Origin: Rariglobus sp.
GTDB lineage: Bacteria; Verrucomicrobiota; Verrucomicrobiia; Opitutales; Opitutaceae
Length of the DNA stretch: 64,000 nt
Direction: 5' to 3'
NCBI GenBank assembly: GCA_029266495.1
Contig: JAQSWS010000017.1
Span: 12,599-76,598 of the forward strand
Shown: positions 1 through 64,000 of the stretch, in pieces
Numbering within the stretch: the stretch's first letter is position 1
Layout: the number at the start of each line of letters is the position of its first letter
The notes under the pieces: generated by a model
Told to the model about the DNA's origin: nothing
The model's database searches: none
Seen by the model: only the letters and a program-made list of their open reading frames with translations
Position numbers and translations under genes: made by a program

Positions 1-934
1 CGCCGGCCACCAGCACCTCGTCGCCCGGATCGAGGAAGAGTTCGATGCCTTCCCAGGCATCGGTGATCAGGCACGCGCCCGCACCCGCCGCCTCGAAGAC
101 ACGCGTCGGCGGGGAAAAACCATAACGGGCCATGCTCTCGCGATTGATGTTCAGCACCGCCGAGGGGCTGGAGTTAAAGGCGTTGTGATCCCTCGTGTAA
201 ACGTGCCCCGCGTAGGTGATGTTGGACGGCAGGGCGCGATCGCCCCAGCCGCTGCCGCCCAGGATGAATTTGCGCGAAGGCAGCGCCGCGGCGACGTTGA
301 TGAAAAACTCCTCCACGCGCCGTTCGCGGTCGGGAAGACGATTGCCGAGAAACGCAAGATCGCTCGCGAAGCGCGGGTCGGGAGGCACCGGGAAATGCAC
401 ATGGGGATCGAGTGCGTTGTAAATGGGGACGCACTGCGCGGCGCCAAAGGCCTCGTAGGCGTCGATCACCGGCCGGCCCCCGCCATACGTCAAGATGAGG
501 TCGTAACGCGGCACGAGGGCGCGAAACGGATCGTCGGCGTCATTCCCCATGCGGTCGAGCGTCACGGGGGCGTCCACATCCCAGAAGACAACCGTGGTGC
601 GCGGACTCTTCAGTTCCAGCACCGCGGCCTCCAGGAGTTCGTCGTGCACGCCGACGCCGCTGGCCTTCACGACCAGATCGGCGTCGCGCGCCTGCTGCAC
701 CGTCGCAAGCACGGAGTCATTCGATTCGATGGAATAAATCACGACCTTCGCCCAGTCGGGGTCCGGGATATCCCGATGCGCCTGCCGGTCATAGGCGTCG
801 GGTTCATAGAAGGTGATCTGGTGACCGCGCTCGGCGAGCGCGCGCAGTATTCCGCGATAATACGTGGCGGCACCGTTCCAGTAGGCGGAGACGAGGCTCG
901 ATCCAAAGAAGGCGATGTTGAGACGGCTTTTCAT
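1..934 (-). CDS. CgeB-like glycosyltransferase, truncated by the window edge
   Basis: The minus strand reads open from an ATG at 934 to the window edge, giving about 311 residues and no stop, so the C-terminus lies outside. The protein starts MKSRLNIAFFGSSLVSAYWN and has a GT-B layout: an N-terminal Rossmann-like half (GILRALAERGHQITFYEP) and a C-terminal half with FLGNRLPDRERRVEEFF and the donor-site-like stretch RVFEAAGAGACLITD. This matches the CgeB / DUF3880-type family of sugar transferases found in surface or spore-coat glycan loci. Acceptor and donor are unknown. It begins 7 bp after the next minus-strand gene and is the last visible member of a six-gene operon. The open frames on the opposite strand here are shadows. 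Confidence 0.8.
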   Translation of the reverse strand, partial: MKSRLNIAFFGSSLVSAYWNGAATYYRGILRALAERGHQITFYEPDAYDRQAHRDIPDPDWAKVVIYSIESNDSVLATVQQARDADLVVKASGVGVHDELLEAAVLELKSPRTTVVFWDVDAPVTLDRMGNDADDPFRALVPRYDLILTYGGGRPVIDAYEAFGAAQCVPIYNALDPHVHFPVPPDPRFASDLAFLGNRLPDRERRVEEFFINVAAALPSRKFILGGSGWGDRALPSNITYAGHVYTRDHNAFNSSPSAVLNINRESMARYGFSPPTRVFEAAGAGACLITDAWEGIELFLDPGDEVLVAG

Positions 935-941
935 GGGTGGA

Positions 942-2108
942 TTAAAGGGGGGCGAGCGATGGAGGTATCAGGGCGGGCATGACCAGCTCCGCGGCCTTGC
1001 GGCGTGGTTTTCGCACGCGCTTCGGCGGCGCAATCGTCGCAAAAATCTCCAGCAACTCATCCGTGCGATGGGCACAGGTGTGGCGCGCCTGGATCGTTTT
1101 GAGTCCGCTGCGCGACATGCGCCGGCGCAGACTCGAGGATCCCAGGAGCACCTCCAGTTTTTCGGTCATTTCGCGTCCGTTTTTGGCACGGCCAAAATCA
1201 CCCGCCGAAAACAAGCCCTCCGAATCCTGCCAGGGCGAACATACCATTGGCAACCCGCAGGCCAGCGCCTCGAAGGGCCGGATGGTGGGAATCCCGGGAA
1301 GGGCCTTCACGTAAGGACGACGCGGGACGTGAACGGTGAGTTTGAACCGGGAAAACACCTCCGGCACGTCAAAGTTCGGTAGCCATCCGCCGTATTCAAT
1401 GCCCGCGTCGGCCAGCGCCGTGCGCGCGTGATCCGGATAACGCACGCCATAAACCCGCGCCTTCAATCCAAGCGCCTTTACCGGCTCGATCAGGAATTCG
1501 TTCAACTCGGCGGTGCGCTCTTCGTCGCCCCAATTGCCGACCCAGACAAGGTCCCCCTCGTAGCGCTTCGTTTCCAGCGGATGAAAACGACGTGTGTCCG
1601 CGGCCTCGTGCCACGTCCACGCGTGTTCGGTGATGCCTTGGGAGAGATAGAGGTCGCGAAGAACGCGCCCGTAGGCGAGCACGCCGTCGTAGTGGGACAG
1701 GTCATACTTCTCCATCGCCTCGGGTTCGGTGACGAGCCGGTGATGCGTATCATGGAAAAGTGCGACAAACGAACCGCGGCGCCGGGCATTGCCGATGCGT
1801 CGCACCAGTTCGGGATCGTTCCATTCGTGGACGATCACGAGATCGGCATCCGCCAGCATTTCGTTGGCGTCAAACCGGGAGAGATCGTAGCTCACACTGC
1901 TTAACAACGGATAAGCGGCATAAAACCGCTTGATGGGCTCCTCGCCGTGTTTCATTCGCAGGTTCTGCAAACTCCAGCCATCCGCGGGTTCGAAGATTTT
2001 CACGTCATGGCCGCGCTCAATCAACTCGGTGGCGATCCCACGGAGAAAATGGGCGTTGCCGTGGTTCCAGTCGGACAGGAGGGAGTGATAAAAAAGGCAG
2101 ATTTTCAT
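942..2108 (-). CDS. CgeB-like glycosyltransferase
   Basis: The protein has 388 residues and a GT-B fold signature. The N-terminus MKICLFYHSLLSDWNHGNAH leads into GIATELIERGHDVKIFEP, a hydrophobic core YDGVLAYGRVLRDLY, and a C-terminal donor-binding-like segment IRPFEALACGLPMVCSPW. It closely resembles its downstream neighbour (same family, same start pattern of sugar-transferase half domains), so the two probably add successive residues to one glycan. The start ATG overlaps the TGA of the upstream GT4 gene (ATGA), which implies translational coupling. There is no signal peptide, as expected for a cytoplasmic transferase. The sugar donor cannot be read from sequence. Confidence 0.8.
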   Translation of the reverse strand: MKICLFYHSLLSDWNHGNAHFLRGIATELIERGHDVKIFEPADGWSLQNLRMKHGEEPIKRFYAAYPLLSSVSYDLSRFDANEMLADADLVIVHEWNDPELVRRIGNARRRGSFVALFHDTHHRLVTEPEAMEKYDLSHYDGVLAYGRVLRDLYLSQGITEHAWTWHEAADTRRFHPLETKRYEGDLVWVGNWGDEERTAELNEFLIEPVKALGLKARVYGVRYPDHARTALADAGIEYGGWLPNFDVPEVFSRFKLTVHVPRRPYVKALPGIPTIRPFEALACGLPMVCSPWQDSEGLFSAGDFGRAKNGREMTEKLEVLLGSSSLRRRMSRSGLKTIQARHTCAHRTDELLEIFATIAPPKRVRKPRRKAAELVMPALIPPSLAPL

Positions 2109-3244
2109 GCGAACGTGTGGGCGTGAGTTGTGGTTTCCACCGGCTTCGAGGCAGCCAGCAGCGCCTCGTAGGCGGACAGGTAGGCGGAGGTCATCCGCTC
2201 GGTTGAGAACGACTGCGCCCTGCGGCGGGATGCGTCCGCCAGAGCTTCGCGGCGGGCGGGATTGGCAATCAAATCGGTAATCGCCTCATACAGCGCGTCC
2301 GGATCGTCCGGCGACACGAAGAGCGCGGTGGAGCCCCAGATCTCGCGCAGGCTGGCGATGTCACCGAGCACCAATGCGCAGCCGGCCAGCGCGGCTTCCA
2401 AAATCGAAAGGCCAAACGGCTCGTAACGCGCGGGCAGCGCATAGATCGCGGCCCGGGCATAATCCTCCTGCAACTCCACGGGGGAGCGAAACCCGAGCAA
2501 CTCCACCTTCGGCAAAACGACTTCGCCGCCGTCCGGGCGCCGGGTCTCTCCGGCGACACGCACCGGCCACGACAGGCGCGGGGCGATGGTTGCGAGACTG
2601 GCGGCGTTCTTTGCCTCGTCCCACATGCGGCCCACGCTGAGGATAAACGGCTCCTTCTCCACGGCGGGACGGTTGCCGGCGTCGCAGCCGTTGTAGATCA
2701 CGCGTGCATTGGCGGGCAGGCCGTAGTGGCGGGCGATTTGCGCCAGCATCGCACGCGAAGGCGCGATCACGAGGCCGGCGTGTTGCAGGCCCTGGCACAC
2801 GGCCTCGTGATATCGCCGCCAACCGGCCGGCGGAGCGGACTTTTTCACCGCATGCCACCAGGAAAACACACACGAATGCGCCACCACGACGGTCGGCGCC
2901 TTCCACGGCAGCGCGGCGTGGGCGTAGCCGTTGAGATGAATCATGTCGGGCTGATAATCACGCTCGAGGGCGAGCAGCCACTCGCCCGCGGCGGCGACGT
3001 CCCGCCAGGGATCCTCCATCCACTCAAGCTTGAAGCGAGTTTCAAATAATTGAATCCCCCGCCCCAGATCTTCAACGGCCTCGCGCTGGCGGGGCTGCAC
3101 GGGGGCGCCCATCGTCGCCAGCATCACCTCGACTCCGTTGGCGAGAAGACCGCGGCTCAGGTCCAGCGCGTAGGTCCAGACTCCGCCGATGGTGTCGGTC
3201 GTCATCAACACCCGGCGCGGAAAGGAATGTCCCAGGTCAAGCAT
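2105..3244 (-). CDS. GT4-family glycosyltransferase
   Basis: The protein has 379 residues. The N-terminal glycine-rich loop RVLMTTDTIGGVWTYALDLS is the typical opening of GT4 transferases. Further on are VVAHSCVFSWW, a mid-protein linker with FILSVGRMWDEAKN, and the GT4 E-x7-E region ARYEPFGLSILEAALAGCAL near residue 280. A retaining GT-B enzyme using a nucleotide-sugar donor is the family expectation. The start at 3244 is kept because RRVLM follows only eight residues later; an internal ATG at MTTD would remove the first beta strand. The stop overlaps the next gene by 4 bp. The partner genes suggest assembly of an extracellular or cell-surface glycan. Confidence 0.85.
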   Translation of the reverse strand: MLDLGHSFPRRVLMTTDTIGGVWTYALDLSRGLLANGVEVMLATMGAPVQPRQREAVEDLGRGIQLFETRFKLEWMEDPWRDVAAAGEWLLALERDYQPDMIHLNGYAHAALPWKAPTVVVAHSCVFSWWHAVKKSAPPAGWRRYHEAVCQGLQHAGLVIAPSRAMLAQIARHYGLPANARVIYNGCDAGNRPAVEKEPFILSVGRMWDEAKNAASLATIAPRLSWPVRVAGETRRPDGGEVVLPKVELLGFRSPVELQEDYARAAIYALPARYEPFGLSILEAALAGCALVLGDIASLREIWGSTALFVSPDDPDALYEAITDLIANPARREALADASRRRAQSFSTERMTSAYLSAYEALLAASKPVETTTHAHTFA

Positions 3245-3263
3245 GGCGGGTGCGTGTATTCGG

Positions 3264-4232
3264 TTAATTATACATCACGAGGGCCTTCAGAAAACCGTCC
3301 GACCGGCCGCGCATGGCATCGAGCGCCCGCGGCAGGTCCCCGATGGGAAATGTGTGCGTGTAGAGCGGCGACGGATCAAGGCGGCCCCCGGCGACGGCGT
3401 CCACCGCGGCGGCCATGCCTTCGATGTAGACGCGCGGATCGCGTTCATGGGCGTTGACCACGTCAAGACCGCGCCAGTTCCAGAGCTGCATGTTGACCTG
3501 CCGCGTGCCGTCCTGGTGATATCCGGCAATGATCAGGCGCCCACGCTCGGCGGTGAGCTCGCCGGCAAGATCGAGCGGCCACTGGAGTCCCGTGGCCTCG
3601 ATCACCCGGTCGCAAAAATTGCCGCCAGTCAGCTCCTTCACCGTCTCGATGATCCGACAATGGTCGTCCATCGCGATCACCTCGGTCGCGCCCATGCGTC
3701 GCGCGACGCCCTGCGCAAACGGACGACGCGCGATCGCATACGTGCGGGCGCCCGCCCGCGCGCAAAGCTGGGTGAGCAGCGCCCCCAGGAACCCGATGCC
3801 GATGACCGCCACCCGATGGTGCGGCTGGACGTCGCAGCGGCGGAAAACATTGAGCGCGCATCCCAGCGCCTCGCCCGGGAACGGCTGGTCCGTCAATGCC
3901 TCGGGCAGGCGCACGACCTGGAAGGCGTTGCACACGTCCATCTCGGCGAAGGCGTGATGAGACAGCGCGGCAACGCGGTCCCCCACCCGCACATTGCCAA
4001 CGTCGGGGCCGGTGGCGTCGATCACGCCCCATCCTTCATGACCCGGCTTGCCCGGAGGCAGCGGATAGGTGAACCACGGACGTCCTTCCCACACCGGAAG
4101 ATTCGATCCGCATACGCCGCAGCCCTGCAAACGCACGCGAACCTCCCCCTCGCCTGGTGTCGGCAGAGGACGGTCCTCCAGTATCACGGTGCCGGGCGCG
4201 GTGACCACCGCAGCCTGATAAGTCGACTTCAT
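3264..4232 (-). CDS. Zinc-type medium-chain alcohol/polyol dehydrogenase
   Basis: The 322-residue protein is an MDR-superfamily NAD(P)-dependent oxidoreductase. A GroES-like N-terminal domain has the catalytic-zinc region GCGVCGSNLPVWEG and the GHE motif (PGKPGHEGWG). A Rossmann domain follows, with VAVIGIGFLGALLTQLCARAG. The four-cysteine structural zinc loop common in alcohol dehydrogenases is not seen. MDR enzymes in nucleotide-sugar clusters usually oxidise or reduce a sugar carbon, so a role in making a modified sugar for the flanking transferases is plausible but not proven. The start overlaps the upstream epimerase stop by 4 bp, and 19 bp separate it from the GT4 gene. Confidence 0.8.
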   Translation of the reverse strand: MKSTYQAAVVTAPGTVILEDRPLPTPGEGEVRVRLQGCGVCGSNLPVWEGRPWFTYPLPPGKPGHEGWGVIDATGPDVGNVRVGDRVAALSHHAFAEMDVCNAFQVVRLPEALTDQPFPGEALGCALNVFRRCDVQPHHRVAVIGIGFLGALLTQLCARAGARTYAIARRPFAQGVARRMGATEVIAMDDHCRIIETVKELTGGNFCDRVIEATGLQWPLDLAGELTAERGRLIIAGYHQDGTRQVNMQLWNWRGLDVVNAHERDPRVYIEGMAAAVDAVAGGRLDPSPLYTHTFPIGDLPRALDAMRGRSDGFLKALVMYN

Positions 4233-5335
4233 GCAAAGCGTGTGGCGGGTTCCAGGTCGGCACGGTCATCGAACGCATTCTCCGGGGTCGAGGCGTCCGT
4301 GAGATTCGCCCGGGCCGCGACCGACCCCGCGAGCCAGCGATAGAGGCGGGTCACGCCTTCGCGCACCCCGACTTTGGGCGACCATCCGGAGGCTCTGACG
4401 AACCGGGAGATGTCGGAAACGTAGTAGCGCTGATCGGCGGCGCGCCATTTTGAAAACTCCAGCTTGGGCGCGCTGCCATGGAGCTCTTTGATCAGGCTCA
4501 TCAACTCGAGCAAACTGGTCGTTCGCTGGGGCCCTCCGCCGATGTTGAAGGCCTGTCCGCCCAGGGAATCGATGCGGCTTTGCGCCAGTCTCAAGGCGTC
4601 CACGAGGTCGTCGACATAGAGCACGTCGCGCACCTGGCAGCCGTCGCCATACAAGGTGATCGGCTGTCCGGTCAGCGCACAGAGTAGAAAATGGGCGACC
4701 CATCCCTGGTCTTCGTTGCCGCATTGATGCGGACCATAGATGCAACTCATGCGGAAAACCGCGGCGGGCACCCCGAAGGTGTGCGCATAATCCAGCACGT
4801 ATTGGTCGGCCGCGCCTTTGGAACACCCGTAGGGACTGTGGAAATCCGGCGGACGCTGTTCGCTAAAACCGGTGCGCCGCGAGGGATCGACCGGAAGGTA
4901 ACGACCGCCAATCGCAGTCAGCGCGACATCGTCGAGGTGTCCGTAGACTTTGTTCGTGGAAGTGAACACGAGGCTCGGCCGCTCGTCACTCAGACGGATC
5001 GCCTCGAGGAGATTAAGCGTTCCACGGGCGTTGATTTCAAAATCCTCAACCGGGTCGTTCAAGCTGGTCGTCACGGCAACCTGCGCGGCGAAATGAAATA
5101 CCTGGGAAATGCCGCGCACCGCCGCTCCGACGGCGTCGGCATCACGGATGTCGGCCTGCATGAACTGCAGTTGCTCGCCGTGCTTTGATTGCAACCAGTC
5201 GAGATTACGTTCCACGCCGGGGCGCGAAAGGTTGTCGAATATCCGCACGCGGCGGCCTTCGGACAGCAGCCGGTCGGCGAGATTGGTCCCGATGAAACCG
5301 GCACCGCCCGTGATGAGAGTTGAATTTTCGCTCAT
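4229..5335 (-). CDS. NAD-dependent sugar epimerase, CDP-paratose/tyvelose 2-epimerase-like
   Basis: The protein has 368 residues and belongs to the extended short-chain dehydrogenase family. The NAD loop is TLITGGAGFIGTNLADRL near residue 6. The catalytic YxxxK lies in SPYGCSKGAADQYV near residue 170. The combination NLSRPGVERNLDWL and SPYGCSKGAADQY is what I associate with RfbE-type CDP-paratose 2-epimerases rather than plain GalE. A GalE-like activity on another nucleotide sugar cannot be excluded. It overlaps both neighbours by ATGA and is cotranscribed with a second epimerase, which supports synthesis of an unusual deoxysugar or epimer for the glycosyltransferases of this operon. Confidence 0.78.
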   Translation of the reverse strand: MSENSTLITGGAGFIGTNLADRLLSEGRRVRIFDNLSRPGVERNLDWLQSKHGEQLQFMQADIRDADAVGAAVRGISQVFHFAAQVAVTTSLNDPVEDFEINARGTLNLLEAIRLSDERPSLVFTSTNKVYGHLDDVALTAIGGRYLPVDPSRRTGFSEQRPPDFHSPYGCSKGAADQYVLDYAHTFGVPAAVFRMSCIYGPHQCGNEDQGWVAHFLLCALTGQPITLYGDGCQVRDVLYVDDLVDALRLAQSRIDSLGGQAFNIGGGPQRTTSLLELMSLIKELHGSAPKLEFSKWRAADQRYYVSDISRFVRASGWSPKVGVREGVTRLYRWLAGSVAARANLTDASTPENAFDDRADLEPATRFA

Positions 5336-6450
5336 ACCGTAAGCCCCCGGGATGCAAGTTCGTGATGCGCTTCGTCGCCGCGGTTGATGGTGATCTGCCC
5401 GTCCAGCCAGCCGGCGAGTTCCTCCAGTCCTTCCTCGAAGGAGACTTTCGGCGCATAACCGAGCACGCTGCGCGCCCGGGAAATGTCCGCAAAACAGTGC
5501 CGGATGTCGCCGACACGATAACGCTGCGTGATATCCGCGCCGATGTGCTCCTTGTCCAGCAAGCGGGAAAGCCGGTCCGCGACTTCACACACCGTGAAGT
5601 GCTGGCCGCTGCCGATGTTGAAGACCTGGTCCGCGGCGCCCGGCACCTCGAGGGCCAGGCGACAGCCTTGGGCGATGTCGCGAACATTGACGAAATCACG
5701 CTGCTGCGCGCCGTCCTCGAAGATGGCCGGCGGAAGATCGTTCAGCAGCCGCGATGCAAAAATCGCGAGCACGCCCGTGTAAGGATTGGAGAGCGCCTGG
5801 CGCGGACCATAGACATTGAAGAAACGCAGCGCCACGGTGGGGATGTTGTAGGCCTTGCCGACCAGCAGACACATGCGCTCCTGGTCGAATTTCGACAATG
5901 CGTAGATGGAGGACAACGCCGGCTCCTTGGTCTCCGGAGTCGGGATCGGTTGCAGGGTATCGCCGGTCGGAGACCGCAATTCCCACTCGCGCGCTTTCAA
6001 CTGCTTCAACCCCCGGGCCTGGCCCGGCCGCAGCGTGCCCGTGGGATCACGATACAAACCTTCGCCATAAATGCTCATGCTCGAGGCGACGACAAGGCGT
6101 TCCACCGGGTTCTGGACGAGCGCCTCAAGCAACACCGCGGTCGCCTCGTTGTTCGCCCGCGTATAATCGCTGATTTGATACATGCTCTGGCCCACGCCCA
6201 CTTTGGCCGCGAGATGATACACCGCGTCGACGCCCTCAAGGGCGGCATTCAACACATTGGCGTCCTCCACCCGGCCGACCCTGAGTTCAACCTCCGGATC
6301 CAGATAGTCGGGCCGCCTGCCGCCTTCGCCATGGACCTGGGGCGAGAGCGAGTCGAGCACACGCACTTCGTAGCCGTGGTGCAGAAGTTCATCCGCGAGA
6401 TGGGAGCCGATGAACCCGGCTCCCCCGGTGATTAGAATTTTTTTCGACAT
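5332..6450 (-). CDS. NAD-dependent sugar epimerase, dTDP-L-rhamnose 4-epimerase-like
   Basis: The protein has 372 residues. The dinucleotide loop is ILITGGAGFIGSHLADELL, the catalytic serine region is VVASSMSIYGEG, and the YxxxK is YALSKFDQE near residue 190. The early segment LSPQVHGEGGRRPDYLDPEV and the long insert between serine and tyrosine resemble dTDP-L-rhamnose 4-epimerase / WbiB-type enzymes more than GalE. It is the first gene of the six-gene minus-strand operon, so the operon promoter should lie in the 326-bp gap upstream. Epimerisation of an activated sugar is certain at family level; the exact substrate is inferred. Confidence 0.78.
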   Translation of the reverse strand: MSKKILITGGAGFIGSHLADELLHHGYEVRVLDSLSPQVHGEGGRRPDYLDPEVELRVGRVEDANVLNAALEGVDAVYHLAAKVGVGQSMYQISDYTRANNEATAVLLEALVQNPVERLVVASSMSIYGEGLYRDPTGTLRPGQARGLKQLKAREWELRSPTGDTLQPIPTPETKEPALSSIYALSKFDQERMCLLVGKAYNIPTVALRFFNVYGPRQALSNPYTGVLAIFASRLLNDLPPAIFEDGAQQRDFVNVRDIAQGCRLALEVPGAADQVFNIGSGQHFTVCEVADRLSRLLDKEHIGADITQRYRVGDIRHCFADISRARSVLGYAPKVSFEEGLEELAGWLDGQITINRGDEAHHELASRGLTV

Positions 6451-6776
6451 GGCGGGGCAATGCGATGGTTACGTGTGTTAATGAACATGATGGTTGCGGC
6501 TGTTGCCTTCCGGGCTGCGCCAGCGGCAGGTAGATACTACCAATGAGACCAGTCGCCGCCCATCAGGGCGGACCGCGGTTTTTGACCTGATTAAATCCTA
6601 CGACCCGGACACGGGAAAATTCCGGACAGGGTCTAGGGAGTCGTCCCTTTTGCCATCCATACACGCACACGAATCAAACGCCGCCGGTCACGGCACAGCC
6701 CGCCACCGCTCCACACGCACAACGTGCCGTCGGCGGAGTTCCGGAATGCAAATCGTCCCTGAAAAGACCGCGCGGC
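6451..6776. other. Intergenic region upstream of the glycan operon
   Basis: These 326 bp separate two minus-strand genes and should contain the promoter of the operon starting at 6450. A 115-codon frame on the plus strand (6494-6841) crosses it but reads as low-quality shadow. Visible structure includes a 13-bp palindrome at 6529-6541 and a six-pair hairpin (CCGCCC / GGGCGG, loop ATCA) at 6556-6571. No clear -10/-35 pair, tRNA or terminator with a T-run was recognised. Confidence 0.5.
6529..6541. promoter_or_regulatory. Perfect short palindrome, possible operator
   Basis: GGTAG-ATA-CTACC is a perfect inverted repeat about 80 bp upstream of the start codon of the first glycan-operon gene. The position suits a regulator site, but there is only one copy in the window and no adjacent regulator gene. 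Confidence 0.3.
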
Positions 6777-7628
6777 TCAAACAAACCGGGCCAGCCGTCC
6801 TGCCACGTCCACCCTCAGTCGATCTATGTGCTCCAACGTAAACGCCGCCACGTCCCGTGACGGATCGGTGATCAGCGGAGTGAGGTCCATCGCCCAGGTG
6901 ATGCCTCCGAGGGAATCGGTGGCGTGCGACGTGTGAAAGGTGGCGTGAGCCAGGCGCCGTCCAAGCGCGGCGAGGTCGTAACGCTTGCCACCCGTCACCT
7001 GTGAATCGAAGACCTTGAGCAACTCCGCCGCGAGTTCCGGGCGGCGTCCGCTATCAAGCGCGACTTTGTCGGTATCGACCAGCCAGTCGAGGTCGCGCCA
7101 GACTTCACCGCCGACCACGCGCCGGGGCCTTTTATCGGCGGGCAAGGCGCGCAGTGCCTCGATGCAACGAAGGAACACGGCCACGTGGGTGTCGTGTTTG
7201 TCGGCCGGCTGATGAAGATAGACGACCTCCGGGGTGCATGCCGAAAAAAGGGCAAGGAGATCGGCGGCCACGCCCGGATGACCGGGTTTTTTCACGTCCG
7301 CACTGGGATGCGCCAGTTGAAGCTGGACGGCGTAGCCTCCCAGCCGGGCAGCCTCGCGTTGCTCATTCCGGCGCACGGCCTGCATCTGTTCATCCGTGAA
7401 ATGCGAGTAGGCTCCCGTGCGCGGAGAGCCCGCGCCGTTCGTCACGACCACACCGCCAAACGCCTTTTTTTCCGGCTGGTCGAGGCAGTCGCAAATGCCG
7501 TCAAAGGCCAGGATCTCAATGTCGTCCTGATGCGCGGCCACACACAGATGGGTGACACGCGCGAGCGCCGAGGCGGCGGGCTCCCCGGTCGGGGTGAAGA
7601 TGTCGGCGTTTGGGTGGGAGAGATGCAT
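6777..7628 (-). CDS. PIG-L/LmbE-family zinc deacetylase
   Basis: The protein has 283 residues. The metal site of PIG-L amidohydrolases is intact in slightly altered form: AHQDD at residues 32-36 in place of the usual AHPDD, and KHDTH at 144-148 for the third histidine. Family members remove N-acetyl groups from GlcNAc-type sugars or conjugates. As the last gene of the six-gene amino-sugar operon that starts at 14170, it is the likely deacetylase for N-acetylhexosamines or their phosphates; no NagA is present in the window. An insert TNGAGSPRTGAYSHFTDEQM matches the substrate-loop region of LmbE proteins. It is cytoplasmic and has no signal peptide. A REP-like pair separates it from the upstream kinase gene. 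Confidence 0.8.
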   Translation of the reverse strand: MHLSHPNADIFTPTGEPAASALARVTHLCVAAHQDDIEILAFDGICDCLDQPEKKAFGGVVVTNGAGSPRTGAYSHFTDEQMQAVRRNEQREAARLGGYAVQLQLAHPSADVKKPGHPGVAADLLALFSACTPEVVYLHQPADKHDTHVAVFLRCIEALRALPADKRPRRVVGGEVWRDLDWLVDTDKVALDSGRRPELAAELLKVFDSQVTGGKRYDLAALGRRLAHATFHTSHATDSLGGITWAMDLTPLITDPSRDVAAFTLEHIDRLRVDVAGRLARFV

Positions 7629-7647
7629 GATGAGGGATGATTGAAGT

Positions 7648-7744
7648 GTAGGGCTGGCGCTTGCGCCACGCCTTCCGAGTCGAGCGAGGGAAAAAGAACG
7701 GTGAGCCGTCCGTCCGCGAGGCGCGCCGCAAGCGGCGGCCCCGC
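7648..7744. repeat. REP-like inverted pair (BIME-like)
   Basis: There is a forward copy at 7648-7672 (GTAG head, stem TGGCGC/GCGCCA, loop TT, bulge, GCC end). A reverse copy at 7720-7744 has a changed but still complementary stem (CGCCGC/GCGGCG) and a GCGG head. It lies between two genes of the minus-strand amino-sugar operon. Confidence 0.8.
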
Positions 7745-7745
7745 G

Positions 7746-9134
7746 TCAGCAAACAACGGGGGCGGTCGCCGGCAGGCTTGCTGCGGCGACGGCCTGCCCG
7801 TGACGTTTGTTATTTTCGTCGGGAGTGTGAAGCGAGAGACGACCGGCCAGTTCGGGAAATTCCGCCCGCAACACCGCACGGGCGCGCTCAAGGATGATTT
7901 CGCCTCCGGGACCGGAGGTGACGCGGCCGAGGATGAGCACGTGGGAGAGTTCGTAGAAATCTGCATAGTGCGCGAGCGCATGTCCGAAACAGACCCCGAT
8001 GGTTTCGTAAACCGCCCGCGCCCGATGGTCGCCGGCAGCCATGGCCTTTTGCACTTCGACGAGACGCTCGGGCAGACCCATCTCCGCGGGAAACTCAAAA
8101 CCGGCCAGCACCGCGAGACGCCCGACGCCCTGCTGGGAAAAATACTGCACACCGCAGCCGGCGTCGCCCGACCATTCGTCGCGAGGGGCGTCGACCCGAT
8201 AATCGATGGGGGCAAAGGCAAGCTCGTTGAGCCACGGCGTGATCGTGCCCGCGGGCGTCACGTAGCCGCCGGCCTGGCTGGTGCCCATGGAGATGCCGAG
8301 GACGGAATTGAGCCCGAGCGACATCGACGCGGCCAGCGCGGTGACCTCGCCGTCGTTGACCACCTCGAATGGCACGCCACCCCAGCGCTCGCGCAAAGAA
8401 AAAAACATCCGCCGGATGTGCGCATCGAAATCATCGGCGGACACGCCGCGAAAAAGTGAGGCGACGCGAACCTCGTTGTTCACATAGACGCCCGCCGCGC
8501 TGCCACCGATCGCATCGACCCGTGGAAGGTGGGCGGCGGCGCGCTTGAGCGAATCGTGCACGCCTTCGATGTGGTAGGCGGGATCCTTTTGGAAGTAAGG
8601 ATCCCAGGCGATCTCCTCGGAATACACGACCTTGCCATCGATGAGCGCGGCGGCCTTGCGGTCGCTGCCGCCGAGATCGAAGCCGATGCGGCAGCCCTCG
8701 AGATTGCGGCCGATCGCGAGACTTTGGGATTGTCCGGCGGGCAACTCATCGAAGCCGGCCGCCTCGACCGTAAACGGCTCTTCATAGACCTTGTCCCCCA
8801 TGAACGCATGATCGAAGGCACGCGCCCCCGAGGGGCTGTATTCTTTTTTCAAAAACGCCGCCACCTCGGGCGCGCCGGCCACCCGCACGCGCGATCCGCC
8901 CTTTTGCCAGAGCAAAAATTTCAGCAGCCGCTCAACGTGGCGCAAGGTCCGCGCCGCTTCCGGATGAGACGCGCCCAACAGGCGTTCCTCATGATGGAAT
9001 ACGGATCCATCGGCCTGCATGAGGACGAGCTTGCAGGGTCGTGAGGAGGCGTCGCGGTCAACGAGACGGCGATACTCACGCGTCCAGAGTGCGGCGGAAA
9101 CGAAACCGGGGTCGAGCGGAGGAACGATTTTCAT
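7746..9134 (-). CDS. ROK/ASKHA-type sugar kinase with N-terminal extension
   Basis: The protein has 462 residues from the ATG at 9134. An upstream GTG at 9170 would add MAQAPALPSHLR, but those residues are encoded by the REP element and are rejected. The ATPase core is visible: a phosphate-1-like loop GFDLGGSDRKAAALIDGK near 150, the conserved Asp region VNDGEVTALA near 280, and the phosphate-2 loop GISMGTSQAGGYV. The first 140 residues are not typical ROK and may form an extra domain. It is probably a cytoplasmic kinase for glucose, GlcNAc or GlcN, placed between the NagB fusion and the PIG-L deacetylase. Its exact sugar is unknown; the operon context favours an amino sugar. Confidence 0.72.
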   Translation of the reverse strand: MKIVPPLDPGFVSAALWTREYRRLVDRDASSRPCKLVLMQADGSVFHHEERLLGASHPEAARTLRHVERLLKFLLWQKGGSRVRVAGAPEVAAFLKKEYSPSGARAFDHAFMGDKVYEEPFTVEAAGFDELPAGQSQSLAIGRNLEGCRIGFDLGGSDRKAAALIDGKVVYSEEIAWDPYFQKDPAYHIEGVHDSLKRAAAHLPRVDAIGGSAAGVYVNNEVRVASLFRGVSADDFDAHIRRMFFSLRERWGGVPFEVVNDGEVTALAASMSLGLNSVLGISMGTSQAGGYVTPAGTITPWLNELAFAPIDYRVDAPRDEWSGDAGCGVQYFSQQGVGRLAVLAGFEFPAEMGLPERLVEVQKAMAAGDHRARAVYETIGVCFGHALAHYADFYELSHVLILGRVTSGPGGEIILERARAVLRAEFPELAGRLSLHTPDENNKRHGQAVAAASLPATAPVVC

Positions 9135-9148
9135 GCGTAGATGGGAAG

Positions 9149-9173
9149 GCAGGGCTGGCGCTTGCGCCACCTG
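9149..9173 (+). repeat. REP-like hairpin, single copy
   Basis: This copy has a GCAG head, stem TGGCGC/GCGCCA and loop TT, just upstream of the kinase start codon in the minus-strand operon. The 3' end departs from the usual GCC by an insertion. Read on the minus strand it creates the spurious GTG start of the kinase gene. Confidence 0.75.
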
Positions 9174-9203
9174 CCAGGGCGATGGAGGACGGCATGCGTC
9201 GTT

Positions 9204-11114
9204 TCAGCCAAGCCACCGGCGAAACGCCTCGATCGCCTCATATTCGGCGAGGCCCAGGGCGTCATAGGTGGCGGCAAGATCGCGGGCAGCGGCCTCGGCT
9301 TGCTGCCAGGCCTCGTTCAATCCGGGACCTGCGGCGGGCGTCTGGCTGCGCTGGCTTTTGTGCTGGTAGACGACCTGCACTTTGCGGGCGAGTTGCGCCG
9401 GACTGAGCGGCACGGCCATGTCGATCTCGTGCGCCGCCCAGGCTTTGTCGGGGGTGCGGTAAAGCCACACGCGGCAATCGGCGCGCCACGGTTCGCTGGC
9501 GAACCCGGCAAGCGCGGCGCGCAGCACTTCGAAACACACCGCCCCCACGCTGCTGGGGTCCTGGCCCTCGCCGGTGGCGAGGATCTGGTGCGGTTTAATT
9601 CCGGCAAGAAGCCCGGCCACCGCGGCGATGTCGGCGGGGCCGGCGCGAAACTGGCGGTAACGGCCATTTTCGTAGAAAGGCAGGTCGAGGAAACGCCCGG
9701 CTTCTTCCGACAAACCGGCCAGACGAAGGGCCGCGCGGGCCTCGCCGCGGCGAAGCAATCCCTTGAGGCGCCGGGTGTCCGGCGTGTCGGAGGCCTGCGG
9801 GTCGGTCAGTTTGGCGGCGAGCGCCGCGCGAACGTTGCGGGCGGGCGTCGCCGCGGCCCCGGCGGAACCATTGACGAAATCGAGCACGAGATCCGCCGCA
9901 ACCGCGGCCTCCTCGTCGGGCACGGCAAGGTTGCCCGAGGTGAGATACACCACGGTGACGGCGTGTCCCTGCTCGACCAGGCGCGAAAGCGTGCCTCCCA
10001 TGCCCAGCATCTCGTCGGAGGGTTCGGGCGAAAAAACGATCACGCGTTTCGGATGCGGTGAAGCACGCTCGGGGCGATGAGTATCATCGGCGTTCGGCTT
10101 GCCGCCCGGCCAGCCGGTGATCGTGTGCTGCACCTCGTTAAAGATGCGGATGTTCAGGTTGTAGGCGGGCCCCTGTTCCGTGAGCAGATCGGCCATGCCG
10201 TGCTCTCCGTAGTGTTCGTCAAGCAGCTTGAGCACCGGTCGCCCGACCTCGAGCGAAAGCCAGGTGACGGCACGACGCGCCAGCGCGGGCGTCCACTCGA
10301 CCGGCCCGACGAGCCAGGGATGCTTGATGCGCGTCAGTTCGGAGCCCGCCGCAGGATCAAGAAGGAAGCGCACGTCGGGATGGCCTTGCAGAAAACTGGC
10401 CGGCAACGACTCGACGGGGGCGCCTTCGACCGCCTGCGCAATCACGCGGGCCTTGGCCTCGCCCCATGCGAGCAGGACGATCTTGCGCGCATCAAGAATG
10501 GTGCCGACGCCCATGGTGATCGCGTGGCGCGGCACGTTGGCCTCACCGAGGAAATCGCGCGCGGCGTCCCGCCGGGTGAGGGCATCGAGAGTAACGAGGC
10601 GGGTGCGCGAATCGCGTCCGGAACCGGGCTCGTTGAAACCGATATGACCGGTGCGGCCGATGCCGAGGATCTGAAGGTCGAGACCGCCGGCGGCGCGGAT
10701 TTTTTCCTCATAGGCACGGCAGCGGGCAAAGGCCTCGGCGCGAGGCACGGTGCCGTCGGGAACATGGATGTTCTCCGCGGACACATCGATGTGGTTGAAG
10801 AGCTGCTCATGCATGAAACGCCAGTAGCTCTCGGGATGCTCGCGGGAGAGGCCGTGGTATTCGTCGAGGTTGAAGGTAAGCACGTTCCTGAACGACAATC
10901 CGTCCTCGCGGTGCAGGCGGATGAGTTCGCGATACAGGCGCACCGGGGTGGAGCCGGTCGCGAGGCCAAGGACAACGTGACGACCTTGAGCAGCACGCTC
11001 GCGAATGAGCGCGGCGATCTCGGCCGCCAGACCGCGGCAGGCCGCGTCGGCGGAGGCGTGGATTTCGGCCGGGATGCGTTCGCGCTGGTGGGCTTCGGAA
11101 AAAAGAGTGGTCAT
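9204..11114 (-). CDS. nagB: Glucosamine-6-phosphate deaminase fused to an inactive PIG-L domain
   Basis: The protein has 636 residues. Residues 1-290 are a NagB/glucosamine-6-P isomerase domain with GLATGSTPVRLY, TFNLDEYHGL (catalytic Asp84 region) and GIGRTGHIGFNEPGS at 151-165. It should convert GlcN6P to Fru6P and ammonia. Residues 357-636 are PIG-L-like (VIVFSPEPSDEMLGMGGT, SRLVEQGHAVTVVY). The metal motif HPDD has become EPSD at 364-367, and the later histidine motif (DPHGTH in relatives) reads DPSSVG, so the domain cannot bind zinc in the usual way. The NagB-PIG-L fusion is a known architecture in Bacteroidetes and relatives; the loss of all ligands is the odd feature. It sits 23 bp downstream of the epimerase gene. 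Confidence 0.85.
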   Translation of the reverse strand: MTTLFSEAHQRERIPAEIHASADAACRGLAAEIAALIRERAAQGRHVVLGLATGSTPVRLYRELIRLHREDGLSFRNVLTFNLDEYHGLSREHPESYWRFMHEQLFNHIDVSAENIHVPDGTVPRAEAFARCRAYEEKIRAAGGLDLQILGIGRTGHIGFNEPGSGRDSRTRLVTLDALTRRDAARDFLGEANVPRHAITMGVGTILDARKIVLLAWGEAKARVIAQAVEGAPVESLPASFLQGHPDVRFLLDPAAGSELTRIKHPWLVGPVEWTPALARRAVTWLSLEVGRPVLKLLDEHYGEHGMADLLTEQGPAYNLNIRIFNEVQHTITGWPGGKPNADDTHRPERASPHPKRVIVFSPEPSDEMLGMGGTLSRLVEQGHAVTVVYLTSGNLAVPDEEAAVAADLVLDFVNGSAGAAATPARNVRAALAAKLTDPQASDTPDTRRLKGLLRRGEARAALRLAGLSEEAGRFLDLPFYENGRYRQFRAGPADIAAVAGLLAGIKPHQILATGEGQDPSSVGAVCFEVLRAALAGFASEPWRADCRVWLYRTPDKAWAAHEIDMAVPLSPAQLARKVQVVYQHKSQRSQTPAAGPGLNEAWQQAEAAARDLAATYDALGLAEYEAIEAFRRWLG

Positions 11115-11137
11115 GGGACGATCGGAATCAGGTTGAA

Positions 11138-12085
11138 TCAGGCGGAACCGGCCTCGCTTCGATACCAGGCGAGCGTTTCGGCCAGTCCGCCTTCGAGGTC
11201 GTGGGCGGGCGTGAAGCCGGCGGAAAAAAGCTTCCGGGCGGAGGCGAGCGAATGACGGACGTCGCCCGCGCGGGGCGCTTCGTTGACGATTCCACCGCGG
11301 CTGCCGGTCTGTGCGATGATGCGTTCCGCGAGTTCCCGGATCGACAGGCTTTTACCGTATCCAACATTAAATACTCCGGTCAGTCCGCCGGTGCGCGCAG
11401 CGAAGAGATTGGCGGCGGCGACATCCTTCACGAAAACGAAGTCGCGGGTCTGCCCCCCGTCGCCGTGAATGACCACCGGCTCCCCGGCAAGGGCGCGGCG
11501 GATGAAAATCGGCACGGCGGCGGCGTAGGCGCTGCGCGGGTTCTGGCGCGGACCAAAGACGTTGAAGTAGCGCAGGCAGGCGGTCTCGATCCGTCCGGTG
11601 GCGGCAAAAAGCGCGCAATAATATTCGCCGTCGAGCTTGGTGATCGCGTAGGGGCTTTTCGGGGCCGGGCGCATGTCTTCGTGTTTCGGCACCTCGGGAT
11701 CATCGCCGTAGATCGCGGCGGAACTGGAAAGCACGAGCTTGCGCGCGCCGGCGGCGGACGCCTCCTCCAGGACGGTGAGCAGGCCGGTGACGTTGAGCGA
11801 AACGCAGTCATGAACACGTTCCATCGACTCGGGCACACTCACGAGCGCGGCGAGGTGGAACACCGTGTCGCAACCCTTCACCGCGTCACGCACGGCGGCG
11901 CGATCGGTGATGCAGCCGCGCACAAGACGCACCGGGAGCCCGTCGAGATTTCGAGGATTACCCGTGCGGAAGTTATCCAGCACGACCACCTCGGTTCCCC
12001 CGGAGAGCAGCGCCTCGATGAGATGACCTCCGATGAAACCGGCTCCACCGGTCACAAGGGCTTTCTTGATGACGGGCGTGTTCAT
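11138..12085 (-). CDS. UDP-hexose / UDP-N-acetylhexosamine 4-epimerase
   Basis: The protein has 315 residues from the ATG at 12085, chosen because it overlaps the kinase stop as ATGA. A longer start would add MRRVETLAGPR, which lies inside the kinase gene. It is an extended SDR with KALVTGGAGFIGGHLIEALL, LSSSAAIYGDD and SPYAITKLDGEYY (YxxxK). The short side pocket features (YFNVFGPRQNPRSAYAAAVP) resemble WbpP/Gne-type epimerases that interconvert UDP-GlcNAc and UDP-GalNAc. Together with the upstream NahK-type kinase and nucleotidyltransferase it completes a GalNAc-to-GlcNAc conversion route, as in the bifidobacterial LNB/GNB pathway. Substrate preference is inferred. Confidence 0.8.
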   Translation of the reverse strand: MNTPVIKKALVTGGAGFIGGHLIEALLSGGTEVVVLDNFRTGNPRNLDGLPVRLVRGCITDRAAVRDAVKGCDTVFHLAALVSVPESMERVHDCVSLNVTGLLTVLEEASAAGARKLVLSSSAAIYGDDPEVPKHEDMRPAPKSPYAITKLDGEYYCALFAATGRIETACLRYFNVFGPRQNPRSAYAAAVPIFIRRALAGEPVVIHGDGGQTRDFVFVKDVAAANLFAARTGGLTGVFNVGYGKSLSIRELAERIIAQTGSRGGIVNEAPRAGDVRHSLASARKLFSAGFTPAHDLEGGLAETLAWYRSEAGSA

Positions 12086-13233
12086 GCGAGGACCGGCGAG
12101 GGTTTCAACGCGGCGCACGCGGCGTCCACGATGCGGGCGAACGCACCGGCCTGGGATTCGAGGCTGCGCAGCAGGGCGAACTGGTTGCGGGCGCGATCGA
12201 GGTTGTGGTTGGGGCGCTTGATCTTGAAGTAGGTGTCGCCTTGCAGGTGATCGGTGAGGAAGCGCAGGCCGACCTCGTAGGTCATGACCTCCCCGGCAGC
12301 GACCAGGTGGGCGCGCTCGACGTCGTTCAGCGACGGACCGGCGCCCGTCAAAAATCCCTCGGCCAGGGCCGCAAAAATCGCGGGACGGGCGGTCACCAGG
12401 GACAGATCGCGTTCGTCCTCGGCGGCGGCGTTGGTGGCGGAGCGCACCATGTCTCCGAAATCGTAGAGCGAGAGACCGGGCATGATGGTGTCGAGATCGA
12501 TCACGCAGACACCCTCGCCCGTGACGTTGTCGAGCATCACGTTGTTGAGCTTGGTGTCGTTGTGAGTGACACGTTCAGGCACGAGACCGGCGGCAAGGAG
12601 ATCGGTGAGCTTGCGCGCAAGCGGCGCGCGGCTCCGGGCAAAGGCCAGGTCGTCCGCGCACGCGGCGGCACGACCGGCGATGTCCGCCTGCGCGGCGGCT
12701 TCGAACGTGGCGTAGCGACGCGGCGTGTCGTGGAAGGAGGGAATGGTTTCGTGCAGACGCGCCCCCGGGAGATCGGCGAGCAGACGTTGGAATTCTCCGA
12801 AGGCCTGCGCAGCCGTGCGGGCCTGCACGGTCGACTCAATCCGGTCGTAGGTGAGCGCCCGTTCGATGAAGAGATAGGCGCGCCACCAGGCTCCCTGCTC
12901 ATCGCGCACATACGGCCGGCCATCCCGCGCCGGGATCACGCTCAGGGCGCGACGCGAGGCATCGGAGGTCCCGGAAACCGAGAGTCGCGCCTGCTGGTGG
13001 GCGGTGACGCGCACGATGTTGTCCATCAACGCGGGCACATCGGTGAAGATGCGGTGGTTGATCCGTTGAAGAAGGTAGCGCACCGGCGTCCCCGCCTGCG
13101 ACACCGTGACGGCAAACGTGTCGTTGATATGGCCGGAGCCATGCGGAGCAGCGGCGACAACCTCGCCATAAATCGCCAGCTGACGGACCAGATCGGCGAA
13201 TTCGGACAACGCGGGCAAAGAGAAGGTGGACAT
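12082..13233 (-). CDS. N-acetylhexosamine 1-kinase-like (NahK family) phosphotransferase
   Basis: The protein has 383 residues and an APH-like kinase fold. The nucleotide-loop region reads PHGSGHINDTFAV, followed by YLLQRINHRIFTDVPALMDN. The catalytic loop is VTHNDTKLNNVMLD near 230, and the metal Asp lies in VCVIDLDTIMPGLSLYDFGD. This set is characteristic of NahK, which phosphorylates GlcNAc/GalNAc at the anomeric carbon, rather than of antibiotic phosphotransferases. It overlaps the epimerase by 4 bp and follows the nucleotidyltransferase by 49 bp, the gap holding one REP-like hairpin. The context strongly supports salvage of N-acetylhexosamines released from a glycan. Confidence 0.82.
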   Translation of the reverse strand: MSTFSLPALSEFADLVRQLAIYGEVVAAAPHGSGHINDTFAVTVSQAGTPVRYLLQRINHRIFTDVPALMDNIVRVTAHQQARLSVSGTSDASRRALSVIPARDGRPYVRDEQGAWWRAYLFIERALTYDRIESTVQARTAAQAFGEFQRLLADLPGARLHETIPSFHDTPRRYATFEAAAQADIAGRAAACADDLAFARSRAPLARKLTDLLAAGLVPERVTHNDTKLNNVMLDNVTGEGVCVIDLDTIMPGLSLYDFGDMVRSATNAAAEDERDLSLVTARPAIFAALAEGFLTGAGPSLNDVERAHLVAAGEVMTYEVGLRFLTDHLQGDTYFKIKRPNHNLDRARNQFALLRSLESQAGAFARIVDAACAALKPSPVLA

Positions 13234-13238
13234 AAATT

Positions 13239-13263
13239 GCAGGGCCGCCGCTTGCGACGCGCC
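13239..13263 (+). repeat. REP-like hairpin, single copy with imperfect stem
   Basis: This copy has a GCAG head, left stem CGCCGC and right stem GCGACG (one mismatch), loop TT, bulge and GCC end. It lies between the nucleotidyltransferase and the NahK-like gene. Confidence 0.6.
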
Positions 13264-13282
13264 TCGGTTGGGAAGAAATGAT

Positions 13283-14170
13283 TTAGTTCAAGGGCGAGGG
13301 ATACGCTCCGCTGGCGACGAGCGCCGCGATGGCGGCCTGCACCCGGGGTTTGTCCTCGCGATAAGTGACACCGAACCATTGGTCCGAAGTCGGCAGCACA
13401 TGCACACACGCCTCACCGGATGCGAGCAGGTCGTTGACCGCGAAGGGCAGGTAAAACTCGGTTTTTTCGCTGGTGCCGTGGGTCGCGAGGAAACCGCGCC
13501 AGCGCGCATCGAGCAGCGGCAGGAAGGCCGGCGTGAACCCCCAGCAGTTCATCGAAACCGTGGTGGCGCCCGGGTATTTTTTTCCTTCGCCTACTTCGGT
13601 GGCGAGAATGCCGGTGTGTTCCTCGATGCCTTGCAGAATGCCATCCGCGCCGACCGTGCACACACCGCGTGACACGGCACCGTGTTCCGAAAGGGTGTTG
13701 GCGAGTTCAAACCCTACCATCGCAAACTCAGGAGGAGACGTTTTCACCACCGCCGCCGCGCGCAAAAACCGCGCAAGCCGCTCGAACGAACCCGCTCCAT
13801 AAAAATCATCCGCGTTCACCACGGCGAAAGGACCATCGAGTGCTTCGCGTGCGCACCACACGGCGTGCCCCGTGCCCCAAGGCTTGGTGCGACCGGCGGG
13901 CAGCGCGTGTCCGGACGGAAGCGCGTCGAGCGCCTGAAACACGTAGTCCACTTGCACGCGTCCCTCGAAACGCGCCCCGATCACGGCGCGAAACTCCGTC
14001 TCAAAATCGCGCCGGATGATGAACAGGACGCGCCCGAAGCCGGCCCGCACGGCATCGTGAACCGAGTAGTCCAGGACGGTTTCGCCCGACGGTCCCATGG
14101 GATCGACCTGCTTGAGCCCGCCGTAACGGGATCCCATGCCGGCTGCGAGAATCACGAGGGTCAGTGTCAT
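13283..14170 (-). CDS. Sugar-1-phosphate nucleotidyltransferase
   Basis: The protein has 295 residues from the ATG at 14170; the longer frame start would run through the operator. The N-terminus LVILAAGMGSRYGGLKQVDP is the nucleotide-binding signature of the GT-A-like NTP-transferase family, followed by VVNADDFYGAGSFERL (metal Asp) and SMNCWGFTPAFLPLL. It should couple UTP or another NTP to a sugar-1-phosphate. As the first gene of the operon, directly before the NahK-like kinase and epimerase, it is probably the uridylyltransferase for HexNAc-1-P. Transcription starts divergently from the regulator at 14254, and the palindrome between them probably controls both. Confidence 0.8.
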   Translation of the reverse strand: MTLTLVILAAGMGSRYGGLKQVDPMGPSGETVLDYSVHDAVRAGFGRVLFIIRRDFETEFRAVIGARFEGRVQVDYVFQALDALPSGHALPAGRTKPWGTGHAVWCAREALDGPFAVVNADDFYGAGSFERLARFLRAAAVVKTSPPEFAMVGFELANTLSEHGAVSRGVCTVGADGILQGIEEHTGILATEVGEGKKYPGATTVSMNCWGFTPAFLPLLDARWRGFLATHGTSEKTEFYLPFAVNDLLASGEACVHVLPTSDQWFGVTYREDKPRVQAAIAALVASGAYPSPLN

Positions 14171-14200
14171 GAGCGGAAAACGAAACAAAAATTTCATGTA

Positions 14201-14222
14201 TGCAACAAAATATCTTGTTGCA
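14201..14222. promoter_or_regulatory. Operator palindrome in the divergent promoter
   Basis: The arms TGCAACAA and TTGTTGCA flank the 6-bp centre AATATC. The site is midway between the start codons of the nucleotidyltransferase (14170, minus) and the GntR/LBD regulator (14254, plus). This is the classic position for an autoregulatory operator controlling both directions. The binding protein is inferred to be the adjacent regulator. Confidence 0.65.
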
Positions 14223-14253
14223 AAATGAAGCATGCCACCCTCGTGTTTCATTT

Positions 14254-15339
14254 ATGCCCTCCCGTCCCTCTGAGCCGAAACCCAGCAAGCGCCTTGAACT
14301 TTTTTTGCGAACCCGGGCGGTTGACGACGCCTGGCCGGTCGATCGCCCGCTGCCGACGACCCGCGAACTCGCCAAACGTTTCAAGCTGTCTGCCGCGACC
14401 GCCTTTCGCCTCCTCCAGGAACTGGCGCGCGAAAATCTCTTCTGGCAGCACACCAGCGGGCGGTTTTATCGCTCGGCGGCGCGCCCGCTGCTCGATCGCC
14501 CGAAGCCCGCGGCCTGCCTTGTCCGGCGCCTGGAATTGTGCAGCGCCCTGTATCGCGAACTGCTCGAAGGCATCAGCGTGGGATGCGGCGAATCCCACCG
14601 CGCAATGCTGCTCTGGCACGACGACGTGCTGGTCAACCATGCGGATCCCGAGCGTCCGCCCGCCTTTGCCGGCGAGGATGCCCAGCGTCTGCTGCTCGAC
14701 AGCTTTCTAGAACGTCATGGCGGAGATGCCGGCGGCTATCTGCTCGACCATCTCTGGTCCGACGCCGTGCTCAAACGCGCCGGTGACCGGCTTGCGCCCG
14801 GCGTGCTGCTGTTTCGCAAAGCCCCGCCCGGCGCCCGCCTCTCGAATGTGCGGGCTGACTTCGACGCCGCTGCCACGCAGGCGCTCGCCCACCTCCTGGG
14901 CCGCGGCTTCACGCGTATCGTGCCCGTGGAACCGTTTGCCGGGGACCCGGCGGTGGCGGAATTTTTCAACGCATTGGAAACCGCCGCCAGCACCCTCGCC
15001 TGCCGCGACCGGCTCGCGCCCCGTGTCCGCGCCAGCACCCCCGCGGAGGCGGAAACCCTCGTCCGCACCCTGCCCCGCGACACGCGCACTGCGTTGCTCG
15101 TGCCCGAGGACCATGTGGCGGTGCGCTTGCACATGCTCCTGAAGGCGGCGGGTCGCAGTTGCCCGGACAACATCGGACTGCTCGCCGTGATGGGCACCGG
15201 CGTCAGCACCCAGGACGGCCTAAGCCGGCTCAGTTTCGATTTTCGTGCCATGGGTCGCGCCGCGATCGGCCTGCTCGCAGAACCAAAACCGCGCACCGTG
15301 ATTTTCCCCGCCACGCTCCAGCACGGCGCCACGACCTGA
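14254..15339 (+). CDS. GntR-type winged-helix regulator with LacI-like sugar-binding domain
   Basis: The protein has 361 residues from the ATG at 14254 (MPSRPSEPKPSK). The upstream ATG at 14200 begins at the edge of the operator and is disfavoured. Residues 10-75 form a winged HTH of GntR type (PLPTTRELAKRFKLSAATAF, then RLLQELARENLFW). The rest resembles the periplasmic-binding-protein-like ligand domain of LacI/GalR proteins, with ALAHLLGRGFTRIVPVEP and a C-terminal IGLLAVMGTGVST followed by LSFDFRAMGRAAIGLL. This architecture is known for sugar-responsive regulators such as AraR-type proteins. It is transcribed divergently from the amino-sugar operon, so the likely effector is an amino sugar or its phosphate. 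Confidence 0.8.
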   Translation: MPSRPSEPKPSKRLELFLRTRAVDDAWPVDRPLPTTRELAKRFKLSAATAFRLLQELARENLFWQHTSGRFYRSAARPLLDRPKPAACLVRRLELCSALYRELLEGISVGCGESHRAMLLWHDDVLVNHADPERPPAFAGEDAQRLLLDSFLERHGGDAGGYLLDHLWSDAVLKRAGDRLAPGVLLFRKAPPGARLSNVRADFDAAATQALAHLLGRGFTRIVPVEPFAGDPAVAEFFNALETAASTLACRDRLAPRVRASTPAEAETLVRTLPRDTRTALLVPEDHVAVRLHMLLKAAGRSCPDNIGLLAVMGTGVSTQDGLSRLSFDFRAMGRAAIGLLAEPKPRTVIFPATLQHGATT

Positions 15340-15394
15340 GCCGTTACGCAGGCATCTGCAGGATTCCCGATTAGGCACCGTCACCTTCGCTTCA

Positions 15395-15424
15395 TTGATC
15401 GATAATCTAATCGCCTTATAGAAT
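15395..15424 (+). promoter_or_regulatory. Possible sigma-70 promoter
   Basis: TTGATC at 15395-15400 and TAGAAT at 15419-15424 are separated by 18 bp. They lie upstream of the paired operators and of the oxidoreductase start at 15540. This is a weak consensus match, proposed only because operator placement downstream would fit repression. Confidence 0.35.
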
Positions 15425-15451
15425 AGCTATTTAAGACAGATCTAGAGAATT

Positions 15452-15490
15452 GCGTAACCACTTACATTTATTTACTTGTAACCGGTTACA
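15452..15490. promoter_or_regulatory. Paired operators: GCGTAACCACTTAC and TGTAACCGGTTACA
   Basis: The first element occupies 15452-15465. The second, 15477-15490, is a perfect 14-bp palindrome with the central CG typical of LacI-family sites. The same ordered pair recurs in inverted orientation at 29302-29266 before a GH114-like gene. The first element starts exactly 88 bp before the start codon of the oxidoreductase. Confidence 0.7.
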
Positions 15491-15539
15491 TATTTGGCCT
15501 CACTCCTGCTAAACCCACCTCGTCCCACGCCTTAAAGTC

Positions 15540-16709
15540 ATGATTCGCCTCGGTCTCATCGGTCTCGGTCAACGTCTCGCCCACATGGTGACGTGTTTTC
15601 AAGCCAGCGATCCTTCGTTGCGCGTCGTCGGCGTCGTCGACCCGGACCGTGCCGGGGCGCTGTCCCGGCTTCCTGAATCCGAACGTTCCTCCGTCCGCTT
15701 CTTCGATACGCTGGAAGAACTCCTTCGTGAAGCCCGGCCCGATGCACTCGCCATCGGCACCCGCTGCAACCTTCACGCTCCCGTTGCCACCGCCGCCGCC
15801 TCCTCCGGTCTGCCGCTCTTTCTGGAGAAACCCGTCGCAATCAGCCTTTCCCAGGCCCGCGCGCTTGAACACACCTTCGCGCGATCGCGCTCCCAGGTCG
15901 TGGTCAGTTTCCCGCTGCGCGTCTCCCATCTCTGCCGCATGGCCAAGACCCGCATCGAGGCCGGCGAGATCGGCCGTCTCGAGCACGTGCTGGGCGTCAA
16001 CTACGTCCCCTACGGCAATGTCTACTTCGACTCCTGGTATCGGGACTACCAGATCACCCAGGGCCTGTTCCTCCAAAAGGCCACGCACGACTTCGATTAT
16101 CTCTCCTGCCTGGCCGGCGCGCCGATCGTGCGCGTCGCCGCGATGGCCCAGCAGGGCCGGGTGTTTCGCGACCGGTCGCAAGAACCCGCCGAAGGCGACG
16201 ACTCCCGCGCCTACTTCGAAAACATCGGCCGTCCCGAAACCGGCATGAACGAAGACGCCTCCAGCGCCCTTCTCGAGTTCGCCAACGGTATCCACGGAGT
16301 CTATACACAGATCTTCTACTCCAAGCACGAGGCCCAGGCCCGCGGCGCCACCCTGAGCGGACTGCGCGGCACGCTCCGCTTCGACTGGTATCAAAACGAA
16401 CTCCGCCTCCACTCCCACGCCGAGGCCAAAACCCTCGTCGATCACCCTCCCGAGGGCCTCAATCACTTCGGCGGTGATGGCGTGCTGGCGGACAACTTCA
16501 TCGACGTGATCCGCGGGCGCGCCCCCTCCGCCTCGCCGCTTTCCGCCGGCCTCCAAAGCGTCTACGCCTGCCTCGCCGCCCGTGAAAGCGCCGCCACGGG
16601 CCGCTTCGTCACCGTGCAGCCCCTGACCGACCTCGCCCCCGCCCCCCTGCCCTCCCACCCCCACGCGGTTCCCTCTCCCAATCTCACTCTCGCCGGCGCC
16701 CCGGTGTAA
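15540..16709 (+). CDS. Gfo/Idh/MocA-family oxidoreductase
   Basis: The protein has 389 residues. The N-terminal Rossmann fold is IRLGLIGLGQRLAHMVTCFQ, and the conserved EKP motif is in LPLFLEKPVAISLS near residue 98. The catalytic-face segment KATHDFDYLSCLAG (residues 180-193) carries the usual active-site His/Asp region. Family members oxidise or reduce sugars or their derivatives with NAD(P). A proline-rich tail of about 30 residues follows the fold. The gene lies 8 bp before a LacI regulator and downstream of paired operators, so it is presumably induced with the glycan-degrading enzymes and acts on a released monosaccharide; the substrate is unknown. Confidence 0.85.
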   Translation: MIRLGLIGLGQRLAHMVTCFQASDPSLRVVGVVDPDRAGALSRLPESERSSVRFFDTLEELLREARPDALAIGTRCNLHAPVATAAASSGLPLFLEKPVAISLSQARALEHTFARSRSQVVVSFPLRVSHLCRMAKTRIEAGEIGRLEHVLGVNYVPYGNVYFDSWYRDYQITQGLFLQKATHDFDYLSCLAGAPIVRVAAMAQQGRVFRDRSQEPAEGDDSRAYFENIGRPETGMNEDASSALLEFANGIHGVYTQIFYSKHEAQARGATLSGLRGTLRFDWYQNELRLHSHAEAKTLVDHPPEGLNHFGGDGVLADNFIDVIRGRAPSASPLSAGLQSVYACLAARESAATGRFVTVQPLTDLAPAPLPSHPHAVPSPNLTLAGAPV

Positions 16710-16716
16710 TTCACTC

Positions 16717-17736
16717 ATGGATATCCGCACTTTCTCCAGCTTGATCGGCGTCTCCACCGCCACCGTCTCCCGGGCCTTTTCCGGACGCGGAGTCATCGGC
16801 GCGCAAACCCGCGAGCATGTGCTCAACGAAGCCCGCCGCCTCAACTTCAGCCCCAACGTCCTCGCCCGCCGTCTCTCCATGCAGTCGAGCGGCGTGCTCG
16901 GCTTGTATTATAGTTTTGGTGACGAGGCGATTTTCGACTATTACAACATGGAACTCGCCCAGGAGGTCGCCAAGGCCGCCTCGACCGCCGGTTTCGGCCT
17001 CCATCTGGAACTCGCCCCGCGGCGTATTCCGGCGCCCAACGACCCTGCCACCCAGCTCGCCACCCTCGCCGCCGGCAAAGGCCTCGATGGCATCGTGCTG
17101 GTGTCCGATGGACGCGAAAGCGCCCGCACGCTTCTCAGCGAGGTCGGCGGCACCCCCGCCGTGGTCATCACCGGCGAATCGCTCGCCGGCCTCCCCTTCC
17201 AGGCCCAGGTCGTGATCGACTTCGCTCCGGGCATCCGCGCCGCCATCGACCATCTCGTCGCCGTCGGCCACCGCCGCATCGGCTACATCCGCGGGCTTGG
17301 AGACGGCGCCAAGGCCGCCGCGCTCCGCTCCGCGCTCGCCGTTCACGGCCTCGTGCTCGACGAGCAGGCGACCCGCTCCGGGCCCAAAACGTTTTCAGAT
17401 GGCCAGCGCGCCTTCAACGAACTCCGCGCCGCCGGCGTCACCGCCGCGCTCTGCGCGACGGACATCCTTGCGCTCGGTGCGATCCATGCCGCCAACGCCG
17501 CCGGCGTGAGCATCCCGCGAGATTTTTCCATCGTTGGCATCGACGACCTCGCCTTCGCCGCGCACACCGCGCCGACCTTGTCCAGCATCGGCGTGCCTCG
17601 CGACGCCCTCGCCCGCACCGCGATCGACGCGCTCGTGAGCACCCTCAAAAAAACCGACGGGGAGGCCGCACCGGCCACGCATTCGGTTTCCACCTACTTC
17701 ATCCCGCGCGAGTCCAGCGGGCCTCTTTCCGCCTGA
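16717..17736 (+). CDS. LacI-family transcriptional regulator (paralogue 1)
   Basis: The protein has 339 residues. The N-terminal HTH is MDIRTFSSLIGVSTATVSRA followed by FSGRGVIG, then the hinge region LSMQSSGVLGLYY, and a periplasmic-binding-protein-like effector domain (LDGIVLVSDGRES, HLVAVGHRRIGYIRG, CATDILALGAIHAANAAGVS, FSIVGIDDLAFA). It shares the recognition helix GVSTATVSRAFSG and the unusual segment IFDYYNMELAQE with the second LacI protein at 33292, marking them as paralogues. It is cotranscribed with the oxidoreductase just upstream. The likely target is the GTAA-N4-TTAC operator class seen at three or four promoters in the window; this is inference from shared helix and position. 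Confidence 0.9.
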   Translation: MDIRTFSSLIGVSTATVSRAFSGRGVIGAQTREHVLNEARRLNFSPNVLARRLSMQSSGVLGLYYSFGDEAIFDYYNMELAQEVAKAASTAGFGLHLELAPRRIPAPNDPATQLATLAAGKGLDGIVLVSDGRESARTLLSEVGGTPAVVITGESLAGLPFQAQVVIDFAPGIRAAIDHLVAVGHRRIGYIRGLGDGAKAAALRSALAVHGLVLDEQATRSGPKTFSDGQRAFNELRAAGVTAALCATDILALGAIHAANAAGVSIPRDFSIVGIDDLAFAAHTAPTLSSIGVPRDALARTAIDALVSTLKKTDGEAAPATHSVSTYFIPRESSGPLSA

Positions 17737-17767
17737 GAACAATCACCGCCAGCCTACCACACACATC

Positions 17768-18421
17768 ATGAACACGCTCCACCGCCTGCTCGCCCTTCCG
17801 GTCTTCGCCCTGACCGTTGCCAGTGTTAATGCCGGAACCTTCGCCAATATCACCCTCGATGGAGACACTTCCGATTGGAGTGGGATAGCCGCCTCCGCGA
17901 CCAACACCGGCAGCGGGCCGATCAATCAGATTTTTCTGGCTAACAACGATACCCACTTATTCGTCCGCATAACCTTCAACACGCCGACCAACATCTTAAC
18001 CGGCGGCTTCAATCTAAATATCGACAATGACAACAACACGGCCACGGGCTTCAATACTTACAGCCTGAATCTGATCGGTTCGGAGGTTCTCTACGAAGGT
18101 GAGTCCGCCTACCAGCAGGCCACCGGGAATTACAATACGGGAGCTACGACCAACGCGCCTCTGCTCATCGCTCTCTACGGTCAGTCGGTAAGTTCGCTCG
18201 AATTCGGTATCGTGCGCACCGCCGTTATCGATACGAACACGTCTGCATTGGTGTTCCCGAACAACACGTTCAAACTGGCATCCTATTTTTCCAGTGGCTC
18301 CGGCACCTTCACAATCACGGATGCCTATACGTTCGCCTCCGCCATCCCCGAACCCTCCACCTACGCCGCCCTCGCCGGCCTCGGCATGCTCGGCCTTGCG
18401 GTCCTCCGCCGTCGTCGCTAA
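17768..18421 (+). CDS. PEP-CTERM protein with DGxxxDW beta-sandwich domain
   Basis: The protein has 217 residues. A signal peptide ends near VNAGT (residues 1-22). The C-terminus has the full PEP-CTERM sorting signal: IPEPSTYAALAGL, a transmembrane segment and RRRR. The body (25-190) begins NITLDGDTSDWSGIA and contains GGFNLNIDNDNNTATGF and SEVLYEGESAYQQATGNYN. It aligns by eye with the first beta-sandwich module of the two GH114-like enzymes (GFNLYIDTDD, SELLYQNGGLYSQDTG). The protein is probably processed by the exosortase at 37521 and held at the envelope, where it may bind the same glycan. It is the third gene of a plus-strand run starting at 15540. Confidence 0.85.
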   Translation: MNTLHRLLALPVFALTVASVNAGTFANITLDGDTSDWSGIAASATNTGSGPINQIFLANNDTHLFVRITFNTPTNILTGGFNLNIDNDNNTATGFNTYSLNLIGSEVLYEGESAYQQATGNYNTGATTNAPLLIALYGQSVSSLEFGIVRTAVIDTNTSALVFPNNTFKLASYFSSGSGTFTITDAYTFASAIPEPSTYAALAGLGMLGLAVLRRRR

Positions 18422-18473
18422 ACCCTGAATCCACCGGGGCGCCGCCGCCAAACCACCATCCTTCGCACACGTC

Positions 18474-19136
18474 ATGAACCCAACGTTCTCACGTCGGCGC
18501 CCCTCCGGCTTCACCCTCATCGAGTTGCTCACGGTCATCGCCATCATCGGCGTCCTGGCCGGCATCATCATCGCCGTTGTCGGCAACGTCCGTCGCAACG
18601 CGCAGAAAACCGAATCCCTCGCCAAACTTCGCGAGATCGGCACAGCCACACTTGTCTATACCTCCGAAAACCGCGGCGTCCTGCCGGTATGGTATAACTA
18701 CACCACTCAAAAACATTGGTGGCGTTACCTGCAGGCGTATCTCGGTGAAAATCCCGAGAGCTTCCACAGTCCCGCCCATGAAGGGTTCGATGCCTCCACC
18801 AATGACCGCTTGATCGAGACGATCTCCTACGGATGGAATTACGCCGTCAGCGGTCGTCACGTGGGCGATCCCAACCGCGGTAGCAACCACTCGCTGATCG
18901 TTAACGATTTTCCAAATCCGTCCAAAGTCCTCATTTCTGCGGAAGCCAGGGAATCTGCCTACGGGTTCATCGCTGCAGACACACCTCCCGCCCAAGGCCG
19001 CTACGGTGAAAATGTCCCGTCCGTTTTTCTCGACGGACACGTCGACAGCCGCCCCTACTCCGAATTCCTCCAGATCGCGCCGTGGTTCTTCGGTCCAAAA
19101 GAGGTGCCACCCTACATACCCACCCCGTCTCCATGA
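18474..19136 (+). CDS. Type II secretion pseudopilin-like secreted protein
   Basis: The protein has 220 residues. The prepilin signal is RRRPSGFTLIELLTVIAIIG, so cleavage is expected after the glycine with methylation of Phe; a single N-terminal helix follows. The rest resembles the verrucomicrobial/planctomycete H-X9-DG-type pseudopilins (SVFLDGHVDSRPYSEF near residue 180). Such proteins are abundant in this phylum, and individual roles are mostly unknown. Its position between a PEP-CTERM protein and a secreted protein in the glycan-utilisation run suggests a role in display or export of the degradation machinery. The stop overlaps the next start (ATGA). Confidence 0.85.
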   Translation: MNPTFSRRRPSGFTLIELLTVIAIIGVLAGIIIAVVGNVRRNAQKTESLAKLREIGTATLVYTSENRGVLPVWYNYTTQKHWWRYLQAYLGENPESFHSPAHEGFDASTNDRLIETISYGWNYAVSGRHVGDPNRGSNHSLIVNDFPNPSKVLISAEARESAYGFIAADTPPAQGRYGENVPSVFLDGHVDSRPYSEFLQIAPWFFGPKEVPPYIPTPSP

Positions 19137-19684
19137 TGAAGCCGACTTTTTTCCTTCTCTTCGCGCTCCTCTGCAGCTCTGTCTCGGCTCAGCCGTTCAC
19201 CCAACCCGCACCCGCGGTCGGCGTCCCTTCGGAAGCCGCCCTGACCTCCGCGAAAACCTCGGTCTCCAACGGCATCCTCACGATCGAGCTCAAGGCCAAA
19301 GGCGGCGAATTCACCGCATGGACACATGTGTTCATCGACCTCGGAGCCTCCGCCAAACCATCCTACATCCACTCCTCCGGCAATCCCGCCGGCACCAGTC
19401 TCGAGCTTCTGTTCGAAGGCGCCCAAGTCTACCGTTTCTCCGGCGAATCACCCTCCGTGTGGTCGTGGACTCCGCTCCCCGGCGTCACGGTTGAACGCAC
19501 GATTTCCGGTGACACGCTCACGCTCAAAACGCCCCTCGCCCCTCTCCGCCTTCCTTCCGGCGGCACGGTAAAATTCTTCGCCTCGACTTACACCGGCGAC
19601 TACGCCGACACCCTCGACACGATTCCCCGCGATACGCGCTCATGGAATTTCACCGTGCCGAAACATAACCCAGCGACGCCCTGA
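19133..19684 (+). CDS. Small secreted beta-rich protein of unknown function
   Basis: The protein has 183 residues from the ATG at 19133, chosen for its ATGA overlap with the pseudopilin stop and the signal peptide MMKPTFFLLFALLCSSVSAQ; the longer frame would put a non-signal sequence in front. The mature part is beta-rich (GILTIELKAKGGEFTAWTHV, then VYRFSG, WSWTPLPGVTVERTISGDTL). No named domain was recognised. The ending DTLDTIPRDTRSWNF faintly recalls the IPR/WEWR edge of the beta-sandwich modules in the neighbouring enzymes, which is a weak hint only. Coupling to the pseudopilin suggests the two act together outside the cytoplasm. Confidence 0.7.
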   Translation: MMKPTFFLLFALLCSSVSAQPFTQPAPAVGVPSEAALTSAKTSVSNGILTIELKAKGGEFTAWTHVFIDLGASAKPSYIHSSGNPAGTSLELLFEGAQVYRFSGESPSVWSWTPLPGVTVERTISGDTLTLKTPLAPLRLPSGGTVKFFASTYTGDYADTLDTIPRDTRSWNFTVPKHNPATP

Positions 19685-19701
19685 AGCGCCGCGTCTTTCG
19701 T

Positions 19702-19784
19702 GTAGGACTGGCGCTCGCGCCACGCCTCCGCAGGGTTCACGCAAACCCGACCGACCAAAGGCATGGCGCAAGCGCCTGCCCCAC
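19702..19784. repeat. REP-like inverted pair overlapping the transporter start
   Basis: The forward copy is 19702-19726 (GTAG head). The reverse copy is 19760-19784 (head GTGG on its own strand). The reverse copy contains the ATG at 19763 from which the transporter frame opens. Confidence 0.8.
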
Positions 19785-21784
19785 ACCCGCCCCGCCCCCA
19801 CTCTGTGCATTCCCTCGACTGGATCATTCTCGCCGTTTCGCTCGCCGCCCTGCTGATCGTCTGCGCGCGCGCCGGCCGGCACATGAAGGATGTCTCGGAC
19901 TACCTCGTCGCCAGCCGCTGCGCGGGACGCTACCTGCTGACCCTTTCGGAAGGCGCCGCCGGCCTCGGGGCGATCACGATCGTCGGCACCTTCGAGATCT
20001 TTTTCAACGCGGGCTTCGTGCCGCTGTGGTGGGGCTACTTCCTCGCTCCCCTCGGCCTCTTCATCGCGCTCAGCGGATTCGTCATCTACCGCTACCGCCA
20101 GACGCGCGCAATGACGATGGCCCAGTTCATCGAGATGCGTTACTCGCGCCGCTTCCGCCTGTTTTTCGGCGCGCTCACGTTTGTCTCCGGCGTGATCAAT
20201 TATGGCATTTTTCCCGCCGTCACCGTCCGTTGCTTCATGCAGTTCTGCGGCATCCCCGCCACGCTCGCGCTTGGCGGCGTCGACGTGCCGATGTTTCCCA
20301 CGCTGATGGCGCTCGAACTCGGCCTTGCGCTCGGACTGGTGTGGATCGGCGGACAGATCACGATTTTGATTTCCGACTTTCTGCAGGCGGCTTTTTGCAT
20401 GGTCGTGTTCATCGTCCTGATGGTTTTTTTCCTGTGGCTGATGCCGTGGGGCGATCTCATCACCGGCCTTGCGATCGCGCCGGCCGGCGCCTCGATGGTC
20501 CATCCGTTCAAGACCGGCAACGCGGCCGACTTCAACACCGCGTATTACCTGATCGGCGCCTTCATGGTCGTCTACACCACGCGCGCCTGGCAGGGCACCT
20601 CCGGATACAATGCCTCCGCCCGCTCGCCTCATGAAGCCCGCATGGCCGGCATCCTCGCCAACTGGCGGTCGATGGGGCAGAACCTCGCGCTCCTGCTCAT
20701 GCCGCTCTGCGTCTACGCCGTGCTGCACAATCCCAAGTTCGCCACGCAGGCGGCGGAGATCCAGACGCTGCTCGCCCATATCGCCGACCCCGTCACGCGC
20801 GCCCAGCTGACCGTTCCCGCGGGCGTCACCGTCCTGCTGCCGGTCGGTTTCCTCGGTCTGCTCGCCACCGTGCTGGTCGCCGCCGCGCTCAGCACCGACA
20901 ACGCCTACCTCCATTCCTGGGGCAGCATCTTCATCCAGGACGTCGTCCTGCCCCTGCGCAAAAAGCCGCTGGAGCCGGTCCAGCATGTCCGCTGGTTGCG
21001 CCGGTCCTCGCTCGGCGTGGCGCTCTTCGCCTTCGCTTTCAGCCTGCTGTTTCCCCTCAAGGATTACGTGTTCATGTTCTTCGACATCACCGGCGCCATC
21101 TTCCTTGGCGGCGCGGGTGCGGCGATCATCGGCGGACTTTACTGGCGCCGCGGCAGCACCGCCGCGGCATGGACCGCGATGATCACGGGCGGCGTTCTCT
21201 CCACCGGCGGTCTTGCGGTGCAAAGCGCCTGGCCCGCCCACCTCGCACCCTGGCTGGGCGGGGTGTTCGCCGACAATGCGTGGCTGACCCTTCACGCCGC
21301 CAAGTTTCCATTCAACGGTCGTGAAATCATGTTTGGCGCGATGCTCGCCGCGTTGCTCGTTTACGTGATCGTCTCGCTCTGCGGCCGCACCCGCTTCGAC
21401 CTGGAAAAAATGCTCGGCCGCGAAGCGCTCATCTCACACGACCCGCTGGCGACGCCTCGTTTCGGCTGGCGCGAACGCATCGCGGAAACCCTCGGCAGCG
21501 GACCCGAGTTCACGCGTGGGGACCGTTTCATTTGCCGCGCGACACTCGTGTGGACGCTCGCCTGGTGGCTGATCTTCGTCGGCGGCACCGCCTACAATTT
21601 CGCCGTGGATGTGCCTGATGCATCGTGGGCATCGTTCTGGAAATGGAACATCTGGATCAGTATTCCGATCGGCATCGGCGCCACCGTGTGGTTCCTCGTC
21701 GGCGGCATCCGTGATTTCCGCCAGATGTTCACCGACCTTCGGGCCAAGCCCGTGTCCCTCGAAACAGGCGAAGAGCGCCGTTGA
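19763..21784 (+). CDS. SSS-family sodium:solute symporter
   Basis: The frame has 673 residues and about 14 hydrophobic segments from WIILAVSLAALLIVCARA to the C-terminal IPIGIGATVWFLVGGI. SSS features include the early DYLVASRCAGRYLLTLSEGA followed by AGLGAITIVGTFEIFFNAG, and the middle ALSTDNAYLHSWGSIFIQD. It likely imports a sugar, sugar acid or oligosaccharide breakdown product with Na+. The start is unusual: the ATG at 19763 and the first six residues (MAQAPA) come from a REP-like repeat. A GTG at 19805 giving VHSLDWIILAV is the realistic alternative and leaves the first membrane helix intact. The gene ends convergently with the first GH114-like gene, with another REP pair between. Confidence 0.85.
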   Translation: MAQAPAPHPPRPHSVHSLDWIILAVSLAALLIVCARAGRHMKDVSDYLVASRCAGRYLLTLSEGAAGLGAITIVGTFEIFFNAGFVPLWWGYFLAPLGLFIALSGFVIYRYRQTRAMTMAQFIEMRYSRRFRLFFGALTFVSGVINYGIFPAVTVRCFMQFCGIPATLALGGVDVPMFPTLMALELGLALGLVWIGGQITILISDFLQAAFCMVVFIVLMVFFLWLMPWGDLITGLAIAPAGASMVHPFKTGNAADFNTAYYLIGAFMVVYTTRAWQGTSGYNASARSPHEARMAGILANWRSMGQNLALLLMPLCVYAVLHNPKFATQAAEIQTLLAHIADPVTRAQLTVPAGVTVLLPVGFLGLLATVLVAAALSTDNAYLHSWGSIFIQDVVLPLRKKPLEPVQHVRWLRRSSLGVALFAFAFSLLFPLKDYVFMFFDITGAIFLGGAGAAIIGGLYWRRGSTAAAWTAMITGGVLSTGGLAVQSAWPAHLAPWLGGVFADNAWLTLHAAKFPFNGREIMFGAMLAALLVYVIVSLCGRTRFDLEKMLGREALISHDPLATPRFGWRERIAETLGSGPEFTRGDRFICRATLVWTLAWWLIFVGGTAYNFAVDVPDASWASFWKWNIWISIPIGIGATVWFLVGGIRDFRQMFTDLRAKPVSLETGEERR

Positions 21785-21795
21785 GCGGGCTCGGT

Positions 21796-21877
21796 GTAGG
21801 GCTGGCGCTTGCGCCATGCCTTGTTTGACATTCGGGAGCCGATCTCACGGAAGGCGTGGCGCAAGCGCCAGCCCTAC
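21796..21877. repeat. REP-like inverted pair between convergent genes
   Basis: The copies at 21796-21820 and 21853-21877 are complementary at 24 of 25 positions and enclose a 32-nt loop. The pair could form a long stem in either transcript and may help end transcription of the two convergent genes. Confidence 0.85.
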
Positions 21878-21891
21878 GTCGGAAACGGGTA

Positions 21892-24800
21892 TCACGGTGC
21901 CGGGACATACCGCACCTCTTGTGTTCCGGGGCTATCCGGTGCGAGTTCGGCGGCGCCGACGTTGTCGCTTGTCACCAACAGCCGGAATGCCTGGCCGGGA
22001 GCGGTAAACACCGCGCCGCCCCCGCCCGGGTGCACGAGATCGCGCGGAAGGCGCCACTCCCAGGTCGTTGCACTCCCGCCAGTCGGCGCCATCGCGACCG
22101 CCCTGCCGCCCGGCGACGTCGGAGCGCCTTCGTTCCAACCCCCGTTCTTCTCGCTGTAAACGCCGCCGTTTTGAAGCAGCAACTCGGAGCCGAAACCCGA
22201 GCCGTGTGGATGAAATCCGGTGACGCCCGCCAGGTCGGTGTCGAGGTAGGTGTTGTTGTAGAACGCGGCATAATCGTGGGCATTCCATGTATCGACGCGC
22301 AGGTAGATGTAGTCCGCGTCGTGGGCCAGCCACACGGCCTTCACATCGGACGGCGCGCCCGCCTGGTCGCCCGTGACGTCGTCGTAAACCTTCGCAATCG
22401 CGGGCCAGTCGGCGCCATTGCCATCGATCGTAATCGTCGCCGCCACCGACGGCGGAGCGAAGGTGTAGGTGAGCACCGCCGAAGTTTCGTCCCCTGCAGT
22501 CGATCCACTCGTCACGAGATACTTGAAACCAACGCCGTCAAAGACCCCGCCGCCACCGGCGCCGGTCGGATGAGTGAGCGCGCGGGGGACACGCCATTCC
22601 CAGCTCGTCGTGGACGTGGCGTAGGGGGCGATCGCAACGGAGGCCGCGTAACCATCGTTAAACCCTCCGTTTTTTTCGGAGTAAAGCGCGTCCCCTTGCA
22701 TGAGCAATTCGCTGCCCAGCAATCCTGCGAGGAAGGGATCGAAGCCGGTGGCGCCGGACCGGTCGGCATCGAAGTAGAGGTTGTTTCCCTGGGAGTGGAA
22801 ATCGTGCGTATTCCAAGTATCGATACGGAAATAGACATAGTCCCGATCGTTGGCCATCCACACCGCCTTCAGGTCGGACGCGGCGGAGCCATGGTCGCCG
22901 GACGGATCTTCCCACACCAGTGCCGCGGAGGGCCAGTCGGAGAAGCCGCCGTCCACGGTGATGCCCGCGTAGACGGAGCCGCTCGATTTGCGCGGCATGG
23001 CGGTGAGGGTGACGACGTTGGCGTCCTCGTAAGGCGTGGGCGTGACACTGTCCACGGCTCGCACAATGAACGCATAGGCCGTCCCGTTGGTCAGTCCCGT
23101 GACGGTGTGCTCGTTGGCGACGGCGGTGGCGAGGTTGACCGGGTAGGCGTAATCTGCGGGTGCGGTGCCGGCAATGATGCCGGTGTTTTGCCAGGGCGAG
23201 GTATTCAGATTGGCTGTGCCGGGAGCGGGCGACGCGGGCGCATAATAGACTTTGTAGCGGACGGGCCGTGTCTGGTCAGTCGCGGTGTCCCAACGGACGA
23301 TGACCGCACCGTCGTCGGGAATGGCCGCCTGGATGCCGGTGCGCAGGGGAGCGAAACTCGAGGTGCCGCGCGGCGTGAAACCGTTGCCGGTGGTGCTCCA
23401 CACGGGAGCCGAGGTGTCGATGTTGGCGGTGTTCCAGGTTTGCGCACGGGTATTGGGCGCCTGGCTCAGGAATTTGTCGGATTGGTAGAGCGACCAGCCC
23501 TGCACTTTTTGCGATTCCACAAAATCGGTGTCGTAAACCGAGCCGCTGGATTTCTCGAAGCGATAACCGAGGTTTTTCTCGAAGCCGTCACTGGCGATGA
23601 CGGGAAAATACTGCGTGACGGCACCGGTGTCCCACGTCAGCAGCATGAGGATATGCGAACCATCGGCGCCGAACACGGCTTGATTCGGAAGCCGCGGATG
23701 CGTGGCCGGGTGAACAAGGCTGCGCGGGATGCGGATCTCCCATTCGGTTTTCGCGGTGTTGGCGCTCCGGGTGGCGGTGCCGACGGAGCCGACATTGAAC
23801 AGGCCGGTGTCCTGGCTGTAGAGGCCGCCGTTTTGATAGAGCAACTCGGAGCGGATGCGTGTGCCGGCGCCGGTCGGAACATAGCCCGCGGCGGACACGT
23901 CGAGGCCATCATCGACGACATCATCCGTGTCGATGTAGAGATTGAAGCCGGCGGTGTTGAGATCGGTGCCGGCGTCGGTGCTGATGCGCAGGTAAAGGTA
24001 GTTGCCATTGTTGGTGGCATACACCGCGTTGATGGCACCCGCATCGGGCGCTTCGCCGTTGGACTGGAGTTTCGCCTCGGAAGGCCAGTCGGAGACGTTG
24101 CCGTTGATCGTGATGGTGGCGCGAACGGCACGGGGCTCGAGATAACCCAGCGCAATCACGGAGAAGCCGTCGGCGCGGTCGGCCTCGGCGGAGAGTTTTA
24201 GACCGATGCGATATTTGCTATCGAGGAAGTAGGGGCTGAACGTGTCGTAGTCGTTGCTGTCGGCGTAGTAGCTTTCGAACATCACGGCATCGACGAAGGG
24301 ACGCGTGGTGAAGCCATAGGCCTCGAACTCGGGGTTGAAGAAAAAAGTGGCGCGGTTCTGCACCAGGAGCTTGCCGGGGAAAGTCGCGCGCGCCGTCTGG
24401 AGGAGCTGGCGGAAGCCGGGCGTGGTCCACTCAAACTGGAGCGCGGGCGAAAAACTATTGGGCGCGCAGGTGTCCATCGTGTCGATGAAGATGCCGTCGC
24501 AACCCAATCCCAGACCGGTGGTGGTGGTGAGGATCTCGTCGAGGCCGCAATTGCCGTCGGCGGCGACGGTCATGCTCTTCAAAACGGCGAACCAGGCGGG
24601 ATCGCCGGCGTTGACGTAGGCTCCGGCGAACTCTCCGTTGAACTCGGGCTTGCCGTCGTAGGGAGGGTTGTCGACGTAGAACGAGGCATAGCCGGTCCCG
24701 CCGGGGGAGGCGGTGCCGAGCGAGGCGCTGCCGTCGGAATTCAGTGTATCGGGCAACGTGCCCGCCGCGGGACTCGACCCCCGGGGATCGATGCGCGGGC

Positions 24801-25185
24801 CGGTGCCGCCGCTGACGGTTTTGATGACGCGATGACCATTCACGTAAACGTAGAAGCCATTCGAATCGGTCTGATAGATGGTGGAGCGGTTGTCTTCGCC
24901 GAAGGAAATGTAGCCGACGACCCGGATGTCATCCGCGGTGCCGCTGACGTTGTCGGTGCCGTTCTGCAGATCGGCGACCTGCGCGCGGGTCATGACGCGC
25001 GGTTCGACGATCACGAGCCGGTAGCCGTTGCCCTGAACGGTGGAGAGGAGCGTGGGGTTCCAGGAGCCGTAGTAGATGTAATAGGGATCACGGCTGCTGA
25101 AACGCTGGAGCGGTGCGTCGGCGCGCGTCGATGAAACGGATACGAGAACAGTGAGGAGGAAGGCGTATTTTTTAATCGAATACAT
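21892..25185 (-). CDS. Secreted GH114-like glycosidase with three beta-sandwich modules and FN3
   Basis: The protein has 1097 residues from the ATG at 25185; the longer frame starts with MAQAPALRRSA from a REP copy. A signal peptide occupies about 1-22. Residues 26-350 form a TM1410/GH114-type barrel: YYIYYGSWNPTLL, VVGYISFGEDN (87-99), GCDGIFIDTMDTC (228-240), FESYYADSND. A DGxxxDW module A (356-540) follows. Then VESQKVQGWSLYQSDKF (557-573) looks like the last strand and helix of the barrel, so module A appears inserted in it. FN3-like 595-730, module B 740-908 and module C 915-1097 complete the chain. GH114 members cleave alpha-1,4-polygalactosamine; activity here is inferred. There is no sorting signal. 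About 80% of the architecture is shared with the next gene. Confidence 0.8.
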   Translation of the reverse strand: MYSIKKYAFLLTVLVSVSSTRADAPLQRFSSRDPYYIYYGSWNPTLLSTVQGNGYRLVIVEPRVMTRAQVADLQNGTDNVSGTADDIRVVGYISFGEDNRSTIYQTDSNGFYVYVNGHRVIKTVSGGTGPRIDPRGSSPAAGTLPDTLNSDGSASLGTASPGGTGYASFYVDNPPYDGKPEFNGEFAGAYVNAGDPAWFAVLKSMTVAADGNCGLDEILTTTTGLGLGCDGIFIDTMDTCAPNSFSPALQFEWTTPGFRQLLQTARATFPGKLLVQNRATFFFNPEFEAYGFTTRPFVDAVMFESYYADSNDYDTFSPYFLDSKYRIGLKLSAEADRADGFSVIALGYLEPRAVRATITINGNVSDWPSEAKLQSNGEAPDAGAINAVYATNNGNYLYLRISTDAGTDLNTAGFNLYIDTDDVVDDGLDVSAAGYVPTGAGTRIRSELLYQNGGLYSQDTGLFNVGSVGTATRSANTAKTEWEIRIPRSLVHPATHPRLPNQAVFGADGSHILMLLTWDTGAVTQYFPVIASDGFEKNLGYRFEKSSGSVYDTDFVESQKVQGWSLYQSDKFLSQAPNTRAQTWNTANIDTSAPVWSTTGNGFTPRGTSSFAPLRTGIQAAIPDDGAVIVRWDTATDQTRPVRYKVYYAPASPAPGTANLNTSPWQNTGIIAGTAPADYAYPVNLATAVANEHTVTGLTNGTAYAFIVRAVDSVTPTPYEDANVVTLTAMPRKSSGSVYAGITVDGGFSDWPSAALVWEDPSGDHGSAASDLKAVWMANDRDYVYFRIDTWNTHDFHSQGNNLYFDADRSGATGFDPFLAGLLGSELLMQGDALYSEKNGGFNDGYAASVAIAPYATSTTSWEWRVPRALTHPTGAGGGGVFDGVGFKYLVTSGSTAGDETSAVLTYTFAPPSVAATITIDGNGADWPAIAKVYDDVTGDQAGAPSDVKAVWLAHDADYIYLRVDTWNAHDYAAFYNNTYLDTDLAGVTGFHPHGSGFGSELLLQNGGVYSEKNGGWNEGAPTSPGGRAVAMAPTGGSATTWEWRLPRDLVHPGGGGAVFTAPGQAFRLLVTSDNVGAAELAPDSPGTQEVRYVPAP

Positions 25186-25196
25186 GGCTGATCGTC

Positions 25197-25299
25197 GTAG
25201 GGCTGGCGCTTGCGCCATGCCTGGATTGAGAACGCGGGTGAAACGGAGCCTGGACGGGGGCGACGAAACGGAGAGGCGTGGCGCAAGCGCCAGCCCTAC
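25197..25299. repeat. REP-like inverted pair upstream of a GH114-like gene
   Basis: The copies are 25197-25221 and 25275-25299, with a 53-nt loop. They lie in the 165-bp gap between the two tandem GH114-like genes, close to the terminator of the upstream one. Confidence 0.85.
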
Positions 25300-25302
25300 G
25301 GA

Positions 25303-25340
25303 TTAAAAAAAATCCCGTCGTCCGGAGGGACGACGGGATT
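25303..25340 (-). terminator. Rho-independent terminator
   Basis: A perfect 13-bp stem (25311-25323 with 25328-25340) and a 4-nt loop are followed, in the minus-strand direction, by a T-tract that appears as TAAAAAAA at 25303-25310. It lies 10 bp past the stop of the larger GH114-like gene. Confidence 0.9.
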
Positions 25341-25350
25341 GACGGCGGAC

Positions 25351-28300
25351 TCAGGGAGCCGGGATATACCAGATGGCCTGGGTGCCTGGACTATTCGGAA
25401 CGAGCTCGGCGACGCCGGAGTTGTCGCTCGTCACCAGGAGAAAGAACGACTGGTCGGGCTCGTCGAAGACCGGGCCGCCGGCGCTCGGATGAACGAGATC
25501 GCGCGGAATGCGCCATTCCCAGGTGGTGGCGCTGCCGCTGGTGGGCGACATCGTCACGGTCTTGCTGCTGGGCGAGGTCGCGGAGCCTTCGTTGAAGCCT
25601 CCGTTCTTCTCACTGTAGACGCCGGTATTCTGGAGGAGCAGCTCGGACCCGAAGGGCAGCGAGTGCGGCAGGAAGCCGGAGGCCGAGGAGAGATTGGCGT
25701 CGAAGTAGGTGTTGTTGTAATTCGCCGCGTAATCGTGGGAGTTCCAGGTGTCGATGCGCAGGTAGATGTAGTTCGCATCGTTGGCGATCCACACGGCCTT
25801 CACATCGGAGGGCGCCCCGGCATTGTCGCCGGTGACGTCATCGTAGACCTTCGCACCCGAGGGCCAGTCGGCGCCGTTGCCATCGACCGTGATCGTGGCG
25901 GAGGTGGTGTGCGGCGGGATGGCGAGACCGGCCATCGCATAGCGCAGCGCACCGGCATTGGGAGCGAACTCGGCGGGACCGGCGTTGTCGCTGGTGAGAA
26001 GAACATCGATGGCGGATCCGGTGCCTTTGAACACGGTGGTGCCGGCGCGAGCACCCGCCCCGGAGGGATGGAGACTGGAGCGCGGGATGCGGTATTCCCA
26101 ACTGGTGGCCGTGGCGGAGCCAGTGGGGCTCACGGTGACGGTGCCAATGGAGCCGTCGTTGAAACCACCCGCGCCCTGGCTGTAGAGGCCGGTGCCTTGA
26201 ATGAGGAGCTTGGAACTGATGCGACCGAGGCTGTGCGGATTGAAGCCAGGACCGACGCCCACCTCGGGATCGAAGTAGAAGTTGTTGGCGGCCGCGGGCT
26301 GGTCGTGGGCGTTCCAGGTGTCCACGCGAAGATAGACGTAGTTGAGATCGTTGGCCATCCACACGGCTTTGAGATCGGAAGCGGCTCCCAAGGTGTCTCC
26401 CGAGGGGTCGCTGTAGATCAGGGCATGCGCGGGCCAGTCGGTGGTGGTGCCGTCCACCGTGATGGTGGCGAAGACCGAAGACTGGGCGAATGTGTAGGTG
26501 GCGGCGCCGGCGATTTCGTCGGTGGTTGCAGAGCCGCTGGTCACGAGGATCTTGAAACCGGCGGCGGTGAAGACGCTGCCGCCTCCCGCGCCGGAGGGAT
26601 GCTGGAGGTTGCGGGCGACCTTCCATTCCCAACTCGTGGCGGAGCCGCTGCCGGGATTGATCGCAACGGTGCCGATGAGACCGTCGTTGAAGTTGCCGGC
26701 CTTCTCGCTCCAGAGCGTGCCGCCCTGAATCAGGAGTTCGCTCGCGATGAGGCCCGCGCCATAAGGATTAAAGCCGGTGTCGCCGCCAGCGAGGTCGGTG
26801 TCGAGGTAGAGGTTGTTAAACGCGTTGGGGAAATCGTGGGAGTTCCAGGTGTCCACGCGGAAGTAAACGTAATCGGCGTCGTTCGCGACCCACACCGCCT
26901 TGATGTCCGAGGCACCGGTGCCGTTGTCGCCGGACGGATCGCCCCAGATCTGGGCGTCGGCGGGCCAGTCGGAGAACGCTCCATCGATGACGATGCTGGC
27001 GTAGATCGAGCCGGCACTTTTTTGCGGTGTCGCGGTGAGCGTCACGGTGTTGGTGTCCTCATGGACGGTGGAGGCGCTGTCGACCGCGTGCACGACGAAG
27101 GCATAGGCGGCGCCGTTCTGAAGACCGGTGACGGTGTATTCGTTGGCGTAGGACGTGGCGGCGTTGCGCGGGTAGCCGTAGTTGGCGGGCGCGGTGCCGT
27201 AAACGATGCCGGTGTTCAGCCACGGCGAGGTGTTCAGGTTCGCGGTGCTGGAGCCGGCCGGCGCGTAGTAGATCTTGTAGCGGACGGGGCGGCTCTGGTC
27301 GTTGGCGGTGTCCCATTGCACGGTCACCGCGCCGTCGCCGGGAAGCGCGGCCTGAATGCCGGTGCGCGCGGGCTCGAACACGGTGTCGGTGCGCGATTTG
27401 AAACCGTTGGCGGTGGTGCTCCATACGGGTGCGGCCGTGTCGGTGTTCGCGGTGTTCCAGGTGGCGGTGCGGGTATTGGGCGCAAAGCTCAGGAACTTGT
27501 CGGTCTGGTAAAGCATCCAGCCCTGGGTCCTTTGCGACTCGACGAAGTCGGTGTCGTAAACGGAACCGCTCGCCTGCTCAAAACGGTAGCCCAGGTTTTT
27601 CTCGAAGCCGTCGGCGGCGATGATCGGGAAATACTCCGTGGTCGTGCCGTTGTTCCAGGTGAACAGCATCAAGACATGCGAGCCGTCGGTGCCGAACACG
27701 GGCTGGCTGGCGTAGCGGCCATGCGCGCCGGGATGGGTCAGGCTGCGCGGAATGCGGATCTCCCACTCGGTCTTCGCACCGTTGGCGGAAACGGTCGCGG
27801 AGCCGACGGAACCGACGTTGAACACGCCGGTATCCTGGCTGTAGAGACCGCCGTTTTGATAGAGCAACTCGGAGCGGATGCGCGTGCCGGCGCCGGTCGG
27901 AACGTAGCCCGCGGCGGACACGTCATCGAGGTCGGCGAGATCGTCGGTGTCGATGTAGACGTTGAAATTCGTCGTATTGAGATCGGTGCCGGCATCGGTG
28001 CTGACGCGCAGGTAGAGATAGCTGGCGTCGTTGGCGGCATACACGGCGTTGATCGCGCCGGAGTCCACGGGGAAACCGTTGACCTGGAGTTTCGACTGGG
28101 CGGACCAGTCGCCGACGTTGCCATCGATGGCCGGAGTCGCGCGGATGGCGCGAGGCTCAAGGTAACCGAGCGAAAGCACGGTGAAGCCGTCGACGCGGTC
28201 GGCCTCGGCGGAGAGCTTCAGGCCGACGTTGTATTTGTTGTCGTTAAAATAAGGACTCTTCCAGTCGAAGTCATTGCTGTCGGAGTAATAGCTCTCGAAG

Positions 28301-29223
28301 AAGACGGCGTCGATGTAGGGACGCGTGGTGAAGTTGTAGTGCTCGACGTCCGTGCGGAAGAAAAAGGTGCCACGGTTCTGGAGAACGAACTTGGTGGGGT
28401 AGTTGTCACGGACCGTTTTCATGAGCTGCCGGTAGCCGGGGGCGGTCCACTCAAACTGGGTGGCGGCGGAAAAGCTGTTGGGTGCGCAGGTGTCGATCGT
28501 GTCGGTAAAGATGCCGTCGCAACCAAGCCCCTTGCCGACAGTGAGGCCGAGGATCTCGTCGAGGCCGCAGTTGCCGTCGACGGAGAAGGTCATGTTTTTC
28601 AACACGGTGAACCACGCGGGGTCTCCGGCATTGACGTAAGCGCCGGCAAATTCGCCGTTGAAGTCGGGCTTTCCGTCGAACGGCGGATTGTCGAGGTAGA
28701 AGGAGGCGTAACCGGTGCCGCCGGTCGAGGCGTTGCCGAGGGAGGCGACACCGCCGGCGCCAATCGTGCTCGCGATGGAGCCGGTGGTCAGGCCGGTGGA
28801 CGGGTTGTAACGCGGGTCGATGCGCGGACCGGTGCCGCCGGTGACGGTCTTGATGACACGATGACCGTCCACGATGACGAAGTTGCCCGAGCCGTCGGTT
28901 TGATAGATGGTCGTGCGGTTGTCCTCGCCGAAGGAAATGTAGCCGAGGACGCGGATATCATCGGCGTTACCGGCGGTGTTGTCCGCGCCGTTTTGCAGAT
29001 CGGCGACCTGCGCGCGGGTGATGTTTTTCGGCTCTACGATGACGACCTTGTAGCCGTTGGACTGAACCGTGGTGAGCAGGGCGGCGTCCCAGGCGCCGTA
29101 ATAAATGTAGTAGGTGCTGCTGTTGGTAAACCGTTCGACGGGGGCCGCCGCCTGGGTGTTCGCGGTGAACACGGAAGGGAGCAACCCGGAAGCTAACAAG
29201 GCGCAGTGGAGCGTTGTTTTCAT
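25351..29223 (-). CDS. Secreted GH114-like glycosidase with four beta-sandwich modules and FN3
   Basis: The protein has 1290 residues from the ATG at 29223 (MKTTLHCALLASG, signal peptide to about residue 25). It is a paralogue of the gene downstream. The GH114/TM1410 barrel is at 36-357, with VLGYISFGEDN and GCDGIFTDTIDTC (234-246). Module A (362-545) interrupts the barrel before VESQRTQGWMLYQTDKF. FN3-like 600-730 follows, then modules B (740-915), C (917-1100) and D (1106-1290). Each module opens with ITVDGxxxDWP and carries AVWxANDxxYxYLRxDTWNxHD, like CBM9/DOMON-type domains. Module C is the extra copy relative to the shorter paralogue. It has its own terminator and its own upstream operators. 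Presumed extracellular action on an amino-sugar polymer is an inference. Confidence 0.82.
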   Translation of the reverse strand: MKTTLHCALLASGLLPSVFTANTQAAAPVERFTNSSTYYIYYGAWDAALLTTVQSNGYKVVIVEPKNITRAQVADLQNGADNTAGNADDIRVLGYISFGEDNRTTIYQTDGSGNFVIVDGHRVIKTVTGGTGPRIDPRYNPSTGLTTGSIASTIGAGGVASLGNASTGGTGYASFYLDNPPFDGKPDFNGEFAGAYVNAGDPAWFTVLKNMTFSVDGNCGLDEILGLTVGKGLGCDGIFTDTIDTCAPNSFSAATQFEWTAPGYRQLMKTVRDNYPTKFVLQNRGTFFFRTDVEHYNFTTRPYIDAVFFESYYSDSNDFDWKSPYFNDNKYNVGLKLSAEADRVDGFTVLSLGYLEPRAIRATPAIDGNVGDWSAQSKLQVNGFPVDSGAINAVYAANDASYLYLRVSTDAGTDLNTTNFNVYIDTDDLADLDDVSAAGYVPTGAGTRIRSELLYQNGGLYSQDTGVFNVGSVGSATVSANGAKTEWEIRIPRSLTHPGAHGRYASQPVFGTDGSHVLMLFTWNNGTTTEYFPIIAADGFEKNLGYRFEQASGSVYDTDFVESQRTQGWMLYQTDKFLSFAPNTRTATWNTANTDTAAPVWSTTANGFKSRTDTVFEPARTGIQAALPGDGAVTVQWDTANDQSRPVRYKIYYAPAGSSTANLNTSPWLNTGIVYGTAPANYGYPRNAATSYANEYTVTGLQNGAAYAFVVHAVDSASTVHEDTNTVTLTATPQKSAGSIYASIVIDGAFSDWPADAQIWGDPSGDNGTGASDIKAVWVANDADYVYFRVDTWNSHDFPNAFNNLYLDTDLAGGDTGFNPYGAGLIASELLIQGGTLWSEKAGNFNDGLIGTVAINPGSGSATSWEWKVARNLQHPSGAGGGSVFTAAGFKILVTSGSATTDEIAGAATYTFAQSSVFATITVDGTTTDWPAHALIYSDPSGDTLGAASDLKAVWMANDLNYVYLRVDTWNAHDQPAAANNFYFDPEVGVGPGFNPHSLGRISSKLLIQGTGLYSQGAGGFNDGSIGTVTVSPTGSATATSWEYRIPRSSLHPSGAGARAGTTVFKGTGSAIDVLLTSDNAGPAEFAPNAGALRYAMAGLAIPPHTTSATITVDGNGADWPSGAKVYDDVTGDNAGAPSDVKAVWIANDANYIYLRIDTWNSHDYAANYNNTYFDANLSSASGFLPHSLPFGSELLLQNTGVYSEKNGGFNEGSATSPSSKTVTMSPTSGSATTWEWRIPRDLVHPSAGGPVFDEPDQSFFLLVTSDNSGVAELVPNSPGTQAIWYIPAP

Positions 29224-29265
29224 TGTGGTGTGGGGTGGCAAAACAGAGGCGATAAGAACAAAAAA

Positions 29266-29302
29266 GTAACCGGTTACAATAACTAATTGTAAGTAGTTAC
29301 GC
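29266..29302. promoter_or_regulatory. Paired operators before the larger GH114-like gene
   Basis: On the minus strand, GCGTAACTACTTAC (29302-29289) is followed 24 bp on by TGTAACCGGTTAC (29278-29266). Order and spacing match the pair at 15452-15490 within one base. The start codon is at 29223, so bound repressor would block the promoter or early transcript. Confidence 0.7.
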
Positions 29303-29364
29303 TTTTAATTAAACCTGTTTATGAAAAGTGCGAAGGCGCGCTGAACTAATGCCCGCTAGTTGTT

Positions 29365-29389
29365 GTAGGAGTGTCGGTTGCGACACGCC
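29365..29389 (+). repeat. Divergent REP-like hairpin
   Basis: This copy has a GTAG head, stem GTGTCG/CGACAC, loop GTTG and GCC end. Its length equals the other copies (25 nt) but the stem is entirely different and still complementary, which indicates selection on the hairpin. It lies between the 29409 gene end and the operators. Confidence 0.65.
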
Positions 29390-29408
29390 TATGAAAAACA
29401 ACTGCGGC

Positions 29409-32400
29409 TCAGTTCACCTCGATCTCGGAAACCCACATGATTCCGGGCCGGGCGGGCACGCCTCGGGCGGGATTTTGCACCACGCGGATCGCCTTGAACA
29501 TCTGGCGCGGAAATACGACCCGCGTAGCCTTCTCCGCGGGCTTGGATTTCCAGTTGGCGATGACCACTTCCTGCCCGGTCGCGACTTCGCCGAGGACCAT
29601 GCCTTCACGACCGGTGTAGGTCACCCCACCCTCGTGATGCCAATGGACCAAGACTTCCTGCACCGCCACCGGATCGGGAAACATCAAGCGCACCCAGTGC
29701 TCGACCGGCGCGTCTTCGGACGCCCAAGCCCCCTCGTTCCAAGCTAGATTGCTGGCGTCGGCCACACCGTCATTCAACGCCTTGGTGGCGTAACCGCCAA
29801 ACGTGCTATCGGCCGACACCTGCACCCCCGGTCCGCTCGCCAGGCTTGCACGCGCATCAAGAAAAACCACGCGGCACTCCTCCGTCCACCAGACCCGCCC
29901 TTCGGAGGACACCTTTAACGTCAGGGTCATCGCATCCGCTCCGGCCGGACGCATCAGCGGCACATTCACACTGTCCGCCGCACCGGCGGCGAGCGTCACG
30001 CGATTGCGCCCGCTGCTCGCAGGACCGGCGCCCGTCCACTCGACCACGCACTCCCGCTTCCGCGATGAGTGATTCACTATTTTTACCGGCACGTTCACGC
30101 GGGTCTCGCGAATCAGCAAACGCCGTCCGGGGCCGCCTGCCTCGATCGGGGCCACCGGACGCACCCGGACCTCGCGGACAAACGCCAGCTCCGTTCCGTC
30201 CGCATTCACCACGCTCCACCCGACGACATGGGTGTCGGTTTCCGTGGCGGGAAGAACCACCTTCAACTCACGCTCCGCTCCCGGCGGCACCGGCACACCC
30301 TGTCCGCCCGGAACACGCAGAGATATCGTATCCGTTCTATCATTACGAACGATCAACCGCCACGCGGACGGCTCACCGGCGATGACCACGCCGGCCGGAG
30401 CGATGTCCGCCCGGACACCCGTCTCCTGCTCGCGCCTCAACGATTCCAGCGAACGCAATGCCGCGGCCGCCTCGCCGGCGCCCGAGCGCCAGCCGCGCAG
30501 AAACGCCTGTTCGTCCCCAAGCCGTTCCGGCGCCACAAGGTCCAGCACCTGCGTTGCGTGGGGCTCCAATGTCACCGGCAGGCGCGCCCCGCCCTCCGTC
30601 CATCCGCCAAGCCCCGTCTGCGGGTCAAGCCAGGCGACCCGTCCCAGCGCGGCGGGAAGCAGGAGTTCGGTGGTCCGCCGCGTCTCCGTCTGGTTTTGCA
30701 AAGTAACATGCCAGAGTCCGCCCGCCGCCCGGCCAAACTGCTCCAGCCGCAGCCCCTCCCCCTTGGCGAGCCTCGCCTCGCGCACCGGCTGCCAGCCGGC
30801 GTCGGACACCCGCCGTGCGAGCGGCACAAAGGTGCGGAAGAGCGGACGATCCCGCTCCAGTAATTTCGGATCGTGCCAGTAGGGGTTGTCGGCGGCGTTG
30901 TGGCTGAAAAAACTCGGTTGAAATCCGTAGAACAGACACGTCTCAAAATAGCGGCGCAGCGGCTCGCCTTCGAACGTGGAAAAATCGGTCGACTGCAAAA
31001 AACCGAACGGCTTCTGGCCGGAGAGCGCCCGGCGGTAGTCGAGCCGCTCGCGACTGTTCGGATTGTAGCGCCCGCCGCTCCACCAGTCGGTCTCCTCGCC
31101 GGGAATGTCGATCCAGCGATTGATGAACGGGGCATCTACCAGCGGAAAATTCGCCATCAGATATTTGCCGCGCGAGCGCAGCAGGGCCCCCAACGCGGCG
31201 GTGAACTCGTATTGCGGCACGTTGGGCGCCATCACCGGCACGCGACCGGCGCGGGTGTAGGTGGCCGGATAATCCGCCGCCCGCAGCGCGCCCACCGCAT
31301 GGTCCGGTTGCACGATGGCATCCATCGAATCGAGATAGATACCATCGACCCGCGGATCGTCGAGCCACTCCGCGATTCGTTTCCACTCGGCCGCCGCGCG
31401 GTTGAGCCCGCCCGGCGAAACGGACGCGAGATCCGGATCGCTGCTCACCTCCATGCGCGCACCCTTGTTCCAGGGCAGGTCCATGAACTTCGTCAAAATA
31501 TCCCCCTTCTCATCGCGCGACGCGCCCGCCAGCCCCGATGCCGCGAGATCGCGACTCCACCCCGCGCCGAGTGCGGCCAGTTGCTGCATTTTTTCCAGCG
31601 CCCGCTGCGGTGTGCGCTCCTCGCCGTCGTTAAACGGCAGCCAATAAAGCCACGGCTCCGCATACATGAGGGTCAGAACGCCGTTCTTCTTCGCATAATC
31701 CACATCGTCCCCGCGCTCGCCCACCTTTTCAAAAAACGAAAATCCAAAATCCTCCGCCCCCGGCAGCTTTGAGATATCGGAGAACGGCATCCATAATCCC
31801 GAGCGTGGCACCCGGCGTTCGGCATAGTCCGGATAACGTTTAAAAAACTCCGCCAGCGCCGCGCGAAACCCACCTTCTTCGCCCCGCTCAACCGCATAGA
31901 ACGAACAACGAAACGTCGCCTGCCCCGGAAATTTTTTTGTTTCCGGTGAAAGCGCCAGGTCGTAGTCCGCCTGCAAATACGCCGCACCCGCACCCAGTGC
32001 GAACACCCTCGGCTCCGCCGGATCCGTCTCGATCACCCAGGCACGCGCGCCGTCCTCCACGACTCCGATCGGATAAAACGACTGCCGCGCATCCAGTCCA
32101 TAGCGTCCGCCCGCAAAGTGCCCGTAGATTGACTCGCTCGCATCGATCACCCGGCTCGCGGTCATGTCATCAGCCCAGGTTTTTCCGGCAAGCGGCAGCG
32201 CCAGTCCCGCCTCGATGCGCAACACACGCGCCTCATCGTCGCGCAGCCAGCCGGTCAGGCGCAGCTCTCCTTCTCGCGGCGAATCCGCCACGAGCACCCA
32301 CGCCACTCCCAGCGTCTCCCCCGCCCACGCACACTCATCGCCCCGCCGCCACGCCTTCGCCGGCACGAGTCCCGCCGGCTCACCACTGCCCGCCGCGTCG

Positions 32401-33095
32401 CGCAATGTTGCCTGCAACCGCGCCGCCGCCGGCAACCCGAGCGCCGCCAGCCTCTCCGCCACCATTTCGAACCCGGCGCCCGTCTTTACCTCCGTCCACC
32501 CGCTCAAATCCGGCCCGCCGTTGAGACTCACTGAAAGCGAAACCGCCCGCGCCGCGAGCAAGGGTCCCACATCCACGGACATCGTTCCGGCGGGTGCCGC
32601 CCGCGTCCCGAGTGTGGCGGGATCCACCTTCACGACGCCGTTGGCCGGCCAACGCTGACCCACGTTCCAGTCCGCAGTGGTCGTTTCCACGAACCAGGTA
32701 AACGGACGCCCCAAACCGGGCGCACTCACGACGCACACCAGCCGTCCCTCCGTCGCCTGAAACAACGGCGCCCCGATGCGAGCCCATGCCCACCCCCGCG
32801 CCCCGGCCGGATAGGCATAGAACGAAGGTCCTTCCACCAGAAGGTCCGCACCCGACGACGCTTCACCCGCTGTCGGCGTCGTATCAAAATAAATCCTCAC
32901 CCGTTCCGGAACGAGCCCGCCCGAGTGGCTCAACGTCACCGCCACCGCGTCCGGCATCCCTTCCACCCGTTCGATCCGGGCCTCCGTGATGCGAGCCGGC
33001 TCAACAGCCGCCGCCTCCCGGACCAGCCCGCTGCTCGCGATTAAACCGCACCCCAAAAATGCGAGACTCCTGCACCGGCCAAACAGCTTCATCAT
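29409..33095 (-). CDS. Large secreted putative glycoside hydrolase with discoidin-like C-terminus
   Basis: The protein has 1228 residues with a signal peptide of about 30 (LAFLGCGLIASSGLVREAAA). Residues 30-420 are beta-rich. Residues 430-770 look like a TIM barrel with LTLMYAEPWLYWLPF (475-489), DPRVDGIYLDSMDAI (580-594), NFPLVDAPFINRWIDIPGEE and FYGFQPSFFSHNA. The DGIYLDSMD strand matches the catalytic-strand pattern of the GH114-like neighbours but the family could not be named. About 1085-1228 is an F5/8-type (CBM32-like) domain (STFGGYATKALNDGVADASN ending in an IRVVQNPARG strand). A 22-bp palindrome starts 3 bp before the start codon, so expression is probably repressed by a LacI protein. 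No neighbour shares its transcript. Confidence 0.7.
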   Translation of the reverse strand: MMKLFGRCRSLAFLGCGLIASSGLVREAAAVEPARITEARIERVEGMPDAVAVTLSHSGGLVPERVRIYFDTTPTAGEASSGADLLVEGPSFYAYPAGARGWAWARIGAPLFQATEGRLVCVVSAPGLGRPFTWFVETTTADWNVGQRWPANGVVKVDPATLGTRAAPAGTMSVDVGPLLAARAVSLSVSLNGGPDLSGWTEVKTGAGFEMVAERLAALGLPAAARLQATLRDAAGSGEPAGLVPAKAWRRGDECAWAGETLGVAWVLVADSPREGELRLTGWLRDDEARVLRIEAGLALPLAGKTWADDMTASRVIDASESIYGHFAGGRYGLDARQSFYPIGVVEDGARAWVIETDPAEPRVFALGAGAAYLQADYDLALSPETKKFPGQATFRCSFYAVERGEEGGFRAALAEFFKRYPDYAERRVPRSGLWMPFSDISKLPGAEDFGFSFFEKVGERGDDVDYAKKNGVLTLMYAEPWLYWLPFNDGEERTPQRALEKMQQLAALGAGWSRDLAASGLAGASRDEKGDILTKFMDLPWNKGARMEVSSDPDLASVSPGGLNRAAAEWKRIAEWLDDPRVDGIYLDSMDAIVQPDHAVGALRAADYPATYTRAGRVPVMAPNVPQYEFTAALGALLRSRGKYLMANFPLVDAPFINRWIDIPGEETDWWSGGRYNPNSRERLDYRRALSGQKPFGFLQSTDFSTFEGEPLRRYFETCLFYGFQPSFFSHNAADNPYWHDPKLLERDRPLFRTFVPLARRVSDAGWQPVREARLAKGEGLRLEQFGRAAGGLWHVTLQNQTETRRTTELLLPAALGRVAWLDPQTGLGGWTEGGARLPVTLEPHATQVLDLVAPERLGDEQAFLRGWRSGAGEAAAALRSLESLRREQETGVRADIAPAGVVIAGEPSAWRLIVRNDRTDTISLRVPGGQGVPVPPGAERELKVVLPATETDTHVVGWSVVNADGTELAFVREVRVRPVAPIEAGGPGRRLLIRETRVNVPVKIVNHSSRKRECVVEWTGAGPASSGRNRVTLAAGAADSVNVPLMRPAGADAMTLTLKVSSEGRVWWTEECRVVFLDARASLASGPGVQVSADSTFGGYATKALNDGVADASNLAWNEGAWASEDAPVEHWVRLMFPDPVAVQEVLVHWHHEGGVTYTGREGMVLGEVATGQEVVIANWKSKPAEKATRVVFPRQMFKAIRVVQNPARGVPARPGIMWVSEIEVN

Positions 33096-33097
33096 AA

Positions 33098-33119
33098 TTT
33101 GCGTAATTAGTTACGCAAA
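33098..33119. promoter_or_regulatory. 22-bp operator palindrome
   Basis: The perfect 9-bp arms TTTGCGTAA and TTACGCAAA surround TTAG. Read on the minus strand the core is GCGTAACTAATTAC, a member of the site class at 15452, 29302 and 33204. It abuts the start codon of the 29409-33095 gene. Confidence 0.75.
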
Positions 33120-33203
33120 CTCTCGCTCGTCAAGCTTCGTCCGTTCACGAGATCCCGTTTCCCACCATCCCCGGCGGAGAAACTTTGGACAAAGCTTCTT
33201 TCA

Positions 33204-33217
33204 GCGTTACTACTTAC
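33204..33217 (+). promoter_or_regulatory. Degenerate copy of the GCGTAACTACTTAC operator
   Basis: GCGTTACTACTTAC differs at one base from the minus-strand element at 29302-29289. It starts exactly 88 bp before the LacI start codon at 33292, the same distance as the element before the oxidoreductase at 15540. Possible autoregulation. Confidence 0.5.
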
Positions 33218-33291
33218 CCAACCATGTCGCTTCCCCTTTACGCTCGTTCCTCGCCCGCCCTCACGCCCATCGGCTGATCGTTCCGCTCCCC

Positions 33292-34317
33292 ATGGATATC
33301 AAAAAGTTTTCACGCCTCGCCGGCGTGTCCACCGCCACCGTTTCCCGCGCTTTTTCCGGCAACGGCCGCATCAAAGAAGCCACGCGCCAGCGGATTTTCG
33401 AACTCGCCGCGACGCATGGCTACACGCCCAACATCCATGCCCAGCGGCTCAATGCCCGGCGCACCGACATCATCGCGGTCTATTATAGTTTCAGCACCGC
33501 GCCGATTTTCGACTACTACAACATGGAGCTCGCCCAGGAAATCGCCAAGGCGGCGGGCGTCCGCGGCTACACCACCAATCTCGAACTCACCCAAAAAACC
33601 GAGGCTCCCTCCCCCGGCCTTCAACGCGCCGCGGCCGGCGGCGGGCTCGACGGAATCATCCTCGTCGCCGACTCCCGGGCCGGCGCCCTCGCCTTTCTGC
33701 AGCAGTTCAAATCGATCCCGGTCGTGGTCATCGCAAATCACCGGTGGGATCTTCCCGAAGCCGCCGGACTGGTGCGCATCCATCAGGACTCCGGCATCGG
33801 CGAAGCCATCGCGCACCTGAAATCCGCAGGCCATGCGCGCATCGGATTCATTCACGGCGTCGCCGACACCGCCAAACATGACGCGTTTCTCAACGCCTTG
33901 CAGGCTCAGGGTCTCGATGCCGCCTCCGCACCCGCCGCGTCGGGCCCGCTCTCCTTCGAAGACGGCGAACGCGCGATCGGCGAACTCCTCTCCGCCCGCG
34001 TCACCGCCGTCCTTTGCTCAACCGACATCCTCGCCCTGGGAGCCATCAGTGGCGCGGACAAACGCGGCGTGCGCGTGCCCCAGGACCTTTCCATCGTCGG
34101 GATCGACAACCTGTCCTTCTCCCCGTTCACCCGCCCGCCGCTCGCAAGCGTCGGCATTCCGCGCACCGAGATCGCCGAGGCCGCCATCGCCATCCTCGAT
34201 CAACTCGTCACCGACACGACCGCGGATGCCACGCCGTCTGCCCGGCAGTTCATCCACACCATTAACACCCGCTTCATCCCCCGCGCCTCCCTCGGGCCGG
34301 TCAGCCGTCCGGCATAG
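33292..34317 (+). CDS. LacI-family transcriptional regulator (paralogue 2)
   Basis: The protein has 341 residues from the ATG at 33292; the longer frame upstream lacks any domain and overlaps the operators. The HTH is MDIKKFSRLAGVSTATVSRA followed by FSGNGRIKE, then AVYYSFSTAPIFDYYNMELA, HLKSAGHARIGFIHG, CSTDILALGAISGADKRGVR and LSIVGIDNLSF. The recognition helix is identical to that of the LacI protein at 16717 and the IFDYYNMELAQE segment is shared, so the two probably read the same or overlapping operators while sensing related or different ligands. It is transcribed divergently from the 29409-33095 gene, with 196 bp containing two operator-like sites between them. Confidence 0.9.
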   Translation: MDIKKFSRLAGVSTATVSRAFSGNGRIKEATRQRIFELAATHGYTPNIHAQRLNARRTDIIAVYYSFSTAPIFDYYNMELAQEIAKAAGVRGYTTNLELTQKTEAPSPGLQRAAAGGGLDGIILVADSRAGALAFLQQFKSIPVVVIANHRWDLPEAAGLVRIHQDSGIGEAIAHLKSAGHARIGFIHGVADTAKHDAFLNALQAQGLDAASAPAASGPLSFEDGERAIGELLSARVTAVLCSTDILALGAISGADKRGVRVPQDLSIVGIDNLSFSPFTRPPLASVGIPRTEIAEAAIAILDQLVTDTTADATPSARQFIHTINTRFIPRASLGPVSRPA

Positions 34318-34394
34318 AACGACCTGCGCGGTGTCGCAAAATTTTCCGTGTCTTCCGCGCATTCCGTGGGCAATGCTTCCCGTTTTTCTCCTCC

Positions 34395-35249
34395 ATGCGC
34401 TTCCATAAATACCACGCCCTCGGCAACGACTACATCGTCTGCGATCCCGCTGACTTTCCCCAGTGGAAAAACGGCCCGTCCGTCGACGAAATCCGCGTGA
34501 TCTGTCACCGCAACTTCGGCGTCGGCTCCGACGGTATTCTCTGGGGCCCCCTGCCTTCCACGAAGAGCGAATTCGGCCTGCGCATCTTCAACCCCGACGG
34601 CTCCGAGGCGGAAAAATCCGGCAACGGCCTGCGCATTTTTTCCCGCTACCTGTGGGACCGGAAGCTCGCCAAAAACGCCACGTTCACCATCGAGACGCCG
34701 GGCGGCCACGTGCAATCCGTCATCAAGGAAAACGGCAGCCTCATCACCGTCGACATGGGCTCCGTGAGCTTCGTCAGCACCAAGATCCCGCACACCGGTT
34801 CCGAACGCGAGGTCCTCAACGAACAGATCACCGCCCTTGATCGCACGTTCACCTACTGCGCCGCCACCATCGGTAATCCGCACTGCGTGCTGCCGCTCCC
34901 GGAAGTGTCCGCCGAGCTCGCCCATAAATACGGCCCGCACCTCGAAACCCACGCCAATTTCCCGCGCAAGACCAACGTCCAGTTCCTCCAGGTGCTCGAC
35001 CGTAAAAACATCCGGATCGAAATCTGGGAGCGCGGCGCCGGCTACACCCTCGCCTCCGGCAGCAGCTCCAGCGCCGCCGCCTCGGTTGCGCACAAGCTCG
35101 GCCTCGTCGACGCCGACGTCACCGTGCACATGCCCGGCGGCACGATCGGCATCGAGATCGGCGCCGGATTTGCGATTCGCATGACCGGCACCGTCAACAA
35201 AGTCGCCGACGGCGTGATGCACCCCCAGCTGTTCGAAGTGAAAGTCTGA
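34395..35249 (+). CDS. dapF: Diaminopimelate epimerase-fold protein lacking both catalytic cysteines
   Basis: The protein has 284 residues, normal DapF length. Family motifs are clear: KYHALGNDYIVCD, FGVGSDGIL, FNPDGSEAEKSGNG (66-78), TIGNPHCV and WERGAGYTLASGSS (211-224). DapF converts LL- to meso-diaminopimelate with a cysteine pair (Cys73/Cys217 in E. coli) found in CGNG and ACGxGAC contexts. Here both are serine, Ser75 and Ser221, read directly from TCC codons. Mpl elsewhere in the window shows that the cell uses meso-DAP peptidoglycan, so an epimerase is needed. Either this protein works differently, acts on another substrate, or a second dapF exists elsewhere. The gene symbol therefore names the family, not proven activity. 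Confidence 0.8.
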   Translation: MRFHKYHALGNDYIVCDPADFPQWKNGPSVDEIRVICHRNFGVGSDGILWGPLPSTKSEFGLRIFNPDGSEAEKSGNGLRIFSRYLWDRKLAKNATFTIETPGGHVQSVIKENGSLITVDMGSVSFVSTKIPHTGSEREVLNEQITALDRTFTYCAATIGNPHCVLPLPEVSAELAHKYGPHLETHANFPRKTNVQFLQVLDRKNIRIEIWERGAGYTLASGSSSSAAASVAHKLGLVDADVTVHMPGGTIGIEIGAGFAIRMTGTVNKVADGVMHPQLFEVKV

Positions 35250-35266
35250 CCTCGATTGATTTGTGG

Positions 35267-35286
35267 CCCTGAGCGTGAGCTCAGGG
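35267..35286. terminator. Hairpin between convergent genes
   Basis: The stem CCCTGAGC/GCTCAGGG has a GTGA (GNRA-type) loop, between the dapF stop and the stop of the redoxin gene. No T-run follows on either strand, so termination is only a suggestion. Confidence 0.45.
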
Positions 35287-35331
35287 AATCCGTCCCGCCG
35301 GCCCCGGTTCACGCCAGGGCCGTTTCATTCT

Positions 35332-35946
35332 TCAATACTTCACCGAGCAGCCATATGGCTGCGTGCTGCTTTTCTCGACCGCCACGTTGTTTTTCACGGC
35401 GGCCAGCGCGGCGGTGACGTAGTTCTCGGCCTTGGCAATATCGATCACGTCGGTCGAACGAATGCTGTCGATCGCTCCATTGTAGACGACCTTGCCGTCC
35501 GGCGTGATCACGAACAGGTGCGGCGTGGTCTTGGCACCATAAAGTTTGCCCACCGCTCCGTCCGTGTCGCGCAAATAGGCGGTCGGTGCAGCCCCCGTTT
35601 TGGCCGCCCATGCGGCCACCTTCTCCGCATCAAAATCCCCTTGCTTGCCCGCGGCGGCGGAATTGATCGAGAGCCACACCACGCCGTCGGCCGCGGCGGT
35701 TTTCTGAAGCGCGGGGATGTTGCCGCTGTTCTCGTAGTGCTTCACCACGAACGGACACTCGGGAGTGACCCAATCGAGCACGACGGTCTTGCGCTTGAAA
35801 TCGGAAAGCTTCCGGGTGGTTCCGGTGATGTCCTTGAGCGTGAACTCGGGCGCAAGCTGCCCGACAACAGCGGCAGCCTGGAGGCCGGCCGCGAAAACCA
35901 CGGCCGTGACGGCCGCAAAACAGGAACGCAAGCGATGGGTGGTCAT
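35332..35946 (-). CDS. Secreted thioredoxin-like redoxin (AhpC/TSA-type)
   Basis: The protein has 204 residues from the ATG at 35946, with signal peptide MTTHRLRSCFAAVTAVVFAA. A 723-codon frame extending further upstream is a chimera with the antisense of the next gene and is not used. The redoxin fold is shown by GQLAPEFTLKDITGTTRKLS, VVLDWVTPECPFVVKHYEN (single active-site-like Cys), TPHLFVITPDGKVVYNGAID and the conserved tail QPYGCSVKY. It is probably a periplasmic thiol-dependent peroxidase or redox-linked protein. Convergent with dapF and divergent from the exosortase block, it appears to be a single-gene unit. Confidence 0.8.
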   Translation of the reverse strand: MTTHRLRSCFAAVTAVVFAAGLQAAAVVGQLAPEFTLKDITGTTRKLSDFKRKTVVLDWVTPECPFVVKHYENSGNIPALQKTAAADGVVWLSINSAAAGKQGDFDAEKVAAWAAKTGAAPTAYLRDTDGAVGKLYGAKTTPHLFVITPDGKVVYNGAIDSIRSTDVIDIAKAENYVTAALAAVKNNVAVEKSSTQPYGCSVKY

Positions 35947-36042
35947 ACCTGCAATAGGAGTGCACCCCAAAACGATTTGTTCCGCCCGCAAATCCCATGG
36001 TTGCTGAAATGAAACCAGCTCCGTTACGCTGGGTCCGCAACA

Positions 36043-37524
36043 ATGGGATGGATTTCCGACTTCTTCCGGCTCGCGTGGGGCTTCCTTTATTGGAACACCC
36101 GAAAGACCGTCTACCGGCTGCGCGGAACCCGAAGCCAATGCCCCTGCCAGCACCTGAGCGACTCCGGACGCGCGTGGGAAACGGCTTGCGATGCCGCGGT
36201 CCACTGGAACAAACCCGCCCGCTTCCGGCGCCTTTGTCCGCTGCTCAAAAAAAACGACGCCGGCCTCTGGCGTTGCTCGGTGGACCGCCGTGACGTGCGT
36301 CCCTTCTGGGGTCGCGCCGCGGTCTTTCATGGCGGCCTCCTGCTCATTGTGTATCTGACGGCCACCCTCGCCGTCTTCGTCTTCCTTCGAAAAGTCGGTT
36401 ATCGCGTCACCTACCCCGGCGTCCTGTGGCCGCCCGCCTGGGAAAAATTCACCTCGATTCGCACGGACTATTTCCTGCGAAAATTTCAGTCCGCCTCCGC
36501 CGCGGGCGACATGCAGACCGCGCTCATGTCGCTTTCCACCGCCTATAACCTGGAGCCGCAAAACTACGCGACCGGCCGCCAGCTCGCCCAACTCTGGCAG
36601 GTCGGGCAGCCCGGGTTTTCCGACACCATCTATCGCCGGCTGCTCAACGACCATCCTGCCGAGGCCGCGACGACTGCGCAGGTCTGGTTCCGCGCCCTGC
36701 TGGCGCGCGGTGATTTTGCAGGCATCGAAACCCTCGCAAGCGACCGCATCGTCGCCGCACCCGATCAAGCGGGCGCCTGGCTGAACGCCTTTCTTTTCGC
36801 CAATCGGCGCACCGGCGACGCCGCCGCGCGAAACCGGCTCGCGGCCGCGCGCACCCTGCCCGATTCCGCCCGTTTTCTCCTGACCCTGGCCGACGACCTT
36901 GAAAAAAAACCGTCTCCCGCGGATACGCGTGAACGCCTCTCGAAGGCGGCCGCCGAAGCCGGGGACCCGCTGTCGTTTTTCAACGTCCTCCGCCAGTTCG
37001 TCTCCCGGGGCTTTGGAGAAGACGCCCTGCACTGGATCGATCGACGCCCCGGGCTCATCGGTCCCCGTGATTTGGTCCCCCTGCGCCTCGACGCACTCGC
37101 CACCGCGCGCTGGAGCACGCTCCTTCACCGTGAAGTTGAAACCCTTCTCGGGCCGCCACCGCATCCGGTGATCGTCGAGCTGTTGAGCGCACACCTCATC
37201 CGCCACCCCGATGCCACCGTGCGCGATCTTCTCTTCGCCCGGCTCGAGCGGGATCCACTCCCGGCCGCTCCGGCCAGCTACTCCGCTTATCTCTCGTTGT
37301 TCTGCGCAGCCGGCGCCGGACGCGACCTGCCACGACTCCACACGACCGCCGCGCGCATCAAGGAAGTCCTCCGCGACGATTTCAAAAGCCTCGATGCCGT
37401 CGGTGAAAGCCTCGTGAAGCACAGCCGGAACCAGCGCATCGAAAATTACCTGCCGGCATTGCAACCGCTGCCGCTGGATGTCAGCTACGCGTTGTTCGAG
37501 CATTACGCTCCCCTTCCTCGATGA
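36043..37524 (+). CDS. Membrane-anchored repeat protein cotranscribed with exosortase
   Basis: The protein has 493 residues. The N-terminus has a cysteine cluster (CPCQH, then ACDAA, RLCPLLKK, LWRCSVDRRD) over residues 33-80 that could bind a metal. One membrane helix follows (AVFHGGLLLIVYLTATLAVF, about 93-115). The remaining 370 residues are alpha-helical and read like TPR/Sel1-style repeats (FLRKFQSASAAGDMQTALMS, then LSTAYNLEPQNYATGRQLAQ). No named family was recognised. The stop overlaps the exosortase start by 4 bp, so the two are translated together; a role in recognising or routing PEP-CTERM proteins is plausible but unproven. Confidence 0.7.
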   Translation: MGWISDFFRLAWGFLYWNTRKTVYRLRGTRSQCPCQHLSDSGRAWETACDAAVHWNKPARFRRLCPLLKKNDAGLWRCSVDRRDVRPFWGRAAVFHGGLLLIVYLTATLAVFVFLRKVGYRVTYPGVLWPPAWEKFTSIRTDYFLRKFQSASAAGDMQTALMSLSTAYNLEPQNYATGRQLAQLWQVGQPGFSDTIYRRLLNDHPAEAATTAQVWFRALLARGDFAGIETLASDRIVAAPDQAGAWLNAFLFANRRTGDAAARNRLAAARTLPDSARFLLTLADDLEKKPSPADTRERLSKAAAEAGDPLSFFNVLRQFVSRGFGEDALHWIDRRPGLIGPRDLVPLRLDALATARWSTLLHREVETLLGPPPHPVIVELLSAHLIRHPDATVRDLLFARLERDPLPAAPASYSAYLSLFCAAGAGRDLPRLHTTAARIKEVLRDDFKSLDAVGESLVKHSRNQRIENYLPALQPLPLDVSYALFEHYAPLPR

Positions 37525-39119
37525 CCGCGCCGTCCTTCCTTCTGCCCCTCACCCCCTCCGGACGGATCGTGGTGGCCCTGGCTGGATTGCTCACCGCCGG
37601 TCTCTGCCTGCACCTCTGGCCGGTGTGGCTGGACAATCCGGATCTTTCGCACGGCCTCTTCGCACCCGTGCTGTTCCTGTTGCTGTTGCATGAAAGCCGC
37701 CGGCGCGGACCGTGGCGCCACCCGGCCGACACCCTGCTTCTCCGGATTGCGCGCGGCCTCATACTCGCGAGCGGCGTCGCCCTCGTGTCCATCGCCGGCC
37801 TCTATGCCGCGGCCGTCGAGTGGACCCATCCGCTCGTGGGCCTGTCGCTTTCACTCGCGCTCTCCGCGCTGCTGCTCGGCGCGCTGCTCTGGCTTTCATC
37901 CTCACGCGTGCGCGCCCTGCCTCTCAATTGGACCACGCTCGTTGCAGTCGGCTTCTGGCCGTTGTGCGCCCAAATCCCTCCGGGCACCTACACGCGCATC
38001 ACCCTGCAACTCCAGTTTTGGGTGACCGATGTCGTGCTTCAATCCCTGCACCTGCTCGGGATCGCCGCCTCCACCTCGGGCAACATCATCCTGCTCGCCC
38101 ACACCAGCGTGGGCGTCGAGGAAGCGTGCAGCGGCGTGCGAAGCCTCATCTCATGCTTTGTCGCCGCGGTGTTTTTCTCCGCCACGCTGGTGCGACGGCC
38201 CTGGGCCCGCCTGCTCATCATCGCGCTGGCCCCCCCGCTGGCGTTCGGAATGAACATCGTCCGCTCGCTCGGACTTACCTTGCTCGCCAACGCCGGCGTG
38301 GACATCGGAGGAAAATGGCACGACGTCACCGGGTTCGCCGTTCTGGGCGTGACGGCCGCAATTCTTGGCGCCCTGGCCCTTTGGCTCGAAGAGCCTGAAC
38401 CGTCTTCGGATCCACTCCCGCCCGCCACACCGGATATCGTCGCCGCTCCGCGGCCCTGGGGCGTGCTCACGGCATTCGTTCTCACGACCGCACTCGTCGG
38501 ATTTTTTGTCTTCAATACCCATGGTCCTATCCGTGAAGCCGGTCCGCCCCCCGATTTGCGATCGCTGCTTCCAACCGACCCCGCGGGCTGGGATCTCGTG
38601 CACACCGACGATCTCTATCGCTTCGCATCGATCCTCGAAACCAAACACCTCATCCAGCGGACGTATGTGCGCCGTGGAACCGCGGTCGGTTCCGAGCCGG
38701 TGCAGGTCACCGTGTATGTGGCTTACTGGTCGCCAGGCCAGGTTCCGGTCAGCCTCGTCGCCTCCCACACCCCCGAAGCCTGCTGGCCGGGCGGAGGCTG
38801 GGCGGCGCAACCGACCGTGCCGGCGGATTCTCCTTTTCTTTTCGGCGGGCAGACCCTGCCCGCGCCCGAATATCGCGCCTTCACGAACTCCGGGTTTCTG
38901 CAACACGTCTGGTATTGGCATCTCTATGACGGCCACTCCATCACGCAGAACGACCCCCGCTCCGCCGTCGCCTTGTTGAAACTTGCCTGGAACTACGGCT
39001 TCCGGACCGCGGGCGAGCAGATGTTCGTGCGTGTCTCCAGCAACCGCCCCTGGACGGAAATTCGCGACGACCCGCTCCTGACCGGCATCCTCTCCCGCCT
39101 CGAGCCCTTCGGACTGTAA
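37521..39119 (+). CDS. xrt: Exosortase with fused EpsI domain
   Basis: The protein has 532 residues. The N-terminal 300 residues have about eight membrane helices and the exosortase active-site set: Cys203 in VEEACSGVRSLISCF, Arg248 in NIVRSLGLT and His267 in KWHDVTGF. The C-terminal 200 residues are an EpsI-type periplasmic domain (DPAGWDLVHTDD, VYVAYWSPGQVP, SHTPEACWPGGGWA, FLQHVWYWHLYDG). Exosortases cleave PEP-CTERM sorting signals and link the protein to an envelope polymer. The PEP-CTERM protein at 17768 is a substrate candidate in this window, and many more probably exist elsewhere. Fusion of Xrt and EpsI is known but not universal. Confidence 0.92.
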   Translation: MTAPSFLLPLTPSGRIVVALAGLLTAGLCLHLWPVWLDNPDLSHGLFAPVLFLLLLHESRRRGPWRHPADTLLLRIARGLILASGVALVSIAGLYAAAVEWTHPLVGLSLSLALSALLLGALLWLSSSRVRALPLNWTTLVAVGFWPLCAQIPPGTYTRITLQLQFWVTDVVLQSLHLLGIAASTSGNIILLAHTSVGVEEACSGVRSLISCFVAAVFFSATLVRRPWARLLIIALAPPLAFGMNIVRSLGLTLLANAGVDIGGKWHDVTGFAVLGVTAAILGALALWLEEPEPSSDPLPPATPDIVAAPRPWGVLTAFVLTTALVGFFVFNTHGPIREAGPPPDLRSLLPTDPAGWDLVHTDDLYRFASILETKHLIQRTYVRRGTAVGSEPVQVTVYVAYWSPGQVPVSLVASHTPEACWPGGGWAAQPTVPADSPFLFGGQTLPAPEYRAFTNSGFLQHVWYWHLYDGHSITQNDPRSAVALLKLAWNYGFRTAGEQMFVRVSSNRPWTEIRDDPLLTGILSRLEPFGL

Positions 39120-39125
39120 TCCACC

Positions 39126-39218
39126 ATGCTTTTCCGCCTCACCTCCCGCGAACGCATCGCCTTGGCCACGGTCGCCCTGCTTCTGGCTCTCGGCGTGCTC
39201 GGACTCGCCGTGTTGTAA
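39126..39218 (+). CDS. 30-residue single-helix membrane peptide
   Basis: ATG at 39126 to TAA at 39218 encodes MLFRLTSRERIALATVALLL plus ten more residues ending LAVL: a short basic head and one hydrophobic helix. It starts 6 bp after the exosortase stop and is followed by scpA, so it could be the last gene of the exosortase operon. It could also be the N-terminal remnant of a larger protein. Codon use matches its neighbours. Unknown function. Confidence 0.45.
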   Translation: MLFRLTSRERIALATVALLLALGVLGLAVL

Positions 39219-39291
39219 CCCGCCCGCCGGGTCGGGCCGGCCTCAAGTTTTTCATTGCCGCCCCTTCGCCGTCGCCAAGCATCTCCCGACC

Positions 39292-40134
39292 GTGGTTCCC
39301 GACGCCGATTATCGCATCAAGCTCCCTGTCTTCGAGGGGCCCCTCGATCTCCTGCTTTTCCTCATCAAGAAAAACGAGATCGATATCTACGACATCCCCA
39401 TCGTCTCGGTCACACGCCAGTATATCGACGTGCTGCATTCGATGCAGCAGCTCGACCTCGAGATCGCCGGCGAGTTTTTCGTCATGGCCGCCACGCTGAT
39501 GGAGATCAAGAGCCGCATGCTCCTCCCCCGCGGACAGGCCGCCATCGATCCCAACGCCACCGAGGAGGAGATGGACCCGCGCTGGGAACTCGTCCACCAG
39601 CTCCTCCAATATAAAAAATTCAAGGAGGCCGCCGCCAAGCTCGACGAACTCGCCGTTTTCCAACGTGACCTGCTTGCCCGCCACGTCTCGGAACTCACCC
39701 TCAACGAATCCGACCGCCCGCTCAAAACCGTCGATCGCATCGAGCTCTGGAACGCCTTCAACATCGTCCTCCGCCGCCTCGCCGAAAAGCTGGTCGTCGG
39801 CCAGATCCAGGACGAACAGATCACCGTCGCCGACAAAATGGAGGAGGTCCTGGAGTTCATCCGCACCCGAAAGACCTTCGTCTTCACCGAACTCTTTGGC
39901 GACCAGCCCGTCACCGTGCGCCTGCTCGTGGCCACCTTTATCGCCGTGCTCGAACTCACCCGTCTCGGCAAGTTGCGCGTGCGCCAGAACGACGCCTTCA
40001 CCGACATCGAGTGCAGCGCGCGCGACGATTCGGCCCCGCCTCCGCCCTCCGAACCGGTCGCGGAAATCCCACCTCCGGCCAATCTCGAAAAGCCGCTTGA
40101 AACACCTGCGGAAGCAAGCACGGTATCCGCGTGA
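39292..40134 (+). CDS. scpA: Segregation and condensation protein A
   Basis: The protein has 280 residues starting at GTG 39292, needed to include the opening FEGPLDLLLFLIKKNEIDIY. This is the kleisin subunit that binds SMC heads and ScpB in the bacterial condensin. Conserved parts are IPIVSVTRQYIDVLHSMQQL, AGEFFVMAATLMEIKSRMLL, the mid linker with LVHQLLQYKKFKEAAAKLDE, and the C-terminal winged helix (TFVFTELFGDQPVTVRLLVA, then TFIAVLELTRLGKLRVRQND). A proline-rich tail of about 30 residues is extra. It overlaps the next gene by GTGA; scpB is not adjacent. Confidence 0.92.
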   Translation: MVPDADYRIKLPVFEGPLDLLLFLIKKNEIDIYDIPIVSVTRQYIDVLHSMQQLDLEIAGEFFVMAATLMEIKSRMLLPRGQAAIDPNATEEEMDPRWELVHQLLQYKKFKEAAAKLDELAVFQRDLLARHVSELTLNESDRPLKTVDRIELWNAFNIVLRRLAEKLVVGQIQDEQITVADKMEEVLEFIRTRKTFVFTELFGDQPVTVRLLVATFIAVLELTRLGKLRVRQNDAFTDIECSARDDSAPPPPSEPVAEIPPPANLEKPLETPAEASTVSA

Positions 40135-40397
40135 GCAAGAAACCGTCACGCCCTTCCCGTAAATCACCGGCCAAAACCGCCGGCCTGGTGGGTGTCGGCC
40201 TTGACAACGAGGACGGCCACAAGCGCATCACCCGCGGTGAACAGTTTGTGCTCGTCGGCGGTTCCGAGGAAACCCACGGCCGCATGACCGAGACCGTCGT
40301 CAAGACCTTCGAAGAACTCAAACGTCGCGACAAACGGCTCGAGAACGTCGAACCGCGCGAACTGGCCGACATCGTCCACAAGTCCACTCCTCGCTGA
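40131..40397 (+). CDS. Conserved-looking small cytoplasmic protein, unknown function
   Basis: The protein has 88 residues from a GTG overlapping the scpA stop (GTGA). The N-terminus is rich in Lys/Arg/Ser/Pro (KKPSRPSRKSPAKTAG), followed by a charged core (HKRITRGEQFVLVGGSEETH, VVKTFEELKRRDKRLENV). No domain was recognised. Tight coupling to scpA, and the coding-like pattern through the whole frame, support a real gene; a chromosome-related role would be guesswork. Confidence 0.6.
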   Translation: MSKKPSRPSRKSPAKTAGLVGVGLDNEDGHKRITRGEQFVLVGGSEETHGRMTETVVKTFEELKRRDKRLENVEPRELADIVHKSTPR

Positions 40398-40409
40398 TCT
40401 TTCCCCAAC

Positions 40410-40844
40410 ATGAACCTGAACCCCGATAGTTCCGCACCTACACCCGTCCCCGGCGTGCCTCCCGCTCCGGCGCCCCAGCCGCCGCTTGTTCAGCCGCCCG
40501 CGGCAACGCCTTCCGCGCCCGTGCTGACGCCCCCGGCTGCCGCCCGGCCGCTCACGCCGCCCCCGACGGCTCCTGCGGCGCCCGTGCTCACCCCTCCGCC
40601 CGCCAAGCCTCCCGTCAAACTGGCCCCGCCCGCCCCCGTGGGCCTGCGTCCTCCCGGCTCCCCGGCCCCGGTCGCCAGCGGCGTCCCGGCCGTCAACAAG
40701 CTTCCCGACGCACCCAAGTTCGTTTCGCCCATGCCCTCCATCGAGGAAGCGGACGACTCCATCCCCGTATTCCTGCCCATCGTCGCGGGTTTTGCGGCGG
40801 CGGCCTCGGTTGCTTTTGCCGTTCTGCTCTTCCTGAAACAATGA
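40410..40844 (+). CDS. Proline-rich tail-anchored membrane protein
   Basis: The protein has 144 residues. Residues 8-100 are low-complexity Pro/Ala with repeated PVLTPP units. A short acidic segment (SIEEADDSIP) and a C-terminal helix (FLPIVAGFAAAASVAFAVLL) follow. No signal peptide precedes it, so a tail-anchored topology with a disordered cytoplasmic arm is likely. It stands 12 bp from both neighbours in the scpA-trxA run. Function unknown. Confidence 0.6.
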   Translation: MNLNPDSSAPTPVPGVPPAPAPQPPLVQPPAATPSAPVLTPPAAARPLTPPPTAPAAPVLTPPPAKPPVKLAPPAPVGLRPPGSPAPVASGVPAVNKLPDAPKFVSPMPSIEEADDSIPVFLPIVAGFAAAASVAFAVLLFLKQ

Positions 40845-40856
40845 TCCCACACCCTC

Positions 40857-41180
40857 ATGTCCGATAAAATCGCCCACCTGACCACCGATACCTTCAAGAC
40901 CGCCATCGCTTCGCCGGCCCCCGTCCTCGTGGACTTCTGGGCCCCGTGGTGCGGCCCTTGCAAAGCCATCGCCCCCATCCTCGCCGAACTCGCCGATGAA
41001 CTCGATGGCAAGGTGACGATCACCAAGGTCAACGTGGACGATCATGGTGACATCGCCGCCGAATACGGCGTGCGCGCCATCCCCACCATGCTGCTTTTCA
41101 AAAACGGCCAGTTGGTGGAAACCCTCGTCGGCATGATGCCCAAGGCCACGCTCAAGGAAAAGCTCGTCGCCAAGATCTGA
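40857..41180 (+). CDS. trxA: Thioredoxin
   Basis: The protein has 107 residues, standard thioredoxin length. The redox motif WCGPC sits in VLVDFWAPWCGPCKAIAPIL near residue 33, with the cis-proline segment VRAIPTMLLFKNGQ. It is a general cytoplasmic disulfide reductant working with thioredoxin reductase. It is the last gene of the plus-strand run; a clear terminator follows 17 bp after the stop. Confidence 0.97.
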   Translation: MSDKIAHLTTDTFKTAIASPAPVLVDFWAPWCGPCKAIAPILAELADELDGKVTITKVNVDDHGDIAAEYGVRAIPTMLLFKNGQLVETLVGMMPKATLKEKLVAKI

Positions 41181-41197
41181 GCCGCCCGCGGCCCGTC

Positions 41198-41228
41198 AAA
41201 ACCGTCGCCTCACCGCGACGGTTTTTTT
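41198..41228 (+). terminator. Rho-independent terminator after trxA
   Basis: The stem ACCGTCGC (41201-41208) with GCGACGGT (41215-41222), extended by AAA/TTT, is followed by a run of seven T. The A-run on the left side may also help stop the convergent trpF transcript. Confidence 0.9.
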
Positions 41229-41239
41229 GTGCACGCATT

Positions 41240-41890
41240 TCAGCCGATCTGCTTCAGCGCCGCCGCCAGTCGCTCCAGCTTCACCCGGTCCTTCACGCCC
41301 GGCGACGATTCCACGCCGCTGTTCACATCGACAAAACGCGTCCCGCTGCTGGCGATCGCGCCAGTGATGTTGTCGGGCGTCAGGCCGCCTGCGAGCACCC
41401 AGGTGTTCTGCGGATGCCCCTGCTGATGACGGGCAAACTTGTCCCAATCGCCCGTCTTGCCCGAACCGCCGAAGCCGCCGGCATGAAAAGTATCCAGTAA
41501 AAAGGTCGCCGCGAGCGGCAGCCACTCCGCCGGCACATCCTCGCCCGGCGGCAGCTTGGGGGCGAGCCAGAGCCGGTGCGCCCCCGCCTGCAACGACCAC
41601 CCGCGCACCGTTTCAAGCGAGGTCGCATGCGCGCAATGGATCTGGAATAAATCAAAGCCCGCGCCAATCGCCGCCGCCAGTTCCCCGGCGGAAGGCTCCA
41701 CCAGCACGGCCACACGCCGCGGACCGGCGGGAAGATCGGCCGCAAGTTCCTTGTAGCGCTCGAGCGACAGGTAGCGCGGCGATTTTGGATACAGAATGAA
41801 GCCCAGGCAGTCGGCCCCGATCTCCGTCGCCGCACGGGCGTCTTCGACACGGGTCTGCCCGCAAACCTTGAGCTGGATGCCTCCGATCAT
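41240..41890 (-). CDS. trpF: Phosphoribosylanthranilate isomerase
   Basis: The protein has 216 residues from the ATG at 41890; this start overlaps the upstream aminotransferase stop (ATGA), and the longer frame is discarded. Tryptophan-biosynthesis TrpF is a TIM barrel: QLKVCGQTRVEDARAA (catalytic Cys), LGFILYPKSPRYL, AVLVEPSAGEL, FLLDTFHAGGFGGSGKTGDW (catalytic Asp) and FVDVNSGVESSPGVKD. It isomerises N-(5-phosphoribosyl)anthranilate. No other trp genes are nearby; coupling to a sugar aminotransferase gene is unusual and probably a genome-organisation accident. Confidence 0.92.
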   Translation of the reverse strand: MIGGIQLKVCGQTRVEDARAATEIGADCLGFILYPKSPRYLSLERYKELAADLPAGPRRVAVLVEPSAGELAAAIGAGFDLFQIHCAHATSLETVRGWSLQAGAHRLWLAPKLPPGEDVPAEWLPLAATFLLDTFHAGGFGGSGKTGDWDKFARHQQGHPQNTWVLAGGLTPDNITGAIASSGTRFVDVNSGVESSPGVKDRVKLERLAAALKQIG

Positions 41891-42993
41891 GCGCCGGAGT
41901 TGAATGAATTGACCGTCGCGATCACGTGATCGACCTGCGCATCCGTCAATTCGGGGAAGATCGGCAGACTCACGCACGTCGCCGCGGCTTTCTCCGCCTC
42001 GGGCAATGAACCCGCCGCATAGCCCAGCGACGCGTAGCATGCCTGCCGGTGCAACGGCACGGGATAAATCAAGTCGGTTCCGATCTCGTGCTTCGCCAGA
42101 TGCTCGCGCAACGCGTCGCGACGCGGATGACGGATCGTGAACTGGTGATAAACACTCGCCCCATAATTCACCGTCGCCGGCAGAACGACACCAGTGAGCT
42201 TGATACCCGCGAGATACCGCGCGGCGATCGCCTGGCGGCGGGCGGTCCAGGTGGCGAGATGCGGCAGCTTCACGTTGAGCAACGCCCCCTGAAACCCGTC
42301 CATGCGGAAATTAAAACCCACCTGGTCGTGGTAATAACGACGGCCCATACCGTGCACGCGCAGGAGCTTCGCGCGCTCGAAGTGCGCGTCGTTTTTCGAG
42401 ACAAGCGCACCGCCCTCGCCGCAACCGCCCAGGTTCTTGGTGGGGTAAAAGCTGAACGTGCCCACATCGCCCAGCAGGCCGACCGGCGTGCCTTGGTATC
42501 TCGCCTCGACCGCCTGCGCACAGTCCTCGACCACAAAGAGGTTGTGCTTCTTCGCAATGGCGAGGAGCGCGTCCATCGGAGCCGGCTGGCCGAAGAGATG
42601 GACAATGACAATGCCCTTGGTCTTCGGCGTGATCGCCGCTTCCACTGCGGCCGGATCGAGATTGAACGTCACCGGATCGATATCCACAAACCGGGGGGTC
42701 GCGCCGACGTAACTCACTCCCCACGCCGACGAGATAAACGTGAAGGCCGGCACGATCACCTCGTCCCCCGGCCCCCAGCCCGCAATTACGGCCGCCAGGT
42801 GAAGCGGTGACGTGCCGCTGTTGAGACCCAGCGCGCGCGGATAACCCAGCGTCTTCGAAAAATTCGCCTCAAACTCCTCCACATCCTTGCCAAGGCAAAA
42901 ACGGGTGGCGTCGTAGGTCGCGGCAAGCGCGGCAAGCGCCTGCTCGCGCAGAGACTGATGTTGGAGCGAAAGGTCGAGGAACGGGACTTTCAT
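41887..42993 (-). CDS. DegT/DnrJ/EryC1/StrS-family sugar aminotransferase
   Basis: The protein has 368 residues from the ATG at 42993 (MKVPFLDLSLQHQSLREQAL); the longer upstream frame lacks the family fold. It is a PLP enzyme: substrate entry GLNSGTSPLHLAAVIAGWGP, FTFISSAWGVSYVGATPRFV, catalytic-lysine segment TFSFYPTKNLGGCGEGGALV near 185, VGFNFRMDGFQGALLNVKLP and YPVPLHRQACYASLG. These enzymes transaminate keto-sugar nucleotides in surface-glycan pathways. The nearest glycan operon is 36 kb away, so its pathway is unclear. Overlap with trpF implies cotranscription. Confidence 0.88.
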   Translation of the reverse strand: MKVPFLDLSLQHQSLREQALAALAATYDATRFCLGKDVEEFEANFSKTLGYPRALGLNSGTSPLHLAAVIAGWGPGDEVIVPAFTFISSAWGVSYVGATPRFVDIDPVTFNLDPAAVEAAITPKTKGIVIVHLFGQPAPMDALLAIAKKHNLFVVEDCAQAVEARYQGTPVGLLGDVGTFSFYPTKNLGGCGEGGALVSKNDAHFERAKLLRVHGMGRRYYHDQVGFNFRMDGFQGALLNVKLPHLATWTARRQAIAARYLAGIKLTGVVLPATVNYGASVYHQFTIRHPRRDALREHLAKHEIGTDLIYPVPLHRQACYASLGYAAGSLPEAEKAAATCVSLPIFPELTDAQVDHVIATVNSFNSGA

Positions 42994-43152
42994 GGATGGG
43001 AGGAACCACGAAACCACGAACGCCCCGAAAACCAAACCTGTTTTCTCGCCGCTCGATGCAGGCCGACCGCCGGTCGGGCGTCCGCGTCCATGTGTAATTG
43101 AGTTCACACGAAGCGGCGTGCCCGCCCCGGTCCTGCACGCAACATTCACCGG

Positions 43153-43581
43153 ATGACCCAACTCCCCGACTGCCTCTACTGCCGTAAAGACCAGCGCCTG
43201 TCCGACTTGATGATCGAGGTCGCTCCCCTGCAGGTCTCGACACTCTACCTCTTCAAAGAGCAGACCTACCGCGGCCGTTGCGTCGTCGCCTACCACGAAC
43301 ACGTCAACGAGCTCTACGAACTGCCCGACACCGAACTCGCACGTTTCATGCAGGACGTCACCCGCGCAGCCAGGGCCATGAAAGCCGCCTTCAATCCCGC
43401 CAAGATCAATTACGGCGCCTACTCCGACAAACTCCCCCACCTGCACGTCCATCTCGTGCCCAAATACACCGACGGTCCGTCCTGGGGCACGACTTTCACC
43501 ATGATGCCGGAGCCCAAGCGCCTGCACTCCGAGGACGTCTATGCCGGCCTGATCGCACAGATCAAAGCCGCGCTCGTTTAA
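43153..43581 (+). CDS. HIT-family nucleotide hydrolase/transferase
   Basis: The protein has 142 residues. The histidine triad is HLHVHLVPKY near residue 96, with the earlier segment GRCVVAYHEHVNELYELPDT. An N-terminal CxxC (CLYCRK) may bind zinc, as in some HIT proteins. Family members hydrolyse dinucleoside polyphosphates or nucleoside phosphoramidates; the specific substrate is not readable. Forty bp separate it from the DTW-domain gene, so they are probably cotranscribed. Confidence 0.88.
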   Translation: MTQLPDCLYCRKDQRLSDLMIEVAPLQVSTLYLFKEQTYRGRCVVAYHEHVNELYELPDTELARFMQDVTRAARAMKAAFNPAKINYGAYSDKLPHLHVHLVPKYTDGPSWGTTFTMMPEPKRLHSEDVYAGLIAQIKAALV

Positions 43582-43621
43582 AAGTCTCGTCGCCTCGGGC
43601 AATCGCGCTCAGCAAATCCGG

Positions 43622-44377
43622 ATGAGTCGCGAAACGTGTTACCGCTGCTTCTGGCCGAAGCCGCTCTGCTGGTGCCCCTCCATCACCCCGATGGAGACGC
43701 GCACCCGTTTCGTGTTCCTCATGCACCCGCACGAGTTCAAACACGAGAAGGCCGCCACCGGCCGTCTCACCCATCTCTGCCTGGCCAACAGTGAACTCCA
43801 GATGGGCCTCGCCTTCGACGACCATGAGGCCGTCCAAGACATCATCAACGACCCGCGCAACCTCGTGATGCTCGTCTATCCGAGCGTCGGTGCGCGCAAC
43901 CTCTCCAAGGGCGATCTCACGCCCGCCGACATCGGCGACCGCCGCCTCGTCTTCTTCCTCCTCGATGCCACCTGGGCGGGCGCCAAAAAAATGCTGCGCC
44001 TGAGTCCATCGCTGCAACGCCTGCCGCGCGTCATGTTCACGCCGACCGCGCCCAGCCGTTACGTGATCAAGCAACAACCCGTCGTCGGCTGCCTCTCCAC
44101 GCTCGAGACGACGCATGAACTCCTGCTCGCACTGCAACGCAGCGGACTCGACGCCTATCCGCTGCCCGACCAGTTGCTCGATCTCTTCGCGCGCATGCAG
44201 GCCTACCAGCTCAAATGTGCCAGCGATCCCAACCTCGCCGGTTACCGCCGCAACCCCTACAGCGCTCCCGGCGAGCGCACCCGCGTCGGCAGCCGCACCG
44301 AAGCCCGTCGCACCCGAGTGCTCAACCTCGGCGACACGCCGGCCGCCGCTCCGGCCCCGCCTTCGTCCGAAGCCTGA
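43622..44377 (+). CDS. DTW-domain tRNA-uridine aminocarboxypropyltransferase
   Basis: The protein has 251 residues. The N-terminal cysteine cluster is CYRCFWPKPLCWC. The TDD/DTW-family signatures follow: FLMHPHEFKHEKAATGRLTH, SVGARNLS, the DTW-type motif in VFFLLDATWAGAKKM near residue 120, and a STLETTHELLLAL helix. Members transfer the 3-amino-3-carboxypropyl group from SAM to tRNA uridine (acp3U). The last 40 residues are a charged then Pro/Ala-rich tail not needed for the fold. Confidence 0.85.
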   Translation: MSRETCYRCFWPKPLCWCPSITPMETRTRFVFLMHPHEFKHEKAATGRLTHLCLANSELQMGLAFDDHEAVQDIINDPRNLVMLVYPSVGARNLSKGDLTPADIGDRRLVFFLLDATWAGAKKMLRLSPSLQRLPRVMFTPTAPSRYVIKQQPVVGCLSTLETTHELLLALQRSGLDAYPLPDQLLDLFARMQAYQLKCASDPNLAGYRRNPYSAPGERTRVGSRTEARRTRVLNLGDTPAAAPAPPSSEA

Positions 44378-44387
44378 TTTTCGGGCA

Positions 44388-44415
44388 CAAAAAAGCCCGC
44401 CTTCACAGGCGGGCT
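44388..44415 (-). terminator. Rho-independent terminator after rpmE
   Basis: The stem AGCCCGCC/GGCGGGCT at 44394-44415 is followed on the minus strand by a run of T (plus-strand AAAAAA before 44395). It lies 27 bp past the L31 stop and between convergent genes. Confidence 0.9.
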
Positions 44416-44442
44416 AAAAAGTTGTTCGGGGTTGCCCTGGCC

Positions 44443-44700
44443 TTACTTGGCCTTGGCGCCACCACGCTTGAACTTCGAGGTGAACTTCTCAACGCGGCCG
44501 GCGGTGTCGACGATGCGCTTCTCGCCGGTGTAGGCGGGGTGCGAATCAGAGGTCACGTCGCGGAGAACGATGAAATGTTCAACGCCATCGATGACTTCCT
44601 TGCGGGCGGACTTCATCGTGGACTTGGTGAGGAAGCGCTTGCCGCTCGACACATCGAGGTAGCAAACGTTGTTGAGGACGGGATGGCCTTCGGCTTTCAC
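44443..44700 (-). CDS. rpmE2: 50S ribosomal protein L31, zinc-free type B
   Basis: The protein has 85 residues from GTG 44700. Type B hallmarks are KAEGHPVLNNVCYLDVSSGK, STMKSARKEVIDGVEHF, SDSHPAYTGEKRIVDTAGRV and EKFTSKFKRGG. The four-cysteine zinc site of type A is absent. It is a component of the 50S subunit near the central protuberance and intersubunit bridge. It follows rpmJ by 21 bp, and a strong terminator follows. Confidence 0.93.
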   Translation of the reverse strand: MKAEGHPVLNNVCYLDVSSGKRFLTKSTMKSARKEVIDGVEHFIVLRDVTSDSHPAYTGEKRIVDTAGRVEKFTSKFKRGGAKAK

Positions 44701-44721
44701 GTTATTAAAGAGGGATTAAGG

Positions 44722-44847
44722 TTAACCTTGGCGGGCCTTGTAACGGGGCTCGACCTTGTTGATGACGTAGATGCGGCCTTTGCGGCGGACGACCTGGCAG
44801 GCAGGGTGACGCTTCTTCGCGGATTTGATAGAGGAAACAACTTTCAT
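44722..44847 (-). CDS. rpmJ: 50S ribosomal protein L36, zinc-free type
   Basis: The protein has 41 residues, read from ATG 44847: [20 protein letters not shown] then [20 protein letters not shown] and G. It matches the YkgO-like L36 form; only one of the zinc ligands (a Cys) of the standard form remains. It forms a two-gene unit with the zinc-free L31. In many bacteria the zinc-free pair is an alternative set induced by zinc shortage; no Zur-like palindrome is visible in the 76-bp region upstream. Confidence 0.93.
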
Positions 44848-44923
44848 AAAAGAGACGAAAACACCGGCCGCGAGGGCCTCTGTCAACGGCAAAGATGGCA
44901 ATGTTCCAACGTGCGCCGGCCGC

Positions 44924-46354
44924 CTAACTTCCCGCGGATGCCGACGCGGCATATTTCGCAATGATACCGTCAAAACTGCCATTGCTGAAAAAGACCACCA
45001 ATCGGGCCCGGGCCGTGCTCGCCGGAAGCGTCGCGGCCTTAAGCCCGTCCAGCAACGCCGCATTCGTCGGGGCACTCGCGGCGCGCACCCCCTGCGACTC
45101 CAAATGCGCAATCACCGCGTCGGTGTTAAACCGCTCGTCGGCTTTCAACTTATCGGCGCGATTCACCGCCCCCAGGTAAACCTCGTCCGCCAGCGCCAGC
45201 GCCGCCATGAAGCCGGCCTGCAGCGTGTTCGTGCGCGCCGTGTTGCTGCGCGGTTCAAACACCGCCGTGAGCACCGCGCCGGGGAACCGGTTGCGAAACG
45301 ATTTGAGCGTCTCCGCCAGTGCGGTGGGGTGATGACCGAAATCCTCGATGACCGTAAGCGCCGGCGTGCTCACCAGCACCTCCTGCCGCCGCTTCACCCC
45401 GCGAAACCGCGCGAGGGGTTCGAGCGACAGCGCAACCGGCGCTTCGGGCCGTGTCGCCAGTGCCGCGGCCGTCGCCGCCATCGCGGCGTTGCGTGCGTTG
45501 TAAATCCCGGGGATCGCCCACTTCACCGCGCCCCACTCCCTGCCGCTCCAGATCAAGCGAAAACCCACCCCGGCCGGCGTCTCGGAAAAATCCACGATGC
45601 GCACGTCGTTGCCCTCTCCCGTGCCCACGCGCACAACGCGCGTCCAGGGCAGATCACCGAGCGCACGCAGGTTTTCGTCGTCTCCGTTCATCACGATATA
45701 ACCGTTCCGGGGCACGATGCGCGTGAGATGGGCAAACGTCCGTTGCACGTCCGCCAGATCGCGGAAGATGTCGGCATGATCGAACTCCAGGTTGTTCAAT
45801 ACCGCGACATGGGGCGCGTAGTGGATGAACTTCGACCGCTTGTCGAAAAATGCGCTGTCATACTCGTCCCCCTCGATTACAAACGGGTCGCCCGCCGCCC
45901 CGAGGTGGTTGCCCACAGGCGGATCAAGCGGCACGCCGCCAATCAAAAAGCCGGGGTCGCGTCCGTTCTCGCGCAACAAAAACGCCGTGAGCGAAGTCGT
46001 GGTCGTCTTTCCATGCGTGCCGCACACGACGATGTTTTTCCGCGTCTTCAAGACCGTGTCGTGAAGCAGCGCGGGCAACGAGGTGAACGGCAGCGAGCGC
46101 CCGTCCAGGAGCCACTCAACCTCGGGGTTGCCGCGTGACATCGCGTTTCCGATCACGACGAGATCGGGCGCGAGTCCCTGGAGGCGGATGGGATCATACC
46201 CCTCGTGCAGGATGATCCCGGCATCCGCGAGGACCGTGCTCATCGGCGGATAAACCCCGGTGTCGGCGCCCAGCACCTCGTGCCCGGCCGCACGCGCCAG
46301 CAGCGCCGCATTGCCCATCGCCGTTCCACAGATGCCCATGAAGTAGATTTTCAT
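44924..46354 (-). CDS. mpl: UDP-MurNAc:L-Ala-gamma-D-Glu-meso-DAP ligase
   Basis: The protein has 476 residues of Mur-ligase family. The N-terminal [12 protein letters not shown]-type start reads [20 protein letters not shown], the ATP loop is [20 protein letters not shown], and the Mpl-specific acceptor segment is [34 protein letters not shown] and the C-terminal [20 protein letters not shown], then [14 protein letters not shown] follow. It ligates recycled murein tripeptide to UDP-MurNAc. This implies meso-DAP peptidoglycan with recycling, relevant to the cysteine-less DapF at 34395. Confidence 0.93.
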
Positions 46355-46416
46355 TCGATGTCCAGAAGTGCGCGACGATGGAGCAAAAACGACCGCGCCG
46401 TGAAGCCCGTTCTCGT

Positions 46417-48288
<1,872 letters not shown>

Positions 48289-48384
48289 GCCGGCAGACCA
48301 CTGTGAGCGATCCGTCCCATCGCAGCTACCACCATTTTAATTAATTATGAGGTATTTCCAATTACGCACGTCTCGTGCCCGGTC

Positions 48385-48855
48385 TTAAAAGGCCATCGAA
48401 GGCGTTGGATAGGGCACGCAAGACGCCCGCCAATAATCGGCGATAACGCGAATCAGCTTGGTGAGATCTCCGAACTGAACCGGTTTGATCAGGTAACCCT
48501 TGGCCCCTTGTTCATAGGCCCGGGTGATATCCGCCTGATCGCTCGAGGAGGTAAGGACGATCGTGGGAATCAAACGAAACTCCTTGCGCGAGCTCAGCCA
48601 CGCGAGCAGATCGATCCCGCCCATCCGGGGCATCTTCAGGTCGGTGATAATCAGCCGTGGCAAAGGATGCAGCGAACGATCCGCGTAGAGCCCGAGCCCC
48701 CGCAGGTAGGTGGTCGCCTCCTCGCCGTCATTCACGGCGGCGATGTGGTTGGCCACTCCGCTCTGCTTGAAGGCGCGTCGGATAAACTCCTGATCATTGA
48801 TATCGTCTTCGACGATTAGAATCGCCGGTTCCGGGTGTTCCGTGAGGTGTTTCAT
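48385..48855 (-). CDS. Single-domain response regulator, Rcp1-like
   Basis: The protein has 156 residues from ATG 48855, which overlaps the kinase stop as TAATG. Receiver only: ILIVEDDINDQEFIRRAFKQ, phosphoacceptor Asp72 in LIITDLKMPRMGG, TIVLTSSSDQADI and the Lys segment GYLIKPVQF. It is the partner of the kinase just upstream; phytochrome-type kinases commonly pair with such stand-alone receivers. Confidence 0.9.
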   Translation of the reverse strand: MKHLTEHPEPAILIVEDDINDQEFIRRAFKQSGVANHIAAVNDGEEATTYLRGLGLYADRSLHPLPRLIITDLKMPRMGGIDLLAWLSSRKEFRLIPTIVLTSSSDQADITRAYEQGAKGYLIKPVQFGDLTKLIRVIADYWRASCVPYPTPSMAF

Positions 48856-49661
48856 TATTTGTGAAATTCTATCCAAAAGCGGCTTCCTGCCGGGTGATTG
48901 GGCTCGACCCCCCGGGAGCCACCAAAGCGCTCCATCGCCGTTGACACGATCGCGAGGCCAATCCCCGTTCCCGGTGTTTTTCGCTCGGGATTCAGACGTT
49001 CGAACATGCCGAAGACCCGTTCCTTGAACCGGGGATCCACGCCGATTCCATTGTCCTCGACCCATACGCGCAGGCGCCCCTGGCGTTCCTCCGAATAGAT
49101 CCTGATCACCGGCGGTGCCTCCGGACGACGGAACTTCACGGCATTCGAAATGAGATTCACAAAAATGTGCTCGAGGGTCGCACCGTCGGCCCGGACCGTC
49201 CCCAGCGGCGCCACCACGTCGATCACCAGGCCCTCGACGCCATTTTCGTTTCTTACGTGCTCGATCACCCGCTCGACGACCTCGGTCAGGTCGACCTCCT
49301 CCTGAATCAACGGCACTTGCTGCACGCGGGTATAACCCAGCAGGTCGATGATCAACCGGTCCAGACGCGCCGCGGACGCTTCTATTCGCCGCAAATAATC
49401 CAGACCGTCGGCGGGAAGGGTGCTCGCAAAGTCGTCGTGCAAAAATTTCGCGTAGCCGGCGATGGCTCGCAAAGGCGCCCTCAGGTCATGGGCCACCGTG
49501 TAACAAAACGCCTCCATCTGCTTCGTCTTGTCCTCAAGGGCCGAGGTCCGCTCGTCGATCAACTGCCCGAGTTCCACCGTCGACAGTTTCAAGGCCGAGA
49601 TATCCTGGCAAAGATCGATAAAGCTAAGCGGCCGGCCCTCGGCGTCCCGCAGCAGCATCAC
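48855..49661 (-). pseudogene. C-terminal part of a frameshifted PAS histidine kinase
   Basis: The open frame has 268 residues. It begins in the last strand of a PAS domain (SVMLLRDAEGRPLSFIDLCQ), then a coiled-coil linker, HisKA (MEAFCYTVAHDLRAPLRAIA) and HATPase (NLISNAVKFRRPEA, VWVEDNGIGVDPRFKERVFG, TGIGLAIVSTAMERFGG). The kinase core is intact and phytochrome-like. The missing N-terminus is encoded in another frame immediately upstream (49624-50211), overlapping by 38 bp. An independent GTG/ATG start at 49661/49658 could still yield an active soluble kinase, so a function as a split gene is possible. Confidence 0.75.
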
Positions 49662-50211
49662 TGAAGCGTGTCAACTCCCTGAAGGCCGCGTTCACCTGCT
49701 CGATGCGCCCCTCGAGATCCGTCAGCACCATGCCGATTGGCGCCTGTGCAAAGGCCGCGCGAAACTGTGCGTCACTCGCGTGCAGGGCCTGCTCAAGCAG
49801 TTTGTGCGGCGTCGCATCGCGGACGATCTTGGTGAACCCATACAAGGTCCCCTCCGGATCCTTCAAAGCCACCAGGCGTCCGATCGCGAAGAACCGCGAT
49901 CCATCTTTTCTGAGATGCCACCGCTCGTCGTTCGCCTGCCCCTCGCGGATGGCGATTTCCATCTCCCGCTCGGGCGCGCCCCGCGCACGATCCTCCTCCG
50001 TAAAGATAACGCGCCCGTTCAACTGCAACGCCTCGTCCTCCGTGTAGCCAATCACCTTCTCCCCCCCGGTGCTCCACTCGCAAATGTCGCCGTTTACGTG
50101 CATGAAAAAAATCGCGTAGTCGCACGCCGCGTCGAGGAACATCTGAAAGCGCTGCTCGGGAGTGATGGGGTAGGTCGATGTATCCATGGCGGAATGAGCT
50201 GCAGTGGCCAT
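49624..50211 (-). pseudogene. N-terminal part of a frameshifted PAS histidine kinase
   Basis: There are about 195 residues from the ATG at 50211. A full PAS domain (FLDAACDYAIFFMHVNGDIC, WHLRKDGSRFFAIGRLVALK, then DPEGTLYGFTKIVRDAT) is followed by the first strands of a second PAS (AFAQAPIGMVLTDLEGRIEQ, then VNAAFRELT). The frame then runs out-of-register to a stop. The downstream frame resumes at the end of the same kind of PAS domain, so roughly 55-65 codons and one or two extra bases seem to have been deleted at about 49663-49680. The exact start is uncertain; ATG 50187 is also possible. Confidence 0.75.
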
Positions 50212-50390
50212 GGCCGAAAATATTCCGCAGTGCGTTCCCGGCAAATCCGCGACGGACAGATTCTCCCGAACGAGATATGGGGCTAATTCCTGCACCTCCC
50301 GAACAGGGACGGCACTACGCGAGCCCTGTTCTGCAACGCCCCGCTCCGAAACTTCCATGCCAGCGGATCCGCTCGGCCCCGGCTGAATTT

Positions 50391-51194
50391 CTACGGCTCA
50401 GGCCGGACCTGTGCCTTAAAAAACGTCACGATGATTTCCGTCGCCTCGTCCGGATAACGATGACCGCGCGAATGCAGATAAGTCGCCACCCCGTCACCCC
50501 GGCTCGAAGGATAAGACGTGTAGCCGTCGGCGTCCGGGTTGCGAACGTCGCAGCCATTGAGCTTGAGCACGTGATCGATCATCGACGCCTGCCAGACAAA
50601 CTTCACCAACGGATCTTGAGGGCTGCCGATATGCAGCACGGGCTTCGGTTGGAATTTCTGGAACCCGCGACTCAGCACCGCCGCCGAGGGTGCCAATGCG
50701 GCGAAAACATCGCCACGCTCCGCCCACAACAGGTAGGTGAACTGACCTCCGTTCGAGTGACCGGTCGCATAAATGCGACGATCGTCGATCCGATGGCGTG
50801 TGCGGAACTCCGCCAGCATGACGTCGAAAAACCTCAGATCCCGGTCGCCCATCCTTCCGGCAGCAGGCTGCCAGCCCGCCCGTTTGCCTTCGGCATCCGT
50901 CAACGAGCCGGGCGTCGGCAGGCCCTGCGGATAGACCACGATCGCCCCGGGCCAGAATGCGTGGAGGGAAAAGCTCCGCGCGGCCTGTCGCATCGAGCCC
51001 CCGTGCCCATGAAAGGCGAACACGACTGGCACCGGCCCGCCCGTCTCCGTCGCTGCCGGAATGTTTGCCAGCGCCTCGCGAGTCACTCCATCGACCGTCC
51101 AGGTGAGGTGCTCCAGGACCTCCGCGGCAGGCAGGGGCCCATCACCGCACCACGCCAGCAACATCAGCAGAAGGCATCCGGAACCGAAACGCAT
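50391..51194 (-). CDS. Secreted polyhydroxybutyrate-depolymerase/feruloyl-esterase-like hydrolase
   Basis: The protein has 267 residues from ATG 51194 with a signal peptide (MRFGSGCLLLMLLAWCGDGP). The alpha/beta-hydrolase core of the LpqC/CE1-like family is seen: oxyanion region VPVVFAFHGHGGSMRQAARS, nucleophile elbow YATGHSNGGQFTYLLWAERG near residue 145, a likely acid in HIGSPQDPLVKF, and a histidine in YLHSRGHRYPDEATE. The substrate is probably an ester polymer or acylated glycan. It stands alone upstream of the kinase remnants and divergently from the DUF2231 genes. Confidence 0.82.
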   Translation of the reverse strand: MRFGSGCLLLMLLAWCGDGPLPAAEVLEHLTWTVDGVTREALANIPAATETGGPVPVVFAFHGHGGSMRQAARSFSLHAFWPGAIVVYPQGLPTPGSLTDAEGKRAGWQPAAGRMGDRDLRFFDVMLAEFRTRHRIDDRRIYATGHSNGGQFTYLLWAERGDVFAALAPSAAVLSRGFQKFQPKPVLHIGSPQDPLVKFVWQASMIDHVLKLNGCDVRNPDADGYTSYPSSRGDGVATYLHSRGHRYPDEATEIIVTFFKAQVRPEP

Positions 51195-51332
51195 ACAGGC
51201 AAGACGTGTCGACCAAGCGATGGTTTCATGCCTCCCGCGAGCCCGGCGGTCCACGGGAGATGGGAACAATTTTTTCCCACGGGCCACTTTCCAGATACCA
51301 CGCCGGAATCAGCCGCGTGCCCTCATCGGATC

Positions 51333-51854
51333 GTGAAGCTCTTCGACTTCCTGCAAGGCAAATGGCTCGGCCATCCGCTGCACCCGGCATTGGTGCACGT
51401 GCCGCTGGGTCTCTGGCTCCTCGCCGCCGTGTTCGACGTGCTCATCGTCCTCAACATCGGCGTGACCGTGCTCACCCGCCTCTCCTTCTATTGTGTGATC
51501 GGCGGGCTGCTGGGCGCCTTTGCCGCCGTGCCTACCGGCGTGGCTGACTGGGCGCCGATCAAAAAAGAAAAACCGGCCTGGCGGCTCGGACTCTGCCACA
51601 TGCTGCTGAACCTCGTGGCCATTTTCATCTGGGCGGCGAATTTCGGGCTGCGCCTGGACGCGCTCGACGAGCCCGTGAGCGTCACCCGGCCCATTCTCAT
51701 CACCTCGCTCACCGGCGCGGGATTGCTCCTCGCGTCGGGATATATCGGCAGTCTCATGGTCTTCGATCGCGGAGTCAGCGTTGCCCGGCTCTCCAAGAAA
51801 AAATGGCGGGCGATCGCGGCTCGGGCCGGCTCCCGGCTGCCCGACGAAAAGTAA
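51333..51854 (+). CDS. DUF2231 integral membrane protein
   Basis: The protein has 173 residues from GTG 51333, chosen because the family motif comes just after (FDFLQGKWLGHPLHPALVHV). Four membrane helices: LGLWLLAAVFDVLIVLNI, FYCVIGGLLGAFAAVPTG, CHMLLNLVAIFIWAANFG and ITSLTGAGLLLASGYIGSLM. The conserved HPLHPALVHVPLG and the His in CHMLLN suggest heme or metal ligands. Function of DUF2231 is unknown; it is cotranscribed with a DUF2231-Rieske fusion 24 bp downstream, which points to redox chemistry in the membrane. Confidence 0.8.
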   Translation: MKLFDFLQGKWLGHPLHPALVHVPLGLWLLAAVFDVLIVLNIGVTVLTRLSFYCVIGGLLGAFAAVPTGVADWAPIKKEKPAWRLGLCHMLLNLVAIFIWAANFGLRLDALDEPVSVTRPILITSLTGAGLLLASGYIGSLMVFDRGVSVARLSKKKWRAIAARAGSRLPDEK

Positions 51855-51878
51855 ACCGCCCGCGCCCCTCCCGTTCAC

Positions 51879-52718
51879 ATGGCAACGCCCAAGGAAATTC
51901 TCGAAGGAAAACCGCTGCGCTCGCCCCTCCACCCGGCGCTGGTGCATCTGCCCATCGCACTATTCCCGCTGAGCCTTCTGCTGGATCTGGCGAGTTGGTT
52001 ATGGCCGCGGCCGGAGCTCTGCCTGGTGCGCGGCGCATTCATCGCCATTGCCGCAGGCATCGGCACCGCCGTGATTGCGGCCATCGCGGGCGCGGTCGAT
52101 TACACGTCGATCCGTAATGATCATCCGGCAAAAAAAACCGCCACGTGGCACATGGTGCTGAACGTCGTCGCGGTGGGTTTGTTTTCCGCCAGCCTCGGGC
52201 TCCGCTACGGCTCGCTCGACCTTGAACGCACCGACCTTCTTCCCCTGCTCGTGTCCTTGGCGGGGCTCGGCGTGCTCGGCTATTCCGGCTATCTGGGAGG
52301 CCATCTGGTTTACAGCGATGGCATCGGCGTGGGCCGCCATCAGCGCCGCACGCCGCTTCCCGAAAAAACCATCGAACGACCCGCCGCAAAAGGTAAGCCC
52401 GTGGAAATCGGTGCCGCCAGCCTCGTGGTCGAAGGGGGCACGGTGCGCGCCGATGTCGGTGGCACGGTCGCAACCGTGGCCCGGTCGGACGGTCACCTCT
52501 GCGCGTTCCAGGAGTTTTGCACACACCGCCATGGACCGCTTTCCGAAGGCAAAATCGAAAACGGCGAAGTCGTCTGCCCGTGGCACGGCTCACGTTTCGC
52601 CATGGCGACGGGCAAGGTGACCGAAGGCCCCGCCAAGGTTGACCTGCGCACGTTCCCCGTCGAGGAGCGCGAAGGGAAAATCTGGTTGCGCACCGAAACG
52701 CCCGCGCGCCCCGCCTGA
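51879..52718 (+). CDS. DUF2231 membrane domain fused to a Rieske [2Fe-2S] domain
   Basis: The protein has 279 residues. Residues 1-150 are a DUF2231 unit with four helices (SPLHPALVHLPIALFPLSLL, GIGTAVIAAIAGAVDYTSIR, WHMVLNVVAVGLFSASLGLR, LVSLAGLGVLGYSGYLGGHL). Residues 165-275 form a Rieske domain with both ligand boxes, CTHRHGPLSEG and CPWHGSRFAMATG. The cluster domain probably receives or donates electrons to the membrane part, or to the preceding DUF2231 protein. Physiological partner unknown. Convergent with opgH. Confidence 0.88.
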   Translation: MATPKEILEGKPLRSPLHPALVHLPIALFPLSLLLDLASWLWPRPELCLVRGAFIAIAAGIGTAVIAAIAGAVDYTSIRNDHPAKKTATWHMVLNVVAVGLFSASLGLRYGSLDLERTDLLPLLVSLAGLGVLGYSGYLGGHLVYSDGIGVGRHQRRTPLPEKTIERPAAKGKPVEIGAASLVVEGGTVRADVGGTVATVARSDGHLCAFQEFCTHRHGPLSEGKIENGEVVCPWHGSRFAMATGKVTEGPAKVDLRTFPVEEREGKIWLRTETPARPA

Positions 52719-52726
52719 GATTTGAC

Positions 52727-52761
52727 GAGGCGGAGGGTGTCGCGCACCCGCGCGCCGCCTC
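52727..52761. terminator. Nested hairpin between convergent genes
   Basis: The outer stem is GAGGCGG/CCGCCTC and the inner stem GGGTG/CACCC. It spans the gap between the Rieske gene and the opgH stop and could act on both transcripts; no T-run. Confidence 0.45.
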
Positions 52762-54919
52762 AGCGATACAGCGCCGTGATCGGCGCGGCCGTCAGCACGT
52801 TATACTGACGCATCGCCAGCCTCCACCATTCGGCGAGCGCGGAGCTGGGCTGTTTCCACAATTCCTCGTGCAACCAGATCATCGACTCGGCATCGAGCAG
52901 CAGCGCGAGCGTTTCCTTGGTGGTGAGATGCTCCGGCCCTTCGCTCAACAAACGATGACGCAGCAGGGAAAACCAATCGCGCGACTCTTCGCTCGGACGA
53001 CGCTGCCGCAGCATCGCGACATGCACCGCGTTGATATACGGGTCCAGCACCGCCTGCAGGAGGCCGTAGTCGTTGCGCAGCGCCTCGATCGGTCGCATGA
53101 GCTTGTAACACGCCGCGAGGTTCTGGGTAAGGCGGGCCAGTTCGTGGGGAGGATGGGTTTCCTCGGGCGTCAGGAAAATGCCGAGCCGCCGGGCGTGCGT
53201 GCCCAGCGAGCCCTTGCTCAAAATAATCGACACCGGGATCGACAGGACCAGGCCCACCAGCACGGGACTCAGCCACCAGAAAAATGCCGGCAACAAAATG
53301 AATGACGACACGCCCCAGACCAGCCCGAAGAAAGTCTGCCCGCCATGCGTAATGATCGCCTCACGCCAGTCGGTGCCATCCTCCGTCCCACGGCGTTGCG
53401 TCACCCAGGACACGCCCTGCCCGAGCAGGCTGAAAAACACGAACTTGCTGTTGAAAAACATGTGGATCGGCGCGAGCAGCGCGGAGAGGACGATCTCCAG
53501 GGTGGCCGACAGCACGAGCGGGCCACGGCCGCCGAAGCGCACCGCCTGCTCCGAGCGGGTGATCACGGTGAACACGCTGATGATCTTGGGCAGAAACAAC
53601 AGCAGCATGGTAAAGAGGAACAGCGCCAGCGCCTCCGGCACCTCGATCACCCGTCCAAAAATCCGCATATAGCGCTCGAATTCGATGCCCCGCGAACCCG
53701 ACGCCAGCACCTGATTGAAGACATGAATGGTGCTCAGCACGAGGAACAGCAGCCACAGCGGACACGACACATACGCCATCACACCCATAAACAGGTGGAA
53801 CCGGTTGGCGGAACGGAAGCCGCGCGCGGTGATCAGCCAGGCATGCTGCATGTTGCCCTGGCACCAGCGGCGGTCGCGCTTGGCGCTGTCGATGAGCGTG
53901 GGCGGCCCCTCCTCGTAAGTGCCCTCGACATCGTGTGCCAGCCATACGTGCCAGCCGGCCTTGCGCATGAGCGCCGCCTCGACGAAATCGTGTGAAAGAA
54001 TGCGGCCGCCGAACGGCTCGCTGCCAGGCAGGTCGGGCAGCGCGCAGTGGTCCATGAACGGCTGCACGCGGATGATCGCATTATGTCCCCAGTAGTTGCC
54101 GTCCTGCTGCTGCCAGTAATTAAGTCCCGCAAGAAACAGGGGGCTGTAAAGCCGGTTGGCGAACTGCTGCAACCGTGCATAGAGCGACTCACCATAAACC
54201 AACCGCGGCGCAGTCTGGATGAGACCGGTCTGCGGGTTCTTCTCCATCATCGCGACGAGTTTCACGATGGACTCCCCCGTCATGATCGAGTCGGCATCGA
54301 GCACCACCATATAGCGGTAGCGCTTGCCCCAGCGGCGGAGAAAATCCGCCACGTTCCCCGCCTTTTTGTTAATTTGCTGGCGGCGCTTCCGATAAAAAAT
54401 CCGCCCGAAACCGTTCACCTGTTTGCACAGTTCGGCCCAGGCGACCTCCTCCTGGATCCACTGGTTCGGCTTGTTGGAGTCGCTGAGAATAAAGAAATCG
54501 AAATGTTCCAGCTTCCCGGTCGCCTCCAGGGAGCGGTAGATGACGCGCAGGCCCTCGAAAACCCGGCTGACGTCCTCGTTGAACACCGGCATCACGATCG
54601 CCGTGCTCGCAAGCGGCACGTCCTCGTTTTTCCAGTCAACGGTCCGGGTGATACGCTGGCGGTCGCCGCCGCGGTTGATCACGTAAAAACCGAGCATGGC
54701 GGTCGTGAAACCCACCGCGATCTGCATGAAAAGAATGACAAATAAAACGAGGAGCACCCACTCGAGCCCGATGATGCCCCCGTCCCGCCAGAGCAGGTCG
54801 GCCATGAACCACGTGGCCACGCTCGTGAGCAGCAGCACCGTCGAATAAAACAAAGCACGGCGCCGGCGCAGGCGCGCAGGCAGGATGAATTGATGAACGA
54901 CCGGACGGGAGGGATTCAT
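52760..54919 (-). CDS. opgH: Osmoregulated periplasmic glucan glucosyltransferase
   Basis: The protein has 719 residues. Membrane helices flank a GT2 domain: IVMPVFNEDVSRVFEGLRVI, metal-binding VVLDADSIMTGES near 215, ARLQQFANRLYSPLFLAGLN, the block GNYWGHNAIIRVQPFMDHCA and the RRWCQGNMQHAW acceptor motif near 360. Several blocks are nearly identical to enterobacterial OpgH/MdoH. It polymerises UDP-glucose to a beta-1,2-glucan and extrudes it to the periplasm. The first gene of the pair, opgG, lies upstream with one small gene between, all tightly spaced. Confidence 0.95.
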   Translation of the reverse strand: MNPSRPVVHQFILPARLRRRRALFYSTVLLLTSVATWFMADLLWRDGGIIGLEWVLLVLFVILFMQIAVGFTTAMLGFYVINRGGDRQRITRTVDWKNEDVPLASTAIVMPVFNEDVSRVFEGLRVIYRSLEATGKLEHFDFFILSDSNKPNQWIQEEVAWAELCKQVNGFGRIFYRKRRQQINKKAGNVADFLRRWGKRYRYMVVLDADSIMTGESIVKLVAMMEKNPQTGLIQTAPRLVYGESLYARLQQFANRLYSPLFLAGLNYWQQQDGNYWGHNAIIRVQPFMDHCALPDLPGSEPFGGRILSHDFVEAALMRKAGWHVWLAHDVEGTYEEGPPTLIDSAKRDRRWCQGNMQHAWLITARGFRSANRFHLFMGVMAYVSCPLWLLFLVLSTIHVFNQVLASGSRGIEFERYMRIFGRVIEVPEALALFLFTMLLLFLPKIISVFTVITRSEQAVRFGGRGPLVLSATLEIVLSALLAPIHMFFNSKFVFFSLLGQGVSWVTQRRGTEDGTDWREAIITHGGQTFFGLVWGVSSFILLPAFFWWLSPVLVGLVLSIPVSIILSKGSLGTHARRLGIFLTPEETHPPHELARLTQNLAACYKLMRPIEALRNDYGLLQAVLDPYINAVHVAMLRQRRPSEESRDWFSLLRHRLLSEGPEHLTTKETLALLLDAESMIWLHEELWKQPSSALAEWWRLAMRQYNVLTAAPITALYR

Positions 54920-54925
54920 GCGCGG

Positions 54926-55525
54926 TTAGCGGGTCACGAAAAAAATGCCAAAGAGCGCGCCAAGGAAAACCGCCCACAGGAGCGCAAGCCGCAGCAACGG
55001 CCACTTCTCCATGCGTTCGAGCGTCTCGCCCGCAGCCTCGGTGATCAGACCGAGATCGATCTCGCGCGGCACCATGCTCGAAACCGCCATGTCCGGCCCG
55101 GCCTTGATCGAGCTGGACCGCATGGCCTGGGTGAATTCATCCGGAGCCGTGCGCGAATCCAGAAAGGCATACGGCCATTTCTGCGGACCATCGCACAGCA
55201 ACAGGGCCACCCGGCCTTCGATCGCGATGCGGTCATGCGGGAGGTCTTTCACGTTGAGCACATCGGCGAACCACTCGTCCATCATCTGCTCCATCTCCTC
55301 GGCCGCGAGCGTGGTCGGGTCGAGCGCGGGATTTACGGCGTGGCGGCGCGCCGCGCGCTCCAGCACCGCCTGAATGAGGCGGCTCTGGTGCAGGCGGTTG
55401 TGGATGCGATGGGCACGCAGGTAATCCTCGGTGCGCACATAGGCCGCGTTCCACGCCTCCATCGTCCCGGTGCGGGGACGAAAAGTCGCGAGATGCGCTT
55501 CTACGGATTCCACAGATAGCTCCAT
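54926..55525 (-). CDS. Opg-operon membrane protein of unknown function
   Basis: The protein has 199 residues from ATG 55525, which places it 25 bp inside the opgG end. It has a mostly helical charged body (EMEQMMDEWFADVLNVKDLP, RVALLLCDGPQKWPYAFLDS) and one C-terminal helix (LLRLALLWAVFLGALFGIFF), so it is probably tail-anchored. It is sandwiched between opgG and opgH with 6 bp to opgH, suggesting a regulatory or scaffolding role in glucan synthesis. No family was recognised. Confidence 0.7.
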   Translation of the reverse strand: MELSVESVEAHLATFRPRTGTMEAWNAAYVRTEDYLRAHRIHNRLHQSRLIQAVLERAARRHAVNPALDPTTLAAEEMEQMMDEWFADVLNVKDLPHDRIAIEGRVALLLCDGPQKWPYAFLDSRTAPDEFTQAMRSSSIKAGPDMAVSSMVPREIDLGLITEAAGETLERMEKWPLLRLALLWAVFLGALFGIFFVTR

Positions 55526-57015
55526 GTTTCCGTCAGAATATGCGGCGGTTTTTTGAGGAAGCAACGGAGTTCCACCGGCCGGCCGCTGCCATCGGGCTTG
55601 ATGGCAAACGCAACGCGCCAGGTTCCATTGGCCGGGTTCTTTTCGAGACTCTGATGGATCAATTTCGCCCCTGCGCCGACCGACACCTCGGCCGTGATGT
55701 CAGGCACGTATTTCTGATTGGCCAGGTAGGCGCCGGTGATATCGACCCAAAAGCGGACGAGTTCCGGCTCGTGCGTGGAGGAACGCCCGACGCGGGTGGC
55801 CGTCACATAACCGGCCGGAGGGGTGCGGCCGCCCTTTCCTTCGATAAACCAGTGGAGCTTGTATTCAAGATTCAGCGGCTCGCCGAGCGCCGGGAGTTTC
55901 TTGGGCACCCAGAAGGCGACGATATTGTCCTGGGTCTCATCCGGGGTGGGCAATTCAACGAGACGCACATCGCCCGGGCCCCAAGATCCGATCGGTTCGA
56001 CCCAGACGCTGGGACGCTCGTGATAATGCGCCTCAAGATCCTCGTAGGATTCGAACTTGCGGTCGCGTTGCACGAGGCCGAAGCCCTTGGGATTTTCATC
56101 GCCAAACGCGGCCACGCGAATCGCCTTGGGATTGGTAAGCGGACGCCAGATCCATTCACCATTGCCACGCTGCAAAAGGAGCCCGTCGGAGTCGTGCACC
56201 TCGGGACGCAGGTCCTCGTAACGGTTTGAGGTGGTTTCACTGAACCAAAACATGCTGGTGAGCGGCGCGACCCCAAAGACCGTGACGTCCTTGCGGCGGT
56301 AGATCGCGCTCTTCACTTCCATCACGGTCGACGGGCCGGGCGTGATAATAAAACGGAATGCACCGGTGACACTGGGGCTTTCCATCAATGCGTAGACCGT
56401 GATGCGGCCGGCCTTCTCGGCCGGGCGTTCGATCCAGAATTCCTCAAACACGGGAAACTCCTCGCCACCCGGCTCCCCGGTGTTGAGCGCGAGGCCGCGC
56501 GCGGACAGACCGTAGCGCATGCCCTTGCCCAAGGCCCGGAAGTAGCTGGCGCCCTGAAATACCGCGAGTTCGTCGTAGTAGTCGGGATTGTTGAGCGGAT
56601 AATGGATCCGGAATCCAGTGAAACCCATGTCCTTGGGAATCGACCCCAGGGTCTTATTCGCCCCGAAATTGAAGAGATCCTTGTCGTAACCGATCGCCTC
56701 CTCCCGGCCATTGTTCACCTCGGACAACTGGACGGTGCGGTTATAGATGAACCCCGGATGGAAAAACTGGAGGTGGAACGGGAGCCGGTCACGGCGCCAC
56801 CACGAAGAGTCGGGATTGAAGCGCACGTCACGATATTGGTCGTAGGTGAGCTTGCGCAGGGATTCGGGAACGCGGCTCGGGCGCTCGGCATACGACTTGG
56901 CCGCGAGGGCCTTCGCTCGATATTGCAATACCTCGAAGTCGAAAGGCACGTCCTCCGCGCGCACGGACGCGTCGGCGGAAATAATCAGGAGCCCCAATAA
57001 AAGAAGTCGTTTCAT
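55501..57015 (-). CDS. opgG: Periplasmic glucan biosynthesis protein G
   Basis: The protein has 504 residues from ATG 57015, with signal peptide [20 protein letters not shown]. MdoG family features: DFEVLQYRAKALAAKSYAER, NPDSSWWRRDRLPFHLQFFH, FIYNRTVQLSEVNNGREEAI, IPKDMGFTGFRIHYPLNN and PLTSMFWFSETTSNRYEDLR. It acts in the periplasm on nascent osmoregulated periplasmic glucans made by OpgH. It starts with ATGA overlap on the uracil-DNA glycosylase stop, so the glucan genes are in the same transcript as repair and riboflavin genes. Confidence 0.95.
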   Translation of the reverse strand: MKRLLLLGLLIISADASVRAEDVPFDFEVLQYRAKALAAKSYAERPSRVPESLRKLTYDQYRDVRFNPDSSWWRRDRLPFHLQFFHPGFIYNRTVQLSEVNNGREEAIGYDKDLFNFGANKTLGSIPKDMGFTGFRIHYPLNNPDYYDELAVFQGASYFRALGKGMRYGLSARGLALNTGEPGGEEFPVFEEFWIERPAEKAGRITVYALMESPSVTGAFRFIITPGPSTVMEVKSAIYRRKDVTVFGVAPLTSMFWFSETTSNRYEDLRPEVHDSDGLLLQRGNGEWIWRPLTNPKAIRVAAFGDENPKGFGLVQRDRKFESYEDLEAHYHERPSVWVEPIGSWGPGDVRLVELPTPDETQDNIVAFWVPKKLPALGEPLNLEYKLHWFIEGKGGRTPPAGYVTATRVGRSSTHEPELVRFWVDITGAYLANQKYVPDITAEVSVGAGAKLIHQSLEKNPANGTWRVAFAIKPDGSGRPVELRCFLKKPPHILTETWSYLWNP

Positions 57016-57959
57016 TTTTCTAAGAAATATCCGCGTTGTTTCTCCGAAATGGTCAACCCAGCGCGCTCCATTACCTTGAGTAAATCCTCCCAAGTCGCGC
57101 GTTTCGCCTTGCGGGCGGCCACGGGACCGGAGGCTTCCTGGCGAAGAAGATAGCTGGGATGATAGGTCACGAGGACCGGCTTTCCGGAAAATTGTTTCCA
57201 CTGCCCCCGCACCTCTCCAAGCGTCTTGAAGGCCCCCGCGCCAAGCAGCCCCTTGGCCGCGGTCGCACCAGCCGCCACAATCAAGTCGGGATTCACGATC
57301 TCGATCTGGGCACGGAGAAAGGGCAGGCAGAACGCCATCTCCTCCGGCGTCGGCTCACGGTTGCCGACTTGCTCCACGCCCGCCGGCGTCGGGAGCTGCG
57401 GACGCCAGTTCATGATGTTTCCGATATAAACGTCCTCCCGCTTCACGCCCATCGCGAGAATCATCTTGGTAAGCAGTTGTCCGGCCGGACCGACAAACGG
57501 CTCGCCGCGCACCTCCTCCTCCGCACCGGGGGCTTCGCCGACAAACATGATTTTCGCCTCAAGCGAACCCACGCCGAGCACAACCTTTTTGCCCGGACGG
57601 ACGTTCGCCACACACACCGGATGATTGAGCACCAAATCGCGCAACCATGCCCAACGCGCCGCCTTGTCGCCGTCCGGCAGCGCAACCACCGGCGGAGGCG
57701 GCAAAAGACGGGCAGCCTCGGGCTTTGGTTTTGGAGCAACTGGTTGCGGACGGACGGGGGCCGGCGCGGAGGCGGAAACGGGGGTCACAGTTTCACGAAC
57801 GGCGGCCTGCGGCGGTTGCTGCTCAGGCGATTTGCCCGCGCGTGCCGCCATTACCTTGCGCAAAGCCGCGATGCTTTCCGCCGACACGGGGACTGACGTA
57901 ACGCCTGTTGATTTCAGGCGCTTGAGTTCGTCGGTGAGTGCGGTGAGCGCGGCGCGCAT
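57012..57959 (-). CDS. Uracil-DNA glycosylase, family 4-like, with reduced cysteine set
   Basis: The protein has 315 residues. About 100 N-terminal residues are disordered and proline-rich. The catalytic domain shows [20 protein letters not shown] followed by [24 protein letters not shown] and [17 protein letters not shown], the family 4 active-site blocks. Family 4 enzymes carry a 4Fe-4S cluster held by four Cys. Here only two remain (Cys116 and Cys211); the first and third positions are His113 and Trp185 (WRP in place of CRP). The cluster is therefore probably absent or altered. Eleven bp separate it from ribE. Confidence 0.85.
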
Positions 57960-57970
57960 GAAAAAAGGAG

Positions 57971-58567
57971 TCAGCTCCGGTGGGCGACGGCGAGCTTCTC
58001 CACATACTTGCCGAGCAAGTCGAATTCCAAATTAACCGGCGAGCCCACCTGCTTCTCACGCAAGTTGGTCACTTGGAGAGTCGTCGGGATAATCCAAACG
58101 GCAAACGCGTCTCCGTCGACTTCCGCCACGGTGAGCGAAATGCCGTCGATGGTGATGCTGCCCTTGTGAATGAGATAGCGCCCCTGTCCTGCCGGCGCCT
58201 TGACGCGCAGGTAATAATCCGCCCCGCGCGCCTCAAAAATCTCGATCACCCCCTGCCCGTCCACGTGTCCGGTGACAAAATGTCCGCCGATTTTCCCACC
58301 GAAGCGCAGCGCCCGCTCCAGGTTGACCGACGCTCCCGCCGAGAGCGTCGAAAAATGGGTGAGGCGGCGCGTTTCCTCCAGCACGTCAAACCATACATGC
58401 CGCGTGTCGAACTGCGTCACGGTGAGACAGCAGCCGTTGACGGCGATGCTATCGCCCAAGGCGATGTCCTTGAGCGCGACCTCGGCCGCGATCTGGAGTT
58501 TCCACGAATCGCCGCCTTGCGTGAAGGCGGCGACTTTTCCGGTTTCCTCAACGATGCCTGTGAACAT
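57971..58567 (-). CDS. ribE: Riboflavin synthase alpha subunit
   Basis: The protein has 198 residues with two lumazine-binding repeats: MFTGIVEETGKVAAF with VNGCCLTVTQFDTRHVWFDV, and GGHFVTGHVDGQGVIEIFEA with IDGISLTVAEVDGDAFAVWI. It dismutates two 6,7-dimethyl-8-ribityllumazine molecules to riboflavin. The other rib genes are not in the window. It lies 5 bp after the PDZ protein gene and 11 bp before the glycosylase gene. Confidence 0.95.
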   Translation of the reverse strand: MFTGIVEETGKVAAFTQGGDSWKLQIAAEVALKDIALGDSIAVNGCCLTVTQFDTRHVWFDVLEETRRLTHFSTLSAGASVNLERALRFGGKIGGHFVTGHVDGQGVIEIFEARGADYYLRVKAPAGQGRYLIHKGSITIDGISLTVAEVDGDAFAVWIIPTTLQVTNLREKQVGSPVNLEFDLLGKYVEKLAVAHRS

Positions 58568-58572
58568 GGAGA

Positions 58573-59982
58573 TTACTTGAGTTTGACGCGCAGCACGGCG
58601 GTCTCGCCACCGCGGCTGGTGAGCAGCACGAACTCGGTGCGCGTGGTGTCCGCCTCGATTGCCGCAAGCTTCACGATTGCCTCGGCGTAGGTTTTCACCT
58701 CGACGCCATCGACTTCAAGGATCCAGTCGTCGGGCCGGAGCCCAGCAGTCCCCGCGGGACTGCTGTTCTTCACGAAGTGCGCGACCACGCCTTTGTGACC
58801 GGCGAGTTTCACCCGGCGAACGATCCCATCGCCATAAACAAACTCGCGGGCGGTGAAGCCGAGTTTCTCGAAGTAGGTGCGATCCGCCTCCCGAAGCAGC
58901 TTCGGCTGCTCGGCGAGCGTGGCCTTGATCTCCACGCGTTCGGTGCCGCGCAGCACGGTGAGCGCGACCGCATCGCCGGGTTTTCGTCTGCCCAGTTCCC
59001 GTTCGAAATAGGTCACGACCACGCGGTCGGGTTTGAAGCGGGGCAGCGGCCGGCCATCGACCGTAAGAATGATATCGCGGGCCTTCAATCCCGCGGTCTC
59101 GGCCGGGCTGCCTTCGAGCACCTCGCTCACGACACAGCCCGACTGGTCGCCCAGCTTTAGGAAAGCCGCGACCTCCGGGTCCATCGGCTGCAGACCGTAG
59201 GCGCCGAGCCAGCTGATCGGCCGGCCCGAAACATCGGCCGGCACGCGGGCAAGCCAGGGGATGACGTCCGGCGCGAGTTGGAACACGCTGCTCTCCTCCA
59301 CGTTGAGGAGCATGACGGGAAGCCCGCGGTCGTTGCGTGAATACTGCACAAAAGTCTGCCCGAAGCCTCCGATCGCCACCCCTGCAAACTTTCCGGCCCG
59401 GTCGAACACCGGCAGGCCGGGTGCGGCCACCTCCGCCAGAGCGATCGCGGTGCGCTCGGGCAGGGATTGCACATTGGAAATGCGGCTCGCCATGAAATAC
59501 GGCATGAAATCCTCGTCCTTGCCTCGCAGGCCGATGCCCCAGAACTCTTCGCCCAGCGAAGGTTCGGCGGACGCATCCCTGGCGGTGAACGCGGTCACCG
59601 GCGTGAGACTTCCGCGCAATTTTTCCTCCACGCGGACAAAATGCCAGCCGCTCACGGGATCCTGCCCCAGGTATTCGCCGGACGAATACTCGCTGGCCGG
59701 CCTCCCGGGCAGGTAGACGCGGAAGTCTTTCAATTTTACCGGAGGGACGTAATTATTGATCGCGTTGGGCGGCAGCACGAGCGTCCCGGATGCGTCCGCA
59801 ACAAGGGCGGAGGCGATGGTCGGGCGACGGTCGAGTTCGCTCTCGGTGAAAAACTCCACGGCGACGACCGATTTCACGCGCTCCTTGAAAAGCCCGGGAA
59901 GGTCGTCCGCGCGCGCGCCGGCGCAGGCCAGCAGCACGACCACGAAGAAGAAGAAGCGGAGGTGGGAACGGGAAGGTTTCAT
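58573..59982 (-). CDS. PDZ protein with inactive trypsin-like domain
   Basis: The protein has 469 residues with signal peptide FFFFVVVLLACAGARA. Residues 35-250 keep the trypsin fold pattern (SVVAVEFFTESELDRRPTIA, FWGIGLRGKDEDF) but all triad positions are lost: PNAINNYVP where NAHV is expected, SGWHFVRV for TDLALLRI, and APGLPVFDRAGKF for GNSGGP. Two PDZ domains follow (GCVVSEVLEGSPAETAGLKA; VVAHFVKNSSPAGTAGLRPD). It is probably a pseudoprotease partner of the active HtrA-like protein encoded just upstream (overlap TGATG). Location: periplasm. Confidence 0.82.
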   Translation of the reverse strand: MKPSRSHLRFFFFVVVLLACAGARADDLPGLFKERVKSVVAVEFFTESELDRRPTIASALVADASGTLVLPPNAINNYVPPVKLKDFRVYLPGRPASEYSSGEYLGQDPVSGWHFVRVEEKLRGSLTPVTAFTARDASAEPSLGEEFWGIGLRGKDEDFMPYFMASRISNVQSLPERTAIALAEVAAPGLPVFDRAGKFAGVAIGGFGQTFVQYSRNDRGLPVMLLNVEESSVFQLAPDVIPWLARVPADVSGRPISWLGAYGLQPMDPEVAAFLKLGDQSGCVVSEVLEGSPAETAGLKARDIILTVDGRPLPRFKPDRVVVTYFERELGRRKPGDAVALTVLRGTERVEIKATLAEQPKLLREADRTYFEKLGFTAREFVYGDGIVRRVKLAGHKGVVAHFVKNSSPAGTAGLRPDDWILEVDGVEVKTYAEAIVKLAAIEADTTRTEFVLLTSRGGETAVLRVKLK

Positions 59983-61352
59983 CAGGGCTTGAGAATATAC
60001 AGGGACACGCGGCGGTCGCTTTCCGCTTCGACCAACGTTGGCGCAGGCTTGGCGACGAAGGCGTCATGGAGCGCCTTGGCAATCTCCAGCGTCACGATCC
60101 GCTCCTGGTTGATCTTGGTGACGATATCGCCGCGGCTGAGCCCGGCGACGGCGGCGGGGAAACCGGGCTGCACGCCGATCACAAGGAGGCCGGTGTCGTC
60201 GTCGAGCTGGTTTTCGCGGGCATAGGCGCGGGAGACTTTGCGCACGGTCAGACCCCATTTTTCGAACGCCCACTCCTCGCCCTGTCGGCTTTCCAGTTTT
60301 TCCGTCACGATGGCGGGCGTCAGCGTTTGGTCGCCGCGCTTGACGACGAGCTTCACGTTATAACCGACCGGCAGGCTCGCGATGATGTTGAGGATCGGCG
60401 GCAGCTGCTCGGGAAAACGCCCGTCCACGGCCGCCCCGTCGATCGAAAGCACGATGTCTCCGCCGCGCAATCCGGCGCGCGCCGCGGGTGAACCGGGATC
60501 GACGCTGTTGATGAGCAAGCCGGTGTTTTGCTTGAGTGAATAAAACCCTTCCAGGTCGAGCAACGCGCCCGGCACGATGCCGATGTAGCTGCGGGTGATC
60601 GTGCCGTCGCCCTTGAGATCGGCGACCACCCGCTTCGCAATGTTGGCGGGGATCGCAAAAGCGAGATTGTCAGCCCCGAGGTAGCCGCGCGAATTGATGC
60701 CGACCACGCGGCCTTGTTCATCGACGAGCGGACCGCCGGAATTGCCCGGGTTGATGGCGGCATCGGTCTGCAGCCACGTATTGAACAAACCGGTTTCGTA
60801 ACCCTTCACCCCCCGGTTGTCGGCAAAGTAACGACGGTTATTGGAAATGATTCCGCGCGTCACCGTGCGCGTCAGGCCGTGCGGTGTGCCGACGGCGTAG
60901 ACGGTCTGGCCCGGAAACAAGGTGTCGGAGTCCGCAAAACGTGCGTGCGTAAAGGTGAGCCCGCGGCGTTTTGCCTCGGCCAGATCGATGCGCAACAACG
61001 CCAGGTCGGTCCAGTGATCCCAGCCGACCAGGGTGGCGTTGACACGTTCCAAACTGGCCAGGGTGACGGACAACTCAACTGACCGGGGGCTGGCGACGTG
61101 GGCGTTCGTCAAGATGAGCCCGTCATCCGAGACGATCACCCCGGAGCCAATGCCGGCAGTAAAGCGGCGTGCACCGGCATCGAAGGATTCCTCGCGCACA
61201 TCGATGCGCACCACGGCATCCAGCAAGTGGTTGAACCCCTTGGAGACAGCCGCCCCGGCACCCAGGACCGGCACGAAAAACGCGAATGCCAGGAGCGTGC
61301 ATGTTCGAGTGATTGACGGCGTGGGGGATTCCTTCACGGTGGCGGGTTTCAT
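59982..61352 (-). CDS. HtrA/Deg-like periplasmic serine protease with PDZ domains
   Basis: The protein has 456 residues from ATG 61352, signal peptide around [18 protein letters not shown]. The catalytic triad is complete: His85 in LTNAHVASP, Asp116 in TDLALLRID and Ser205 in [23 protein letters not shown] domains follow at about 265-345 ([20 protein letters not shown]) and 380-450 ([20 protein letters not shown]). Likely envelope quality control. GTG 61337 is an alternative start. The start codon is only 3 bp from the divergent leuS start. A 953-codon open frame that runs antisense into leuS is an artefact. Confidence 0.9.
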
Positions 61353-61355
61353 CCG

Positions 61356-63956
61356 ATGGCAACGCATTGCAAAGACTACGAGTTTCTCCAAATCGAGCCA
61401 CACTGGCAAACCTTCTGGGAAATTAATCGCTCCTTCCGCACCGAGAACGACACGTCGAAGCCGAAATACTATGTGCTCGACATGTTCCCCTATCCGTCGG
61501 GCGCGGGTCTGCACATAGGCCATCCCGAAGGCTACACCGCCACGGACATCATCGCCCGTTACAAGCGCGCAAAGGGCTTCAACGTGCTTCACCCCATCGG
61601 ATGGGACGCCTTCGGCCTGCCCGCCGAGCAGCACGCGGTGAAGACCGGCACGCATCCCGCGTCGAACACGCAAAACAACATCACCAACTTCCGCCGTCAG
61701 ATCAAAGCCCTCGGCTTTTCCTACGACTGGGAGCGCGAGGTCGACACCACCGACCCCAAATACTTCCGGTGGACCCAGTGGATTTTCCTCCAGCTCTTCA
61801 AAAAAGGCCTGGCCTATGTCGATGAGCGCCCCGTGTGGTGGTGCCCTGAACTCCGCACCGTGCTCGCCAACGAGGAGATCGTCGACGGCAAGTCCGAGGT
61901 CGGCGGTTTCCCCGTCGAGCGTCGCAATCTCCGCCAGTGGGTGCTCCGCATCACCGCCTACGCCGAGCGCCTCCTCGCCGACTTGAAGGATGTCGACTGG
62001 CCCGACTCCACCAAGCGCATGCAGGAAGCGTGGATCGGCCGCAGCGAGGGCGCCGAACTCCTCTTCAAGCTGGAGCAGGAGCACCTCGGCAATCTCAAGG
62101 TTTTCACCACCCGTCCCGACACGCTCTTTGGCGCCACCTACATGGTGATTGCCCCCGAGCATCCGATGGTGGCGTCCCTCACCACGCCTGCCCAGCGCGA
62201 CGCCGTGGACGCCTACAAGAAGAAGACCGCCGGCAAGAGCGACCTCGAGCGCACCGACCTCGCCAAGGACAAGAGCGGCGTGTTCACCGGCTCCTTCGCC
62301 ATCAATCCGGTCAATGGCGCGCGCCTCCCCATCTGGGTCGCCGACTACGTGCTCATGGGCTACGGCACCGGTACGATCATGGCCGTGCCCGCTCACGACG
62401 AACGCGACTACGAATTCGCACAACAATACCAATTGCCCATCATTCAGGTGATCGAGCCCGATCATCATGACAACGCCTCCAACGGCGGCGCGCTCAAGCT
62501 GCCCTACACCGGCGATGGCAAGCTCGTCCACTCCGAGGACTACACCGGTCTGCCGTGGGCCGAGGCCAAAAAGAAAATCACCGCCGATCTCGCCGGCAAG
62601 GGTCGCGGCAAGGCCACCATCAATTACAAGCTCCGTGACTGGCTCTTCTCGCGTCAGCGCTACTGGGGCGAGCCTTTCCCCGTTCTCTGGGTCACCGAAG
62701 CCGACTACCGACTCGCCGCCGCCACTCGCGCCGCCGACCTCCCTCCCGAACCCGTCATCTACCGCGATGCCGGCACCGGCCTGACGTGGTATGCCCTGCC
62801 CCTGCCCGCCTCCGCCCTTCCGCTCACGTTGCCCGACGTGCAATCCTACCTGCCCAGCGGCAACGGCGAGAGCCCGCTCGCCAATGTCACCGAGTGGCTC
62901 GAGGTGTGGGTCAACTTCACCACCGGCCAGTCCGTGCCCGCCACCCAGTCACGCCCCGCCGGCGAGGCGTGGATCCGCGGTCGTCGCGAGACCAACACCA
63001 TGCCGCAGTGGGCCGGCTCCTGCTGGTATTACCTGCGTTTCATCGATCCGAAAAACGACCAGGCCTTCGCCGATCCAAAGCTCCTCGCCTACTGGGGCGT
63101 CCCCGACCTCTACGTCGGCGGCGCCGAACACGCCGTGCTCCACCTGCTCTACGCGCGCTTCTGGCACAAGGTCCTCTTCGACCTCGGCGTCGTCCCGCAG
63201 GCCGAACCGTTCACCAAGCTTTTCCATCAAGGGATCATTCTCGGCGAAGACGGCGAAAAGATGTCCAAGAGCCGCGGCAACACCGTCAACCCTGACGATA
63301 TCATCGCAACCCATGGCACCGATACGCTGCGCCTCTATCTGATGTTCCTCGGACCGCTCGAGGCCATGAAACCATGGAATCCCCATGGCATTGAGGGCGT
63401 CCACCGCTTCCTCCAGAAAGTCTGGCGTGAGTGCATCGGCCGCGAAGGCGAAGTGAATCCAAAGATCGTCGATGATGCGTCCGTCGATTCGACCGACCTG
63501 ATCAAACTCCTCCACGAAACGATCAAAAAAGTCGGCGAGGACATCGAGAACCTGCGCTTCAACACCGCGATCTCGCAGATGATGATTTTCGTGAACGCGC
63601 TTCAAAAAACCGAGCGCGCCAGCCTGGCGACCGTGCGCCAGTTCCTGCAAGTGCTCGCCCCCCTCGCCCCGCACATCGCGGAGGAACTGTGGGCTCGCCT
63701 CGGCGGAACCATTTCAATCCAGCACGTTCCCTGGCCGTCCTACGATCCAGCCCGGCTGGTTGCGACCGAACAAAAAATCGTCGTTCAGGTGAATGGCAAA
63801 AAACGCGCCGAACTCCTCGTCGCCCCCGGCACCGCCCAGGACGTCGTGCTCCAGCTCGCCCAAACGAGCCCGGACAGCGCTCCGTTCCTCGCCGGCAAAA
63901 CCGTCAAACGTGTCGTTTTTGTCCCCGGAAAGATCCTCAATATTGTTGTTGAATAA
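61356..63956 (+). CDS. leuS: Leucyl-tRNA synthetase
   Basis: The protein has 866 residues, normal bacterial length. Class I signatures are [15 protein letters not shown] and [16 protein letters not shown]. The editing domain includes [20 protein letters not shown] and [20 protein letters not shown]. The tRNA-binding helical region and C-terminal domain are complete to the stop. It attaches leucine to tRNA-Leu. It starts 3 bp from the divergent HtrA-like gene, so its promoter must lie inside that gene. Confidence 0.97.
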
Positions 63957-64000
63957 TCGCCAAACAGGCCCTCTATATAGGGTATAGACCCTAGACGACC
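63957..64000. other. Region after leuS with overlapping inverted repeats
   Basis: CCCT-CTATAT-AGGG and AGGGT-ATAG-ACCCT overlap downstream of the leuS stop. They may be a weak terminator; the window ends before a T-run could be seen. Confidence 0.3.

Follow-up and report, generated by a model that had tools for sequence, protein, structure and literature searches.

DapF, a target for antibacterials, is a textbook example of catalysis by a thiol-thiolate pair. The window analysed here, the whole 64,000-nucleotide stretch of a Rariglobus sp. contig, encodes a DapF homologue with serine at both catalytic cysteine positions. This raises the question of whether such a protein is a genuine member of the family, and whether two hydroxyls could do the work of two thiols in converting LL-DAP to meso-DAP. 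As judged from sequence comparison, the Ser-Ser DapF is a real, conserved variant that lacks the thiol pair and probably works like DapF.

The window protein and its active-site residues

The gene is complete (Table 1), and its product scores 227.4 bits against the DapF model TIGR00652 (cut-off 114.65) and 186.6 bits against PF01678. No proline racemase family model is among its Pfam/NCBIfam matches at E up to 1. The AlphaFold2 model of the protein has a mean pLDDT of 92.9 and a pTM of 0.86. When this predicted model was searched with Foldseek, DapF structures were the nearest folds, with TM scores (query) of 0.89-0.91 for the first six and an E value of 4.8e-34 for 8qzy, the P. aeruginosa DapF that is also the best sequence match of the window protein among solved structures. 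Hydroxyproline epimerases rank lower, with TM scores (query) of about 0.69-0.76.

In the alignment to solved DapF chains, Ser75 stands opposite the cysteine of the CGNG motif and Ser221 opposite that of ACGTG/ACGSG. The claim of the preliminary description that both catalytic cysteines of this homologue are replaced by serine is thus confirmed by the reading frame, the codons and the alignment. The thiolate-thiol pair by which DapF is recognised is therefore missing from the window protein. The PROSITE DapF signature, as quoted in PMC8225329 (cited here, like the other PMC papers, from parts of its text), has Cys before G-N-G, and the window protein has Ser there.

Further residues accompany the serine pair (Table 1). 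Lys74 directly precedes Ser75, a notable difference because Anabaena DapF is described as having no basic residue within 4 Å of its thiols (PMC12039745). Ser224 lies three residues after Ser221, at a position occupied by Gly in every Cys-Cys enzyme read, whereas the residue three after Ser75 is Gly78. Asn11, Asn66, Asn161, Asn194, Glu212 and Arg213 align with the residues that hold DAP in Anabaena DapF according to PMC12039745, and His163 does not.

Table 1 Positions of the Ser-Ser DapF gene, its marked residues and other features of the window, and of Ser-Ser dapF genes and their neighbours in other bacteria
Feature	Source	Position	Strand	Basis or remark
Ser-Ser DapF homologue	Window	34395..35249	+	Open frame, 284 aa, complete gene
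Asn66, equivalent of distal DAP contact Anabaena Asn66	Window	34590..34592	+	134/134 Ser-Ser; PMC12039745
Lys74, directly before Ser75, clade-specific	Window	34614..34616	+	132/134 Ser-Ser, 0/82 Cys-Cys
Ser75, codon TCC, in EKSGNG, first catalytic Cys position	Window	34617..34619	+	Alignment to solved DapF chains
Asn194, equivalent of distal carboxylate contact Anabaena Asn197	Window	34974..34976	+	134/134 Ser-Ser; PMC12039745
Glu212-Arg213, equivalents of distal amino and carboxylate contacts Anabaena Glu215-Arg216	Window	35028..35033	+	134/134 Ser-Ser; PMC12039745
Tyr217, four before Ser221, clade-typical	Window	35043..35045	+	131/134 Ser-Ser, 2/82 Cys-Cys
Ser221, codon TCC, in LASGSSSS, second catalytic Cys position	Window	35055..35057	+	Alignment to solved DapF chains
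Ser224, third after Ser221	Window	35064..35066	+	132/134 Ser-Ser, 0/82 Cys-Cys
Mpl-like murein peptide ligase, separate gene	Window	44924..46354	-	TIGR01081 385.1 bits, just under cut-off 388.7
Exosortase-like membrane protein	Window	37521-39119	+	TIGR04178 53.7 bits, cut-off 23
Long secreted-type protein, similar-looking to its neighbour	Window	21892-25218	-	By eye
Long secreted-type protein, similar-looking to its neighbour	Window	25351-29241	-	By eye; weak Firmicu-CTERM match, below cut-off
alr	Spirochaetaceae L089	ends 4959		dapF directly after
Ser-Ser dapF	Spirochaetaceae L089	4956 to 5861		TTG start; next ATG nine bases on
M20-family amidohydrolase frame	Spirochaetaceae L089	5858-7078		Overlaps dapF by 4 bases
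lysA	Spirochaetaceae L089	8513-9910		About 2.7 kb beyond dapF
CDS annotated dapF, Ser-Ser	Streptomyces sp. NBC_01216 plasmid (L257)	2992-3936		
CDS annotated dapF, Ser-Ser	Agrobacterium vitis plasmid (L261)	253-1149		

Conservation and distribution of the serine pair

The two catalytic positions are strictly coupled. Among 218 distinct DapF proteins read, 134 are Ser-Ser, 82 are Cys-Cys and two are partial, and no mixed Ser-Cys intermediate was found. Relatives from a genome-contig scan gave 60 loci, 59 of which have Ser at both sites; the remaining one (L090) is partial and has Ser at the second site, the one covered. Across 131 distinct genes, Ser75 is encoded by TCN in 86 and AGY in 45, and Ser221 by TCN in 126 and AGY in five. 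Because the pair is conserved in 134 distinct proteins and written with both classes of serine codon, a sequencing error at both sites, which the preliminary description had named as a possible refutation, is excluded, as is a pseudogene.

In a quick IQ-TREE tree, the Ser-Ser proteins form a single clade (SH-aLRT 99). The clade persists when columns 74, 75, 217, 221, 223 and 224 are removed (SH-aLRT 100) and when either of two long plasmid branches is omitted (SH-aLRT 99-100). The tree alignment comprised 118 proteins under 85% mutual identity, and residue counts refer to all distinct proteins. Members read at both sites come from Verrucomicrobiota, Lucifera butyrica (Negativicutes) and others of its class, another Bacillota contig, Spirochaetaceae and Neomarinimicrobiota; in Desulfosporosinus, which is absent from the trees, only the second site is readable because the contig is cut. 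Among bacterial proteins, the Ser-Ser type makes up a large and old clade.

The equivalents of the Anabaena DAP contacts (PMC12039745) are retained in 132-134 of the 134 Ser-Ser proteins. Asn66, Asn194, Glu212 and Arg213 are invariant, as is His163; Asn161 and Asn11 are each found in 132, the two exceptions at Asn11 being gaps. Lys74 is replaced by Met or Arg in two Ser-Ser proteins, and three have His, Ser or Leu instead of Tyr217. L259 and L262, the Cys-Cys proteins placed closest to the Ser-Ser clade by the quick tree (support 85), carry Tyr217 as well.

When 200 genomes of the window's family were searched with P0001, 161 gave a strong match (E 1.3e-68 or better), 25 a weak one and 14 none at E 1e-5. 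All 49 strong-match genomes that were read are Ser-Ser and all 14 weak-match genomes that were read are Cys-Cys; the weak-match genomes left unread are G070, G079, G127, G137, G144, G153, G158, G159, G167, G172 and G193. The family genomes read carry one DapF type or the other, never both, and a single TIGR00652 match is the rule (182 of the 185 genomes with any), so one type seems to stand in for the other. Two matches occur in G058 (two Ser-Ser copies), G160 (one copy read, Ser-Ser) and G070 (unread).

Among 387 Verrucomicrobiota genomes, the Ser-Ser profile gives 325 bits or more in 82, 33 in the window's family and 49 outside it. The 20 high scorers read from outside the family are all Ser-Ser, and 39 loci with lower scores, read at both catalytic positions, gave only Cys-Cys. 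A double match occurs in seven of the 82 (G322, G385, G420, G485, G505, G535 and G541). The only second copy read among these is that of G535, which has one Ser-Ser and one Cys-Cys protein; the second match of G541 is a fragment.

The situation in Negativicutes is different. A Ser-Ser-level match is present in 28 of 200 genomes of Lucifera's class, and 27 of these 28 have a second DapF match. Every first copy read (21 of 28) is Ser-Ser and every second copy read (21) is Cys-Cys, Lucifera contributing one of each. The Ser-Ser enzyme is thus an extra one in these bacteria and may act differently there, either as an isoenzyme, perhaps indifferent to thiol oxidation, or in a related but different reaction.

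The DAP pathway and gene neighbourhoods

The window's genome is 99.75% complete. A second dapF, for which the preliminary description had proposed a search, was not found in it with the protein, PF01678 or TIGR00652; a PF01678 match (E 0.38, 12.7 bits) and a P0001 match with internal stops (E 0.13) were discounted as noise. The genome encodes DapL (561 bits), LysA (450 bits), MurI (174 bits, over the cut-off) and MurE (536 bits) with the DNPR motif, which marks DAP-type MurE. Since the product of DapL is LL-DAP, and LysA and DAP-type MurE consume meso-DAP, an epimerase is needed in this genome. Ddh gave no match there and was rejected as its meso-DAP source. The preliminary description had also taken Mpl in the window as a sign that meso-DAP is needed; an Mpl-like gene is indeed present, with a family score just below the cut-off. 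In the parts of PMC5303756 consulted, DAP is reported from Opitutus terrae and Lacunisphaera, its isomer not being stated, and strain IG16b is listed as having a DapF, the residues of which are not discussed there.

Across the 200 family genomes, Ddh scores above its cut-off in nine, and eight of the nine, including the single-contig Ser-Ser genome G003, also have a Ser-Ser-level DapF, so the latter is not needed for meso-DAP there. Five family genomes at least 90% complete lack DapF. One of them, G051 (99% complete, single contig), has Ddh and a DapL match below cut-off, and is thus the one genome that shows Ddh in place of DapF; in G002 and G080, which belong to the same genus, DapF and Ddh occur together. 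The other four (G021, G052, G123 and G177; 90-97% complete) have neither a DapF nor a Ddh match, which suggests either that absence calls are imperfect, for example through assembly gaps, or that another route exists. LysA is present in G021, G052 and G123. As a separate observation, LysA is high-scoring in most Ser-Ser-type family genomes tested (about 434-464 bits, but 294 bits in G020), and a different, lower-scoring LysA is found in the other-type genomes (about 245-269 bits).

In Spirochaetaceae, the Ser-Ser dapF of L089 lies between alr and an M20-family amidohydrolase frame, with lysA nearby (Table 1). In L088, alr and lysA are placed similarly, and TIGR00652 finds one DapF, Ser-Ser, in each of the two genomes. 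For Opitutaceae and Negativicutes, no DAP-pathway neighbour is among the eight annotated proteins, one of which matches no family. This is a weak test: dapF was located in only 28 of 50 Opitutaceae and 17 of 20 Negativicutes loci, and the simple ORF picker favours longer shadow frames in G+C-rich DNA.

The two plasmid proteins, L257 and L261, share 36% identity, and both lack Lys74 and Ser224. A 2OG-Fe dioxygenase and a molybdopterin oxidoreductase adjoin both genes, and the Streptomyces locus also carries an iron-containing redox enzyme and an aldo/keto reductase. The setting looks like a secondary-metabolism cluster, and the two are probably a distinct, specialised branch, in which a pathway has its own DapF-like isomerase.

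Proposed function and comparison with known systems

On balance, we infer, with a cautious preference, that the Ser-Ser protein is an LL-DAP to meso-DAP epimerase, with DAP as its substrate and the hydroxyls of Ser75 and Ser221 as its acid-base pair. The DapF-like fold would close round DAP, the distal L-centre of which would be held by Asn66, Asn161, Asn194, Glu212 and Arg213, and the N-terminal ends of two opposed helices would bind the reacting carboxylate. From opposite faces, Ser75 and Ser221 would remove and return the C-alpha proton in place of two thiols. Lys74 and Ser224 may tune the serine hydroxyls, Ser224 perhaps acting like the Asn by which proline-racemase enzymes orient their catalytic Ser, and Lys74 might position Ser75 on the other face. 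In favour of this epimerase is that its gene is the only DapF-family gene found in a nearly complete genome that also has DapL, LysA, MurE, MurI and an Mpl-like ligase, and no Ddh match. The apparent replacement of one DapF type by the other within the family, the Ddh-bearing genome G051 with no DapF, the place of the gene beside alr and near lysA in Spirochaetaceae L089, the retained DAP contacts, the Ser-Cys 4-hydroxyproline epimerase and the DAP of Opitutus terrae and Lacunisphaera point the same way. Against it stand the coexistence with Cys-Cys DapF in Negativicutes and in G535, the presence of Ddh in eight Ser-Ser-level genomes, the four genomes at least 90% complete with neither DapF nor Ddh, the Ser-Ser plasmid proteins in an apparent secondary-metabolism setting, the lack of DAP-pathway neighbours in the weak test of Opitutaceae and Negativicutes, and the near-inactivity of laboratory Cys-to-Ser mutants. 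The C101S and C233S mutants of PddB, a 2,4-diaminobutyrate racemase, are reported to keep under 0.1% of the activity, and a loss with single Cys-to-Ser changes in M. tuberculosis DapF is said there to have been reported likewise (PMC8225329). Crystallographers are described as often impairing such enzymes on purpose by a change of a catalytic Cys to Ser (PMC12039745).

Rather unlikely, though deserving weight, is a different chemistry in the same pocket, in which a diamino acid resembling DAP, or an activated form whose C-alpha is more acidic (an imine or an N-acylated derivative, for example), would be isomerised or undergo elimination, and meso-DAP would come from an unrelated enzyme. Such a shift has parallels in a related fold class, where a Cys-to-Thr change in the human enzyme is reported to turn an epimerase into a dehydratase (PMC8142540) and the Ser-Thr enzyme t3HypD is a dehydratase (PMC4113996). 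It would also suit the presence of Ser-Ser proteins beside Cys-Cys DapF in Negativicutes and beside Ddh in eight family genomes, and the secondary-metabolism setting of the plasmid relatives. However, the distal DAP contacts Asn66, Asn194, Glu212 and Arg213 are kept in every Ser-Ser protein, the family genomes read have one DapF type or the other, and the window's genome, with no Ddh match, shows no other known meso-DAP route. If the Ser-Ser enzyme does something else, the Ddh-less Opitutaceae would have to make meso-DAP by another route.

It is improbable that the bases have moved, with Lys74 and Tyr217, or another clade-specific residue, carrying the protons and the serines being structural only. 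Both residues mark the clade almost as well as the serines do (Table 1), and Lys and Tyr are the known base pair of the PLP-dependent alanine racemase (PMC8142540), but the serines are invariant in all 134 proteins, whereas Tyr217 varies in three and Lys74 in two, and Tyr217 is already present in the Cys-Cys proteins L259 and L262.

A non-catalytic DAP-binding regulator or scaffold is very unlikely. By the usual criterion the protein has neither of the general acid-base residues, but it is the sole DapF found in the window's genome, its serines are strictly conserved with both codon classes in use, the DAP contacts are conserved with them, and the Spirochaetaceae gene sits between alr and the M20 hydrolase gene. 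The preliminary description had left three readings side by side, namely a new acid-base pair, a different racemase or isomerase, and a non-enzyme. The genomic context favours the first; the second is kept in play by the regular coexistence of a Cys-Cys DapF in Negativicutes; the third has become unlikely because the pocket is strictly conserved and no other DapF was found in the window's genome.

A role as a glutamate racemase that provides D-Glu, which has been suggested for chlamydial DapF (PMC5885031), would fit the lack of a MurI match in eight of 14 family genomes with a Ser-Ser-level DapF, but a replacement of MurI is rejected as highly improbable: the window's genome and five more of the 14 have MurI, none of eight other-type genomes (seven read as Cys-Cys, G153 assigned by its weak match) has it, so that its lack does not follow the Ser-Ser type, the score against the bifunctional DapF/glutamate racemase model NF038284 is 68.1 bits (cut-off 350), and distal DAP recognition is retained.

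Among known systems, the proline racemase superfamily has a related two-domain fold class but belongs to another family and acts on other substrates than the Ser-Ser DapF. The Ser-Cys 4-hydroxyproline epimerase and the Ser-Thr t3HypD have Ser on one face and Cys or Thr on the other (PMC4113996). The epimerase pair is given there as Ser93 with Cys236 or Cys255, legend and text differing, and in this class an Asn three positions after the Ser holds the latter in place (Asn93 after Ser90). Aspartate/glutamate racemases with a Cys-Thr pair also exist (PMC8142540). By analogy, a single catalytic Ser that works in a related fold class may serve as a precedent for one hydroxyl. In the open-access literature searched, as far as its text was available, no racemase or epimerase with two serine hydroxyls and no thiol is mentioned, and no description of a Ser-Ser DapF was found. 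PddB is DapF-like and cofactor-independent like the Ser-Ser protein, but is Cys-Cys (PMC8225329). Chlamydial DapF, the bifunctional enzyme described by NF038284, shares with the Ser-Ser protein the DapF family and the PVC superphylum, but both of its cysteines are reported to be kept and needed (PMC5885031).

In summary, the closest known relative of the Ser-Ser protein is the Cys-Cys DapF of TIGR00652, as in H. influenzae, Anabaena and E. coli. The two are alike in predicted fold, length, family score and pathway context, and in the contacts Asn11, Asn66, Asn161, Asn194, Glu212 and Arg213 together with His163; they differ in the two serines that stand for cysteines and in Lys74, Tyr217 and Ser224. 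If the Ser-Ser protein is indeed an epimerase, the DapF fold does its chemistry without thiols and the annotation of Cys-less sequences changes, the plasmid proteins L257 and L261 being annotated as dapF already. Residue swaps between natural Ser-Ser and Cys-Cys enzymes would then allow a direct test of which features determine the pKa of the two catalytic residues.
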